Below are positions 1 to 64,000 of a stretch of DNA of 64,000 bases, in pieces. The notes under the pieces were generated by a model that was not told the origin of the DNA, made no database searches, and was given only the letters and a program-made list of their open reading frames with translations. The first letter of the stretch is position 1. The number at the start of each line of letters is the position of its first letter. Made by a program: the position numbers and the translations under genes. Origin of the DNA: Xanthobacteraceae bacterium (lineage in GTDB: Bacteria > Pseudomonadota > Alphaproteobacteria > Rhizobiales > Xanthobacteraceae); assembly GCA_031291445.1 (NCBI GenBank), contig JARLJA010000149.1, forward strand, positions 1 through 64,000, given 5' to 3'.

Positions 1-120
1 CGCAGCGTCAATGTGACACGAGGCGTGGCCGTCGCGGAGCCCATCACGACCACCGGGGGTATGGTTTCCGGGCTCGCGCGCGGCTTGCGCCGCGCACGCC
101 CCGGAATGACGCTGACGACG
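1..120. repeat. Intergenic direct repeat, copy 1
   Basis: cgcagcgtcaat..acgaggcgtggccgtcgcggagcccatcacgaccaccgggggtatggtttccgggctcg..ccccggaatgacgctga recurs at 218-332; central ~59 bp is identical. Confidence 0.85.
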
Positions 121-217
121 GCGGCGGCGCCCGCCCGCTCTCTCACTGGCGCCCGATCATCGCTGGCGTCATCCCGGGGCGCCGCCCGACAGGGCGGCGA
201 GCCCGGGATCCATACGC

Positions 218-332
218 CGCAGCGTCAATTCGATACGAGGCGTGGCCGTCGCGGAGCCCATCACGACCACCGGGGGTATGGTTTCCGGGCTCGGCGCTGC
301 GCGCCGCCCCGGAATGACGCTGACCACGACGC
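218..332. repeat. Intergenic direct repeat, copy 2
   Basis: Near-identical to 1-120. Confidence 0.85.
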
Positions 333-406
333 CCCCCAACAAAAAAGCGCCGCGGGCGCGGCGCTTTTCCGAAAATCACGTCAGGCGAATGCCCGAGACG
401 GTGCCC

Positions 407-1093
407 TTAGTTCGCGGCGCCGCCAATGACGGTCTGGGCCACCTTGGGGCTGAAATCGCTCTTGCGGGTCGGCGGCAGCACCACCACCATGGTCCCGACC
501 TTGACCCGGTTGTAGAGGTCGATGGCATCCTCGTTGGTGAGCCGGATGCAGCCCGAGGAGATCGAGGCGCCGATGTATTCCGGCTGGTTGGTGCCGTGGA
601 TCCGGAACAGGGTGTCCTTGTTGCCCGAATAGAGGTACATCGCCCGCGAGCCCATCGGATTGTCCGGGCCGGGCGCGACGAAGGTCGGCACGCCGAGGCG
701 CTGGATTTCACTCTGGGTCGGATGCCACGCCGGCCACTCGGCCATGTTGCCGATCTTGGCGACGCCGGACCACGCCATGGCCTCTTCGCCGACCGTGATG
801 CCGTAGCGGAGCGCCTTGCCGCCGTCCTGGACCAGGTAGAGATAGTGGTTGTCGGAATCGACCAGGATGGTGCCCGGCGCTTCCTTGCGGTGGTAATCGA
901 CGATCGAGCGCCGATAGTTGTCCGGCACCTGGACCTTCTCGTAGCTGACCTTGGACAGCAGCTCCTTGTCGCGCGGCTTGAACGCGGACTCGTTGGTCGG
1001 CGCCATGGTGGCGCCCGTTTCCATGCAGCCCGCGAGCATCAAGCCGGCGGCGAGCAGTCCCAGTTTCGACCAGAGCGACGACATCAACACCAT
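407..1093 (-). CDS. L,D-transpeptidase (YkuD family), predicted lipoprotein
   Basis: Lipobox LMLAGC; catalytic-type motif HGTNQPEYIGASISSGCIRL. Confidence 0.9.
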   Translation of the reverse strand: MVLMSSLWSKLGLLAAGLMLAGCMETGATMAPTNESAFKPRDKELLSKVSYEKVQVPDNYRRSIVDYHRKEAPGTILVDSDNHYLYLVQDGGKALRYGITVGEEAMAWSGVAKIGNMAEWPAWHPTQSEIQRLGVPTFVAPGPDNPMGSRAMYLYSGNKDTLFRIHGTNQPEYIGASISSGCIRLTNEDAIDLYNRVKVGTMVVVLPPTRKSDFSPKVAQTVIGGAAN

Positions 1094-1393
1094 CCCGGCA
1101 AGTTCGGTTCAAAGCACGATTTGAATTCAAGGGCGATTTGAAGCAGGACGGAGCGGGCTTTTCCAGCCGACTCCGTTGGATCCGCATTATTGCAAATATC
1201 CGTCAAAATGCCAGCGTTTTGAGTGTCTTTTGCTTTGCAGCGAAGGACCTGTGGCATTTCTGCCGCGCTGTTTTGGCAGTTTCATGTCGGATGGCTAGGG
1301 TTCCATCGGGCCGGCCGCGGGGAAAGCGGCCATGCTTGCCAGAATCGCGGCGATTCGTGCACTGAGGTGCCGTCGAGTGGGGGGCGTGCAAGG

Positions 1394-2368
1394 ATGTTGA
1401 CGGCGTTCGTTCCGGAAGCCGGGGCGCTGCGGCGGCTCGAAGAGGTGCCGCTCGAGGCCCTGCCGGCGGAGGCGGTGTGGATCGACCTCAAGTCGCCCAC
1501 CGCGCACGAGGACAAGGCGGTCGAACAGCTGGTCGGGATCCAGATCCCGACCCGCGAGGACATGCAGGAGATCGAGATCTCCAGCCGGCTCTACACCGAG
1601 AGCGCGGCGCGCTACATGACCGCGACGCTGATGTGCGCGGCGGATTCCGAGACCCCGCGCACCACGCCGGTGTCCTTCATCCTCACCGACCACCGCCTGG
1701 TGACGGTGCGCTACGACGAGCCCAAGCCGCTGTCGCTGGTCGCCGGCAAGCTGGCGCGCAGCTGCGCCGCCCATATCACCGGCGAACAAATCCTGTTCGA
1801 GCTGCTCGACGCGGTGATCGACCGCAACGCCGACATCCTCGAGCGGGCCGGCGCCGACGTCGACGCGGTGTCGAGCCAGATCTTCGAGCCGTCGGCCGAG
1901 CGCGGCCACGCCCGCAGCTATTCCCAGATCCTGCTGATCATCGGCCGCAAGGGCGACCTGGTGTCCAAGGTGCGCGAGAGCCTGGTGTCGATCGGGCGGC
2001 TGATCTCGTTCGTCGCGGTGGAGACCGACACCGGCCGCTGGAGCAAGGACCAGAAGGCGGTGTTCAAGACCCTGCAGCGCGACGTGCAGTCGCTCACCGA
2101 TCACGCTTCCTACCTGTCGAACAAGATCCAGTTCGTGCTCGACGCCATGCTCGGCGTCGTCAACCTCGAGCAGAACAACATCATCAAGCTGTTCTCGGTG
2201 ATGGCGGTGGTGCTGATGCCGCCGACCCTGATCGCCTCGATCTACGGCATGAATTTCAAGGTGATGCCCGAGCTCGAATGGCAGCACGGCTATCCCGTCG
2301 CGCTGGTGGCGATGGCGCTGGCGGCGGTGCTGCCTTACGTGTTCTTCAAGTGGAAGAAGTGGCTGTAG
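1394..2368 (+). CDS. corA: CorA-family magnesium transporter
   Basis: C-terminal ..MPPTLIASIYGMNFKVMPELEW.. with the GMN motif and two TM segments; start set at MLTAFVPEAG. Confidence 0.9.
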   Translation: MLTAFVPEAGALRRLEEVPLEALPAEAVWIDLKSPTAHEDKAVEQLVGIQIPTREDMQEIEISSRLYTESAARYMTATLMCAADSETPRTTPVSFILTDHRLVTVRYDEPKPLSLVAGKLARSCAAHITGEQILFELLDAVIDRNADILERAGADVDAVSSQIFEPSAERGHARSYSQILLIIGRKGDLVSKVRESLVSIGRLISFVAVETDTGRWSKDQKAVFKTLQRDVQSLTDHASYLSNKIQFVLDAMLGVVNLEQNNIIKLFSVMAVVLMPPTLIASIYGMNFKVMPELEWQHGYPVALVAMALAAVLPYVFFKWKKWL

Positions 2369-2380
2369 GGGCGGCGTCGT

Positions 2381-3136
2381 TCAGACGTGCTGGCCGCCAT
2401 TGATGTGGATCTCGGCGCCGTTGACGTAGGACGAGGTCTCGGTGCACAGCACGTAGATGATCTTGGCGACCTCGTCGGGGGTGCCGAGCCGGCGCATCGG
2501 GATCTGGCTCTCGACGATCTTGTCGGTTCCCGGCGACAGGATCGAGGTGTCGATCTCGCCCGGCGCGATGGCGTTCACCCGCACCCCGAGCCGGCCGAAG
2601 TCCGAGGCCATCTCCCGCGTCAGCGACGCCAGCGCGGCCTTCGAGGTCGCGTAAGCCGCGCCGGCAAACGGATGGACGCGGGACCCGGCGATCGAGGTGA
2701 CGTTGACCACCGAGCCCTTGGCGGCCTTGAGCTCGTCGATCAGGCCGCGGGCCAGCATGATCGGCGCCATGAAGTTGACGCGAAACACCTTCTCCCAGGT
2801 CTCGGTGTCGGTATCGAGGGTGCCGAGCCGGCCGCCGCCCTCGGCCTTTGGCGAGATGGCGGCGTTGTTGACCAGGGCGTGCAGTTCGCCGGTGTCGAGC
2901 CGGGAGCGGATTTCCCGGATCGCCCCCAGCGTGCTGTCGTGGTCCGAGAGGTCGACCTGGATGTGGTCCTCCGGCCCGGCGTCCCACGGACACTGTTCGG
3001 GGAAGGGGTGCCGCGAGCAGGTGATGACGCGCCAGCCGGCGCTGGAAAAGCGGATCACCGTGGCGTGGCCGATGCCACGGCTGGCGCCGGTCAGGAGCAG
3101 CGTGCGGCGGGGCACGTTCGAGGATGAGTTGGACAT
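2381..3136 (-). CDS. SDR family oxidoreductase
   Basis: TGASRGIGHAT, NNAA, YATSKAAL motifs. Confidence 0.9.
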   Translation of the reverse strand: MSNSSSNVPRRTLLLTGASRGIGHATVIRFSSAGWRVITCSRHPFPEQCPWDAGPEDHIQVDLSDHDSTLGAIREIRSRLDTGELHALVNNAAISPKAEGGGRLGTLDTDTETWEKVFRVNFMAPIMLARGLIDELKAAKGSVVNVTSIAGSRVHPFAGAAYATSKAALASLTREMASDFGRLGVRVNAIAPGEIDTSILSPGTDKIVESQIPMRRLGTPDEVAKIIYVLCTETSSYVNGAEIHINGGQHV

Positions 3137-3193
3137 GGGTCGAAGATACTCGCTGGTCGAAGCGCTGAGGCTGTGGCCGGACGTCGCCCGCCG

Positions 3194-3832
3194 TTACGGA
3201 TAGAGCCGGGTCTTGGTCCAGGCGGCGTCGGGGGTGTCGCGGTGGAACTGGATGCGGTCGTGCAGCCGGAACGGGCGATCATGCCAGAATTCCATGGCCA
3301 GCGGCGCGATGCGATAGCCGCTCCAGCCCGGCGGCCGCGGCACGGCGCCGATCAGGTGCCTGGCGGTCTCCGTGGCGATGGCCTGCTCGAACGCGAAGCG
3401 GCTTTCCAGCGGCTGGGACTGCTTGCTGGCCCAGGCGCCGATCTGCGCCGGTCGCGGCCGCGTCGCGAAATATTCGTCCGCCTCGCGCGCCGTCACCGGG
3501 GCGACGGCGCCGCGGACGCGGACCTGCCGGCGCAGCGATTTCCAGTGGAACACGAGGGCGGCCTTGGCGCAGCCGGCCAGTTGCTGGCCCTTCTGGCTCG
3601 CAACATGGGTGTAAAACACGAAGCCCGCCGGATCGAAGCCCTTCAGCAGCACCATCCGGACGTCGGGCAGGCCGTCCTGGTCGACGGTGGCCAGCGCCAT
3701 GGCGTTGGGGTCGTTGGGCTCGGACGTCGTGGCTTCCTTGAGCCACGCGTCGAACAGCGCGAACGGCTCGTCGGCCGCAGTGAAATCCGACGTTAACCAG
3801 GTATGGTGTTCCATGGTTGGCGTATCTGTCAT
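3194..3832 (-). CDS. pdxH: Pyridoxamine 5'-phosphate oxidase
   Basis: PdxH motifs ([58 protein letters not shown]); start at [10 protein letters not shown]. Confidence 0.92.
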
Positions 3833-4350
3833 TCTCGGGAGCACCTGTTTTGCGTCGACCCGGATCTCGCACCACGTCGCCATCCCTATATAGGGGATGG
3901 CAGGGCGCCAGCCTATCCGGTATCGGGCAGGCATTCCTGGTGGCAGGCGCGCTGACGCTCGCGGGTTATAGCGGCGGTTGCTCCTATCGCATGGGCGGCG
4001 CGGTCACCACGGCCTCCCTCGACGACGACGTCACCGGCTCGATCATCCCCGTGGTGAAGACCGACGACGGCCCGAGCGACAGCGATCTGGCCTTCACCCG
4101 CAACGCGGCTTCCGACGTCCTGACCCGGGGGGATCGCAATGCCAGCCAGCCCTGGGAAAACCCGCAGACCGGGGCCCGCGGCTCGGTGACCCCGCTCGCC
4201 ACCGCCTATGCGTCCGAGGGCCAGATGTGCCGGGATTTCCTCGCCAGCTTCGTCAAGGGCGAAACCGAATCCTGGATGGAGGGCGAGGCCTGCAAGGCGT
4301 CCCACGGGCGCTGGGAGATCCGCTCGTTGCGGCCGTGGCGGCGGAGCTGA
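3817..4350 (+). CDS. RT0821/Lpp0805-like surface protein (17-kDa antigen-like), start uncertain
   Basis: Hydrophobic N-terminal segment with Cys; C-terminal [32 protein letters not shown] is typical of the family. Confidence 0.7.
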
Positions 4351-4467
4351 GCGGCTCAGATCAGTCAATCCCGTTCGGATCCCTAGTTGCAAAAATGCCA
4401 CGGTGTCCCCAGATAGCTTGGGGCTAGGCACTTCCGCCCGATTCTGGGCTATGACAACACATCCCTG

Positions 4468-5427
4468 ATGGAGACGAGTCGAATGCGCGACCCCTATGAG
4501 GTCTTGGGGGTGCAGCGGACCGCGAGCGCTGCCGAGATCAAGAGCGCCTTTCGCAAGCTCGCGAAAAAGCACCACCCCGACGCCAACAAGAACGATCCCA
4601 AGGCCGCTGCGCGGTTCGCGGAGCTAAATACCGCCAACGAGATCCTCGGCGACGAGGACAAGCGCAAGCAGTTCGACAGCGGCGAAATCGACGCCGAGGG
4701 CAAGCCGCGCTTCCAGGGCTTTCCCGGCGGCGGGCGCGCCGGCGCTGCGCCGGGCGGCGGCTTCGAATACAGCTTCCGGACCGGCGGCGGTCCGGGCGGC
4801 GCCGGCGGCGGTGCGGCTTTCGAGGATATCCTCAACAGCATGTTCGGCGGCGCCGGGCCGCGCGGCCGGGCCGGCGCGCGCACGTTCGAATACGAGGCCG
4901 CCCCCGACCTCGACCTCAACGTCACCATGACGATCTCGCTCGAGGAGAGCGTCCATGGCGGCGGCAAGCGGGTCCGGCTGCCGACCGGAAAGGAACTCGA
5001 TGTCCGCATCCCGAAGGGCGTCACCAGCGGCCAGCAGATCCGGCTGAAGGGGCAGGGCGAATCCGTACCCGGCCACCCGCCCGGCGACGTGCTGATCACG
5101 CTGACGGTGGCGCCGCATCACCTGTTCAAGGTCGACGGCAGCGATCTGCGGGTCGACTTGCCGATCACGCTCTACGAGGCCGTGCTCGGCGCCAAGGTTC
5201 GCGTCCCGACGCTGGACGGTGCCGTCGAGCTGTCGATTCCGAAGAACACCACCAGCGGCCGCTCGTTCCGGCTGAAGGGCAAGGGCATGCCCAAGGGCAA
5301 AGCCGCCGGCGACCTGTTCGTGACGGTCCGGATCGCGCTGCCCGACGGCGCCGACGCCGATCTCGAGGCCCTGATGGAGAAGTGGCGCAGCCACCATCCC
5401 TACAATCCGCGCAGCGGCGTCGATTGA
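4468..5427 (+). CDS. DnaJ C-terminal-domain chaperone (CbpA-like); start may be 4483
   Basis: J domain with HPD motif, Gly/Phe-rich linker, two C-terminal domain repeats, no zinc finger. Confidence 0.9.
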   Translation: METSRMRDPYEVLGVQRTASAAEIKSAFRKLAKKHHPDANKNDPKAAARFAELNTANEILGDEDKRKQFDSGEIDAEGKPRFQGFPGGGRAGAAPGGGFEYSFRTGGGPGGAGGGAAFEDILNSMFGGAGPRGRAGARTFEYEAAPDLDLNVTMTISLEESVHGGGKRVRLPTGKELDVRIPKGVTSGQQIRLKGQGESVPGHPPGDVLITLTVAPHHLFKVDGSDLRVDLPITLYEAVLGAKVRVPTLDGAVELSIPKNTTSGRSFRLKGKGMPKGKAAGDLFVTVRIALPDGADADLEALMEKWRSHHPYNPRSGVD

Positions 5428-5461
5428 CGCCCGGCGCCGGGCCGCGGCCCACGCGCCGCGG

Positions 5462-6229
5462 CTACCACGTCTCCAACTGGGCATAGGCCGCGGCCGCGAC
5501 CTGTTTCAGCATGTCAGCGTTGGCGGGGCCGCTGACGACCCAGCCGAAATCGTCATGGGCCCACACCACCGACGCGGTGCCTTCGTCGTCGCGGTAGACC
5601 ATGTCGGTGGCCGCCACCTTGAGCGGCGTGCAGTACAGGGTCACGCGTTCGCCGGCGCCGTTCTCGTACATGAACAGCGCCGCCGGCGCGGTGGGGCCCG
5701 GCAGCAGCCGGCCGCCGAGCAGCCGGAAATCGAATTGGGTGAGGTCGGGCGCGCGCAGCGTGGTGCCGACGCGGCGCGACAGCCACGGCAGCAGATGGTC
5801 CTCGTTGCCCGCGACTTCGATCGGGTGCCGCCGCTCCTTGGTGTAGAGCCTGTGGGCGATCACGGCGTCGTCGCGCAGTGCCTCGCTCGCGCCCATCTCG
5901 GTCGCGACCGCGGTATGCGCCATCCAGCCGGCGCCGCCGCCCATCACGAAGGCCAGCAGCACGGCGGCGACGGCTCCGAACACCATGAAGCGCGGGCGGC
6001 GGGCCATCAGCCGATCGAGATCGAGCCGGCGCGGGACCGGTTCGTCGACCACGCGGCCGTAACGCTCGCGGACCTGTTCGCCGAACGTCCGCCAGGTGCG
6101 TACCCGTTCGGCATCGTCGGGATGCGCGGCGAGCCAGGCCTCGACCGCGGCGCGGCGCTCGGCCGGCAACTGGTCGTCGACATAGGCGTGCAGCTCGTCT
6201 TCAGTGACAGGGATGTCGCGCTCGCTCAT
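5462..6229 (-). CDS. Anti-sigma factor (membrane-anchored)
   Basis: N-terminal DELHAYVDDQLPAERRAAVEAWLAAHPDD motif, one TM segment, directly downstream of ECF sigma gene. Confidence 0.85.
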   Translation of the reverse strand: MSERDIPVTEDELHAYVDDQLPAERRAAVEAWLAAHPDDAERVRTWRTFGEQVRERYGRVVDEPVPRRLDLDRLMARRPRFMVFGAVAAVLLAFVMGGGAGWMAHTAVATEMGASEALRDDAVIAHRLYTKERRHPIEVAGNEDHLLPWLSRRVGTTLRAPDLTQFDFRLLGGRLLPGPTAPAALFMYENGAGERVTLYCTPLKVAATDMVYRDDEGTASVVWAHDDFGWVVSGPANADMLKQVAAAAYAQLETW

Positions 6230-6267
6230 GGCCGTCCTCCCGGTCGTATGCCTTCCAACGTCATCGG

Positions 6268-6756
6268 CTATTTCACCCGGCGCAGCGCCGGGCGTCCTTC
6301 CTCGAGATAGGCTTTGACATGGGCGCGCGCCCGCGCCAGCCGGGACATCACGGTGCCGATCGGAACGCCCTGGACGTCGGCGACCTCGCGATAGCTCAGA
6401 CCCTCCAGCACCACCAGCAGCAGGGCCGAGCGCTGGTCCTCGACCAGCGCGGCGAGCGCGTGGGCAATGTCGCGCCCCTCCGCCTCGGTGCCGCTGGCGT
6501 CGGTAGGGCTGTCGACCAGGGCGACGATGGTCGGCTTGCGGGCCAGCGCGCGGCGCCGGTTGCGATTGAGGTTGGTGAGAATGGTGTAGAGCCAGCTCCG
6601 CAGGTCGCCGCCGATGAACAGGCGTTCGGCGCGCAGCGCCCGCACCAGCGTGTCCTGCACGAGGTCGTCGGCGATGTCCGCGTCCCGGGTCAGCGCGCGG
6701 GCGTAACGCCGCAGCGCCGGAATCAGGGCCTCGATGCTCTGGCGGAAGGCGTTCAT
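6268..6756 (-). CDS. ECF RNA polymerase sigma factor
   Basis: Sigma-70 region 2 (ADDLVQDTLVRAL) and region 4 (LVVLEGLSYREVADVQGVPIGTVMSRLARAR). Confidence 0.92.
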   Translation of the reverse strand: MNAFRQSIEALIPALRRYARALTRDADIADDLVQDTLVRALRAERLFIGGDLRSWLYTILTNLNRNRRRALARKPTIVALVDSPTDASGTEAEGRDIAHALAALVEDQRSALLLVVLEGLSYREVADVQGVPIGTVMSRLARARAHVKAYLEEGRPALRRVK

Positions 6757-6900
6757 GGCGATCCTGCGGAGGAGAATATACCATCTGAACACCCGGGATC
6801 ATCGTCTATTCCGCCCGGCGGACCTCGCGCCGGAGCGCTTGAAGGGGCGGGGGCGCTGTGCCATGGAGGGCCCTCGCGAACAGACAGGGATCGGTGTGAC

Positions 6901-7722
6901 ATGGTGGGCAGTGCGGGTTTGATGCAGGGCAAGCGGGGCCTGATCCTGGGCGTGGCCAACAATCGCTCGATCGCCTTCGGCATCGCCAAGGCGTGCCGCG
7001 CCGCCGGCGCCGAAGTGGCGCTGACGTGGCAGGGCGACGCGCTGAGGAAGCGCGTGGAACCGCTCGCCGCGGAACTCGGCGCCATTGCGCTCGGCCACTG
7101 CGACGTCACCGACCTCGCAACCGTCGACGCGGTCTTCGATGCGCTGCGCCAGCAGTGGGGCAAGATCGATTTCGTCGTCCACGCCATCGCGTTCTCCGAC
7201 AAGAACGAACTCGAGGGCCGCTACGTCGATACCACGCCGGACAACTTCTCGAAGACGATGCTGATCAGCTGCTACTCGCTCACGGCGATCGCGCAGCGGG
7301 CCGAGAAGCTGATGACGGACGGCGGCTCGATCATTACGCTGACCTACTACGGCGCCGAGAAATGGATGCCGAACTACAATGTCATGGGGGTGGCGAAGGC
7401 CGCGCTGGAAGCGTCGGTGCGCTATCTCGCGGCCGACCTCGGCAAGAACGACATTCGCGTCAACGCGATCTCGGCCGGCCCGATCAAGACGCTGGCATTC
7501 GCCGGCATCGCCGATTCCCGTCTGCTGCTGAAGTGGACCGAGCACAACGCGCCGATGCGCCGCAACGTCACCATCGAGGACGTCGGCGGCAGCGCCCTCT
7601 ATTTCCTGTCGGATCTGTCGCGCGGCGTGACCGGCGAGGTGCACCACGTCGATTCCGGCTACCACGTCGTCGGCATGAAGCGTCCCGATGCGCCGGACAT
7701 CAGCTTCGGCGCGACTGAATGA
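6901..7722 (+). CDS. fabI: Enoyl-[acyl-carrier-protein] reductase FabI
   Basis: GVANNRSIAFGIAK, YYGAEKWMPNYNVMGVAKAALEASVRYLA. Confidence 0.93.
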   Translation: MVGSAGLMQGKRGLILGVANNRSIAFGIAKACRAAGAEVALTWQGDALRKRVEPLAAELGAIALGHCDVTDLATVDAVFDALRQQWGKIDFVVHAIAFSDKNELEGRYVDTTPDNFSKTMLISCYSLTAIAQRAEKLMTDGGSIITLTYYGAEKWMPNYNVMGVAKAALEASVRYLAADLGKNDIRVNAISAGPIKTLAFAGIADSRLLLKWTEHNAPMRRNVTIEDVGGSALYFLSDLSRGVTGEVHHVDSGYHVVGMKRPDAPDISFGATE

Positions 7723-7728
7723 GCCGCG

Positions 7729-8325
7729 ATGCCGCAGCCGGTGATCTACTACATTCGCCACGGCGAGACCGAATGGAACGCGCTTGGGCGCTTCCAGGGC
7801 AGCCAGGACATTCCGCTCAATGACCTCGGACGCCGGCAGGCGGTCGCCGTCGGCGCCATTCTGCGGGACCTGCTGAACCGCGACGCTCCCGACGGCGCGC
7901 TGCCCTTCGTCGCGAGCCCGCTCGGCCGCGCGCGGCAGACCATGGAATTGCTGCGGGGCGCGCTCGAGCTGCCGCCGCACGGCTACGCCGTCGACCACCG
8001 ACTTCGCGAGATCGGCTATGGACGGTGGGAGGGCTCGACCCTGTCCGAGATGCAGGCCGCGGACCCGGAGCTGTTCAGCGCGCGCCTGATCGACAAATGG
8101 GGGCTGCCGGCTCCCGGCGGCGAGAGCTACGCTACGGTCACCGCGCGGATGCGGGACTGGTACCGGTCGCTGACCGGCGACACGGTGGCGGTGGCCCATG
8201 GCGGCACGCTGCGGGCCCTGCTGGTCGCGCTCGGCCTCAAGACGCCGGACGACGCCGCCGACCTGTTCATCGAGCAGGGCGTGGTCTACGTCTTGTCCGA
8301 AGGGACGTGGTTGAAGCACGGGTAG
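7729..8325 (+). CDS. Histidine phosphatase (phosphoglycerate mutase-like) family protein
   Basis: [10 protein letters not shown] motif. Confidence 0.9.
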
Positions 8326-8441
8326 ACTGGTCGGATCCGGCAGCGGGCGGGGGGGCGGCTCGGGCGCCTGGGGCCGATTTGACCCCCGCCGGCGCGCGCG
8401 TTACCAAATGGCATACCCCTCCCGCGAGGCGCGGCTTTTCG

Positions 8442-9530
8442 ATGTCCTTCAACACGTTCGGCCACATGTTCCGGGTCACGACCTTCGGCGAAAGCCATGG
8501 GCCGGCGATCGGATGCGTGGTCGACGGTTGTCCGCCGCGCCTTGCGCTCACCGCCGAGGATATTCAGCGCGATCTCGACCGCCGCCGTCCCGGGCAGTCG
8601 CGCTTCACCACGCAGCGCCAGGAGCCGGATCAGGTCAGGATCATTTCCGGGGTGATGGCGAGTGAGGACGCCGGCGTCCAGGTGACGACCGGGACCCCGA
8701 TCACGCTTTTGATCGAGAACACCGACCAGCGCTCCAAAGATTACTCCGACATCAAGGACAAATTCCGGCCGGGACACGCCGACTTCACCTACGAGGCGAA
8801 ATACGGCCTGCGCGACTATCGCGGCGGCGGCCGCTCGTCGGCGCGCGAGACCGCCAGCCGCGTTGCCGCCGGCGCGGTCGCCCGCAAGGTTCTCGCCGGC
8901 GTCACCGTGCGCGGCGCGCTGGTGCAGATGGGGCCGCACAAGATCGATCGGGACAGCTGGGACTGGAGCGAGGTCGACCACAATCCGTTCTTCTGCCCGG
9001 ACCGCGCCAAGGTGGCGTTCTACGCCGACTACCTCGACGGCATCCGCAAGGCCGGCTCATCGATCGGCGCGGTGATCGAGATCGTGGCCGAGGGGGTTCC
9101 CGCCGGACTCGGTGCGCCGATCTACGGCAAACTGGACAGCGACCTTGCCGCCGCGCTGATGAGCATCAACGCGGTGAAGGGCGTCGAGATCGGCGCCGGA
9201 TTCGGCGCCGCCGAACTGTCGGGCGAGGACAACGCCGACGAGATTCGGATGAGCAATCACGGGCCGGTCTTCCAGTCCAACCATGCCGGCGGCATTCTCG
9301 GCGGAATTTCCACCGGGCAGGCGGTGGTGGCGCGCTTTGCCGTCAAGCCGACGTCGTCGATCCTGACGTCGCGGCGCACCATCGACCGCCACGGCGCCGA
9401 GACCGAGATCCTGACCAAGGGGCGCCACGACCCGTGCGTGGGAATCCGCGCCGTGCCCGTCGGCGAAGCCATGGTGGCCTGTGTGCTCGCCGATCACCTG
9501 CTCAGGCACCGCGGCCAGGTCGGCGGCTGA
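8442..9530 (+). CDS. aroC: Chorismate synthase
   Basis: [52 protein letters not shown]. Confidence 0.96.
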
Positions 9531-9696
9531 TCGCCGCCCCGTACGCGCAATGTGGTGATTGCGCGTTCTGGTTGTGCGCCCCCGTTCGGCCTGCGCCGAT
9601 CTGAGGCTCGCAGGCGCAACGTGCCCCACACGATGATGTGGTTACCGGAACTCGCCGTGATGTGGGATATTACTTGCGGACGCGAGGACAGGTTCA

Positions 9697-10539
9697 GTGC
9701 GTGGTTCCAGTTGGCTGGCCATCGGCGCTGTGGTTGGCGCAATGGCCGTCGTTTCGGGCGACACCCTGCGGGCGGCCGCGCCGGCGGCGCCTGCTGCTGC
9801 GGCACAAGATGATCCGCTTGCGGTCGATGTCGAACTGATCCTGGCGGTCGACGTGTCGTACTCCATGGACATGGATGAGCTCGCGCTGCAGCGCGAGGGC
9901 TATGCCGGCGCCATCACCTCGCCGGACTTCCTGAAGGCGCTAAAGGGGGGCCCCAACGGCCGGATCGCGGTGACCTATTTCGAGTGGGCGTCGGTGACCG
10001 ACCAGAAGGTCGTGGTGCCGTGGCGCCTGATCGATGGTCCCGAGGCGGCCGACGCCGTCGCCGCCGAGATCCTGCGGACACCGATCCGGCGCGCCTCGCG
10101 GACGTCGATTTCCGGGGCGATCGATTTCGCCGTGCCGCTGTTCGACAGCAGCGGCTATCACGGATTGCGCAGGGTGATCGATATTTCCGGCGATGGCCCC
10201 AACAACAACGGCGGTCCTGTCGCGCCTGCGCGCGATGCGGCGATCGCGAAGGGGATCACCATCAACGGCCTCCCGATCATGCTGAAGGCTCCGACGCCGG
10301 CGACGATGGATATCGAGGATCTCGACTTCTATTACGAGGACTGCGTGATCGGCGGCAACGGCGCGTTCGTGGTCTCGATCAAGACCCGCGAGAAATTCAA
10401 GGAAGCGATCCGCACCAAGCTCATCCTCGAAGTGGCAGGCAGGGACCACCACGTCGCGGTGGTGCCGGCGGCGGCGCAAGCGCCGCGGGTGCCTTGCACC
10501 ATCGGCGAGCAGCTCTGGCAGGACCGCTGGGGACGCTAA
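9697..10539 (+). CDS. DUF1194 family secreted protein (vWA-like)
   Basis: VDVELILAVDVSYSMDMDELALQREGYAGAI (MIDAS-like DxSxS) after N-terminal hydrophobic segment. Confidence 0.8.
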   Translation: MRGSSWLAIGAVVGAMAVVSGDTLRAAAPAAPAAAAQDDPLAVDVELILAVDVSYSMDMDELALQREGYAGAITSPDFLKALKGGPNGRIAVTYFEWASVTDQKVVVPWRLIDGPEAADAVAAEILRTPIRRASRTSISGAIDFAVPLFDSSGYHGLRRVIDISGDGPNNNGGPVAPARDAAIAKGITINGLPIMLKAPTPATMDIEDLDFYYEDCVIGGNGAFVVSIKTREKFKEAIRTKLILEVAGRDHHVAVVPAAAQAPRVPCTIGEQLWQDRWGR

Positions 10540-10562
10540 AGCATTTTCCGCTTGAATTGACT

Positions 10563-10688
10563 CGTCATGCCCGGCCAGCGCGATCCGTCTTCGACGGATC
10601 GCTAGGACTAAGGTCTGCCGGGCATCCACGACTTCACAAAGCTTCAATTAGGAAGACGTGGATGGCCGGGACAAGCCCGGCCATGACG
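10563..10688. repeat. Long imperfect inverted repeat (intergenic dispersed-repeat type)
   Basis: cgtcatgcccggcca..tgccgggcatccacgactt .. ggaagacgtggatggccgggacaagcccggccatgacg. Confidence 0.75.
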
Positions 10689-10717
10689 AAGGATGGGTCA
10701 GCTGACCTGGAAAACGC

Positions 10718-11959
10718 TTAGCCGCGACGAAAGCATGCCACCAGCTCGACATGGGCGCTGTGTCTGAACTGGTCGACCGGCGTGACCTGCTCGCAGCGAT
10801 AGCCGCCGGCGATCAGGATCGATGCGTCCCGCGCGAACGTCGCGGCATTGCAGGATACGGCCACGATGACGGGAACGCCGCAGCCGGCGAGCTGCTGGGC
10901 CTGCGCCTGCGCGCCCTGACGGGGCGGATCGAACACCACGGCGTCGACCTCGCGCAGCTCGGACGCCATCATGGGGCGGCGAAACAGGTCGCGCACCGTC
11001 GCCGCGACCGGCTTCAGGCCCGGGGCCGCTTGTGCGGCTTTTTGTAGCGCGGCGACGGCGCCTTCGTCGCTGTCGGCGGCGAACACGCGGGCGCGCTGCG
11101 CCAGACGCAGCGAAAACGGGCCGACGCCGCAGAACAGATCCGCGACCCGCCTGGCGCGACCGCAATGGGCGAGCACCAGCGCGGCGAGCGCCTCCTCGCC
11201 GGCTTGCGTCGCCTGCAGGAACGAGCCTGGCGGCAACGTGACGTCCGCGGTCCCGACCCGCACCACCGGCGGACGGTGCATCACCACCAGTTCGCCATGG
11301 CGCGTCAGGTGGATGATGCCGAACCGTGCGGTGAGCCGCGACAGCTCGGCAAGCGCCGCGGTGGCGAGCGGCCCGGAGCCGCGAACGTCGACGTCGAGCC
11401 CGTCGCGCGTCGCGGTGAACTGGAGGTCGAGCTGCTTGCCGGTGCCGCTGAGCGCCTGCGCCAGCGCCCGCGCAGCGTCGAACGCGCCGTTCAGCGCCGG
11501 ATCGAGGATCGGACAGCGATCGATCGGCACGATGTCGTGGCTGCCGGGGGCGGCGAAGCCGACCTGAACGGTCGCGCTCGATCCGCGCCGGGCGTGCGCC
11601 ACGATCCGCCGCCGCCCGCTGCCGTGGGCGTCGACGGCGGCATCGACCGGACAGGCGAGGCCGGCCTGTTGCAGCGCGTCGACCACCAGCTGGCGCTTCC
11701 ACGCCAGATAGGCGGCGGGTTGCCAGTGCTGAATGGCGCAGCCGCCGCAGGCGCCGAAATGCGGGCAGAACGGCGTCACCCGATCGGGGCTCGCGCGCTC
11801 GATCGCAACGAGGCGGCGGCGATCGGGATGGTCGGGCATCGCCTCAACCGTCGCCACCTCGCCGGGCAGTGCGTAGGGGACGTAGATCGGGTGGCCATCG
11901 GCGATGGCGACGCCGTCGCCGCGATGGCCAACATGGTCGATCGTCAGGCGTTCAGCCAC
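10718..11959 (-). CDS. Class I SAM-dependent RNA methyltransferase (TrmA/RlmD-like)
   Basis: TRAM-like N-terminus, [15 protein letters not shown] cysteine motif, [33 protein letters not shown]. Confidence 0.88.
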
Positions 11960-12683
11960 GGCGCGCCCCGACGAAGAATTCGAGGTTGCCGTCGCCGCCG
12001 GCGATCGGCGAGGGGAACACGGCGACCTGGTCGCAGCCCAGCGATGTCACGAAGGCGACGATGTCGTCGCAGACCGCGGCGTGAACCGCGGCGTCGCGGA
12101 TGATGCCCTTCTTCGAGTGGCGGCGCTCGGCCTCGAACTGCGGCTTGATCAGCGCCAGCAGGTCGGTTGGTCGTGCCGCGATCGACAACGCAGCCGGGAG
12201 GACGAGCTTCAGCGAAATGAAGCTGGCGTCGATCACCACCAGATCCGGCCGCTCGGGGACCTGCTCCGGCGCGAGGTCGCGAATGTCGGTGCCTTCGATC
12301 GCGTGCAGCCGGTGATGGCCGCGCAACCGCGCATGCAGCTGATCGTGGCCGACGTCGACGGCATGAACCAGCCGCGCGCCGCGGGTCAGCAGCACCTCAG
12401 TGAAACCGCCGGTCGACGCGCCGACGTCGAGACAGACGCGGCCTTCCACCGCGATCGGATATCGCTCGAGCGCGCCGCTGAGCTTGACGCCGCCGCGCGA
12501 CACCCAGGGGTGCGCCGGCTCGGCGGTGAGTTCGGCATCCTGCGCGATCAGGTCGGAGGCCCGCGCCACGGCGCGGCCGTCGGCGGTGACGAGACCCGCC
12601 GTGATGGCGGCCTGCGCCCGCGCCCGGCTTTCGAACAGGCCGCGCGCCACCAGCACCAGGTCGGCGCGCTGCCGTTCGGGCAC
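11952..12683 (-). CDS. tlyA: TlyA family rRNA methyltransferase/hemolysin-like
   Basis: S4-domain N-terminus [38 protein letters not shown]. Confidence 0.88.
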
Positions 12684-12686
12684 GGC

Positions 12687-14609
12687 TCAGGCCAGTTTGG
12701 GCGCTTTGGCCTTGGCTTCCACGCCCAGCGCCTCGAACGCCTTGGCGACGATGGCCTTGGCATCGAGTCCGGCCTTGGCGTACATGGCCGCCGGCGTATC
12801 CTGGTCGAGGAAGACGTCCGGCAGCACCATGGCGCGGACGCGCAGGCCGTTGTCGAGTGCGCCGTGATCCGACAGCGACTGCAGGACGTGGGAGCCGAAG
12901 CCGCCGATCGAGCCTTCCTCGATCGTGATCAGGACCTGGTGGTCACGGGCGAGCTGAAGCACGAGGTCGACGTCGAGCGGCTTCATGAAGCGTGCGTCGG
13001 CGACCGTCGTGGACAGGCCATGGGCGTCGAGCTCGTCGGCGGCCTTGAGACATTCGCCGAGGCGGGTGCCGAACGAGAGCAGCGCGACCTTGCTGCCCTC
13101 GCGCAGCACGCGGCCCTTGCCGATCGGCAGCGGCACGCCAAATTCGGGCATCTCGACGCCGCGGCCTTCGCCGCGCGGATAGCGCAGCGCGCTGGGCGCA
13201 TCGTTGATGGCGACCTGGGTCGCCACCATGTGCACGAGCTCGGCCTCGTCCGCCGCCGCCATGATCACGAAGCCGGGCAGGCAGCCGAGATAGGCGTTGT
13301 CGAACGAGCCGGCATGGGTCGAGCCGTCGGCGCCGACCAGGCCGGCACGGTCGATGGCGAAGCGCACCGGCAGGCGCTGGATCGCCACGTCGTGAACCAC
13401 CTGGTCGTAGCCGCGCTGCAGGAAGGTGGAATAGATCGCGCAGAACGGCTTGTAGCCCTCGGTGGCGAGACCGGCGGCGAAGGTGACGGCGTGCTGCTCG
13501 GCGATGCCGACGTCGAAGGTGCGCTCGGGAAATGCCTTGCCGAACATGTCGATGCCGGTGCCGCCGGGCATCGCCGCGGTGATCCCGACGATCTTGTCGT
13601 CCTTCTGCGCTTCCTTGATCAGGCTGTTGCCGAACACCGAGGTGTAGGCCGGTGCGTTGGACTTGGCCTTGGCCTGGGCGCCGGTGGCGACGTCGAACTT
13701 GACCACGCCGTGATACTTGTCGGCCGAGGCTTCCGCCGGCGGATAGCCCTTGCCCTTCTTGGTGATGACGTGGACCAGGATCGGCCCGTTCTTGGCGTCG
13801 CGCACGTTGGTCAGCACCGGCAGCAGGTGATCGAGATTGTGGCCGTCGATCGGGCCGACATAGAAGAGGCCGAGCTCCTCGAACAGCGTGCCGCCGGTCA
13901 CCATGCCCCGGGCATATTCCTCGGCGCGCATGGCGTGCTGCTCGAAAAACTTCGGCAGCCGGTGGGCGATGCCCTTGGCGATCTCGCGGATCGACTGGTA
14001 GGTGTGGCCGGACAACAGGCGGGCGAGATACGCCGACATCGCGCCGACCGGCGGTGCGATCGACATCTCGTTGTCGTTGAGGATGACGACGAGGCGCGAG
14101 TTCATCGCGCCGGCGTTGTTCATGGCCTCATAGGCCATGCCGGCGGACATCGAGCCGTCGCCGATCACGGCGACCACGTTGTTCTTGCCGCCCGACAGGT
14201 CGCGCGCCACCGCCATGCCGAGCCCCGCCGAGATCGAGGTCGAGGAATGCGCGGCGCCGAACGGATCGTATTCGCTCTCGGCGCGCTTGGTGAAGCCGGA
14301 GAGGCCGCCGCCGGTGCGCAGGGTGCGGATGCGGTCGCGCCGCCCGGTGAGAATCTTGTGGGGATAGGCCTGGTGGCCGACGTCCCAGATCACGCGGTCC
14401 TGCGGGGTGTTGAAGACGTAGTGCAGGGCCACCGTGAGCTCGACCACGCCAAGGCCGGCGCCGAGATGCCCGCCCGTCACCGAGACCGCGCTGATGGTTT
14501 CCTGGCGCAGTTCGTCCGCCACCTGACGCAGCTGCTCGGGCTTCAGGCGGCGCAGCAGGTCGGGGGTCGAGATGGTATCGAGGAGGGGAGTCTGGCTGGG
14601 AGCTGACAC
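12687..14609 (-). CDS. dxs: 1-deoxy-D-xylulose-5-phosphate synthase
   Basis: [35 protein letters not shown]; full-length 640 aa. Confidence 0.96.
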
Positions 14610-15017
14610 GTGTGATCATCCTTCGGTTCTGCCGGGCCGCATCGCTTGCAGGCGCCGTGCAACAACGGCGACGAGAGGGCGATGTTCAGCCGCGGTTAGC
14701 GTAATCGTCTGAGGGGCATTTGCCGCGAGAAATGCTTTCCGGGACCGCCGTCACGCGCGCGCAAGATCCCGGAAACGCGAAACGATCCCGTCGCTTACAC
14801 CAATATTGACGGCAAGCCAATCCACGGGATGATCCGAATTGGACCCGGGCCCCCCGCTCCAATGGGTCGGCTGGATCCTGCGGAAGGTTCGACGATATTG
14901 CTAAAAAACCGATTGGTGGCCGAGGCTTAGCCGGATGGTTCCGGCGTCCGGGCGGCGGCCCTACTGGATTCACGCATCTCGATCCGTTGACCGAGAAGGA
15001 GACGATGTGTTGCGCAC

Positions 15018-15160
15018 TCCCTCCCCCTTGTGGGGGAGGGCCGGGGAGGGGGGTAAGCCGCAAACTCTGAAATTTGATGTGAGGGCGGAAGCAGCGAGCA
15101 GTCGCGCTGCGGCTTCTCCATCACCCCCCTCCCTAACCCTCCCCCACAAGGGGGGAGGGA
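15018..15160. repeat. Intergenic inverted-repeat element (GC-rich, ~37-nt arms)
   Basis: Left arm tccctcccccttgtgggggagggccggggaggggggt; right arm is its reverse complement with one indel and a few substitutions. Confidence 0.85.
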
Positions 15161-15265
15161 ACTGGTCACTGCCCGAAAGCGAAGCTCCTGGACGACATAC
15201 TCAGGACCACTACGAGTTCAGGACCACTCCGAGATGTGTGAATGTCGTAGGGCGCCGGCCCGGGG

Positions 15266-15517
15266 CTATTGGACGTCGAGCGGCTCGGTCCCGACCACCT
15301 GGCCCGAGCTGTCGGTGGTGATCTTGTCAACCCGCGCCTCGGCCTGGCGCAGCAACTCGTCGCAGCGCCGCTTCAGGGCTTCGCCGCGCTCGTAGATCGT
15401 CACCGATTCCTCTAGCGGCACCTTGCCGTCTTCCAGCCGCTTGACGATGGTCTCGAGCTCCTCGATGGCGCGCTCGAAGCTCAGTCGCTTGACGTCCGCA
15501 TTGGTATTGTCGGCCAT
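15266..15517 (-). CDS. xseB: Exodeoxyribonuclease VII small subunit
   Basis: LSFERAIEELETIVKRLEDGKVPLEESVTIYERGEALKRRCDELLRQAEARV. Confidence 0.93.
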   Translation of the reverse strand: MADNTNADVKRLSFERAIEELETIVKRLEDGKVPLEESVTIYERGEALKRRCDELLRQAEARVDKITTDSSGQVVGTEPLDVQ

Positions 15518-15636
15518 GCCTGCGAATCCTTCAGCCGCAGCGCCTGCTCCGGCATCTCATGTGTCCAGATCATCTGGGTCCAGATTATCCGTGTCCAGAT
15601 TGTCTTTGTTCGGGTTATCGAGAGTTCCGGTGGGCG

Positions 15637-16566
15637 TCAGGCATTCATCAGGGCCGTGACATGCGCGGCGACGGAATCGCTCAAACCCTGCAGATCATAG
15701 CCGCCTTCCAGCAGCGAGACAATTCGGCCGCCGGCGGTCGCGTCGGCGACCTCCATCAGCTTTTGCGTGACCCAGGTGTAGTCGCTCTCCTGCAGGCGGA
15801 TGTTGGCGAGCGGGTCCCGCCAGTGGGCGTCGAAGCCGGCCGAGATCACGATCAGCTCCGGGGCGAAGGCCTTCAGCCGCGGCAGGATCAGGGCCTCGAA
15901 GGCCTCGCGAAACCGCTCGCCGCCGTCGCCGGCGCGCAATGGCGCGTTGACCACGGTGTTGTGCTCGCCGCGCTCGGAGAACGCGCCGGTGCCGGGAAAC
16001 AGCGGCATCTCGTGGGTCGAGCAATACATCACGGTGGGATCGGACCAGAAGATGTCCTGGGTGCCGTTGCCGTGGTGGACGTCGAAATCGACCACCGCGG
16101 CGCGGCCGATGCCGTGCTTGCGCTGGGCGTAGCGCGCCGCGATCGCGGCGTTGTCGAAGAAGCAGAACCCCATGGGCTTGGCGACCTCGGCGTGATGCCC
16201 GGGCGGACGCGTGGCGACGAAGGCGTTGGCGGTCTCGCCGCCCATCACCGCGTCGACCGCGGCGGTGGCGCCGCCGACGCAGCGCAGCGCCGCCTCCCAG
16301 GTGCCGGGCGACATCGAGGTGTCGCCGTCGATGAAGGCAAGACCCTCGGCGGGCGAGATGTGCTGCAGCTCGTTGACGTAGAAGTCGCTGTGGCACAGCG
16401 TGATGTCGTCGAGCCGGCCGGTGGGCGCCTCGCGGCGCGTCAGCGCGCCGAAGGACGGCTGCGCCAGCGCCTGCTGCACCGCCTGCAAGCGTTCCGGACA
16501 CTCCGGATGTCCCTCGGGCATGACATGGGACAGGCACGCGGAATGGGTGATCAGCAAAGTCGACAT
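15637..16566 (-). CDS. Histone deacetylase family protein
   Basis: RPPGHHAEV, VDFDVHHGNGTQDIF, SAGFDAHWRDPLA. Confidence 0.92.
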   Translation of the reverse strand: MSTLLITHSACLSHVMPEGHPECPERLQAVQQALAQPSFGALTRREAPTGRLDDITLCHSDFYVNELQHISPAEGLAFIDGDTSMSPGTWEAALRCVGGATAAVDAVMGGETANAFVATRPPGHHAEVAKPMGFCFFDNAAIAARYAQRKHGIGRAAVVDFDVHHGNGTQDIFWSDPTVMYCSTHEMPLFPGTGAFSERGEHNTVVNAPLRAGDGGERFREAFEALILPRLKAFAPELIVISAGFDAHWRDPLANIRLQESDYTWVTQKLMEVADATAGGRIVSLLEGGYDLQGLSDSVAAHVTALMNA

Positions 16567-16641
16567 GGACGCCTTACCCTTTCACTTCACCCGCCGCGCG
16601 GCGGCATCGCCGACCGGCGCGGGGGCTCTTGAACAATAACA

Positions 16642-18414
16642 CTAGGCGACCAGAACGGCCTCGGCATCGGTCACCGCTGCGGCGCCCTCGGTCACCGAGC
16701 GCTCGAGACCGCCGGCCTGCACGGCGATGTTCTCCGCGAAGAAGCGCGCCAGCAGCGCGTAGCGGCGGTCGTGGCCGGCACCGCGCGCCGCCAGCGCCTC
16801 GCGGGCGAGCAGCCCGCCGCCCACGGTGACGCTGAACAGGCGCAGATACGGGGTCGTGCCGGCCAGCGCATCGCCCGGTGCCGACGCCAGGCGCTCCAGC
16901 AGCCAGCGACTGGCGCGATCGAGCGCGCCGAGCGCCTCGGTGAGCTTGGCGGCGGTGGTGCCGAAGGCCGGGTCGTTGGACTGCTCGACCTCGGCGACGG
17001 TCTTCGCCAACTCGTCGAGCAGCGCGAACACCGCGGCGCCGCCCTGCGCGGCGAGCTTGCGCGTGACCAGGTCGATCGACTGGATGCCGTTGGTGCCCTC
17101 GTAGATGGTGGTGATGCGCGCGTCGCGGATGTACTGCGCCGCGCCGGTCTCCTCGATGAAGCCCATGCCGCCGTGGACCTGGACGCCCAGCGCCGAGACC
17201 TCGTTGCCGACGTCAGTGGAGAACGCCTTGGCGATCGGCGTCAGCAGCGCGGCGCGGGCGGCGGCCGCGGCGCGGACGCCGGCATCGGGCGCGCGGTGCG
17301 ATACGTCGATCGCCACTGCGGTGGCGTAGCAGATGGTGCGGGCCGCCGCCGTCAGCGCGCGCATCTGCATCAGCATGCGCCGGATGTCGGGGTGGGCGAA
17401 GATCGGATCGGGGCCGCCGTCCTTATGGCCGACGGCCTTGCCCTGCCGGCGTTCGTGGGAGAAGGCGAGCGCCTGCTGATAGGCGCGGTCGGCGACGCCG
17501 ACCCCCTCAAGACCGACGCCGAGGCGCGCCTGGTTCATCATGGTGAACATGCAGGTCATGCCGCGATTTTCCTCGCCGATCAGGTAGCCGATGGCGCCGC
17601 CCTTGTCGCCCATGGTCATGGTGCAGGTGGGCGAGGCGTGCATGCCGAGCTTGTGCTCGACGCTGCTGGCGAAGATGTCGTTGCGGGCGCCGAGCGAGCC
17701 GTCCGCGTTGACGAGGAATTTCGGAACCAGGAACAGCGAGATGCCCTTGGTGCCGGCCGGTGCGTCCGGCAGCCGCGCCAGCACGAAATGCACGATATTG
17801 TCGGTCATGTCGTGCTCGCCGTAGGTAATGAAGATCTTGGTGCCGGTGAGGCGGTAGGAGCCGTCGCCGGCGCGCTCGGCGCGGCTGCGCAGCGCGCCGA
17901 CGTCGGAGCCGGCCTGCGGCTCGGTGAGCTGCATGGTGCCGGTCCACGCGCCGGAGATCAGCTTGGCGAGGTAGATCCGCTTCAATTCGTCGCTGCCGTG
18001 GGCTTCCAGCGCCTCGATGGCGCTGGCGGTGAGCAGCGGACACAGGCCGAAGGCGACGTTGGATGCGCTCCAGATCTCGGTGCAGGCGGCATTGATGGCG
18101 AGCGGCAGGCCCTGGCCGCCCCAGGCTTCCGAGCCGGAAACCGCGTTCCAGCCGGCCTCGGTCCAGCGCCGGTAGGCGTCGGGCCAGCCGGGCGCGGTGG
18201 TGACCTTGCCGGCCTCGAGCTTGATGCCGTGGGTGTCGCCGACCCGGTTGAGCGGCGCCAGCACGTCGGTGGCGAACTTGCCGGCTTCCTCGAGGATCGC
18301 CGCGGTCATGTCGCCGTCGTAGTCCCCGTAATGGCCGGCCGCCAGCGCGGCCTTGAGCCCGGCGCCGTGGTTGAGCGCCAGCAGCATGTCATCGATCGGG
18401 GCACGGTAGGTCAT
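16642..18414 (-). CDS. Acyl-CoA dehydrogenase family protein
   Basis: LTEPQAGSDVGALRSRAE, FITYGEHDMTDNIVH, QVHGGMGFIEETGAAQYIRDARITTIYEGTNGIQ. Confidence 0.92.
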   Translation of the reverse strand: MTYRAPIDDMLLALNHGAGLKAALAAGHYGDYDGDMTAAILEEAGKFATDVLAPLNRVGDTHGIKLEAGKVTTAPGWPDAYRRWTEAGWNAVSGSEAWGGQGLPLAINAACTEIWSASNVAFGLCPLLTASAIEALEAHGSDELKRIYLAKLISGAWTGTMQLTEPQAGSDVGALRSRAERAGDGSYRLTGTKIFITYGEHDMTDNIVHFVLARLPDAPAGTKGISLFLVPKFLVNADGSLGARNDIFASSVEHKLGMHASPTCTMTMGDKGGAIGYLIGEENRGMTCMFTMMNQARLGVGLEGVGVADRAYQQALAFSHERRQGKAVGHKDGGPDPIFAHPDIRRMLMQMRALTAAARTICYATAVAIDVSHRAPDAGVRAAAAARAALLTPIAKAFSTDVGNEVSALGVQVHGGMGFIEETGAAQYIRDARITTIYEGTNGIQSIDLVTRKLAAQGGAAVFALLDELAKTVAEVEQSNDPAFGTTAAKLTEALGALDRASRWLLERLASAPGDALAGTTPYLRLFSVTVGGGLLAREALAARGAGHDRRYALLARFFAENIAVQAGGLERSVTEGAAAVTDAEAVLVA

Positions 18415-18712
18415 CGGTGGGGCTCTCCTCGGGGGCAGCAGTGTGCCGGAAGGTCCGGCCGTGACCGCCCAAGGCGTGGGCGCGGCAGGAGATCGGCGAT
18501 TTTGTTCATTGCCGGCAAATTTGGCATGCCGGGGCACGGGCTTCAAACGATAAGGATCAATTTTTCCGTGCGGCGGGAGCCAGGGATGCGAGCCCGGCTT
18601 ATATAAGAGTGTCGCGCGGGTCCTCCAACGGTAAAGGCGGCTCCGATCGGTCGCCGCAGCTGAACCCGGGCGGGCCGTCGCAGGGCCGCGCGCCGCCCGG
18701 CCAACCCCCTGC

Positions 18713-18739
18713 TTGAATTGGCCGACCTCCCGCTATACA
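18713..18739 (+). promoter_or_regulatory. Candidate sigma-70-type promoter for tRNA-Gln
   Basis: cTTGAAT..TATACA, 58 nt upstream of the tRNA 5' end. Confidence 0.4.
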
Positions 18740-18796
18740 CCGGCGAGGCCTGAGGCATTCCGCGCGGCCAGAGGCCTGCCTCCTCCTCCGGGCTAT

Positions 18797-18871
18797 TGGG
18801 GCGTCGCCAAGTGGTAAGGCAGTGGATTTTGATTCCACCATGCGGAGGTTCGAACCCTCCCGCCCCAGCCA
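18797..18871 (+). tRNA. tRNA-Gln (anticodon TTG), with encoded CCA
   Basis: 7-bp acceptor TGGGGCG/CGCCCCA, anticodon stem-loop GTGGA-TTTTGAT-TCCAC, T-arm GGAGG-TTCGAAC-CCTCC, GCCA end. Confidence 0.95.
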
Positions 18872-19004
18872 GAAATCTTCGTTGTAAATCAATCGACTAG
18901 AGAACGAATTACGAGGCGTTGTCGTCGATTCCCATGTCCAATGTGTCGCGTCATGTCGCAAAAATTTATGTTTGTCTCCAAGCGCTCCCGAACACTGGCG
19001 CAGC

Positions 19005-19190
19005 GGCGGTTCGATCGGCACCACCTTCACCTACAATCTCAACGGCAACCAGACCGTAGGGTTCGGCCGCAACATCACCTTGACGTCCTACAACAAGCCC
19101 TTGAGCATCACCCTGGGCTCACGACCCATCAACTTCCTCGACGATACTGACCACCAGCACTTCAAGCAGATCGCGCTAACTACAAAGTGA
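19005..19190 (+). pseudogene. RHS/YD-repeat protein C-terminal remnant
   Basis: IGTTFTYNLNGNQTVGFGRNITLTSYNKPLSITLGSRPINFLDDTDHQHFKQ resembles RHS repeat cores; no upstream reading frame. Confidence 0.55.
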
Positions 19191-19252
19191 AATTCAACTG
19201 AAGCGACGGTTCCATGAAAGTGCGCTGTAAAAACATCTTAGACGAACGCAAT

Positions 19253-19581
19253 TGAACCGCCCCGGGATTGTCGGAGGCTCCAACTCTTGAGAGGATGGAG
19301 CCATGACAAGCAAGACCACGAACAAGTTCTCACCTGAAGTGCGTGCGCGTGCGGTGCGGATGGTGATGGAGCACCGGGGCGATCACGCCTCGGAATGGGC
19401 GGCGATTGTTTCGATCGCGGCGAAGATCGGCTGCGTGGCGCAGACGCTTCACAACTGGGTTCGGCAGGTCGAGCGCGACCAAGGTGTCCGGGGTGGCGCG
19501 ACGACCGAGGAACGTGAGCGGATCAAGGCGCTGGAGCGCGAGAACCGCGAGCTTCGCCAGGCCAACGAGATCCTTCGAATT
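19253..19581 (+). mobile_element. Truncated IS3-family element: left end and OrfA only
   Basis: IS-like end tgaaccgccccgggattgtcggaggct; Orf[76 protein letters not shown] then loss of similarity; no OrfB. Confidence 0.8.
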
Positions 19582-19833
19582 ACAGGGACATGCCACCCAT
19601 TGCAATTAAAAGGCGAATGTCCCAATCCTTGGAGGACGGCATCGCGCGGCTTGCTTGCATCGTTGCTGCGGGATCTCCACGGCGTAAGCAGGGTTCATCG
19701 CGGCCGTCGAGCGTGCCGTCGACCGCCGTTTGCAGCCAGCGAAGCCACGGCCGAAATCGCTCGTCACGGCCGCGCAGTAGCCTGTCTCGTTTGCCTTCAG
19801 CGGGCGAGGCATCGACAATGGGTAAGGTGTCGC

Positions 19834-19857
19834 CGTAACTTCGTAACTTCGTAACTT
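19834..19857. repeat. Tandem repeat (cgtaactt)x3
   Basis: cgtaacttcgtaacttcgtaactt. Confidence 0.9.
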
Positions 19858-19914
19858 GCGGGCGATAGGATCAAAGACCATTGCGGCGCGTGATCCTCGT
19901 GCGTTGACTGTTTT

Positions 19915-19938
19915 CTCTCTCTCTCTCTCTCTCTCTCT
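19915..19938. repeat. (CT)12 microsatellite
   Basis: Uninterrupted ct dinucleotides. Confidence 0.95.
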
Positions 19939-19956
19939 GTCGTTTTGATCGCGTTC

Positions 19957-21027
19957 CTAGGGTCTTGGAGCCCCGAGAGCGGCCGCGAACCACTCTGCCG
20001 CCAGCGCATTGCGTGCGGCGGCGTGGTTGTAGATGGTGTGCTCGCCGTCAGGCCACGTCTCGATGCGCGACAGCGGATGGCGATTGCCGACGAGAAAACT
20101 CCGCTGTTCGCCGAGAGAGACCACCGGATCCGCGCCGCCTTCGAGCACCAGCGTGGCGCAGGCGAGCGGCGCGCGCTCGCCATCGAAAACAAGCGACGGC
20201 AGCACGTCTGCGAGTTCTGCCGCATCATCGACGCCGAACATCGCCGCGATCTGCTCCTGCACGGTGCGGAATGGCGGTATTTCGGGGCGTGCGGGCGAGC
20301 CGTTGATGCAGCATGCGGCGATCCGTCGATCGCGCGCGGCGGTGAGCGCGGCAAACAGCCCGCCGAAGCTGTTGCCCCAGATCCCGATTGGCCGGCCCGG
20401 CGTGAACTCCAGAATGTGATCGAGAAAGCGGCTGAAGCCGGCAGTGACGTCGGCATCGGCGAACACTCCTCCTTCGATGCGGCTGTTGCCCTGTCCGGGA
20501 CCGTCCACCAGCAGGCAATCGAGGCCGCGCCCGCACAGGGCTTCCGCCATCGAGCGGTAGGCGGTCGACCAGCCGCTCATGCCGCCGAATACGATCACCG
20601 TGCCGCAGGCCTCGCCGCTGGCATGAAAGTGCCAGCCGAACAGCTTGCCGTCGCGATGAGGCAGTTCGACGCCGGAAACCCGGAATTCGGACAGTGCGGC
20701 AAAGCGGCTGAAGCAGCGCGTCATCTCTCGGTAGAGCGCGCGCTTGCGATCGCCGTCGGCATTGAAGGCCATCTGGGCGAAGACCAGACACGCCGCGGCG
20801 GCGTGCCAGGCGTCGCGCGCACGGACCGGGTTTTCCTCCGCCCGGGCGCGAGTTTCCCCTTCGTGGCCGAGCTCCTCCAGTGCCGCGTCCCAGGGCGCGC
20901 CCGCGCGGACCTGCCGGTGGGCGCGCTCGGCGAGGTCGCGGGGCACGCCGTAGTCCACCATACGCGAGACGGGCATCGCGCGGCACAGGGCCTCGATCTG
21001 CTTGAACCGGTCTTCACATGGCTGCAT
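19957..21027 (-). CDS. Alpha/beta hydrolase (2,6-dihydroxypseudooxynicotine hydrolase/FrsA-like)
   Basis: Nucleophile elbow GIWGNSFGG; helical N-terminal cap; start MQPCEDRF; 14-bp overlap with the upstream monooxygenase gene. Confidence 0.8.
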   Translation of the reverse strand: MQPCEDRFKQIEALCRAMPVSRMVDYGVPRDLAERAHRQVRAGAPWDAALEELGHEGETRARAEENPVRARDAWHAAAACLVFAQMAFNADGDRKRALYREMTRCFSRFAALSEFRVSGVELPHRDGKLFGWHFHASGEACGTVIVFGGMSGWSTAYRSMAEALCGRGLDCLLVDGPGQGNSRIEGGVFADADVTAGFSRFLDHILEFTPGRPIGIWGNSFGGLFAALTAARDRRIAACCINGSPARPEIPPFRTVQEQIAAMFGVDDAAELADVLPSLVFDGERAPLACATLVLEGGADPVVSLGEQRSFLVGNRHPLSRIETWPDGEHTIYNHAAARNALAAEWFAAALGAPRP

Positions 21028-22624
21028 GTGCGAGGTCTCCCGTTGCTGCTCCGGCGGCCATCGCGGCCATGCGCCAGCCCAGCTTCTGGCGCAGCTCGTC
21101 GACGAGGCGCGGCAGGTCGGCCGGATTTTTGGCAAAGCCGAACAGGTTGGTGTCCGGGCGCGTCAGCATCGCGGTGACATGCTTGTCGGCAAGATAGGCC
21201 GCATAGACGCCCTCGAGGTCGATGATACGTTCCACGCCGGGGCCCGCATCGTCGGCCAGCGTGAACAGCCGGCAGCCGAGATCCCTCAAGAAGACGACCC
21301 GGGACGCATCGAGCACCACGGCAGGATTTCTCTCCGCGATCAGCGCGAAGCGATAGCCGACATGGTCGTCGAGCCTCGCCGTCGTACCGCCGACGCGCAC
21401 TTGCCCCTGCGGCGGCACAGAGCCGACGACCTTGCCGGCTTCACCGCGGCGTTCGTCCTGGATGAGACCGGCGCTCAACGGCGGAAATGGCGGCGGCGGC
21501 GGGATCAGGTTGAAGCGGAATGCCAGGTCGCGGATGAACGCCAAGGCGCGATTGTGGGTGTTCGAGACCTTGCCGAGCATCACCGCGGTCTTCATGACGC
21601 TCGCGACATGCGGACGCCGCTCCGCCTCATAGCTGTCGAGAATGTTCGGCGTCGCAGCGCCGCGCAGCACGAAGTCCAGCTTCCAGGCGATGTTGGCGGC
21701 GTCGCGGATGCCGGAACACGCTCCCTGGCCCAGAGAGGGAGGCATGGTGTGAGCAGCGTCGCCGCCGAGCAGGATTTCCCCCTTGCGCCAGCTCTGAGCC
21801 ATGCGGGATTCGAAGGTGTACACGACCTGGCGGATGATGCTGATATCGTCCGGTCCGACGTCGTGATAGTGCTTCAGGATCTTCCAGGCGGTTTCCGGCT
21901 TCTCCATCTCTGCCGTGGCCTCGTGCTTTAGCAGCGCGAACTCGAACCGCTGGCGGTTCTTGCCGATCGGCAGGAACATGTGGCTCCGCGCAGGGTCGCA
22001 GTACATCTTGGTCTCGTCGAAGCTCGACGCCATCGGCCGCTTGCGCTCGCCGTCGATGTTGAGCCAGCGCTCGTGGAAGCCGCTGTCGTCGCGCTCGATG
22101 CCGAGAGCGGAGCGGACGAAGCTGCGGGCGCCGTCGGCGCCGAAAACGTATCGCGCGCGCAGCGTCTCGCTGCGCTCGCCGGTTTTCACCGCGAGCTCGA
22201 CCGATCCCCCCGTGCTTTTCAGTCCGGTGAGCTCGGTGCCCTGGCGGACGCTGACGTTCGGCAGCGTGCGCACCCGGCGGTCGATGGCCGCCTCGATGTC
22301 AGGCTGGTGGATCGAGATGTGTGCCGGGAAGCCCATCGGAATGGTCGGAATCGCACCGGCGTCGATCAGGCGCTGGCCCTTCGCGTTGTAGAAGATGAAG
22401 GACGCGATCGGCGACGATTCGCGCAGCGCCTCGTCGATGTCGCAGACGAAGCTGAGGAGCCGCGCCGTTTCCCCGTCGATGTGGGTCAGCCGCGGCAGGC
22501 CGTACAGCGTCGGCCAGCGCTCGACGACCACGACACGGTGGCCGAGCTGGCCCAAGAGCGATGCGGCGGTGAGGCCGGTCGGCCCATAGCCGACGACGGC
22601 AACGTCGAAACCTGTTTGCGCCAC
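21014..22624 (-). CDS. FAD-dependent monooxygenase (MhpA-like aromatic hydroxylase), GTG start
   Basis: [73 protein letters not shown]; gggagg SD 7 nt before the GTG. Confidence 0.88.
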
Positions 22625-22670
22625 GAAAAGTCCTCCCTTGATTTTGGCGGCGAGTCTGTGGGATTGACTT

Positions 22671-22718
22671 GCATTAGTAAAATCGATTGTTTCTATGGGA
22701 GGCATCCACATCTCGGAT
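22671..22718 (-). promoter_or_regulatory. Nod box (NodD-binding site) upstream of the monooxygenase/hydrolase operon
   Basis: Minus strand ATCCGAGATGTGGATGCCTCCCATAGAAACAATCGATTTTACTAATGC aligns without gaps to the nod-box consensus (AAACAATCRATTTTAC core exact; upstream ATC-N9-GAT exact, downstream ATA-N9-GAT). Confidence 0.85.
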
Positions 22719-22729
22719 GGATAGACCGC

Positions 22730-23656
22730 ATGCGCCTGAACGGCCTCGACCTGAACCTGCTGGTGGCGCTCGACGCTCTCATGACCGCGCGCAACCTCAC
22801 GGCGGCAGCGCGCAACATCAACCTCAGTCAGCCGGCGATGAGCGCGGCGGTGGGAAGGCTGCGAACCTATTTCAAGGACGACCTGTTCATCATGCGCGGG
22901 CGGGAACTGGTGCCGACGCCGCTTGCGGAATCGCTGGCCGCTCCGACGAGCGAGGCGCTGCTGCACATTCAGCTGACGATCGCGAGCCGGGAGGCGTTCG
23001 ATCCCGCCAAGTCCGACCGACGTTTCCGCGTCGTCGTGTCCGACTTCATGACCATCGTGTTCTTCCGCAGGGTCATCGAGCAGGTCGCGCGGGCGGCGCC
23101 CGGCGTCAGCTTCGAGCTGCTGCCGTTCGACGATCAGCCGGACGAGCCGCTGCGGCGCGGAGAGATCGATTTCCTGATCTTTCCCGAGATATTCATGCCG
23201 CCGGGCCATCCAAAGGCGAAGCTGTTCGACGAGACCATGGTCTGTGTTGGCTGCCGCTCGAACCGGCAGCTGACGGGCAAGCTGACGTTCGAGAAATACA
23301 TGTCGATGGGGCACGTGATGACCCAGTTCGGCAAGACACGAAAGCCCTCGATCGAGGAGTGGCTGCTGCTCGAGCACGGCATCAAACGGCGGATCGAGGT
23401 CGCCGTACAGAGCTTCAGCATGATCCCTCAGCTGCTGCTCGGGACCGTGCGTATTGCGACCATGCACCGGCGTCTGGCGCAATACTTCGCAAAGACGATG
23501 CCACTGCGGATCGTCAAGCTACCGGTGCCGCTTCCGGTATTTGCAGAGGCGATCCAGTGGCCGGCCCTTCATAACAGCGATCCGGCGAGCATTTGGCTAC
23601 GTGGTATCGTGTTGGCCGAAGCGAAGCGCATGCGAATTTCGCGCAGCTATTCGTAG
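22730..23656 (+). CDS. LysR-family transcriptional regulator, NodD-like
   Basis: [64 protein letters not shown].. and ..[35 protein letters not shown].. are characteristic of NodD. Confidence 0.88.
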
Positions 23657-24013
23657 CAGACAAGGTGTATCCCGCCGTATCCGACGACGTTTCGAATGAA
23701 CCGAGTCTGACACGAATTCTCGGTGTCGCCGGCGGCGGATGCACTCTACAAGGCCTGCCGGCGTTATGGATGCGGCTCTGGCGCCCCGACCGAGGCGGGG
23801 GATCGACGTTCGCGGAAGCGCGCAAGATGGTTTGCGGGTTTCGGTAGCTGCACTTGCCAAACACGCTTGTCCGAATGCGGGCAATGTCCTGTCAGGTCGA
23901 CCGTCAACCGGGGGCGCCGGCCGGGGAGGCTCTCTGGCGGTCCGGCGGTAGGTACGCTATGCACGCCAAGCGCCGCTCAATCCCGGGCGGCGCTTTCCAA
24001 CCCCGCCGGACGC

Positions 24014-24688
24014 ATGCCACGCAAGCCCACATCGTCGACAGTCAAGAAGGTGCGCAAAGTCCGCGGCAAAGGCCGGCCATCGGTCGAAGGCGCCGTCGGC
24101 CGCCAGAAGCTGATCGACGCGACGCGGGAATTGCTGCGCACGATTCCGCCGGCGCGCCTGACCTCGAACGACATTGCCCGGGCTGCCGGCGGCGACCGGG
24201 CTCTGGTCCGCTACTATTTCGGCACGATGGCCAACCTGTTCTCCGTGGTCGCGAGCGAGCTCTCGGCGGGGCTGGTGTCGTCGCTTTCGACTGCCGCGAA
24301 GGTCGACAACAACGCCACCGACAAGCTTCGGCACCGGATCCAGGAATTCGTCCGCTACGAGCTGGAGAATCCGGCGCTGCATCCGCTCTATACCGAGCAG
24401 TTGCTGAGCGATCAGTCGGCCGCCGCACGCAAGCTCGTTCGTCGCATTGCCTCGGAAGGGCACCTGACGTTCGAGGCGATCATCAAGGAGGGGCGGCGGT
24501 CGGGCGAGTTCCGCAAGGATTTCGACATCCGGCTGCTGGACATCGCGATCGTCGGCCTGTGCGAATTCATCGTGGTCGGCCAGCCCATCCTCGAGGCGTG
24601 GCTATCGCCCGGCGAACGGGTCAGCGACCTGCTGACACACTACGCGGATTTCGTCGCGGACCTCGTCGTCAACGGCATCAGGTCGTAA
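24014..24688 (+). CDS. TetR/AcrR family transcriptional regulator
   Basis: HTH ARLTSNDIARAAGGDRALVRYYFGTMANLF. Confidence 0.85.
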   Translation: MPRKPTSSTVKKVRKVRGKGRPSVEGAVGRQKLIDATRELLRTIPPARLTSNDIARAAGGDRALVRYYFGTMANLFSVVASELSAGLVSSLSTAAKVDNNATDKLRHRIQEFVRYELENPALHPLYTEQLLSDQSAAARKLVRRIASEGHLTFEAIIKEGRRSGEFRKDFDIRLLDIAIVGLCEFIVVGQPILEAWLSPGERVSDLLTHYADFVADLVVNGIRS

Positions 24689-25505
24689 AGCCTGGTCCGA
24701 GCAGCACACCGCCGTCGACGACGATCTGCGTTCCCGTGACATAGCTGCTTGCCGGCGAGGCCAGGAAGATGGCGGCGCCCTGAATCTCCTTCGTGGTCGC
24801 GAGCCGCCCGAGCGGGCTCAGATGCGCGAACGCGGCCTGCACCTCGGGCCTGTGCAGGTGGCCTCCGGCGATGTTGGTGATGAAGGGGCCGGGGGCGATC
24901 GCGTTGATCAGGATGTTGTAACCGGCAAGCTCGAGCGCGAGCTGCCGCACGAGATGAGCGGCGCCGGCCTTGGCCGGCATGTAGGGCGTGCTCACGATCG
25001 CTTCGGGCTTCAGTGCGGCGACCGACGTGGTGACGATGATGCGGCCGCTGCGACGCGGCTTCATCAGGCGCACGGCAGACTTGATCGTCGAGAACACCGA
25101 AGTGAGATCGGCAGCGATGATCCTGTCCCAGTGCTCGTCGCTGAGGGCGTCGATGGCGCCGGCCGGGCTGCGCCCGCCGTCCATGCCGATGAAGCCGGGG
25201 CCGGCATCGATGCCGGCGTTGGCGAAAACCACGTCGATCCGGCCTTGGGCTGCGGCAACCTCGTCGAACACCCGCACGATGGCCTGCCGATCGGTGACGT
25301 CGAGGATGCGACCCTCGACGCGCGCGCCGGCATCGCTCAGCCGCGTCGCTTCCCGCTCGAGCCGTGCGGCGTCGATGTCGGTCATGACGACGGTGGCGCC
25401 GTTCTCCGCCATGACTTCCGCATAGGCGAGGCCAATACCGCTCGCCGCTCCCGTGACGATGGTGACGGCACCGTCGACGGCAAACAGATCCGCGGTCCTC
25501 GCCAT
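24678..25505 (-). CDS. SDR family oxidoreductase
   Basis: VTGAASGIGLAYAE, FANAGID, YMPAKAGAAHLVR. Confidence 0.9.
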   Translation of the reverse strand: MARTADLFAVDGAVTIVTGAASGIGLAYAEVMAENGATVVMTDIDAARLEREATRLSDAGARVEGRILDVTDRQAIVRVFDEVAAAQGRIDVVFANAGIDAGPGFIGMDGGRSPAGAIDALSDEHWDRIIAADLTSVFSTIKSAVRLMKPRRSGRIIVTTSVAALKPEAIVSTPYMPAKAGAAHLVRQLALELAGYNILINAIAPGPFITNIAGGHLHRPEVQAAFAHLSPLGRLATTKEIQGAAIFLASPASSYVTGTQIVVDGGVLLGPGFTT

Positions 25506-25548
25506 GACGTTCGCGCTCCCTGAAAGCCGCGTGCTGCGGCTGCGAATG

Positions 25549-25582
25549 ATATTCTTTCTCAAATTCTCTTGACTGAGAATAT
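25549..25582. promoter_or_regulatory. Candidate dyad operator between SDR and ABC substrate-binding genes
   Basis: atattct..agaatat and nested ttctca..tgagaa inverted repeats in the divergent intergenic region. Confidence 0.4.
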
Positions 25583-25661
25583 ATCGCCGCGCCATATTCG
25601 GTCAACAAACAAGCGGCTGGCGCGCGTTGCGCGCACGGCTTCGTTCATCGGGGAGGGAAAC

Positions 25662-26909
25662 ATGAGCTTTCGAAGTGGTGTATCCGCGTTTGCCGTTGCC
25701 GCGGCGGCAGTGGTCTTCAGCGGCGGCGCGCACGCCGCGCCGAATTGCGGCCTCGCCAATGGCAAGAAGGCCGACGGCGCGCCGATCCCGATCGGGGCCA
25801 TCGTCAGCGCGACCGGTCTCGACGACTTCAGTTCCTCGGCGAAGGCGGCATCGGCCTATTTCAAGTGCGTCAACGACAACGGCGGCATCAACGGACGGCC
25901 GGTCGAATACACGGTGCTGGACGATCAGTGGCGTCCGGACGTGTCGGCCCAGGCCGCCGCAAGCCTGATCAAGGACAAGAAGGTCGTGGCGCTGGTCGGC
26001 GACATGAGCATTCCCGGCTGCGGCGCCAACGCGGCGATCTACAAGGCGGAAGGCGTGGTCGACATCCCGGCCGTCGGCGTGGTCCGCGAATGCTTCAACA
26101 GTCCGAACATCGCTCCGATCAATGCCGGTCCGCGGCTGAGCGCCATTGGCATCTCGCGCTTTGCCGTCGAGAAGCTCAACGCCAAGAGCCTGGTCTGCCT
26201 GACGCCCAAGATTCCCGGCGCCGCGGAATGGATCTGCGGCGGCATGGAGGCGTGGGGCAAGCTCCGCAACGTCAAGGTCTCGACCGTCACGTTCGATCCG
26301 GCATCGCCCGACATGACGTCGATCATTCTGCAGGCCGCCGCCGGCAGCCCCGATGCTGTCGTCCTCACCTTCTCGAAGGGTACCGTAGTCGCGGCGCTGG
26401 TCGCCGCCGAGCAGCAGGGTCTCGACAAGAAGACCAAGTTCGTCGGGCTCGCGTCGTCCTATGCGCTCGACCTTCCGCAGGCGGTGAGTCCGTACTGGGA
26501 CGGCAAGTACCACGTCAATCTCGAGTTCGCCCCCCTCGACAGCGCCGGTGCCGACGCCCAGAACTGGCGATCGATCATGGACAAGTACGGCAGCGCCAAC
26601 GATCCGCGCGACAATTTCTCCGAGGCGGGTTACCTCGCGGCGAAGGCGACGACCCAGGCGCTTTTGTCGCTCGATCCCGGCAAGATCGATCGCGCCGCGG
26701 TGACGACTGCGCTCAAGTCGATCAAGGACTTCAAGAGCGACATCCTCTGCAAGCCCTGGTACTTCGGCGAGGGCGCCCGTCACAACGCCAACCACAGCGG
26801 GCTGACCGCCGAGGTTGCCGGCGACAAGTGGAAGATCATCGGAGAATGCGTCGACGCGGATGATCCCGAATTGACGGAGATCTTCGCGGCCGAGAAGGCC
26901 GCCAAGTGA
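25662..26909 (+). CDS. ABC transporter substrate-binding protein (branched-chain amino acid type)
   Basis: Signal peptide; IPIGAIVSATGLDDFSSSAKAASAYFKCVNDNGGINGRPVEY. Confidence 0.88.
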   Translation: MSFRSGVSAFAVAAAAVVFSGGAHAAPNCGLANGKKADGAPIPIGAIVSATGLDDFSSSAKAASAYFKCVNDNGGINGRPVEYTVLDDQWRPDVSAQAAASLIKDKKVVALVGDMSIPGCGANAAIYKAEGVVDIPAVGVVRECFNSPNIAPINAGPRLSAIGISRFAVEKLNAKSLVCLTPKIPGAAEWICGGMEAWGKLRNVKVSTVTFDPASPDMTSIILQAAAGSPDAVVLTFSKGTVVAALVAAEQQGLDKKTKFVGLASSYALDLPQAVSPYWDGKYHVNLEFAPLDSAGADAQNWRSIMDKYGSANDPRDNFSEAGYLAAKATTQALLSLDPGKIDRAAVTTALKSIKDFKSDILCKPWYFGEGARHNANHSGLTAEVAGDKWKIIGECVDADDPELTEIFAAEKAAK

Positions 26910-27769
26910 ACTTGCAGTTCCTCGTGTCCGGGCTCGGCCTCGGGAGCGTGTATGCGCTCTCCGGGGTCAGCCTCGTGGTGCTGTACCGCGCGTCGGGCAC
27001 GCTGAACTTCGCGATCGGGGCGCTCGGCGCGCTGGGCGCCCACTGCGCGTGGACGCTGCTCAGCCTGAAATATCCGGCTTTCCTCGCGATCGTGGCGTCG
27101 GTCGTCGTCGCCGCCGCGGGTTCGTTTCTCTACGGGCGCTTCGTCGCGCCGGCATTGAGCCATCGGGACAGGAGCGTCAGGGCGGTCAGCACGCTGGGCT
27201 TTGCGCTGGTCCTGCTCGGCGTCATGGGATTGGTCTGGGGCGAGACCATTCCGCGCCGGCTGACCTTGCCGACGGATGCGGCCTACGTCGAATTGCTGTC
27301 GGTGAGGGTCACTTACACGAGGATCGTGGCGCTGGGGCTGGCGCTGGCCACGGTGGGTGCGATCGCGCTGCTGCTGTTCGGGACACGGATCGGACTCGCG
27401 ATGCGCTCGCTGGCGAGCGATCGCGAACTCGGTGGCATCCTCGGCATCAACACGACACGGGTCGATTCGATTGCCTGGTTGATTTCGGGTGCCATCGCGG
27501 GAGCATCCGGCCTCCTGCTCGGCGATCTGGTGCGGCTGCAGCCGAGCTTCCTCACCTTCCTGGTCATTCCGGCGGTCGCGGCGGCGCTGCTCGGCGGACT
27601 GACGTCGCTGGGTGGAACCATCGTCGGCGGCTTGGTGATCGGCGTGGTGGAGGGGATGCTGACTTCGTTTCCCGAGCTCGCGAGCTATCGGAGCGCGGCG
27701 CCGTTCCTGATCGCGCTGCTGTTCGTGGCGGTGGCCGGCAGGAGCCATTCCCTGCGGACGTCGCAATGA
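26906..27769 (+). CDS. Branched-chain amino acid-type ABC permease (LivH-like), GTG start
   Basis: LSGVSLVVLYRASGTLNFAIGALGALGAH; 4-bp overlap with upstream gene. Confidence 0.88.
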   Translation: MNLQFLVSGLGLGSVYALSGVSLVVLYRASGTLNFAIGALGALGAHCAWTLLSLKYPAFLAIVASVVVAAAGSFLYGRFVAPALSHRDRSVRAVSTLGFALVLLGVMGLVWGETIPRRLTLPTDAAYVELLSVRVTYTRIVALGLALATVGAIALLLFGTRIGLAMRSLASDRELGGILGINTTRVDSIAWLISGAIAGASGLLLGDLVRLQPSFLTFLVIPAVAAALLGGLTSLGGTIVGGLVIGVVEGMLTSFPELASYRSAAPFLIALLFVAVAGRSHSLRTSQ

Positions 27770-28797
27770 CCATGCAGGATGTATTCAGACCGTTCGACGG
27801 CGCGCGGTTGGGGCTTCGCAGCCAGCCGCATGCGCCGCTCGCCGTGCTGGTCGTGCTCGCGGTGACGGGGGTTGCGTTCGCCGGCAGCAGCTACTGGACG
27901 TCGGTCGCCACGTCGACCTGCGCCACGGCGCTGGTCGTCGCCGGTACCGCCCTGCTGTTCGGCCGACTCGGCCTGGTGTCGCTGTGCCAGTTCGCGCTCG
28001 CGGGAATCAGCGGCTGGGCGACGCTACGCATCCATCACGCGCTGCACCCGCCGTTCGAGGTCTCGCTCGTTCTGGGCGGCCTGTGCGCCAGCGTCATCGG
28101 CGTGGTCTGGGGACTTCCCGCCCTGCGGATTCGCGGGCTCTACCTTGCGCTCGTTACCCTGATGCTGGCGGGCGCGTTCCAGGTCGTCATCAACGTTACG
28201 GGCTTTCCCAACGGCGGCCCTGGCCTGCTCGGGCAGGTGGTCGACGGGCCGCGCGTCATGATGGACCGGCCGGCGATCGCGAGGAGCGACCAGGCGTATC
28301 TGATCTACGTGGCCGGGCTGTTGCTGAGCGGGCTGCTGTTGATCGAGTTGCATCGGGTCAGCAAGGCCGGGCGGGCCTGGGCACTGATCCGGCGCAGCGA
28401 GCAGATGGCGCAGGCCTCCGGGGTGCGCGTCGTCTTCTACAAGGCCTGGGCGTTCGCGCTGAGCGGCTGGCTCGCGGGCATCGGCGGCGGCGCGATGGCC
28501 TGCACGTTCGGGCAGCTCGACAGCAGCGCGTTCGGCGCATCGGAATCGATCCTGCTGTTCGCCCTGACCGTCGTCGGCGGCGCGACGTCGTGGCTTGGCG
28601 TCGTCGTCGCGGCGGTCCTGATGCGCGCGGTGCCGGCGCTGTTCAACCAGGTCGGCGTGAACGGGTTCGTCGCCATGATCCTGTTCGGCGTTGCGCTGGT
28701 GCATGCGTTGATCAACGCCCGCGAGGGGATCGCGGGGCAGATCATCGAATCCCTCAAGAGCGGAAAGTCCGCCGGCAACCGGGCGGAACGCCAATGA
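27766..28797 (+). CDS. Branched-chain amino acid-type ABC permease (LivM-like)
   Basis: Multi-TM; RIRGLYLALVTLMLAGAFQVVINVTGFPNGGPGL. Confidence 0.88.
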   Translation: MTMQDVFRPFDGARLGLRSQPHAPLAVLVVLAVTGVAFAGSSYWTSVATSTCATALVVAGTALLFGRLGLVSLCQFALAGISGWATLRIHHALHPPFEVSLVLGGLCASVIGVVWGLPALRIRGLYLALVTLMLAGAFQVVINVTGFPNGGPGLLGQVVDGPRVMMDRPAIARSDQAYLIYVAGLLLSGLLLIELHRVSKAGRAWALIRRSEQMAQASGVRVVFYKAWAFALSGWLAGIGGGAMACTFGQLDSSAFGASESILLFALTVVGGATSWLGVVVAAVLMRAVPALFNQVGVNGFVAMILFGVALVHALINAREGIAGQIIESLKSGKSAGNRAERQ

Positions 28798-29504
28798 TCC
28801 GCCTGGAGAACCTCACCGTGTCGTTCGGCGGCGTCACCGCGCTCGATGCGCTGGACGTGGAGCTGACGGCGCCGGTCGTCGGCCTGATCGGACCGAACGG
28901 CGCAGGAAAGACCACGCTGCTCAACGTGATGTCGGGCTTCGTGACGCCGCGGGGGGGAGACGTCTTCCTTGCCGGCCAGCGCCTGACCCATCTGAGGCCC
29001 GCCGACCGCGCGCGGCTCGGCCTGCGGCGCACGTTCCAGCAGGAGCAGGTCGTCGAGGAGCTGACGGTCTGGGAGAACGTGCAGGCCATCGCGGACCACC
29101 TCGCCGATCCGCGGCGGGGTCGCGCCGAGATCGCGCGCGCGATCGGGCGCGTCGGCCTGTCGGGCAAGGAACGGATGCCTGGCGCGCATCTCAACCTGCT
29201 GGAGCGACGCCTGGTCGAGCTGGCGAAAACCCTGGTCGGCGGTCCGAAAGCGATCCTGCTCGACGAGCCCGGTGCCGGCCTCGACGAGATCGAAAGCCGC
29301 CGGTTGTACACGCTGCTGAAGGACATTCCGGGCGAGCTCGGCGCGCAGATGGTGGTTATCGATCACGACGCAGAGATGATTTCGTCCTTCTGCGAGCAGA
29401 CCGTCGTCCTCGATTTCGGACGCCTGCTGGCGTGCGGGCCTACCAAAGCCGTCCTCAACGACGAAGCAGTTCGTCGCGCCTATCTCGGAAGCGCCTCGTC
29501 ATGA
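28794..29504 (+). CDS. ABC transporter ATP-binding protein (LivG-like)
   Basis: GPNGAGKTTLLNVMSG Walker A; LLDEPGAGLDEIES; note degenerate signature LNLLERRL. Confidence 0.9.
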   Translation: MIRLENLTVSFGGVTALDALDVELTAPVVGLIGPNGAGKTTLLNVMSGFVTPRGGDVFLAGQRLTHLRPADRARLGLRRTFQQEQVVEELTVWENVQAIADHLADPRRGRAEIARAIGRVGLSGKERMPGAHLNLLERRLVELAKTLVGGPKAILLDEPGAGLDEIESRRLYTLLKDIPGELGAQMVVIDHDAEMISSFCEQTVVLDFGRLLACGPTKAVLNDEAVRRAYLGSASS

Positions 29505-30229
29505 CGCTGCAAGATCGCCTCGAGATCGCCGATCTGTTCGTCGACCGCGGGCGGCGCCCCGTGCTGCGCGACATCCATCTCACCCTCGGATCCGCCGAGA
29601 TCCTGAGCCTGCTCGGCGCCAACGGGGCGGGAAAGTCGACGCTGGTGCTGGCGATCGGCGGCCTGCTGCCGGTGCGGTTGGGGACGATGAAGCTCGGCGA
29701 CGTGTCCCTGGTGGGCGCAGAGCCGTACGAGATCCGCAGACACGGCGTCGCCATCGTGCATCAGGGCCATCCCGTCCTGGGCGGACTGACGGTTCGGGAC
29801 AATTTGCGGACCGCGGGCCTGTTCCTGGGCAAGGCCGAGGCTGAGCGCCAGGTCGAGGCGGCGCTCGCCGTGCTGCCGGAGCTGAAGCCGAAGCTCGGCA
29901 TCGACGCGAGCGCGCTGTCCGGCGGCCAGAAGCAGATGCTCTGCATCGCCCAGGCCCTGATCATCCGGCCCCGCTTCCTTCTGATCGACGAACTGTCGTT
30001 CGGCCTCGCCCCCGCCATCGTGTCCCGGCTCGGCGACGTCATCAGGGATGTCGCGCTCAACGGTGTCGGCGTCCTGCTGATCGAGCAGTTCACCAGCCTC
30101 GCATTGTCGCTCGCCGATCGGGCGATGCTGCTGGAACGCGGCAAGGTCGTGTTCGAAGGAACGGCGCAGGAGCTCCGCGACCGTCCGTCGATCCTGCACG
30201 GCGCCTATCTGGCGGCGGCGGACGCTTGA
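29501..30229 (+). CDS. ABC transporter ATP-binding protein (LivF-like)
   Basis: GANGAGKSTLVLAIGG; LSGGQKQM; LIDELSFGLAP. Confidence 0.9.
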   Translation: MTLQDRLEIADLFVDRGRRPVLRDIHLTLGSAEILSLLGANGAGKSTLVLAIGGLLPVRLGTMKLGDVSLVGAEPYEIRRHGVAIVHQGHPVLGGLTVRDNLRTAGLFLGKAEAERQVEAALAVLPELKPKLGIDASALSGGQKQMLCIAQALIIRPRFLLIDELSFGLAPAIVSRLGDVIRDVALNGVGVLLIEQFTSLALSLADRAMLLERGKVVFEGTAQELRDRPSILHGAYLAAADA

Positions 30230-30270
30230 GGCGGGCCGAATACAGAAACGCATCGGGAAAGGAACAGCAT

Positions 30271-31161
30271 ATGCCGAGAGCGAGAGCAGGCAACGTCGAG
30301 ATCGAATATGTGAGGCATGGGCACGCAGCGGCCCCGGCCTTCCTGCTGTTGATGGGCGCCACCGAGCAGCTCGTGATGTGGCCGGATACCCTGATCGAGG
30401 CGCTGGTCGGCGCCGGATTCCAGGTCGTGACGTTCGACTATCGCGATGTCGGCCTGAGCACCAAGTTTGATGCCAGTGGTCCGGTCGACATTCCGAAGCT
30501 GGTCGGGGACCTGATGGCCGGACAGCCGGTCTCCGTGCCCTACACGCTGTCCGACATGGCACGGGATGCGGTCGCCGTGCTCGACGACTGCGGGCTTGCC
30601 GCGGCCCACGTCGCGGGCCTGTCGCTTGGCGGAATGATTGCGCAGGTGATGGCGATCGAGCATCCGTCCCGCGTGCTGAGCCTGACATCGATCGCGTCGA
30701 CCACCGGCGATCGGGACCTTCCGCCGCCGACGCCGGGCGCCGTGATGACCATGTTCGCCGTGCCGCCGGGCTCGCCTGACCAGGCGTGGATCGACGCGCG
30801 CGTTGCAGCGATGCGGGCCATGCAGGGCACCGCCTATGTCGCAACCGAGGCGGAGATGCGGGCGGCCGCGGAGGCTTCCGTGAAGCGCAACCTCTCGCCC
30901 GCGGGCGGCACGCGGCACATCGCGGCATCGATCGTGACGCCGCCGCGCGGCGAACTGCTCAAGTCGTTCCAGCGGCCTGCCCAAGCGATTCACGGGACGG
31001 ACGATCAGGTCATGTCGCCGCTGTGCGGGCGGCGTACCGCGGAGAGCCTGCCGAAAGGCCGGCTGATCATGATCAAGGGCATGGGCCACGGGCTGTCGCG
31101 CAGCCTGATGCCGGTCTGGGCCGAACATCTGATCGCGCTGGCCGGGACGGCCGTCGCCTAA
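30271..31161 (+). CDS. Alpha/beta hydrolase
   Basis: HVAGLSLGGMIAQ nucleophile elbow; C-terminal GMGHGLS. Confidence 0.88.
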   Translation: MPRARAGNVEIEYVRHGHAAAPAFLLLMGATEQLVMWPDTLIEALVGAGFQVVTFDYRDVGLSTKFDASGPVDIPKLVGDLMAGQPVSVPYTLSDMARDAVAVLDDCGLAAAHVAGLSLGGMIAQVMAIEHPSRVLSLTSIASTTGDRDLPPPTPGAVMTMFAVPPGSPDQAWIDARVAAMRAMQGTAYVATEAEMRAAAEASVKRNLSPAGGTRHIAASIVTPPRGELLKSFQRPAQAIHGTDDQVMSPLCGRRTAESLPKGRLIMIKGMGHGLSRSLMPVWAEHLIALAGTAVA

Positions 31162-31196
31162 GGCATTCGATCATTTGAGCGAGAACGAGGACGCAG

Positions 31197-32411
31197 ATGG
31201 GTGAGAAGCGTGTTGTGGTTGCGGGCGCGGGCCCGGTTGGCATGGTGTTGGCGCTCGCGCTGCGGAGGGAGGGCATTCCGGTGACGGTGGTCGAAGCGGG
31301 CTCGACCTACTGCCAGGAATTCCGCGCGCCGGCGTTCCACTCGCCGACGCTCGACATTCTCGACGGTCTCGGCATGGCGGATCCGATGCTGAAGATCGGC
31401 TTGAAGGTGCCGGTCATGCGTTTCGCCGACCGCGCGCTGGGACGCCGGGTCGATCTCGATCTCGGCATTCTCGGGGACCGGGGACTGACCCGACATCCCT
31501 ATGATCTGATCATCGGGCAATCCGCGTTTGCGAAGATCGGCTACGAGCTGTGCGTCGAGGCCGGCGTCGAATTCCTGTTCGACCATCGCGTCGAGCGGGC
31601 GGAGCAGGACGAGCATGCGGCCCGCGTGGTGTGCCAGACCGCACATGGGCAGGTCACGGTCGCGGGAGCTTACGTCGTCGGCTGCGATGGCGGCCGCAGC
31701 GCCGTGCGCAAATCGCTGCCGGTGGCGTTCGAAGGCTTTACCTGGTCCGAGCGCTTCCTGATGATCCACACCACCGAAAATCTGGAGCCGATTCTCGGCA
31801 AGACGATCTTCCTCGCCGACGGGCCGGACTGGCGGCTGGTGCTGAAGATACCGTTCGGGCCGGGGCCCAACGACTGGGTCACCCGCCTCGTGAGCTCTCT
31901 GGCTCCCGGTATCAGCGAGGAGGAAGTCAGCGATCCGGCGTTTCTGCAGAAGCGCTTCGACGGCCTGGTCGAAGGCCGCACCGCGCCGTTCCCGATCCGC
32001 GACTACTACATCTACAATGTGCACCAGCGGGTGGCGTCGAGCCTTCGGATCGGGCGCATTCTGCTGGCCGGCGACGCCGCCCACATCAACAATCCGCTGG
32101 GTGGGCAGGGCCTCAACTGCGGCATTCACGACGCGGTCAATCTCGCGGGAAAGCTCGGCGCCGTCTGGCGGTCGGAAGCCGGACCGGAACTTCTCGATCT
32201 CTACGATCGACAGCGCCGGCTGACCAACACCGAGTACATCCAGAAGGTGTCGATCGAGAACAAGGAGCGGCAGGAGGAGGCCGATCTGGTCAAACGTGCG
32301 GCAGCGATGGATTTCATGGAGCAGTTGGCGCGCGACGACGACATGCGTGTCGGCTTTCTCACGCGTTGGACCATGATCGACAGCCTGGCCTATGCCAATT
32401 CGATCACGTGA
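31197..32411 (+). CDS. FAD-dependent monooxygenase (aromatic hydroxylase family)
   Basis: VVVAGAGPVGMVLALALRREGIPVTVVEAG; VGCDGGRSAVRK; ILLAGDAAHINNPLGGQGLNCGIHDAVNLAGKL. Confidence 0.9.
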   Translation: MGEKRVVVAGAGPVGMVLALALRREGIPVTVVEAGSTYCQEFRAPAFHSPTLDILDGLGMADPMLKIGLKVPVMRFADRALGRRVDLDLGILGDRGLTRHPYDLIIGQSAFAKIGYELCVEAGVEFLFDHRVERAEQDEHAARVVCQTAHGQVTVAGAYVVGCDGGRSAVRKSLPVAFEGFTWSERFLMIHTTENLEPILGKTIFLADGPDWRLVLKIPFGPGPNDWVTRLVSSLAPGISEEEVSDPAFLQKRFDGLVEGRTAPFPIRDYYIYNVHQRVASSLRIGRILLAGDAAHINNPLGGQGLNCGIHDAVNLAGKLGAVWRSEAGPELLDLYDRQRRLTNTEYIQKVSIENKERQEEADLVKRAAAMDFMEQLARDDDMRVGFLTRWTMIDSLAYANSIT

Positions 32412-32645
32412 ACGCCGGGCGGACGGGTGTGGTGTCTAACCCTCCATGTTAGGGGCCCCGCCGGCAGGTTCCAAGGTTGTGGCCACAGGGATCGTGACGG
32501 ACGGCGCCAAGCAGGTCACGTTCCGCACTTCCGGACACAACGCACGCTCGTCTTGGCGCGATCTGCTTGCCAATCGAGAGATCCGCGTCTTGATGCGACA
32601 TGCGTACGACATGGCGCCAGAAAAACTTGATAAATCAATGCTTGC

Positions 32646-32695
32646 GTGGATTTTGAGTCCGCCATCCGGAGGTTCGAATCCTCCCGCCCCGGCCG
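32646..32695 (+). other. tRNA-Gln 3'-half fragment (candidate island attachment-site remnant)
   Basis: gtggattttgagtccgccatccggaggttcgaatcctcccgccccggccg matches tRNA-Gln 18822-18871 at 44/50 positions; no 5' half present. Confidence 0.8.
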
Positions 32696-32951
32696 GAATT
32701 TTCTGTCGGAATCGCCCTCGAACTGCGGGTTTCGCTGCAGAATGTGCGAATTTTTGGCGCGTCCGGGCTCTGTCGCCGCATGCCCCAATTTCGGCGGTTA
32801 GGGCTGAAATTCTCCGCCCGACCTCTCCACCCTTCCCGTTTTGGAGAAGATCGACCGAGGTCCGATCGCGACCGTGATTCTTTAATCCAATCATGGCATT
32901 CTGGCAGGCGATCCACTCACCTGCGGACAGGCATTTCAACCGGGGCATGGC

Positions 32952-34511
32952 ATGTTCAATCGACTGACGACGGCGCATCCCACCATGGCGATGCGGCGTT
33001 GGGGACCTCTCGTCCCTGCGACATTTGCGGCGATCGCCGCACTGACGGCCCCGAGCGTCGATGCCGCGGCGAGACAGGCGCGCCCGGCGCGCCCCATTGA
33101 GGCGAGGGCGCCGCGCGATGCAGGCGAGCCGATCATGGCGATCGTGTCGATCAAGTCCCAGCAGGTGACTTTTTACGATGCCGACGGCTGGATCCTGCGC
33201 GCACCGGTGTCGACCGGCGTTGCGGGACGCGAGACGCCGGCCGGGGTCTTCGCCGTCGTCGAGAAGGACAAGGACCACCACTCGACCCTCTATGACGATG
33301 CCTGGATGCCGAACATGCAGCGCATCACCTGGAATGGCCTCGCGCTGCACGGCGGGCCGCTGCCGGGGTATGCGGCCTCGCACGGCTGCGTGCGGATGCC
33401 CTACGAGTTCGCCGAGGACCTGTTCGAGAAGACGCGGATCGGAATGCGGGTGATCATCTCGCCCAACGACGCGACTCCGATTGCGTTCGCGCATCCCGCG
33501 CTGTTCGTGCCGAACGCGGAGGCCGTCGCGGCGGCTCCGGCGCGCGCCGAGACGCTGTCCCGCGAAGCCGAGGCGGCCGCCGCCGCGGCCGAAGAGGCGA
33601 AGACCGCTGCTGCGGCCGCCGCGCGCGAAACGGCATCGCTCACGGCGTCGCTGCGCAAGCTCGCAACGCTCAAGAGGAGCGCCGACGCCGAACTCGCATT
33701 CGCGGACCGGGCGCTCGCCGCGGCAAAGACGGAGCAGGCGACGGCGCGGGCCGAGGACCTGAAGCAGAAGGCGGCCCCCAAGGCCGAGAAGCTGGGGGCG
33801 GAACTTGCCACTGCCACGGCCGATGCGAAATCGAAGGTCGAGGCCGTGGCCGCCGCGAAGGACGCCGCCAAGGCGGCCGCGGCGCGGAAGGCCGACGCCA
33901 CGCGGGCGGCAACCGAGGCGAAGCTCGCGCTCGAGCCGGTCTCGGTCTACATCAGCCGCGCCACGCAGAGGCTTTACGTGCGGCGCAACACGCACAAGCC
34001 GTGGGCCGATGGGGGCGAGGTGTTCGATGCGACCCTCGAGGCTCCGGTCACGATCCGCGATCCCGACAAGCCGATCGGCACCCATGTGTTCACGGCGGTG
34101 GCGCGCACCGACACGGGTCTGCGCTGGACCGCGGTGACGGTCGACAACGCCGACGACGCCAAGGACGCGCTCGACCGCATCACCATCCCGCAGGACGTGC
34201 TCGATCGCATCGCGCCGACCGCCTTGCCGCGATCCTCGATCATCGTCTCGGACGAGCCGCTGAGCAGCGAGACCAACTACCGCACCGAGTTCGTCGCGGT
34301 GCTGAACAACCAGCCCCAGGGCGGCTTCGTGACGCGCCGGCCGACCGTCGACGTCGTCGCGAGCCGCGACGGCGGGGCGGACGACGGCTTCGGCTTCGGC
34401 TTCCTGTTCCAGCGCAATCCGGACCCCCAGGCCGTTCCCATGCGGCGACGCAGCGGCCAGGTCACCTACCCGGCACAACAGGGCTCGTGGCCGTTTCAAC
34501 AGAGATGGTGA
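32952..34511 (+). CDS. L,D-transpeptidase (YkuD) with Ala-rich coiled-coil and C-terminal YkuD-like region
   Basis: HGGPLPGYAASHGCVRMP catalytic motif; long A/E/K linker; second VSVYISRATQRLYVRRN.. Confidence 0.88.
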   Translation: MFNRLTTAHPTMAMRRWGPLVPATFAAIAALTAPSVDAAARQARPARPIEARAPRDAGEPIMAIVSIKSQQVTFYDADGWILRAPVSTGVAGRETPAGVFAVVEKDKDHHSTLYDDAWMPNMQRITWNGLALHGGPLPGYAASHGCVRMPYEFAEDLFEKTRIGMRVIISPNDATPIAFAHPALFVPNAEAVAAAPARAETLSREAEAAAAAAEEAKTAAAAAARETASLTASLRKLATLKRSADAELAFADRALAAAKTEQATARAEDLKQKAAPKAEKLGAELATATADAKSKVEAVAAAKDAAKAAAARKADATRAATEAKLALEPVSVYISRATQRLYVRRNTHKPWADGGEVFDATLEAPVTIRDPDKPIGTHVFTAVARTDTGLRWTAVTVDNADDAKDALDRITIPQDVLDRIAPTALPRSSIIVSDEPLSSETNYRTEFVAVLNNQPQGGFVTRRPTVDVVASRDGGADDGFGFGFLFQRNPDPQAVPMRRRSGQVTYPAQQGSWPFQQRW

Positions 34512-34568
34512 TCAGACGCGGCACGCCGCATATAGGCCGCGGTCTCCCTCGACGTGGTGTGCCAGGGT

Positions 34569-35573
34569 TCAAAGCGACGGAATCAAGAGCGCCCTGGCGC
34601 CCGGCGTTGCTTCGTAGGCCATGGCGTCGTCGATCTGCTCGAAGCTGAATTCCTTCCCGATCCTGGTCCTGAATAATGGATCGTCGATCAGACCTTCAAT
34701 GTCTTTCCGCGCGGCGGCGAGGCTTTGCGGGTCGCGAACGGTCGCGGTCTCCAGATTTGAAAACCGCCTGAGAGTGAGATTCTTCCCCATGACGAGCATG
34801 GTCGGGAACGAGATTGGCGTGGGGCCGCCCAAGAAGCCGTAGATGGAGACCGTCGCGTTCATCGGCAGGACTGGCACAATCCGGCTGAGCAGACCGCCGC
34901 CAACCCCGTCGAAGACGGCCGTGGCCCCAAGCTCCTCGGCGAGCGCGCCGAGGTCGCTCTCGAAGCCTTCGTTCGCGGTAACGACGACGTGCTTCGCTCC
35001 GTGCCGAATGAGATCGTCCCGCGACGCGGTCGACCGGACGAGGAAGATGGCCTCCACGTTTCGCCGTCGTGTGAGCGAAACCGCAATACGTCCCGTGGCG
35101 GAGCTTCCCGCCGTCACAATGACGGCCTTGTGCCCTGCGGCGGCAGCCTCTGAGAGGAAGGCGTAGACCGTGAGGATGTTGGCAAACGATCCGCAATAGT
35201 CCCGACCGTGAACACTGTCGGGCAGGATGAGGCAGTTTGCATAGGGAACCTGCGCCCTGCCACACCAGACGCCGATCGTGTCCTGGCTTCTGGTGAGGGT
35301 TTTGTAGATTGCGACCTGCCTGCCCGCATAGTCTTCGGGAACGCCGGCTCCGATGGCAACGACCGTGCCGCCCCCGTTGCTCCCGTAGACATCGTTACCG
35401 CCAGAGGCGAACGCGGCAGCTCCGGGCAGGGGCCTTGTCAGGAAAAACTTGTCGCCGTGGGTAATCGTCGAGGCGTCCATGTCGACGAGAACATGGCCCG
35501 GCGGTGGCTCCTCCGGCGTCGGGATGTCACGAACCTCCAATGTCCTGTCCGCAGTCACGCATATCGCTTTCAA
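34569..35573 (-). CDS. Medium-chain dehydrogenase/quinone oxidoreductase family protein
   Basis: EPPPGHVLVDMDASTITHGDKFF; VIVTAGSSATGRIAVSL; ATAVFDGVGGGLLSRI. Confidence 0.85.
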   Translation of the reverse strand: MKAICVTADRTLEVRDIPTPEEPPPGHVLVDMDASTITHGDKFFLTRPLPGAAAFASGGNDVYGSNGGGTVVAIGAGVPEDYAGRQVAIYKTLTRSQDTIGVWCGRAQVPYANCLILPDSVHGRDYCGSFANILTVYAFLSEAAAAGHKAVIVTAGSSATGRIAVSLTRRRNVEAIFLVRSTASRDDLIRHGAKHVVVTANEGFESDLGALAEELGATAVFDGVGGGLLSRIVPVLPMNATVSIYGFLGGPTPISFPTMLVMGKNLTLRRFSNLETATVRDPQSLAAARKDIEGLIDDPLFRTRIGKEFSFEQIDDAMAYEATPGARALLIPSL

Positions 35574-35684
35574 CGCAACCTCCTGCTTCGGCAGAGCGCT
35601 GGATTGCGGCGACCGAAGCTTGCCGCAATGATGCCAAGTCGCTAGGTTTCAACAAGTACGGACTTTTTTGTTAGTGGCTTCCGC

Positions 35685-36017
35685 ATGAAAGCTCTTCCGC
35701 AATGCCCGGTGACCTTTGCTTCCCGCGTCGTGGGCGGCCGATGGAAGGCCAAGATCATTTGGGCGCTCCTCCGACACGAAAATCTTCGATACTCCGAGGT
35801 TCGCAGGGCATGTCCGCCGATCAGCGATCGGATCTTGTCGAAGGAGCTGAATGAGCTTGAAGACTGGGGCCTGATACTGAGGCGAGAATATTCCACCATA
35901 CCACCCAAGACCGAATACAGCCTGACTGCGCTGGGCCTGACGCTCCGTCCTCTGATGGCCGCGATGGCGGAGTGGGGAGAGAAAACGCAGGCCGCGATCG
36001 GTGTGATATCGAACTAA
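35685..36017 (+). CDS. HxlR family winged-helix transcriptional regulator
   Basis: FASRVVGGRWKAKIIWALLRHENLRYSEVRRACPPISDRILSKELNELEDWGLI. Confidence 0.92.
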   Translation: MKALPQCPVTFASRVVGGRWKAKIIWALLRHENLRYSEVRRACPPISDRILSKELNELEDWGLILRREYSTIPPKTEYSLTALGLTLRPLMAAMAEWGEKTQAAIGVISN

Positions 36018-36270
36018 TCGGGCTCCGCTCCAGCCTCGCGTCGAACGCGGCTTCGTCAGCCGCAGCAGATCAGGTTCGACCGGCGCCGCCAGGCCCGGAG
36101 TGGCAATGCTGCCACCCTCCGGGGGTGGGGTTTGATGCCGGCAGCACTCCTGCGCCGCGGATCGATTGGTCCCAAATCTCCGCACAGAAGCGTTTCCTCC
36201 GGTTTTGTTTGCGTATAGGCTGACAAAAAAGGCAAGGCGCGGTACGGCGCCGCCATCGCGGGAGGACAAG

Positions 36271-37494
36271 ATGAACCTGTTCAGGTCGACGGCCGCTGTT
36301 GTTCTGATGCTGGGCGTGACGTTCGCGACCCCATCGCTTGCCGAGAAAAAGTACGACACCGGCGCCAGCGATACCGAGATCAAGGTCGGCCAGACCATTC
36401 CGCTCAGCGGGCCGGCGTCCGCCTACGGCGCCATCGGCAAGGTGCAGGCGGCCTATATCCGCATGATCAACGACCAGGGCGGCGTCAACGGGCGCAAGAT
36501 CAATCTCATCCAGTACGACGACGCCTACAATCCGCCGAAAACGGTCGAGCAGATCCGCAAGCTGGTCGAAGGCGACGAGGTGCTCACCACCTTCCAGATC
36601 ATCGGGACCCCGCCGAATGCCGCGGTGCAAAAATATCTCAACGAGAACAAGGTGCCGCAGCTGCTGGCCTCGACCGGTGCGACCCGCTTCACCGATCCCA
36701 AGCGCTTCCCATGGACGATCGCCTTCAACCCGAACTACCAGTCGGAAGCGCACATCTACGCGAAGTTCATTCTCGCCAACCACCCGAACGCGAAGATCGC
36801 GATCCTCTATCAGAACGACGACCTCGGAAAGGACTACGTCAAGGGGCTCAAGGACGCGCTCGGGGCCAAGGCCTCGACCATGATCGTCGCCGAGGCGTCC
36901 TACGAATTGTCGGATCCGACCGTCGACTCGCAGCTGGTGAAGCTGAAATCCTCCGGCGCCGATCTGTTCTTCGACATCACGACGCCGAAGTTCGGCGCCC
37001 AGGCGATCCGGAAGGCCGCCGAACTCGGCTGGAAGCCGGTCCACATTCTCGACATCAACGCGACCCCGGTCAGCCAGACCCTGGTTCCGGCCGGCCTCGA
37101 CAACGCCAAGGACATCGTTTCCGTCAACTATGGCAAGGACCCGCTCGACCCGCAATGGGCCAACGACGAAGGCATGAAGCGCTACAAGGCCTTCATGGCG
37201 AAGTACGCCCCGAACGAGGACGCCAACAGCGGCATCGCCACCTACGGCTACTCGACTGCGGCGCTGCTGACGCAGATCCTGAAACAGTGCGGCGACGACC
37301 TCACGCGTGCCAACATCATCAAGCAGGCGACCAACGTCAGGGACTACATTCCCGACCTCGCGCTGCCGGGCATGACGCCCTCGACCGAGCCGGACGACTA
37401 TCGCATCAACAAGCAGTTCCAGATGATGCGGTTCGACGGCCAGCGCTGGGTGCTGTTCGGACCGGTCCTGACCGACGACTTCAAGGTCGATTGA
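36271..37494 (+). CDS. ABC transporter substrate-binding protein (branched-chain amino acid type), orphan
   Basis: Signal peptide; IKVGQTIPLSGPASAYGAIGKVQAAYIRMINDQGGVNGRKI; no adjacent permease/ATPase. Confidence 0.92.
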   Translation: MNLFRSTAAVVLMLGVTFATPSLAEKKYDTGASDTEIKVGQTIPLSGPASAYGAIGKVQAAYIRMINDQGGVNGRKINLIQYDDAYNPPKTVEQIRKLVEGDEVLTTFQIIGTPPNAAVQKYLNENKVPQLLASTGATRFTDPKRFPWTIAFNPNYQSEAHIYAKFILANHPNAKIAILYQNDDLGKDYVKGLKDALGAKASTMIVAEASYELSDPTVDSQLVKLKSSGADLFFDITTPKFGAQAIRKAAELGWKPVHILDINATPVSQTLVPAGLDNAKDIVSVNYGKDPLDPQWANDEGMKRYKAFMAKYAPNEDANSGIATYGYSTAALLTQILKQCGDDLTRANIIKQATNVRDYIPDLALPGMTPSTEPDDYRINKQFQMMRFDGQRWVLFGPVLTDDFKVD

Positions 37495-37541
37495 GCGTCC
37501 ACCCAGGCCGGCCCAGTTTGCGTTGAATGCCTCGCGGCCGG

Positions 37542-38285
37542 CTACGCGGGGCGAAGACGCGCGTCGCGGAGCCTGAAGGCGAGCTCCGCGATCGACGGCT
37601 CGTCGACGGCGGTGAAGTCGTAGAGCGCGGGGTCGAAGTCCTCGTACAGGTATTGATGCCGGTAGATCGGCAATGCCTCGCCTGCGATGGCCTCGTATTG
37701 CTTCAGCTTGCGCGCCCGTTCCGCTCTGCTGTGGACGATCCAGTCGAAATGATAGATGCAGCAATCGTCCGGAGCGTGGTGCACGTCGTCGGCCTCGCCG
37801 AGGATGCCGGGCGAGTGCAGGAGAGGGTTGAATCTCGCCGTGGCCACGACGAATCCCCGGTACTGACGGTCTTGCGGATGAAGCTGGGGGATCGTGCCCG
37901 CGAACATGGGCGTATCGTCGATGATCGCGACGGCGCGGCGCGGCACGGCGATCACCGTCTTGGTCGTGGTGGCGACCGTCCCGGTCAACCACGGAAGCAG
38001 CCTGGCCGACGGGAATTCGTCGTCGTCCAGCCGGAACATCCATCTGGTTTCGACCAGTCTTGCCAGTTCGGGAAGGATGGCCTCGACGAAGTCGGGCCTT
38101 TCCCGCACCTCGAGAATCGAAGCTCCGTCGATCCTGGCAAGCGCCTCGTCGCGGTAGCGGCGCGTCGAGCGGCTATCGATCACGTAGAGCGGCCTGAGGC
38201 CTCGTTTCCGGTATTCCTCGGCAAGGACGAACGCGTAGGGCGCTCCATCGCGGGACGGAATGGCGATTGAAACCAGCTCAGGCAT
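37542..38285 (-). CDS. Glycosyltransferase-like protein
   Basis: ELVSIAIPSRDGAPYAFVL; WMFRLDDDEFP (DxD-like); moderate family confidence. Confidence 0.55.
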   Translation of the reverse strand: MPELVSIAIPSRDGAPYAFVLAEEYRKRGLRPLYVIDSRSTRRYRDEALARIDGASILEVRERPDFVEAILPELARLVETRWMFRLDDDEFPSARLLPWLTGTVATTTKTVIAVPRRAVAIIDDTPMFAGTIPQLHPQDRQYRGFVVATARFNPLLHSPGILGEADDVHHAPDDCCIYHFDWIVHSRAERARKLKQYEAIAGEALPIYRHQYLYEDFDPALYDFTAVDEPSIAELAFRLRDARLRPA

Positions 38286-38463
38286 GCAAGACCGACCTTC
38301 CTCCGCCGGCTATTGTTGATCGGAGCGACTTGCCGACGTCAAGGGGTGCGGCATCCGTGGGACCGGCGGCGCTTCGATGAGCATTGGGACGGACGAAGGC
38401 GAACCTCTTCCATGGCCCCGGGGAAAGGAAGATATTGGAAGAGATGCGAGTCGGGGAGCAACC

Positions 38464-38988
38464 GTGAACAAAACTGCCTGTGCGCTGGCTTTGATCAGTT
38501 GTGCCTGGGGACATGCCGCCATCGCGGACGAATTCCAAGACGTGCGATGCGGCGCCGATATTCCCAAAGCCTTGATCGGCCGGCATTCTTCAAACGGACG
38601 GGTCGCCGTGCTCGAGAAGAAATATGGCTCGCTGGGCCTGAAGGATCTTGGGTCCGACGAGATTTCCGATCGCCTGTCCTCTGTCAGTTGGCGGATATGC
38701 GGTGCGGAATTCGTCCTGCTGATCGATCGCGGCGGGCTGGTTCGTGACGTGCTGCCGTTTCCGCAGCATTCCAGGCAAGCTCCCGCCTTTTCGGGCAACT
38801 GTCAGCTCAAGGGCCGGGAACTGCCTGACGTCGTCCTGGCGATACTGGACGGGGCGTCGGCGGAGGACCTGTTGCCGGTCCAGTCCGCATGGAAGATCGA
38901 TCAGCAGCACGTCAAGTTCGTCAAGGCCTCGAGCGAAGGTCTGCTCTGTCCGCGAAGCGGCATCTACACCGTCGATGGTGGTCCGTAA
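38464..38988 (+). CDS. Hypothetical secreted protein (GTG start; ORF open from 38377)
   Basis: Signal peptide VNKTACALALISCAWGHAAIA. Confidence 0.5.
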   Translation: MNKTACALALISCAWGHAAIADEFQDVRCGADIPKALIGRHSSNGRVAVLEKKYGSLGLKDLGSDEISDRLSSVSWRICGAEFVLLIDRGGLVRDVLPFPQHSRQAPAFSGNCQLKGRELPDVVLAILDGASAEDLLPVQSAWKIDQQHVKFVKASSEGLLCPRSGIYTVDGGP

Positions 38989-39016
38989 CCCGCTGCCGGA
39001 CCAATGGTCGGAGCCC

Positions 39017-40039
39017 CTATGAAGGACGCAGCAGCTCGGCGACGGCCCGTCTTGCGATCGCGTTTTCTTCCGGCAGGCCGATCGAGATTCGTGCCCAGTT
39101 GTCGAGAGGCGGATAGCCGCGTCCGATATCGATGCCCTTTTCGGCAAGGGCCGACGCGAGCACCTGATGAGGGTGTCCCGTGTCGAAGAAGACGAAGTTC
39201 GCCTGCGAATCGGTGTAACGGATATTCAGGTTTCCGAACATCTTGTGCCAGGCGTCGCGTTCCGCCCTGATCCTTGCGCGCACGGACGCGAGGTGATCAG
39301 GATCCCTCAGGCTGGCGTTTGCGGCAACGAGGCTCAGGCGGTTGACGTCGAAGAAGGCGCCGATGCCGAGCCGTCTCATCGACGTCGCCAACTCCATAGG
39401 CGCCAGCAGGCAGCCTATGGCGAGGCCGGCGATCGCATGGATCTTCGCGAAGGTCCTGAATACGGCAACCCGGGCGCCGGCGCGGACGAGGTCGACGACG
39501 GTTCGTCGTTCGAATTCGTCCGTAAACTCGAGATAGGCTTCGTCGACGATGACGAGCGTCCGCCTCGAGAGCTCGTGGACGAAGTCCCTGAACTGTTCGG
39601 CGTCACTCACCGTTCCAGTCGGATTGTGCGGATTGACGAGATAGACCGCGCGCGTGCGTCGATTGACCCTTCTGGCAATGGCAGCGAGGTCGTTCGCGAG
39701 CTGATCATTGAGTGGAACGGGGATAACGAGACCGCCCCCGGGCGCGACGGCGTCGACCAGGCCGGTAAAGCCTGGCTCTGAATAGATGAACTCACCTCCG
39801 CCACCGCCATATGCCGACAGATACAGGCCGAGGACGTTAAGGATCTCGCCGAGAACGATCTGTTCGGGCGTCACGTCTTCGCGCGCGGCGATGGTGTTCG
39901 TCAGTTCCGCGAGCTCCTCGCCCGGATAACGGCTCAGGTTGGAGAGGTTGTCCTTGACCGCTTGCAGGGCGCGAGGCGAGGGACCGAACGGGTTCTCGTT
40001 CAGCGATAGACGAATGCGTTGGGGAAGTGAAATGGCCAT
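39017..40039 (-). CDS. PLP-dependent aminotransferase, histidinol-phosphate aminotransferase-like
   Basis: LSLNENPFGPSPRAL; VYLVNPHNPTGTV; VDEAYLEF; FRTFAKIHAIAGLAIG. Confidence 0.88.
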   Translation of the reverse strand: MAISLPQRIRLSLNENPFGPSPRALQAVKDNLSNLSRYPGEELAELTNTIAAREDVTPEQIVLGEILNVLGLYLSAYGGGGGEFIYSEPGFTGLVDAVAPGGGLVIPVPLNDQLANDLAAIARRVNRRTRAVYLVNPHNPTGTVSDAEQFRDFVHELSRRTLVIVDEAYLEFTDEFERRTVVDLVRAGARVAVFRTFAKIHAIAGLAIGCLLAPMELATSMRRLGIGAFFDVNRLSLVAANASLRDPDHLASVRARIRAERDAWHKMFGNLNIRYTDSQANFVFFDTGHPHQVLASALAEKGIDIGRGYPPLDNWARISIGLPEENAIARRAVAELLRPS

Positions 40040-40402
40040 GGGTGGGCACAACACGGGAGGGCTGCGGCGATACCTGCCACCAGCCAATCTCGCCAGGTGA
40101 GAGCAGTCAAGGCTCTCTTCCTCTCGGCGGACGGGAACGCCCGCGCATGGACGCTTGGCTGCAGGCCTGTTCAAGCGATGTTTGTCTGCTCGGGACCGGC
40201 GCGAAGTCGACGGGTCGTGAGAGATTGTCGCGCCAAGGCCGAATCGGAGCCGAATCGTTCTCGTTGCGCGGATTTATTTGGAATTGACGAACACGGCCGT
40301 GCGCGTCGAAATGAGGCCGACCGTTTCCGGCTGCGCAAACAGGACGGCCACCGATCGGAAACACGTGTCAAACTCGGAATTGATGCAGCCACAGGTATCC
40401 CC

Positions 40403-41404
40403 ATGAAACGCTCGGTGTTGTCATTGCTTGCAATGTCGCTGTTGCTGGCGCCGTTGTCCGCCTGGTCGAAGGAGACTCGGGAGTTTGTTACGCAGGATCT
40501 TCACGTCGCATCGAACACTCCGGGGGTCGAGATCTTTCTCCGTAACAAGCATCCGAAGGGACTCCGGAATTTCACTCCGGGTCGGACAGTGCTCTACGTG
40601 CACGGCTCGACGCAGCCATCGGAGACGGTGTTCGATCTCCCGCTCGGAAACGGCTCCTGGGCGGACTACATCGCTTCACACGGCTATGATGTCTGGCTGG
40701 TCGATGTGAGAGGGTACGGCGGGTCGACGCCGCCGAAGGATCAGTCGAAGCCCTTTGCCACGACGAAGGATGCCGTCGACGACCTCGGGGCCGCGGTGAA
40801 GTACATTCTGTCCAAGCGCCGCATCTCGAAATTGCAGTTGATCGGGTGGTCGTGGGGAACGCAGATCACCGGCAGCTATGCCGCTGAACAGCCCCAGCAG
40901 GTGGCCGGTCTCGTATTGCTTGCTCCGCCGTGGCTTTCGACTGGAGGCAGCAAGGCGTCCGAGACCGTCTGGCAGGAATGGACGATCGACGGCTCGCTCA
41001 AGCGTCTTCAGACAGGAGTGCCGGAAGGCGAGGCCGAGAAGATCTTCCCGCCGGCCTGGAAGAAGACCTGGGAGCAGGCCCTTCTCGCCAACCAGCCGTC
41101 GGCCAAGGGGTCCAGTCCGCCTCGTTTCCGCTCGCCAACGGGCGTCATTGCCGACGGCGCCGAGTACTGGAACGTCAACAAGGCGATCTTCGACCCGGGC
41201 AGGATCACCGCGCCGACGCTCATCATCCGCGGCGAGTGGGATCAACTGACGCCGCTGAGCCAGTCGCAAGCACTCTTTGCGCTGCTGCGCAACGCTGCCG
41301 TGCGCCAGCTGATCGAGATCCCGCGTGCGACGCATTTCATCGAGGTCGAGACCGGGCGCGACTCCTTGTTTCGGGAGGTTCAGAATTTCCTGGACCGGAA
41401 TTGA
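40403..41404 (+). CDS. Secreted alpha/beta hydrolase
   Basis: Signal peptide; LIGWSWGTQITG; TLIIRGEWDQLTP; ATHFIEVE. Confidence 0.88.
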   Translation: MKRSVLSLLAMSLLLAPLSAWSKETREFVTQDLHVASNTPGVEIFLRNKHPKGLRNFTPGRTVLYVHGSTQPSETVFDLPLGNGSWADYIASHGYDVWLVDVRGYGGSTPPKDQSKPFATTKDAVDDLGAAVKYILSKRRISKLQLIGWSWGTQITGSYAAEQPQQVAGLVLLAPPWLSTGGSKASETVWQEWTIDGSLKRLQTGVPEGEAEKIFPPAWKKTWEQALLANQPSAKGSSPPRFRSPTGVIADGAEYWNVNKAIFDPGRITAPTLIIRGEWDQLTPLSQSQALFALLRNAAVRQLIEIPRATHFIEVETGRDSLFREVQNFLDRN

Positions 41405-41629
41405 TGGGGCGATCTCCAGTGTTCGACGCCATGCTCAGGAACAGCGCCAAGGCCATCGTCTGCGCCGTCGAATCGAGGAGAGTGGCTGCGACGCCTCGCC
41501 CGCGGTCTGTGCCGGGGGTTCGATGGTGGCAGTGCCGAACGAATCTCGTCTGACACTTCCGGTATCTTGCGAAGTCGATCTTCGACAAAAGTGGCCCAAT
41601 CAGCGGACAAGCCTCAGGGAGACGATGAG

Positions 41630-41959
41630 ATGACTGTTCTTTTGCAAGTGAATTACACGCCAAGCGCCGAACAGGACCAGCAGTCGGACATCGAACGTCT
41701 GGAAGCGGCCGACAGCATCGCAAAAAATGTTGCCGGCCTGCAGTGGAAGGTCTGGATTTCGAACCAGGCGGACCGAATCCGGGGAGGAATCTATCTGTTC
41801 GACCATCTCGAGAGCGCGCGGGCTTGGGGCGAAGGAAATCTGCGCGCGCGGCTGGCCGCCGCAGGTGGAAGAAATATCTCCATCACCTACTTCGATGTCG
41901 ACGAGCGATTGAGCGCCATTACCCGGGCCGTCCTGTCCCGGCCCGGTCTTGCAGCTTGA
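41630..41959 (+). CDS. YdhR-family putative mono-oxygenase
   Basis: ~109 aa; GLQWKVWISNQADRIRGGIYLFDHLESARAW matches the ydhR pattern. Confidence 0.75.
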   Translation: MTVLLQVNYTPSAEQDQQSDIERLEAADSIAKNVAGLQWKVWISNQADRIRGGIYLFDHLESARAWGEGNLRARLAAAGGRNISITYFDVDERLSAITRAVLSRPGLAA

Positions 41960-42184
41960 TCCCTGCCGGATACGTCTGCTCTTTCTTGATGATGAGAGAC
42001 GCCTGGCAGACGCAGAGCCCGATCTCGTCCCGGAAGCTGTCGGTTCTGATGAGCTGGGTGATGGAATCTGCGAACGGGGCGGCTCCCGACAAGAGCCGCC
42101 CCGCAATGCAGTTCACGATCGGATCGCAACTCACCTTCGAACGATCCGCCGCATGCTTGCGCCGGACGTCCCTTGAGCTCCTGG

Positions 42185-43453
42185 TCAATTCCAGGGGTGA
42201 CGCGGCGGGCTGATGCTGTTCAGGTAGTAGTTGCCGACGTGGAAGAACTTCCATCGCACCGGGTCGTGAAGGGTGTGCGCCCGGGCATTGCGCCAGTGAC
42301 GATCCAGATTGTGGACGGCGAGGGTCGATCGCGTCCCGGCGAGTTCGAACAGCTTGTTGGTGGCAAGGATCGCGATTTCCGTGGTCAGCACTTTCGACTC
42401 GGCGGTCTTGATGGTGGCTTCCGCGACATTGGCCTCCGACGGGTCGGCATGGGCGACGTCGATGGCCTTGCCGGCGATCTCTAGCAGCGCCTCGGCTGCG
42501 TGAAGCTTGATCTCCAGATCACCGATCGCGGAAATCGTGAAGACATCCTCGGCCGCGGTGTCCTTTCCGCTGTCGATCCAGGGGCGGCTCTGGGTCCGGA
42601 CGAAGGCGATGGTGTCCTCGATCGTGCCCTTGGCGATGCCGGCGTCGATCGCGGACTGGATGATCTGGGAGACCGGGCCGGCGATGGTCGGGCGGTCGAA
42701 TGCAACCACCGGCAGCAGGCGGCTCTTTGGCAGCCGGAGATTCGCGATCTTTACGCCGCCCGACGCGGTCGTGCGCTGACCGAAGCTGGACCAGTTATTG
42801 GTCACGGTCAGGCCCGGAGCGTCGCGTTCGGCAAAAGCGAGGAATGTCCGGGCCTGGTCATCCACGGTCACGATCGGAATGATGTGAGAGAGCAGCGCGC
42901 CGGTGGTGTAGTATTTTTCGCCGTTGATGACGGCATCGTCGCCGTCGTAGGCGACCCTGGTCTCGAACGCCGCGACGTTCTTGCTGTTGAGTTCGGAAAA
43001 TGCGTTTCCAAAGCGGAGGCCACGGAGCGCCCAGCCGAAGAATTCCTTCTTCTGCGATTCGGATCCGTCGAGATCGATGTGGCCGACGATCGCGAGATGG
43101 TTCTGGGTGATTTGAGCGATGCTGGAATCTCCCGCCGCGATGATCTCGATCACCTTGGCGAGGGTTGCATAGGAAACGCCTGGTCCGCCGTAGGCTTTCG
43201 GGACATTGATGCTCCAGAGCCCGCTCTGGGAATAGGCGTCGAGCTCTCGGAGCGGCAGAAGTCCTTCGCGGTCGCGCAAGGCGGAGTCCTTGGCGAAGTC
43301 CGCTGCGAGCCGGGTTGCGATTTCGATCGCTTCGGCGTCGCTCTTGATGATGTGCGCGGGCGTTGCGGGGCGGGGACGTGGCGGCACCGGGTCGCTGGAG
43401 TTCACGCGCGGGTGAACCGTGTAGTCGATTTTGCTTTCGGTCAGTGATCCCAT
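42185..43453 (-). CDS. Acyl-CoA dehydrogenase-like flavin monooxygenase (SfnB/DszC-like)
   Basis: ARTFLAFAERDAPGLTVTNNWSSFGQRTTASGGVKIANLRLP; C-terminal TLHDPVRWKFFHVGNYYLNSISPPRHPW. Confidence 0.8.
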   Translation of the reverse strand: MGSLTESKIDYTVHPRVNSSDPVPPRPRPATPAHIIKSDAEAIEIATRLAADFAKDSALRDREGLLPLRELDAYSQSGLWSINVPKAYGGPGVSYATLAKVIEIIAAGDSSIAQITQNHLAIVGHIDLDGSESQKKEFFGWALRGLRFGNAFSELNSKNVAAFETRVAYDGDDAVINGEKYYTTGALLSHIIPIVTVDDQARTFLAFAERDAPGLTVTNNWSSFGQRTTASGGVKIANLRLPKSRLLPVVAFDRPTIAGPVSQIIQSAIDAGIAKGTIEDTIAFVRTQSRPWIDSGKDTAAEDVFTISAIGDLEIKLHAAEALLEIAGKAIDVAHADPSEANVAEATIKTAESKVLTTEIAILATNKLFELAGTRSTLAVHNLDRHWRNARAHTLHDPVRWKFFHVGNYYLNSISPPRHPWN

Positions 43454-43901
43454 GACATTCTCCTCGATCAGAAACGGGCTTCGCGCGTTGGCCGCCGTAA
43501 ATCGCCGCGCGTCCACAACACTTGGACGCGTATGTGCCCTCGGGTCGATCGGCTCGCCTCGGTGAACACAAGAGATCCACGCAAAGTCAGAAGGCGTCCG
43601 CTCTGCAGAGGGTATGAGCTAACGGTCGTAAGCGTAATGTCGACGGTTCGATAGTCAATGAAATGGATCGACTGTTCTTTCTTCAATGTCGCGACGGATG
43701 TCGTGCGCTGCGCAGTTGATGGAAAACATTTCTGGCTTCGCTGGCTATATCTGGATCAACACACGGATGGACGCCGAACTGCCGAGGCGTAGGCAGGTGC
43801 CGCATGTCAGACGTCGTGAAGGGGCCGGTACCGATAAGGTTCCGCTTCGCGGGAGTGCACCGACGATCGGTGGCCTATTCGTAGAGATGGGCGGCGTGAT
43901 C

Positions 43902-44066
43902 TTACGACCCGCGACATTTGAAGACCTGGATGACAGTGGGACAGGGCGCCTCCGGTGCGAAGACGATGGTGTCGTCGCCATGGGTGGTGATGCTCGCGGC
44001 CTCCGAAAACACGGGCTCGGCGCGAAAGAACACGGTCCGAGGAGGTCTCTGGAAGCGGGATACGGC
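43902..44066 (-). pseudogene. Possible truncated C-terminal gene fragment
   Basis: Open frame ending ..FFRAEPVFSEAASITTHGDDTIVFAPEAPCPTVIQVFKCRGS*, no in-frame start. Confidence 0.25.
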
Positions 44067-44161
44067 TCAGCCGACGGGAGTGGTATGCCGGCATCGGAGC
44101 GCCGCCCGTGAGACGCGGCCCTGACCGGATCGACCCCACAGGTCGCGAGCTTCGCCGAGGT

Positions 44162-44872
44162 TCATGACCGCGGCGTGACCAGGGTTGCGAGCAGGGCGGC
44201 GCTTCGCTGGCGTGCAAGCTTCGTTGCATCGGCATTGTAGGGTGGGTAGCCCGTCCGAGCGAAGCCGTGGCCTGTTCCCGGATAGACGTCTATCTGGATG
44301 TCCGGCCGCCCGGCAAAAATCGTCTGGACGGCTTCGACGGCCTGGCTCGCCACCCAGGGATCGGTCTCGCCGAAGTGGAGAAGGGTTGGTTTGGCGAGCC
44401 GCCTCAGTTCGTCGAGATGCTGATCGAGTTTGACCGCATAATAGCCAATGACGGTGTCGATCGGCTCGCGGATACCGGCCAGGACGGCCAGCCTGCCTCC
44501 GAGACAAAATCCGATGATTGCAACTCTCGAGCCGGCTCCCAGGCGCTCTCGGAGATATGCTGCGCCCCGGCCGACATCGCTGACGACTGCGTCGACGTCG
44601 ACAGTTTCGCCCTGCGCGCGCGCGCGATCAGGCTGGTCGTAGTCGAGATACACGCCGGGTTGCTGACGCCAGAACAGGTCCGGCACGATGACGGTGAAAC
44701 CCTCGGCAGCATAGCTGTCGGCGACGCCGCGAACCCAGTGATTCACGTTGTAGACCTCAGGGAGAATGATGAGGCCGACGCCGTTCGGCTGTGCTGGCGT
44801 GGCGAGATACGCCTCGAACGTCTCTCCCGTACGGGTAGAAATGTTCACAAAATGACTTTTGCTCAAACTCAT
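44162..44872 (-). CDS. Dienelactone hydrolase family protein
   Basis: VAIIGFCLGGRLAVL (Cys nucleophile), LLHFGETDPWV, YPGTGHGFA. Confidence 0.92.
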   Translation of the reverse strand: MSLSKSHFVNISTRTGETFEAYLATPAQPNGVGLIILPEVYNVNHWVRGVADSYAAEGFTVIVPDLFWRQQPGVYLDYDQPDRARAQGETVDVDAVVSDVGRGAAYLRERLGAGSRVAIIGFCLGGRLAVLAGIREPIDTVIGYYAVKLDQHLDELRRLAKPTLLHFGETDPWVASQAVEAVQTIFAGRPDIQIDVYPGTGHGFARTGYPPYNADATKLARQRSAALLATLVTPRS

Positions 44873-44984
44873 TCTCCTTCGCCGCGGGAGGTTGGTGGAT
44901 GTCTTTTTCTCTTCGGTGCCAGCGGCTTGACAACATGTTCGTGGAGTTCAGAGAAGTAAAGTATCACCTTTCCCGGAGCCATCC

Positions 44985-46160
44985 ATGACCGTCTCTGCTT
45001 TCGATCGCCGATCCCTGCTAGCGGGGCTGCTCGCCACGACCGCGGTGGGGGGAGCGGCCCATGGCGGCAATTCGATTCTGAAGATCGGCGTGATCTCCAC
45101 ATTGAGCGGGCCGGGCGCGACGTGGGGGCTCCCTATCGATGGCGCGGCGCGCATCGCCGCACAGGAAATCAATGGTCGTGGCGGATTGAAGGTGGGCGGA
45201 GAGCGTTTGCAGATCGAGATCGTAGCGTATGACGATCAATACAAGGCCGCCAACGCGGTCACGGCGGTCAACCGGCTCATCGACTACGATGGGGTCCGGT
45301 TCATCCTGGGGCCGATTGCATCCGTATCGCTATCGGCGATCAAGCCGATTACGGAGAGCCGAAAGGTGTTTCTGTTCCCGAATTCGTGGTCTCCCACCGT
45401 TTTTCAGGATGCCCGGTACGTGTTCCGGATCTCGTCGACGACGCGGGAATTCCTGCCGAAGGCCGTCGAATGGCTGCAGCAGGCAAAGCCTGGCATCAGC
45501 CGTGTGGCGACCCTCGCGCCGAATGACGAGACCGGCTGGACCAGTCAAAAGGTGCAGAAGGAGATCTACGGAAAGGCCGGCTATACGGTGGTCGCGGCGG
45601 AGTTATTCGAGCGGCAGCAAACCGATTTCCGGGCCCTCGTCACCAGGATTCTCGCCGAGAAGCCAGAGTCCATCGAGCTCGACACTGCGCCTCCGGCTAC
45701 CGCGGGGCTGATCGTTCGCCAGGCGCGAGAAGCCGGCTACAATGGTGGTTTCACGAAATTTGGCGGATTTGACGTTGCGGAGATCGTTCGGACCGCCGGC
45801 GCGGAAAATGCTGAAGGCATTGTGGGTATATTGCTGGCCGATCCAACCAGCGAGTCCTGGAGCAGGCTGAAGGAGGCATACGCGACATATCACAAGAACG
45901 AGGCAAGCGATTTCGTAACGCTGTTCTATGATGCCGCGCGCATTCTGTTTGCCGGAATCGAAAATGCCGGAACCATCGATGATCCAGAAAGCATCAAGGC
46001 GAGCATCGAAGGTCTGTCACCCTTCCCCGGATCGCTCGGTCCCCTCAGGTGGGGCGGTAAGGAGAACTATGGTATCGATCATCAACTGTACACGCCGGTA
46101 TTTCTCACCGAAGTCAGGGAAGGAAAGGGGCGCGTGATCAGCAGGATTGAAACCGCCTGA
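44985..46160 (+). CDS. ABC transporter substrate-binding protein (branched-chain amino acid type)
   Basis: KIGVISTLSGPGATWGLPIDGAARIAAQEINGRGGLKVGGERLQIEIV. Confidence 0.9.
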   Translation: MTVSAFDRRSLLAGLLATTAVGGAAHGGNSILKIGVISTLSGPGATWGLPIDGAARIAAQEINGRGGLKVGGERLQIEIVAYDDQYKAANAVTAVNRLIDYDGVRFILGPIASVSLSAIKPITESRKVFLFPNSWSPTVFQDARYVFRISSTTREFLPKAVEWLQQAKPGISRVATLAPNDETGWTSQKVQKEIYGKAGYTVVAAELFERQQTDFRALVTRILAEKPESIELDTAPPATAGLIVRQAREAGYNGGFTKFGGFDVAEIVRTAGAENAEGIVGILLADPTSESWSRLKEAYATYHKNEASDFVTLFYDAARILFAGIENAGTIDDPESIKASIEGLSPFPGSLGPLRWGGKENYGIDHQLYTPVFLTEVREGKGRVISRIETA

Positions 46161-46175
46161 TCGTCGGTCCGCCGG

Positions 46176-47024
46176 ATGATCCTTCAGATTCTTGTTATCG
46201 GCGTACTCTCGGCGGCGATATATATGCTGGTGGCGCTGGGCTTTACGTTGATATTCGGCGTCATGCGCATCGTGAACTTTGCCCACGGCGAGTTTCTGAT
46301 GCTCGGTGCGTATGGGCTTTACGTTTTCATGCAGATGTTCGGCCTCCCTTTCGGAATTGCGCTGGTGCTGGCGACTGCGGTGACCGGCGTGCTGGGCGTG
46401 GCGGCCGAACAACTCATCTTCAAGCGCCTCGTCGACAGCGAACTTGGCGGTATGATCGCGTCGCTGGCTCTGGCGATCAGCCTTCAGGGAACCGTCGCCG
46501 CCGTGTTTGGCGTCGATGAGCTTGCCGTCGAGCGGCCGGTAACGGGCGCTTTTCATGTCGGCCCGATGACGGTCCCGAGAGATCAGCTGTTGGCGGCGGG
46601 CACGGCACTTCTTCTGGTGTGGGTGGTTTATCAAGTCCTGCAACGCACGTCCTTCGGTCTGGCGATGCGCGCCGTGGCGCAGGATCGGGACGTAGCCAGG
46701 CTCCAGGGAATCAAGCCACGGCGGATCTACGCGATCGCTTTCGGATTGAGCTGTGCGCTGGCTGGAGCGGCAGGCGCACTGGTTGCGCCTCTGTACACTG
46801 TCGAGCCATACATGGGTGAGGAGCCCTTGATGAAGGCATTCATCGTTGTGGTGCTCGGAGGGCTCGGAAGTATTCCCGGGGCATTGATGGCGGCTGGCAT
46901 GCTCGGACTGATTGACGCTGTCGTTTCGGTGCTGGCGGGACCGACCGCGGCGACATTGGCGCTGTCCTGCGCCGTTCTCCTGGTTCTGTTGGCGCGGCCT
47001 GCCGGCTTGATGGGCCGGGCATGA
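46176..47024 (+). CDS. Branched-chain amino acid-type ABC permease (LivH-like)
   Basis: LVALGFTLIFGVMRIVNFAHGEFLMLGAY. Confidence 0.93.
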   Translation: MILQILVIGVLSAAIYMLVALGFTLIFGVMRIVNFAHGEFLMLGAYGLYVFMQMFGLPFGIALVLATAVTGVLGVAAEQLIFKRLVDSELGGMIASLALAISLQGTVAAVFGVDELAVERPVTGAFHVGPMTVPRDQLLAAGTALLLVWVVYQVLQRTSFGLAMRAVAQDRDVARLQGIKPRRIYAIAFGLSCALAGAAGALVAPLYTVEPYMGEEPLMKAFIVVVLGGLGSIPGALMAAGMLGLIDAVVSVLAGPTAATLALSCAVLLVLLARPAGLMGRA

Positions 47025-47944
47025 CGAGGAGTCGCGGTCTTCTGATCGTCGCTGTCATTGTGCTGTGCGCGATTGCTCCGTTCCTGGTGAGAGATCGGTT
47101 CCTCTATCATCTGGGAATATTGATATGCATTCAAGCGATCCTCGCGCTGAGCGTGAATCTCATGCTGAAACTCGGCCAGCTATCGCTGGCGCAGGCGGGC
47201 TTCATGGGGATCGGCGCCTATACGTCGGCGCTTCTCAGCCGTGATCTCGGAGTTGCTGTCTTGGCCGCCTTGCCAATTGCGGTCGTGGCTTCTGCAGTCG
47301 TCGCAGCCGTCCTGGGATCAATCATCCTGCGCGTCAGAGGCATTTACTTCGTCCTTCTGACTTTTACGCTCGGAGAGACCATTCGGTTGATCTTTGTTCA
47401 ATGCGTGGTGCCGTTCGGCGGCAACAATGGCCTGCCCTCGATTCCGGCAATTGCGGCGTTCGGTATTTCGCTGCAGGAACGCTCTGCAACGTATGGCGTC
47501 GCGCTGGCCGCAGTCCTGGCATCACTCGGCCTCTCCCATCTGCTCTTTCTGGGTGACCACGGCCGCATTCTGCGCGGCATCGCCCGGAATGAACCGCTGA
47601 TGCAATCCCTGGGCGTCGATTCCACCGCCTATCGCCGGTTGGCCTTCACGGTCAGCGCAGCCATCGCCGGCCTCGCGGGAGGTCTCTACGCGCACTACGT
47701 CGGATTCATATCTCCCGCTGCATTCAATGTGACCGCAAGCGTCGGCGCTGTGGTGCTGAACGTCGTCGGCGGATCGGCGTTCCTGCTCGGCCCGGTCGTT
47801 GGCGCTGTCCTGCTGGTGCCGTTACCGGAGTTGTTTCGCGGCGCCGTCGCTTACCAGAGCCTTTTCTACGGCTTGTCGCTGCTCGCATTGACGCTGTTTC
47901 TACCACGCGGAGCCTTGGGGCTTCTTGGCGGGCGCGTGGGATGA
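47021..47944 (+). CDS. Branched-chain amino acid-type ABC permease (LivM-like)
   Basis: LSLAQAGFMGIGAYTSALL; RVRGIYFVLLTFTLGE. Confidence 0.93.
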   Translation: MTRSRGLLIVAVIVLCAIAPFLVRDRFLYHLGILICIQAILALSVNLMLKLGQLSLAQAGFMGIGAYTSALLSRDLGVAVLAALPIAVVASAVVAAVLGSIILRVRGIYFVLLTFTLGETIRLIFVQCVVPFGGNNGLPSIPAIAAFGISLQERSATYGVALAAVLASLGLSHLLFLGDHGRILRGIARNEPLMQSLGVDSTAYRRLAFTVSAAIAGLAGGLYAHYVGFISPAAFNVTASVGAVVLNVVGGSAFLLGPVVGAVLLVPLPELFRGAVAYQSLFYGLSLLALTLFLPRGALGLLGGRVG

Positions 47945-48714
47945 GTTCACAGGGTCTCAGGCTGAGCCATGTCAGCCGCCGCTTCGGCGGAATCGCGGCC
48001 GTCAACGATGTGTCGTTGAGCATTCCGTTCGGCGGTATCACGAGCCTGATAGGGCCCAATGGCGCCGGGAAGACGACGTTGTTCAACGTGATCGCCGGGC
48101 AATTGCGGCCGAGCGATGGCATGATCCATTTTGCCGGTGAACGGATCGACGGCAGAAGTCCCGACTCGATCGCGCGGCGGGGGATTTTGCGCAGCTTCCA
48201 GAACACTGTGACGCTGCCGGGATTGACGGTTGAAGAGCATTTGCTGGGCGCGGCGCTCTTCCCGACGATCGGCCGGCCGATCGATCTCTTGAGGATCGGC
48301 CGCGTTGCTCGCTCTAAATCGGACAGAATGCGAACCGTCGATGCAATCCTGGCGCTCAGCGGGCTTTCCGGACACCGCGCGTCGATCGCGGATACGCTGC
48401 CATACGGGCTGCAGAAGATCCTCGGCGTGGCGATGGCCCTGGCTTGCCGTCCGCGCCTTCTGTTGGCCGATGAGCCGGCGGCAGGGCTCAATGGCGCTGA
48501 AACCGACCGGATGGAACAGGTACTGAGGGCCATTCACGGAAGCGGGGTAACGATCATCGTGGTCGAGCACGATCTGCGTCTGGTGATGCGCTTGTCGCAC
48601 AGGGTTCTCGTGCTTGTGCAGGGCGAGATCGTGGCGGATGGTCCGCCTGACGAGGTGCGTCATGACCCTCGCGTCATCGAGGCCTATGTCGGCGGAGAGC
48701 CCGATGCGACTTGA
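47941..48714 (+). CDS. ABC transporter ATP-binding protein (LivG-like)
   Basis: GPNGAGKTTLFNVIAGQLRPSDG. Confidence 0.93.
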   Translation: MSSQGLRLSHVSRRFGGIAAVNDVSLSIPFGGITSLIGPNGAGKTTLFNVIAGQLRPSDGMIHFAGERIDGRSPDSIARRGILRSFQNTVTLPGLTVEEHLLGAALFPTIGRPIDLLRIGRVARSKSDRMRTVDAILALSGLSGHRASIADTLPYGLQKILGVAMALACRPRLLLADEPAAGLNGAETDRMEQVLRAIHGSGVTIIVVEHDLRLVMRLSHRVLVLVQGEIVADGPPDEVRHDPRVIEAYVGGEPDAT

Positions 48715-49411
48715 GGCATCCCGTCTCTCGGTGCGGTATGGCGCGGTCGATGGGCTGCGTGATGTCGATATCGTGGTCGAAGCCGGATCGATCACAACGG
48801 TGATCGGCGCGAACGGCGCCGGGAAATCGACACTCTTGAATGCATTTGCGGGCCTTGTTCCGGTTGCCGCCGGGCGCATCCTGCTCGGCGGACGAGATAT
48901 TACGGCGGTAGCGGCCGAGGAGCGTGCTGGGCTGGGAATTGCCCTGTCGCCGGAAGGGCGCCGCTTGTTCGCCGACATGACCGTGCACGAAAACCTGCTT
49001 GTCGGCGCATACAGCCGCGGACGGGGCGATGGCGTCGCGCGGGATCTCGACCGCATCTATGAGACCTTCGAAAATCTCGCCCGGCGCAGGAACAGCCTGG
49101 CACGGAATTTGTCCGGCGGCGAGCAACAGATGTGTGCAGTTGGCCGTGCACTCATGGCGCAGCCGAGCGTGTTGCTGCTCGACGAGCCGACGCTCGGACT
49201 TGCACCCATCGTGGTCGCCGATTTCGCGCGGATCATCCGGAAGATCCACAAGAGTGGCGTGACGATCGTTCTGGTCGAGCAAAACTCCCGTCTGGCGCTG
49301 TCTTTGGCTGATCAGGCGTATGTTCTGGAATCCGGCCGGGTCGCTCTGTCGGGGAGCGCCCGATCGCTTCTGAGCGATGTCAGAATACAGAGAAGCTATC
49401 TTGGAGCTTGA
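48704..49411 (+). CDS. ABC transporter ATP-binding protein (LivF-like)
   Basis: GANGAGKSTLLNAFAGL; LSGGEQQMCAVGRALM; LLDEPTLGLAP. Confidence 0.93.
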   Translation: MRLEASRLSVRYGAVDGLRDVDIVVEAGSITTVIGANGAGKSTLLNAFAGLVPVAAGRILLGGRDITAVAAEERAGLGIALSPEGRRLFADMTVHENLLVGAYSRGRGDGVARDLDRIYETFENLARRRNSLARNLSGGEQQMCAVGRALMAQPSVLLLDEPTLGLAPIVVADFARIIRKIHKSGVTIVLVEQNSRLALSLADQAYVLESGRVALSGSARSLLSDVRIQRSYLGA

Positions 49412-49502
49412 CCGACCCGAAGATCGTTCGCGTTCTATGGCCTGACGGCGACGCAGCGGCTCGCGCTGTGTCATCATGCAGTCAGTGGCTGATCGTGCGT
49501 CG

Positions 49503-51041
49503 CTACCTAATCGTCGACGACCGTTCGTCATCAATTCGAAAGCCGAACAACGGCAAGCCAAGTTCTCGCCGATCGGGAACGATGTCCGACCGACGGATCG
49601 GGACGCAGACCAGCACCAGATATTGCGGCCCGTCGGTCCGGAAGTGGCCAGGCTCCAACCGCCCGCGGATCCGGTCCTTGCCGAGGTGAAGGGAATCCTT
49701 CCTCAGTCGATGGCCGTTGAAATAGACGTCGCCGAGGAAGGAGGCCGGATGCCCCCGAAGATCGTCGGTCTCGATCTCGAAAACATAGCCCCCCTTCGGC
49801 ACATCGAAGCCGATCATGCCCGCTGCCGCAGACCAGCGATATGTGCGCTCGCGATATCGTTGGCGGTGGTAGAAGCCGTACAGGGTCACAGCGCCAGTCG
49901 TATTCAAGGATTGATCCGGCGCGCCACCGGTGTTTTGCCGGTCACCTGCATGAATGTGTCTGGATATGAACTGGAGGCGGTGAAATGTTTCCAGCGACGA
50001 ATAGGTCCGGGCATAGGTCTGTACCAGGGCGTCGACATTCTTGCGCCACACCCACGCCTCGAGCCGCATCCAGAGGATGGCCAGGCGCAACGCCAGAATC
50101 CGGCCTGACAGGCCGCAGGCCGCGATCGGCGCCCACCGTGCCGTCGCCGCGACAAGCAATCCGACTGTGTGCCGATGCCGGGGATGCGCCAGCCGCCGGA
50201 GCGTGCTTCGGGCGAGAGGCCAGAACAGGCGTCGCGCGGTTTGCGGCCGCGTCGTTTCTCGCCAAAGCCAATCCAGCGGCGTGTCGAAATAGGTGTGGCA
50301 GTACTCCGGATCGTGGGACAGGCGAAATTCGCATTCCTCGATGGTGCGGGTCTCGACCGGTGGGGCGAAATCGGCGAAGCCGTTGCTGTAGTAGTGAAGC
50401 ACCACGGCGTCCAGGATATAGCCTAGTCGCATGCCGTTGGCGTGAAGCGCCGCGCCCAGGGCAAAATCGCCAAAATAGGCCGTATTGGGTTCGAAGCCGC
50501 CGCTCTTGAAGTAGGCGGTCTTTTTCACCGCAAACCCGCGAACGAGCACCTTTCGCCAATCGCGGGGCCGCGACCAATCTTCGAAATACTGCTCGAATTT
50601 GATGCTCTCGGCCTTGGCAAACGGAGTGAGGCAGCCCGGCTCGCTGCGGAGGCAGGCGCCGTCCATCTCCTGCGTGGCGAAGTAGTCGGCGATGGCTTTC
50701 AGACAGCCCGGCCTGGCGACACAATGGAGCTCGGTGAAAAGCAGCAGGTCGGCGTTCGCCGACTGCGCCCCCGCGTGGTAGAGCCCCAGCACCTTCTGCG
50801 GCGCGTGACGTTCGATGCGATCGCCGGGCCTGAGCACGGCGCGAATGCGCCTCTCCAGTTCTTCCGACTCGCCATCGGAGACCACCAGGATCTCGTATTT
50901 GTCTGCCGGGAAATCGGGTTGATCGACCCAGCTCGCGACGCAGTGCTCCTCGCCGATCCGCGCATCGAACAGCGGGATGATGACGGTGATTTCCGGCCTG
51001 GTGACCGACGCGTCCTCACGCCTCAACACATCGACGGCCAT
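49503..51041 (-). CDS. Glycosyltransferase family 2 protein
   Basis: EITVIIPLFDARIGEEHCVASWVDQPDFPADKYEILVVSDGESEE; C-terminal extension. Confidence 0.85.
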   Translation of the reverse strand: MAVDVLRREDASVTRPEITVIIPLFDARIGEEHCVASWVDQPDFPADKYEILVVSDGESEELERRIRAVLRPGDRIERHAPQKVLGLYHAGAQSANADLLLFTELHCVARPGCLKAIADYFATQEMDGACLRSEPGCLTPFAKAESIKFEQYFEDWSRPRDWRKVLVRGFAVKKTAYFKSGGFEPNTAYFGDFALGAALHANGMRLGYILDAVVLHYYSNGFADFAPPVETRTIEECEFRLSHDPEYCHTYFDTPLDWLWRETTRPQTARRLFWPLARSTLRRLAHPRHRHTVGLLVAATARWAPIAACGLSGRILALRLAILWMRLEAWVWRKNVDALVQTYARTYSSLETFHRLQFISRHIHAGDRQNTGGAPDQSLNTTGAVTLYGFYHRQRYRERTYRWSAAAGMIGFDVPKGGYVFEIETDDLRGHPASFLGDVYFNGHRLRKDSLHLGKDRIRGRLEPGHFRTDGPQYLVLVCVPIRRSDIVPDRRELGLPLFGFRIDDERSSTIR

Positions 51042-51118
51042 GACCCAGAATCCCCCATAAGTTTCCGCGCGCCGATTGGCGGCTCGTCAAGTCCATGCGC
51101 TGGCGGCTCACTGAACGC

Positions 51119-52555
51119 CTAGATTGTGCCCAGCGAGGTCGCATCGTCCTGCCCCCGGCTTCGCTCCATGCCCAGCCTGCGCATTGCGCCTTGCAGTGCC
51201 GCGGTCAACGTGTCGATCTGCGCGGCGTAGAAGTGCGTCTGGCCGATGATGGCGTTGCCGAGCAATATGGGCTGCGCGCGTGCGGCGTCCGATGGAAATT
51301 CCAGCGGAAGATAGTGGTGATCGAACAATTGCGTCGTTCGCACAAACAACGAGTTGGGCCAGGAGTCCGCGCAGAGGTCGAGCAGCAGGCACCCCGCCGG
51401 CGCGAAGACGATATTGTTGAGGCCGGCGCCATTCGGTCCGGCAATGATGCGGGCGCGCGCGAAAGTTGCCACCTGATCGTCGAACGACAGCTCTTCCGTC
51501 CGTACGACTGCAAAACCAAGCTGCCTCATCGCTTCCTCGACCTCGTCCTCGTTGGTCAGCTGGCGGAAGGAGTCGGTGCCTCGTCGGCTGACGTAGACAT
51601 ATTCGGGGCTGGTGGTGCCGGGGGTCGGGTGGATTCCGTTGCGCAGGAGCTGGATGGTCTCGATCACGGCCGCTCCGGGCTGACGCAGATCGTGGCTTAT
51701 GGACTCGGTTGCGGGATCGATCGCGGGCTCGACGGGCTCAGCTGTGGGCTCGGAAGCCACTGGGAGGAGCCCCGGAATGATGACGTCGTCACACAGCACC
51801 GAAGGTTCCTGAGCGACGATGATCGCCGACGCCGGCACGCCAAGGAGTTGGAGGGTGCGCCTCTGCCAGTCGGTCAGCGGGGGCACCAGGATGGCCAGGC
51901 GCCCTTGCCGAAGCAGATCGCGCCACGGCATCAAAATGGGCAGGCAGTCGAGCAGCCAGACGGCGTAGTTACGATGGAAGGCATGGCACAGCAGCAGTAC
52001 GGTCGGGCGAATGTGTCCTCGGGGATGAAGTGCATCCACTTCGGCGACCAGACGGCCGTCGACAAAATCGACAAAGCCGGGCGTCAGGCGATGATCCGGG
52101 TACCAACGCAGCAGATTGTTGCGCAGGGCCACACCCGGTTCGGCGACGACGAGGCCCGGCCGCGGATAAACGACCGCCGAACGCACACGCAGATAGGCCT
52201 GCCGTGTCACGGGGTAGGTCGGCGGCGTGGTGGCGAACCACGGCTGCCTGATTCCATCCATGGTGACGATGCGGCAAGGACCATCGCCGGACGTCTGCGC
52301 CAGACCGCTCCAGATGCCGGGTTCCCGTTTCGGTTCGGCCAGGAGGACCTCAGTCGTCGCTGCGGCCGCAGGACGAACGCGGGCACAATAGCTCGCAAAG
52401 CTCTCCGCCCGCAACGCAGTCGTTTCGCGGCGCCATGTTTGTGCGTTTTCCGCGATCCGGGCCCCGCGCAAGGTGGCAATGAAACCGCCGCAGAGCGCCC
52501 GCAGTTGGCGCCGTCCCGGCAGCCGGCCATCGAGGTATGCTGAGAGTCTCGTCAT
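51119..52555 (-). CDS. Glycosyltransferase family 61 (DUF563-like) protein
   Basis: YVYVSRRGTDSFRQLTNEDEVEEAMRQLGFAVVRTEELSFDDQVATFARARIIAGPNGAGLNNIVFAPAG. Confidence 0.85.
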   Translation of the reverse strand: MTRLSAYLDGRLPGRRQLRALCGGFIATLRGARIAENAQTWRRETTALRAESFASYCARVRPAAAATTEVLLAEPKREPGIWSGLAQTSGDGPCRIVTMDGIRQPWFATTPPTYPVTRQAYLRVRSAVVYPRPGLVVAEPGVALRNNLLRWYPDHRLTPGFVDFVDGRLVAEVDALHPRGHIRPTVLLLCHAFHRNYAVWLLDCLPILMPWRDLLRQGRLAILVPPLTDWQRRTLQLLGVPASAIIVAQEPSVLCDDVIIPGLLPVASEPTAEPVEPAIDPATESISHDLRQPGAAVIETIQLLRNGIHPTPGTTSPEYVYVSRRGTDSFRQLTNEDEVEEAMRQLGFAVVRTEELSFDDQVATFARARIIAGPNGAGLNNIVFAPAGCLLLDLCADSWPNSLFVRTTQLFDHHYLPLEFPSDAARAQPILLGNAIIGQTHFYAAQIDTLTAALQGAMRRLGMERSRGQDDATSLGTI

Positions 52556-52967
52556 GGCCGGACATTCACACAATGATGACCTTAATACTACAGCTGGGTC
52601 GGCGGAGTTGACGATGCCAAGGCTCTTGCAGCTTTCGGCAGCAGACATCTTGGTTCTGAAGTCCTCCAGAATCGGAAAGTTTTACTGCAATTTCAAAGGT
52701 GCCTCCGCGGCGGGATGATACGGGTGGTGCTCCTCCCGCCCCAGCTGGGAAACTGCTCGGAAGGGCGGCCATTGCTGCCTTTGGTCGATGGTCGCGGACA
52801 TCTCGTTCGACATCCTCCCGAAATCAAATGTCCGCTACGGAACCCGGGCCGGACCGCTTCGCGCTGTCCTCCGACGACGGTTGAAGACTAGAATTCATCA
52901 GAGCTGAATTTTTGGAGCCGTCCGGCTGCACCCTTGTCCGGATCACCCTGGCGAAGGATCGATCACG

Positions 52968-54179
52968 ATGAGAATGGCATCGTTCGCTCTGTGCGGCTTC
53001 CTCGCCAGCGCCGCACCGCCCTCATACGCCGCGAATTCGCTCTGTGGCAACTTGATCGCTGTCGTCCGCGCGCAGTCCGGCAACGCAGAGGCCGTCTTCA
53101 TCCACAGCTTCGCACCGGGGGATTTCGAAGCGCAGCTTCCGCTCGGACTGGCCTCGACGGCCTTTACCTATGACAACGCGGCCGCGGCCATCGCCCTGAT
53201 CGCCTGTGATGATCCGGCCGATGCGCTCAGGATCGGACGGGCCCTGTCGCTTGCCTCGCGCTCGGATCGCCTCTTCCACGATGGCCGTATTCGCAATGCC
53301 TATCGCGCGGGCCCCGTGGCGGACAAAACCCCGATGCCGCCGAGGTGGTGGGACGGGACGCGCAATGTCTGGTCGGAGGACTGGTACCAGGATGGCAGCT
53401 ATACCGGCAATGCGGCCTGGGCCGCACTGGCATTGCTGAACCTCTATCAAGCCACCCATGACGTCGGCTTTCGGGACGACGCCGCCCGCCTGATCGACTG
53501 GGTTGCGGCCAGCACGGTGTGCGGCAGGTTCTTTTGCGGGGGGTACGCCGGCTTCGACGACCGCCAGATCCGGCTGCCCTGGATCTCCACCGAGCATAAT
53601 GTCGACGTGGCAGCCGCCGCGGGATGGCTCGCCCGGTCAGGAGCCGGTACGCGATACATCAAGGTGGCGGAGCAGGCACGCGAGGTCTTGAACATCGCGT
53701 TTCTCGGCGACCATTTTGCGATTGGCGTCACCCAGGACGGGAGGCCCGCCGCCCCGGAACAATTCGTTCTCGACGTTCAGCTCTGGCCCTGGACGGCTCT
53801 TCCCGACGCGCCATCGGATTGGCGCAAGGGGCTCGCCTTTGCGGAGGAGCATCTTGCCGTCGGTGGCGGATTCGACTTCAACAGCGATCGCGACGGCGTC
53901 TGGGTCGAAGGCACCGGGCAGGCGGCCCTTGCGTACCGCATTGTCGGCAATATGGCCCGAAGCACGGAACTGGTGAAAGGCTTCGCCGCCGACGTGACCC
54001 CGGGCGGGCTCCTCAATGCGGCCCGCGGCGTCCAGGTCCTTACAACCGGCATCTCGAGCGGGACCAGCCCGGACGCGCCGCCCATCGTCTATCACCGTCG
54101 CCCGCAGCTTGCGGCGACCGCCTGGGCGATCCTGGCGGAACGGGGCTTCAATCCGTTCACCGGCAGTCTCGTCAAGTGA
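52968..54179 (+). CDS. Secreted protein, predicted alpha/alpha-barrel (six-hairpin glycosidase-like)
   Basis: Signal peptide; repeated helical motifs YTGNAAWAALALLNLYQATHD, STEHNVDVAAAAGWLAR, GVWVEGTGQAALAYRIVG. Confidence 0.7.
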   Translation: MRMASFALCGFLASAAPPSYAANSLCGNLIAVVRAQSGNAEAVFIHSFAPGDFEAQLPLGLASTAFTYDNAAAAIALIACDDPADALRIGRALSLASRSDRLFHDGRIRNAYRAGPVADKTPMPPRWWDGTRNVWSEDWYQDGSYTGNAAWAALALLNLYQATHDVGFRDDAARLIDWVAASTVCGRFFCGGYAGFDDRQIRLPWISTEHNVDVAAAAGWLARSGAGTRYIKVAEQAREVLNIAFLGDHFAIGVTQDGRPAAPEQFVLDVQLWPWTALPDAPSDWRKGLAFAEEHLAVGGGFDFNSDRDGVWVEGTGQAALAYRIVGNMARSTELVKGFAADVTPGGLLNAARGVQVLTTGISSGTSPDAPPIVYHRRPQLAATAWAILAERGFNPFTGSLVK

Positions 54180-54221
54180 ACGCGACGGCGGTCCCTGTGG
54201 AACCGTCAATCGGCTGCCAGC

Positions 54222-55427
54222 TCATGCCGGCCGTCCCTGCTGGAGAGCCTGCCCGGTCTCGCTCAACGGCTCGCCGGCACTCGCAGTGGTTTCGGGAGCG
54301 CCCGGCCGCAGGACGAGGTGCCTGGCCCCTTGGCCGTACTTCAAACGGTGGCCAAGTCCGATGAGGGGGGCCTCGATCAGGCGCCACGATGCCGAAGCGA
54401 CCGCCAGTGTGACCGCGACCGCCACCAGTTGCATCGAGCCGTGAGGGTCGGCGCCGGTCACGTCGAAAAAGCGTCTGACACCCAACAGCACCGGCACATG
54501 AAACAGATAGATGGCGTAGGTTCGAACGCCGATCCATCGCAGCAGCCGGGTCCCGGTGATCAGCGCCAGCGGGCCTCGCTCGTGCAGGACCGTGAGCGCG
54601 ACCATAGAAAAGAACGCAGCCCCCAGCAGCGTCAGGCCGACGGTGAGCAGCAGAGGGACGGTCTGGTACAAGAAAACAAACCCGAGCAGGCCGCCAACGA
54701 AACCTGCGTAGCAGATCAGGATCTGCGCCTTGCGCGAGATCGGGCCAGCGCCGCTGCGGACCAGCAGGGCCAGCAGGACCCCGTAGAACAGGTCATCGAA
54801 ACGGCATGGCGTGAGAAACAGCGCAAAGAGCTTCGGGTTCTCGAGCGGAAGAATCAGGTAGCCGGCAACGCGCATGGCGAGTGCGACGAGGATGCCGGCC
54901 GTGACCACATATTTGAGGAGCCTCGGGGGAGTCAGAAAGACGATGGCCGGGAGCAGCAGATAGAATTGCTCTTCCACCGCAAGCGTCCAGCCGGGCTGAA
55001 GCCATGTCGGACCGGCGTCGCCCGTGAACGCGAGTGTATTGTTCTGGAAGTAAAAGAAGTAGGGAAGCAGGGAGGGCATCCCCGAATAGGGGTGCGTCCA
55101 GAGATAGATCGCCGACGTGCCGAGCAGCAGATAGTAGAGTGGAAAGATCCGCAGGAACCTCCTGGCATAGAAGGTGGAGAAGAGGTTGTCCGCGTCCCGG
55201 TTGGCGATGACGATGCCGCCGATCAGGAAGCCCGACATCACGAAGAACAGGTCGACGCCCACCCAGCCGCGGACCGCAAGCCATCGCAGCGGGGGAAAAA
55301 GTCCGGATCCGTCGACGTAGTAAACGCCGTAGTGATACAGCACGACCAGCGAGACCGCGATCCCGCGCAGCCCATCGAGCTGAGGAACGCGATCGAGACG
55401 TGATCGGGATGTCTCCATGCCTGGCAA
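54222..55427 (-). CDS. Acyltransferase family 3 (OafA/YrhL-like)
   Basis: QLDGLRGIAVSLVVLYHYG; multi-TM; FFVMSGFLIGGIV. Confidence 0.93.
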   Translation of the reverse strand: MPGMETSRSRLDRVPQLDGLRGIAVSLVVLYHYGVYYVDGSGLFPPLRWLAVRGWVGVDLFFVMSGFLIGGIVIANRDADNLFSTFYARRFLRIFPLYYLLLGTSAIYLWTHPYSGMPSLLPYFFYFQNNTLAFTGDAGPTWLQPGWTLAVEEQFYLLLPAIVFLTPPRLLKYVVTAGILVALAMRVAGYLILPLENPKLFALFLTPCRFDDLFYGVLLALLVRSGAGPISRKAQILICYAGFVGGLLGFVFLYQTVPLLLTVGLTLLGAAFFSMVALTVLHERGPLALITGTRLLRWIGVRTYAIYLFHVPVLLGVRRFFDVTGADPHGSMQLVAVAVTLAVASASWRLIEAPLIGLGHRLKYGQGARHLVLRPGAPETTASAGEPLSETGQALQQGRPA

Positions 55428-55659
55428 GTCAACGCCCCCGGGTTCGTGTGCGTCAGCTCAAGAAGGAACCGTTGCCGTGCACCGGCGTTCCGGCCGCGGA
55501 ACCCGGCCGTGGCGGGAGGTCACCAGGCCGGCAGCATCAGGCTAGCACTCCGGGCGCTCCGAACGAATAAGCAAACCGGGCGGGCCGGACGAACGTGACA
55601 AGAACCGGCAAGTTTCAGCAGCCGGCCGGGGCAGGGTGACACGCCGCCCGGCGTGGCGT

Positions 55660-57702
55660 CTATCCGCGCGGCCTGTTGCCCATGGACAGGCCCTTGGTGG
55701 TGAAGCGCTGGGTCCGGCCGGCGGGACGCACCGGCCGTCGGGTGCCGGCGGCCTTGCCGGTGCCGGGCGGCTGGTGGGCCGGCACGAGCTGGTCGGGGCG
55801 CGAGCCGATCAGATCGGCGCGGCCCATCTGTTTCAGCGCCTCGCGCAGCAGCGGCCAGTTGTCGGGGTCGTGGTAGCGCAGAAACGCCTTGTGCAGCCGG
55901 CGCTGCCGCAATCCCTTGATCGCCTCGACCTTGTCGCTCGCGCCGTGCCGCACGCCGCGCAGCGGGTTGACGCCGGTATGGTACATGGCGGTCGCGGTCG
56001 CCATCGGTGACGGCAGGAACGTCTGCACCTGGTCGGCGCGGTAGCGGTTCTTCTTGAGCCAGAGCGCGAGGTTCATCATGTCCTCGTCGCTCGTCCCCGG
56101 ATGAGCCGCAATGAAATACGGGATCAGGTAGTATTTCTTGCCCGCCTCTCGGGCGGCGGCGTCGAACATCTCCTTGAAGCGGTCGTAGGCGCCGATTCCC
56201 GGCTTCATCATCTTGTCGAGCGGGCCCTGCTCGGTGTGCTCGGGCGCGATCTTCAGATACCCGCCGACGTGATGGGTGACGAGTTCCTTGACGTATTCGG
56301 GGCTCTTCACCGCGAGATCGTAGCGCACGCCGGACGCGACCATCACCTTCTTGACGCCCTTGACCTCGCGCACCTTGCGATAGAGCCGGATCAGGTCGTC
56401 GTGCGAGGTGTTCAGGTTCGGGCAGATCTCGGGGAAGACGCATGACGGCCGTCGGCACGCCGCCTCGATCTTCGGGTCCTTGCACGCCATCCGGTACATG
56501 TTGGCGGTCGGCCCGCCGATGTCGGAGATCACGCCGGTGAAACCCGGCGTTCGGTCGCGGATCCGCTCGATCTCGCGCAGGATCGAGCCCTCCGACCGAC
56601 TCTGGATGATGCGGCCCTCGTGCTCGGTGATCGAGCAGAACGTGCAGCCGCCGAAGCAGCCGCGCATGATCGTCACCGAGAACCTGATCATGTCCCAGGC
56701 CGGAATCCTGGCCTCGCCGTAGGACGGGTGCGGCGCGCGGGCGTAGGGCAGATCGTAGACCGCGTCCATCTCGGCCGTACTCAGCGGGATCGGCGGCGGG
56801 TTCAGCCACAGGTCGCGGTCGCCGTGGCGCTGGACCAGCGGCCGCGCGTTGCCGGGATTGCTCTCCCGGTGCAGCACGCGCGAGGCGCGCGCATAGGCCT
56901 CGCGGTCCTCTTCGACCTGCTCGCACGCCGGCAGCCGGATCACGGTGTCGCCCTCGCGGCGCGCCGCGCCCTCGTCGGCGGAATCGAGATCGTCGGCGTG
57001 CAGCTCCGTGTAATGCTCGGGCACGCGGCGGAACAGCGCGGTGCCCCGGATGGAGTCGATCTCGCGCGGCGCCTCGCCGGCGGCGAGCCGGTGCGCCACC
57101 TCGACGACGGCACGCTCGGCGTTGCCGTAGAGCAGCAGATCCGCCTTGGCGTCGGCCAGCACCGAGCGCCGCACCTTGTCGGACCAGTAGTCGTAGTGGG
57201 CGATGCGGCGCAGCGACGCCTCGATGCCGCCGAGCACGATCGGCACGTCCTTGAACGCCTCGCGGCAGCGCTGGGCGTAGACGAGGGTGCAGCGGTCCGG
57301 CCGCCGGCCGCCTTCGCCGTCCGGGGTGTAGGCGTCGTCGTGGCGCAGCCGGCGGTCCGCGGTGTAGCGGTTGACCATGGAGTCCATGTTGCCGCCGGTG
57401 ACGCCGAAGAACACGCGCGGTTTTCCCAGCGCCTTGAATGGCTCGGCCGACTGCCAGTCGGGCTGAGCGATGATGCCGACCCGGAAGCCCTGGGCCTCCA
57501 GCAGCCGGCCGATGATCGCCATGCCGAAGCTCGGATGGTCGACATAGGCGTCCCCGGTCACCAGCACGATGTCGCAGGCGTCCCAGCCGAGCGCGGTCAT
57601 CTCGGCGCGGCTCATCGGCAGGAACGGTGCAGCCTTGTCGGACGACGCCCGGTGGCGGGGCCAGGAACTCAAGGGCTTTGCGGCGGGGAGGGCGGTGTCC
57701 AT
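55660..57702 (-). CDS. YgiQ family radical SAM protein
   Basis: [49 protein letters not shown]. Confidence 0.93.
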
Positions 57703-57854
57703 GGCCCACGCATACGACCCGGAGGCCGCGAGTTCAACCGCCAACGCGGCCGTGTCTCGCGGTTTCCCGAATGGCTGTCGGTCGCGGTGTTGCTCAGCCG
57801 CGCGGCCTTCACACCTGCGTGAACGCGTGATAGCTTAGTTGCGGGGTTGAGATC

Positions 57855-58232
57855 GTGATGTCGTCGTTGCGAAAAATGCGTCTGGGTCGGTGGGCCGTCA
57901 TTGCTGCGGCCTACGCGCTTTTGCTCAACGTCACGCTGTCCGGCACGCTGCTGGCGTCAATTTCGCCTCTCGATGCCGATCCGCTCCACCAGCTCTGCCT
58001 CAACGCCACGGTCGCCGTCGACGGCCAGGCGGACCACGACAAGGCGCACCTTCGCGTCGTCCCCTGTCAGTTCTGCCTGAGCCATAACGCCGCCTTCATC
58101 GCGCCGGCGGCGCCGGCCCTGCCGGCCTCGATCCGTGTCGGCGTGGCGTCGGATCCGGTGGTCCATACGACGTTCCTGGTCTGCGGCATCGTCCGCGACT
58201 GCCAGCCCCGAGGCCCTCCCTCCTTCGTTTGA
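57855..58232 (+). CDS. DUF2946-like small membrane/secreted protein
   Basis: N-terminal TM segment; CQFCLSHNAAF; immediately upstream of a TonB-dependent receptor. Confidence 0.6.
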   Translation: MMSSLRKMRLGRWAVIAAAYALLLNVTLSGTLLASISPLDADPLHQLCLNATVAVDGQADHDKAHLRVVPCQFCLSHNAAFIAPAAPALPASIRVGVASDPVVHTTFLVCGIVRDCQPRGPPSFV

Positions 58233-58390
58233 CGCAGCACGTCGCGTGCACGCGCTCGTTTCCGGTTCGCCACCGCGCGCGCCGATGAGCGGCTTTGCGT
58301 GTCGTTCGCCTCCCGCCGGCTTTGCCGGCGCGCGGGCCGTCGACACCCCGGGGGCGGACAACGCCTCGCGTTCAAACGTTCGAGACAACC

Positions 58391-60691
58391 ATGCCAAGGA
58401 CAACCATACCCAATCGCCGACCCGGCTTCGGCCGATTTCTCCTCACCGCAACCACGGCGCTGTCGCCGGCCCTCGTTCTCGGGGCGGCCGTCCTGGCCGC
58501 GACCCCAGCCCATGCGCAAACGGCGCAGAACGTTCCAACGGTCCGGGTCGCTTCGCCCGACCAGAAACGCAAGCCCAAGCACCGTTCGGCGAACAGCTCC
58601 CAGCCAAGCCGCGCGCAGCCGGCGAGCGCGCCAGCGCCGAAACCGGACCGAGCGCCAGCGCCGGCGCCGGGCGCCACGATCAGCGGCCAGCAGGCGTTCT
58701 CGGCAAGCCTCAGAACCAGCGATTCGGCGTCGCTGGTCAGCGGGCTACCCGGCGGTGCGGCGTGGGGCGCCGGCGGCGTGTCGAGCCTTCCGGCGTTCAA
58801 TGGCTTCGCCGCGGACCGCAACCAGGTGGCCATCAACGGCATGCTGGTCAGTCCGGCCTGTCCGAACCAGATGAATCCGCCGTTGTCGTTCGTCAATCCG
58901 GCGATGATCTCCAGCATGAAGGCCTATATCGGTGTCGCGCCTGTGAGCGTAGGCGGCGACTACACCGGCGCCAGGGTCGACGTCACCACCGCGCCGCCGG
59001 CCTTCTCGCCGGGCACCGATTTCGTCACCAGCGTGCTGGTGTCAGGGTTCTACCGCAGCAACAGCAACGCCTACGGGGTCGACGCCACCGCCACCATGGC
59101 CAATCGCGACACCAGCGTCACCTATACGGGCGGCTGGGTACATGCCGGCGACTACAAGGCCGCCGACGGCAGCACGGTGAAGTCGACGCTCTACGAGAGC
59201 CAGAATCACGCGCTGAGCATTTCCAAGGAGAGCTTCGGCAACCTGTTCACGGTCCAGGTCGGCGGCCAGTTCATCCCGTACCAGGGTTACGTCAACCAGT
59301 ACATGGACATGACCTACAACCGGGGCATGTACGTCAACGGCCGCTACGAGGGCCAGTTCGACTGGGGCAAGTTCGAGGCCTCGGCCTACTATCACGAGAT
59401 CCGCCACACCATGGGCTTCCTCGAACCGGACAAGACCGGCGACATGCCGATGGACACCAAGGGCACGGATGCCGGCTATTCGCTGAAGGCGACCGTCGTG
59501 GCCTCGCCGCACGATCTCGTCCGCATCGGCAACGAGTTCTACGCCAACCACCTCGACGACTGGTGGGGCCCCATTTCCGGATCGATGATGATGGGCCCGA
59601 ACACCTTCATCAACATCAACGGCGGCCAGCGCGACCGGCTCGGCACCTTCGTCGAATGGGAGCGTCACTGGACGCGGGAGTGGACGACGATCGTCGGCCT
59701 GCGCGCCGACGTCGTCTGGATGAACACCGGCAATGTCCAGGGCTACAATGCCATGATGTACGGTGCCGATGCCGCCGTCTTCAATGCTCTCGGTCACGCC
59801 AAGACCGACGTCAATCTCGACGGTTCGGCGCTGACCCGCTACGAGCCCGACGCCGGCAGCAGCTTCGAACTCGGCTATTCCCACAAGACGCGCTCGCCCA
59901 GCCTCTATGAGCGCTATGCGTGGTCGACCAGCGCCATGGCCATGAGCATGATCGGCTGGTTCGGCGACGGCAACGGCTACGTCGGCAACCTCGACCTGAA
60001 GCCGGAAAAGGCCAACACGGTCAGCTTCACGGCGGGCTGGCACGACCCGGCGCAGAAGGTCTGGGACCTCAAGATCACGCCCTACTATTCCTACGTCCAG
60101 GACTACATCGACGTCGATCGCTGCTTCACCACCGCGGCCTCGAGCACCTGCGGGCTCGCCAACCTCACCGCCCAGTCGGGCTTCGTCAATCTGCGCTTCG
60201 CCAACCACGACGCTCAGCTCTATGGCGTCAACCTGGTCAGCCAGCTGGCATTGTGGGACAATACGCAGAGCGGGCGCGGCGTGTTCCGGGCGACCCTCAA
60301 CTACGTCCGCGGCGAGCGAACCGACGGCGTCGACCTCTATCACATGATGCCGATCAACGGAAAGCTGGCGCTCGATCACACGCTCGATCACTGGACCAAC
60401 AGCATCGAGCTGCAACTGGTCGGCGCCAAGGACGACGTCAGCCAGGTCCACAACGAGTTGACCACGCCCGCCTACGCCCTGGTCAATCTGCGGACCGGCT
60501 ACCAGTGGCAGAACGCGCGGTTCGACTTCGGCATCGATAACCTGCTCAACAAATACTACTACCTGCCGCTCGGTGGCGCGGATCTGGTCGATCACACCAT
60601 GGTGTCGATGATGGGCTCCTCGCCGATGTACGGCTTCAACGTGGCCGGCCCTGGCCGCTCCTACAACACGCGCCTCTCGCTGCAGTTCTAG
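58391..60691 (+). CDS. TonB-dependent receptor
   Basis: Signal peptide; beta-barrel aromatic repeats; C-terminal ..GRSYNTRLSLQF. Confidence 0.88.
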   Translation: MPRTTIPNRRPGFGRFLLTATTALSPALVLGAAVLAATPAHAQTAQNVPTVRVASPDQKRKPKHRSANSSQPSRAQPASAPAPKPDRAPAPAPGATISGQQAFSASLRTSDSASLVSGLPGGAAWGAGGVSSLPAFNGFAADRNQVAINGMLVSPACPNQMNPPLSFVNPAMISSMKAYIGVAPVSVGGDYTGARVDVTTAPPAFSPGTDFVTSVLVSGFYRSNSNAYGVDATATMANRDTSVTYTGGWVHAGDYKAADGSTVKSTLYESQNHALSISKESFGNLFTVQVGGQFIPYQGYVNQYMDMTYNRGMYVNGRYEGQFDWGKFEASAYYHEIRHTMGFLEPDKTGDMPMDTKGTDAGYSLKATVVASPHDLVRIGNEFYANHLDDWWGPISGSMMMGPNTFININGGQRDRLGTFVEWERHWTREWTTIVGLRADVVWMNTGNVQGYNAMMYGADAAVFNALGHAKTDVNLDGSALTRYEPDAGSSFELGYSHKTRSPSLYERYAWSTSAMAMSMIGWFGDGNGYVGNLDLKPEKANTVSFTAGWHDPAQKVWDLKITPYYSYVQDYIDVDRCFTTAASSTCGLANLTAQSGFVNLRFANHDAQLYGVNLVSQLALWDNTQSGRGVFRATLNYVRGERTDGVDLYHMMPINGKLALDHTLDHWTNSIELQLVGAKDDVSQVHNELTTPAYALVNLRTGYQWQNARFDFGIDNLLNKYYYLPLGGADLVDHTMVSMMGSSPMYGFNVAGPGRSYNTRLSLQF

Positions 60692-60725
60692 GAATCGCAA
60701 CGTGAGCGATCTTCGAAATCATCAA

Positions 60726-60749
60726 GAACGCCGGCCTGCGGGCCGGCGT
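60726..60749 (+). terminator. Candidate terminator hairpin after TonB-dependent receptor
   Basis: AACGCCGGCC-TGCG-GGCCGGCGTT, 10-bp perfect stem. Confidence 0.6.
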
Positions 60750-60882
60750 TTCGCCGCTCAAGTTTCGAAGACTGGCGGATCGACTTCATCGTCGCGACCG
60801 GAGGCAGGTCGAAGCAGCCGAGATCGGTCGTGAATACGGCTTGAGAGCCGATTGACTTCGAAGATCAAGTCCGCCGACGGTT

Positions 60883-61311
60883 TTACTTGCGATGCGGCTC
60901 CTTCTTGCCGATCTCGGTCGGAATCATCACCAGGCGCCCGTAGCGGACGCCGCGCTCGGCGATGATGTGTTCGGCAAAGTGCTGGACTTCGCCGCTCGCG
61001 CCTTTCAGCGCGGTCACCTCCATGCAGTTGTCGTCGTCGAGATGGACGTGAAGGGTGGCGAGCGACAGGTCATGATGCCCGTGATAGTTCTGCACCAGGC
61101 GCCGCGACAGGTCGCGCGCCGCGTGATCGTAGACGTAGACCAGCGCGGCGACGCAGTCGCCGGACTTTCCGATCTTCTGGGCGGCCTGCTGCATGCCGGC
61201 GCGGGCGAAGTCGCGGACGGCCTCGGAGCGGTTCTGGTAGCCGTATTCGACCATCATGCGGTCGAGTTCTTCCATCAGATCGTCATCGAGGGTGATCGTG
61301 ATGCGCTGCAC
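60883..61311 (-). CDS. nikR: Nickel-responsive transcriptional regulator NikR, GTG start
   Basis: VQRITITLDDDLMEELDRMMVEYGYQNRSEAVRDFAR; metal-site region HGHHDLSLATLHVHLDDDNCMEV. Confidence 0.95.
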   Translation of the reverse strand: MQRITITLDDDLMEELDRMMVEYGYQNRSEAVRDFARAGMQQAAQKIGKSGDCVAALVYVYDHAARDLSRRLVQNYHGHHDLSLATLHVHLDDDNCMEVTALKGASGEVQHFAEHIIAERGVRYGRLVMIPTEIGKKEPHRK

Positions 61312-61399
61312 TTGGTTTCCCCGTGATCGTGTTGAATCTGATGAAGTCCGGAATCTTCGCATTCCGCAAACCGGAAATCAATTCATGGGGCTGGCGGCG

Positions 61400-63745
61400 T
61401 CAGAATGATCCCGCCAGCGTCAGCCTGACGGTGAAGGGCTCGACCGGATGCAGCACCGAGTCCATGACGCCGTTCTGGCACACGGCGGCCGGCGCGGTCT
61501 GGACCGGATAGCACAGGCCGTAGAGGCTGTCGGTCTTGATCAGCGAACCATAGGCGTAAGTGATCTGGTTGGCCCGGGTGTCGAGCAGGTTGAGCACGTC
61601 GAGCTGGATCCGCCAGCCGTCGTCGAAGCGGTAGCCCGCGCGGCCATTGAAGATGCTGGTCGGCGGCGAGCGAAACGCATTGTCCTCGGTGAGCGGGCTC
61701 GACGCCAGGTAGCGCCAGCGCAAGGCGCCGAACCAGCCGGTCTTCTCCCCGATCGTGATGCCGGCCGAGGCCACCGTGGCGGGCGCGTTGGGAATGTAGT
61801 TGCCCGGCGCGTTGCCGAACTGGGCCTGCGGGTAACCGGCAAGCGAGGCGTAGAGCGCGGCCTGGGCGCCGTCGTACCCGATGAAGCGGGCGTGGGTCAG
61901 GGCGAGATCGGCATCGAGGTCGAGCCAGGAGAGCGGACGGTAGCGGTTGGTCCATTCGACCCCGTAGCGCTGGCTGGGCAGGCTCGCCGAGGTGTCGCCG
62001 GCGTCGCCGTTGAATACGATCTCCGAGGCCTGACGCAGAACGAAAAGGCTGACCGACGACTCGAGGCCAGGGACGACCTTGGTGCGGACCCCGACCTCGG
62101 CGCCTTTGGTTCGCACCAGCAGCGGCGACGCGGAGAGCTTTGCAGCCGGATCGGTGGGCTCCTCGGTGATGGTGACGCCGCGCGCGTCGTTGCTGTGCAT
62201 GCCCATGCCGGCGCCGAAGAACAGTTCGGTCTTGTCGAACGGTCCCACCACCATGCTGAACTTCGGACTGCCGATCGCCGCGCTGGCGCGTCCGGAATTG
62301 GCGGCGTCGAACAGGGAATCGACGCGTGCGGCATAGTAGTCGCCGCGCCAGCCCACCGTGGTGTTGAGCCAGCCGGTCCAGCGCACCGTGTTCTGGGCGT
62401 AGACGCCGACGCTGCCCTCGCCGACCCTGTCGCTGCGTACGTTGGCGAGAAAGCTGCGCTGGTAGGTGTCGGTCAGGGACAGGTTGATGTCGTCGTAGCG
62501 GGTCTGGATGCCGAACGTGGTCTGCATCGGCCGGCCGGCCAGATCCCCGTTCAGGGTTCGCGACGCGTTGGCGCCGGTCACGATACGGTCGTCGTGCTGG
62601 TGGAACTGGTCGCCGAGGGTCGGATCGGTGAGGAAATAGGTGAAGTTGTTATAGAGGTCGAGCACGCTCCTGACGACGAAGGCGTTGGCCTTCCAAGATC
62701 CGGCGTCGTCGGTCGCGGCGGCGCGCGCCGACAGCGCGAAGCGGCTGGTGTTGCCGCCGTCGGTCGGATCCTCCGCTCCGTAAAGTCCGAGCTGTCCCGA
62801 CGTGAGGGCGCGCTGCGGCACCTGGTCGGTCGAATTCCAGGTGTTCGAATAGGCCATGCCGGTGATGGAGACGCCGTCCAGCGCCGTGCCCTGGGTGTAG
62901 CGCATCAGGCCGTTCACCTTGCGCATATCGTCGGGATTGACCCACGGTCCGCTGTAGGTGCCGGCCTCGCCGGCGATCAGCAGCGTACCGTCGCCGGCCT
63001 TGAACGAGTCCATGCCGAACAATCTCCGATAGCCGAAACCGCCGGCGGTGACCTGGGCGATGCCCTTTGGGACGCCGTCGATGAGGCCGATATGCAGATT
63101 GCCGGCTGAGCCGAAGTCGCCTTCGTCGGCGAAATACGGCCCCTTGCGGACGTCGAGCGAGTTGATCGTTTCCGGCATCAGCCAGTTGAGATCGGAGTAA
63201 CCCTGGCCGTGGGCGTGGGTGCGCATGTTGATCGGCACGTCGTCGACCCAGATCGCCATGTCGGTGCCGTGATCGAGATTGTAGCCGCGCAGGAAATACT
63301 GGTTGGCTTTGCCTTCGCCGCTGTGCTGCGTCACGATCAGCCCCGGCGCGGCCTCCAGGATTTCACCCGGGCGCGTCACCGGGCGCGCATTCAACTCGTC
63401 GCCGGTCACCGTGACCTGGCTCGCCATGGCCGGCGCCGTGGCGGGTCCCGAGCCGGTGTTGGGAGCGCCCGACGGCGGCGCCGCGGGCAGGGCCGGAGCA
63501 TCAGAACTCGCCAGACCGGCCGCGGCCGGGTTGCGCGCATCGCGTCTGGGCGGCCGGCGCGATTTCGGCGATGGCTGCCGCATCTCAACGGCAATGGGCG
63601 GGAGATCGGTCGATCTGGCCGATGGGCTTGCCGGCGTGGCTTCGGCGGCCGTTGCCGTCGACGGGGTCTGCGCGCGCGCCGCGGCCTGCGACGCCGTCGC
63701 GAGCACCGTCATCACCGCCAGCCTGCGCACGCGCGCCAACCTCAT
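61400..63745 (-). CDS. TonB-dependent receptor, candidate nickel/metal-complex receptor
   Basis: Plug domain PGEILEAAPGLIVTQHSGEGKANQYFLRGYNLDHGTDMAIWVDDVPINMRTHAHGQGYSDLNWLMPE; C-terminal VRLTLAGSF. Confidence 0.9.
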   Translation of the reverse strand: MRLARVRRLAVMTVLATASQAAARAQTPSTATAAEATPASPSARSTDLPPIAVEMRQPSPKSRRPPRRDARNPAAAGLASSDAPALPAAPPSGAPNTGSGPATAPAMASQVTVTGDELNARPVTRPGEILEAAPGLIVTQHSGEGKANQYFLRGYNLDHGTDMAIWVDDVPINMRTHAHGQGYSDLNWLMPETINSLDVRKGPYFADEGDFGSAGNLHIGLIDGVPKGIAQVTAGGFGYRRLFGMDSFKAGDGTLLIAGEAGTYSGPWVNPDDMRKVNGLMRYTQGTALDGVSITGMAYSNTWNSTDQVPQRALTSGQLGLYGAEDPTDGGNTSRFALSARAAATDDAGSWKANAFVVRSVLDLYNNFTYFLTDPTLGDQFHQHDDRIVTGANASRTLNGDLAGRPMQTTFGIQTRYDDINLSLTDTYQRSFLANVRSDRVGEGSVGVYAQNTVRWTGWLNTTVGWRGDYYAARVDSLFDAANSGRASAAIGSPKFSMVVGPFDKTELFFGAGMGMHSNDARGVTITEEPTDPAAKLSASPLLVRTKGAEVGVRTKVVPGLESSVSLFVLRQASEIVFNGDAGDTSASLPSQRYGVEWTNRYRPLSWLDLDADLALTHARFIGYDGAQAALYASLAGYPQAQFGNAPGNYIPNAPATVASAGITIGEKTGWFGALRWRYLASSPLTEDNAFRSPPTSIFNGRAGYRFDDGWRIQLDVLNLLDTRANQITYAYGSLIKTDSLYGLCYPVQTAPAAVCQNGVMDSVLHPVEPFTVRLTLAGSF

Positions 63746-63869
63746 GCAGCCCCCACCGCATCGACGGAGGCGAAACGCAAGACCCGAAATCCCGCTTGGC
63801 CGCGAGGCCGCTCACGATCGGAGGACTATACCCGCTGTCGTCGTCGGGCTCGAGCTAACGCCGGGGGCA

Positions 63870-63897
63870 GTATGATGTCAATGAAAGATCGTCATAC
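63870..63897. promoter_or_regulatory. NikR operator
   Basis: GTATGA-tgtcaatgaaagatcg-TCATAC: exact match to the E. coli GTATGA-N16-TCATAC consensus, ~125 bp upstream of the minus-strand receptor start. Confidence 0.9.
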
Positions 63898-64000
63898 TCA
63901 TTCGTCGCACGCGACGGGTGATCCCCGCAGATGCCGCATCCGGCATCGGCTGCCCGGTATCGGCCTACAGCGATTTGTCCGGCGCCGCAGGCAGGAAACG

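Follow-up and report, generated by a model that had tools for sequence, protein, structure and literature searches.

In the literature surveyed, nickel uptake driven by TonB has been tested mainly in Helicobacter and is elsewhere a matter of prediction. In H. pylori, FrpB4 and FecA3 are NikR-repressed TonB-dependent nickel receptors, and by description the receptor considered here is like them; the H. pylori NikR dyad, TRTTA/TAWTA, is unlike the operator found at our locus (PMC5385501). NikR of E. coli recognizes the consensus GTATGA-N16-TCATAC and holds nickel through H76, H87, H89, and C95 (PMC7055735). Its nikABCDE system shares the operator, the NikR ligands, and the beta-strand residues with our locus, but its target is an inner-membrane ABC importer, whereas the target here would be an outer-membrane receptor. 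Two further receptors, Bll6948 of Bradyrhizobium diazoefficiens and pHCG3_081 of Afipia carboxidovorans (on pHCG3), are predicted to take up nickel or nickel/cobalt (PMC7142613, PMC3400609, PMC11247825). Our literature search found no demonstration of nickel transport by receptors of this type. Rodionov and colleagues reportedly predicted Bll6948 as a nickel receptor in 2006, and one later paper counts it among the TonB-dependent transporters functioning with Ni(II).

The window analyzed here, a stretch of 64,000 nucleotides from a Bradyrhizobium-like soil bacterium, carries a NikR-type operator, a TonB-dependent receptor gene, and nikR (Table 1). Very probably, these form a nickel-repressed outer-membrane nickel import unit that works with a NiCoT permease as its partner. 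The unit adds a member to a kind of nickel uptake already known, if mainly from predictions, and by sequence family, NikR site, and linkage to nickel genes the receptor is of the Bll6948/pHCG3_081 type. For example, the nikR-adjacent receptor of pHCG3 is 69% identical to that of the window, and nikR and receptor there follow hyp/hox genes; RS17450 is likely to be pHCG3_081. In B. diazoefficiens strains, two loci, L040 (which presumably carries the Bll6948 orthologue) and L054, have the order operator–NiCoT–receptor. The window departs from this type in that nikR follows the receptor in the same orientation and is not divergent from it, in the separate location of NiCoT, and in having cbbR next to the unit. 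The Cupriavidus necator plasmid pHG1 encodes a 46% identical receptor, with a HoxN/HupN/NixA-family permease gene some 4.4 kb away, and no site of the GTATGA-N16-TCATAC consensus was present within the 14 kb examined. With a receptor, sensor, operator, permease, hydrogenase, and the Calvin cycle brought together, the locus and its relatives offer a clean test case, in non-pathogenic alphaproteobacteria for which growth on hydrogen is probable.

Table 1. Features of the locus and of the second receptor cluster in the same genome (window positions unless a contig is named).
Feature	Position	Strand	Description
nikR, nickel-responsive repressor	60883..61311	-	142 aa, GTG start; longest ORF begins at 61362
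TonB-dependent outer-membrane receptor	61400..63745	-	781 aa, signal peptide (assigned by eye); predicted nickel-complex importer
Candidate -10, TAGCTC (weak)	63852..63857	-	18-base spacer; likened to TAGCGT of relatives
Predicted NikR operator	63870..63897	.	GTATGATGTCAATGAAAGATCGTCATAC; 12/12 arm bases of the E. coli consensus
Candidate -35, TTGACA	63876..63881	-	within the operator spacer, pointing to the receptor
cbbR-like LysR regulator gene, 3' end	63965..64000	-	upstream of the receptor, same strand
Second-receptor cluster	G000:C64:40329-54659		locus L136

The repressor, its operator, and the receptor promoter

The genome contains a single gene with a NikR_C domain, the nikR of the window. 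Its RHH and NikR_C domains exceed curated cut-offs, it scores 198.5 bits against TIGR02793 (cut-off 175.45), and it aligns over its full length to E. coli NikR (1q5v, E 2.5e-43). The square-planar nickel ligands (4/4) and the beta-strand DNA-contact residues R3, T5, and T7 are conserved in this protein and in every relative aligned. By domains and ligands it is a bona fide NikR, and DNA binding can be predicted for it; in both the NikR and the receptor trees the placement of the window is poorly resolved. GTG 61311 is more likely to be the start codon than ATG 61362, as the protein then begins MQRITITLDDD and matches E. coli NikR in alignment from its first residue onward, and GGGGAAACC stands upstream of this codon. 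With the GTG start, 88 bases separate the receptor stop from nikR, in keeping with the original prediction that nikR lies directly downstream of the receptor in the same orientation. No credible terminator was found between the two genes, the lone terminator-like match of the region lying within the receptor gene at chance level, and they are presumably co-transcribed.

A perfect NikR palindrome upstream of the minus-strand receptor had also been claimed. A scan of the window returned the exact GTATGA-N16-TCATAC palindrome, from which the receptor begins 124 bp downstream, and none of 100 dinucleotide shuffles of the window held such a palindrome. The genome (6,306,082 bases) holds no second site, and so no further NikR target, at one mismatch or fewer, and about 0.05 exact sites would be expected from base composition. 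Sites with two mismatches number at least 10 per strand, the same as in the control, and among these only a box before a NiCoT gene is credited, on its position and conservation. The palindrome fits the E. coli consensus and neither the H. pylori dyad nor the delta-proteobacterial consensus, and its place upstream of a putative nickel-uptake gene leads us to predict that it is a NikR operator.

The operator may also contain part of the promoter. While a sigma-70 consensus scan of the region returned no promoter and no clear -10, the candidate -35 lies in the spacer, and the candidate -10 was named by comparison with TAGCGT, found with a 17-base spacer in several relatives. Among the 60 exact sites in relatives described below, the spacer has a TTGA pointing toward the receptor in 42 cases and away from it in three; for TTGAC, the counts are 21 and 0. 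This bias suggests a -35 element inside the operator, so that bound NikR would block polymerase.

Conservation in relatives and the inner-membrane partner

Searching for the receptor over 84,980 species gave 80 loci at 56–77% identity, mostly from Bradyrhizobium and its kin. In 1.32 Mb of sequence from these loci there are 60 exact sites, all of them (60/60) no more than 1.7 kb upstream of the receptor, and the same sequence reversed as a control gave none. When one mismatch is allowed, a site with a variable spacer precedes the receptor or its operon at 70 of the 80 loci. The operator is followed by a NiCoT nickel permease and then the receptor at 39 of them, although these are mostly Bradyrhizobium and not independent, related loci being phylogenetically clustered. 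At 18 loci, nikR lies divergently across the operator from the receptor, and at 13 the operator precedes a receptor without an adjacent nikR. By a strict count, the operator is missing in 10 of the 80 relatives, one of which is truncated. A separate search for the exact operator in 101 genomes found it in 18, with 0 in the backward-read control. Genes for [NiFe] hydrogenase adjoin the locus in L032, L034, L041, L044, L064, L068, L087, and others; the Rhodopseudomonas locus L087 unites nikR, operator, receptor, NiCoT, box, and hydrogenase genes in one uninterrupted stretch. Paraburkholderia p1 carries, in this order, a divergent nikR, a HoxN-type permease, and the receptor; the receptor of Methylomagnum and that of Methylocystis come after nikR. 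Distinctive of the genome studied here are the order receptor then nikR on one strand, which was not seen in the other loci examined, and the location beside cbbR.

The original prediction noted that the window has no nik/cnt ABC or NiCoT permease gene and placed the inner-membrane partner elsewhere. For NiCoT, the absence holds for the whole receptor contig (C66), which carries none of the three NicO-family genes of the genome. A NiCoT gene at C130:87953-88999 (NicO, 327 bits), beside hupSL, matches the expected partner. It starts 24 bases after a NikR-like box, ATATGC-N16-TCATAC (C130:87901-87928), with two mismatches; the chance of a two-mismatch site is about 0.002 per 250 bases. The counterpart of this box in Rhodopseudomonas L087 has one mismatch, while the rest of the intergenic region has diverged. 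In that locus (Rhodopseudomonas sp. Cfx3-05), the NikR-like box with one mismatch, at L087:11137-11164, lies between divergent NiCoT and hydrogenase genes, where it might act on the hydrogenase promoter as well.

The permease and the operator may be neighbors. On contig C66, cbbR and cbb genes lead up to a cbbL that the contig end (71505) cuts off; the end of C130 (91633) carries the other part of a cbbL, followed by cbbS-like, cbbX-like, and cbbE-like genes (all cbb names except cbbL were read by eye from the protein sequences). The genome has no further cbbL pieces, and the contigs therefore probably adjoin, which would place the NiCoT gene about 10 kb from the operator; the cbbL overlap (228 bases) is just 89% identical, so the junction is one that we infer. 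One cbb operon was probably split in the assembly (96% complete, 208 contigs), perhaps because of strain variation.

Taken with the operator conserved at 70 of 80 loci, nikR, NiCoT, and the hydrogenase linkage support what had been proposed, namely nickel-regulated TonB-dependent outer-membrane uptake. When cytoplasmic nickel is ample, Ni-NikR would bind the operator, cover the -35, and shut off the receptor-nikR unit, by which NikR would limit its own synthesis. When nickel is scarce, the receptor would be produced and would carry a nickel complex to the periplasm, powered by TonB-ExbBD, for which the genome holds an exbB-exbD-tonB set on contig C64. The C130 permease, behind its own NikR-like box, would then supply [NiFe] hydrogenase and urease by moving Ni2+ into the cell. 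Nickel users in the genome include hupSL, regulatory-hydrogenase-like genes, and two urease alpha genes.

Alternative readings and the cargo of the receptor

NikR could control the receptor even if the cargo were cobalt, iron, or another chelate, with uptake shut down under nickel excess against mis-import. The substrates of TonB receptors are unreadable from sequence, and literature tables label this receptor family “nickel, cobalt”. The plug and beta-barrel domains are above Pfam cut-offs, every score against curated TonB family HMMs is under its cut-off, and a PDB sequence search gave weak plug-domain matches only. An AlphaFold model (plug and barrel, mean pLDDT 72, pTM 0.75) has as its best PDB folds the PQQ receptor PqqU/YncD, then siderophore, ferric citrate, and OprC copper receptors, a comparison that gives no cargo identification and leaves room for a cargo other than nickel, as does a paralog on C64 that has no NikR site. 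We nevertheless regard such a cargo as unlikely, given the NiCoT operon and [NiFe] hydrogenase proximity in many relatives. No Rfam family, riboswitches included, matched around the receptor, a result on which riboswitch control was rejected and which also speaks against a non-nickel cargo. Given the paralog and the 10 relatives lacking a site, NikR control does not extend to the whole receptor family.

The operator itself could be real but vestigial, a rearrangement having put nikR behind the receptor, and expression could depend mainly on cbbR read-through or on a different signal. The receptor-nikR order is unseen in the other loci examined, a congener (G003) has a nikR remnant and no receptor, and the cbbR-like gene, which extends to about 64897 on the contig and is divergent from the cbb Calvin-cycle genes, lies on the receptor strand and stops 67 bases short of the operator. 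Against this stand all 12 arm bases, which are intact, a directional TTGACA in the spacer, and an intact nikR with all of its ligands, and we hold this reading to be very improbable. Chance, for which nothing but the shortness of the arms can be said, is more remote again: about 0.05 exact sites were expected and one was found, adjoining nikR, and its retention in 70 of 80 relatives at 0–1 mismatch practically refutes a random match.

While nickel import under NikR thus stays the preferred reading, the form of the cargo may be approached through the second receptor of the genome. The paralog (C64:52326-54659), 75% identical to the window receptor, is preceded by exbB, exbD, and tonB. Divergent from exbB is a membrane-fused spermidine-synthase-like gene (NF037959, 64 bits; cut-off 40), and beyond it lie genes for a 2OG-Fe(II) oxygenase, a secreted protein without a Pfam family, a PPIase, and HupE/UreJ. 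No recognizable NikR site was found at this paralog or its cluster. The synthase-like and oxygenase genes, and with them most of the set, also stand beside the receptor in the alphaproteobacterial loci L023, L024, L058, L070, L073, and L079. L024 has an exact NikR operator between the synthase-like gene and the receptor, and L073 and L079 have a one-mismatch NikR box between the synthase-like gene and exbB. On a betaproteobacterial plasmid (Comamonadaceae, CP099604), nikR and the receptor head the set on one strand, followed by two unnamed proteins, the synthase-like gene, PPIase, HupE/UreJ, and the 2OG oxygenase. Our literature search found nothing on a receptor cluster of this composition, and it looks unreported.

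One tentative and rather doubtful extension is that the window receptor, under NikR control, provides the uptake step of a nickel-chelator (nickelophore) pathway not yet described. In such a pathway, a polyamine-type nickel ligand could be made and tailored by the synthase-like enzyme together with the oxygenase, and both receptors would recover it. A periplasmic or envelope role of the cluster in nickel handling is equally open. Uptake of a nicotianamine-like metallophore (staphylopine or pseudopaline) was rejected, as PF03059 is absent and no NAS gene is present in the 96% complete assembly. The conserved histidines H141, H159, H177, H179, H517, and H766 were likewise dropped as nickel ligands, since the same residues occur in the paralog without a NikR site. 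The synthase/oxygenase/HupE cluster is a concrete candidate lead to the actual cargo of the receptor.

Several further observations concern neighboring receptors and congeners. In the region 57855-60691 on the plus strand, the window holds a second TonB-dependent receptor (798 aa), convergent with nikR, whose matches to copper and heme receptor models are below threshold (TIGR01778, 90 bits; cut-off 472); it is possibly a copper receptor. A small Cys-containing protein without a Pfam match (57855-58232) comes before it. A stop within nikR of G001 is most likely only its natural stop. In the congener G003, nikR is a C-terminal remnant (L130:6257-6472) and the receptor is absent from a neighborhood that in the congener G002 is intact for both, an apparent joint loss. 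At L128:4106-7787 in G002, nikR and a TonB receptor of another subfamily (26% identity) diverge from an exact NikR operator between them, and this receptor is predicted to be another NikR-controlled type; a gene for a DUF4198 protein follows this receptor.
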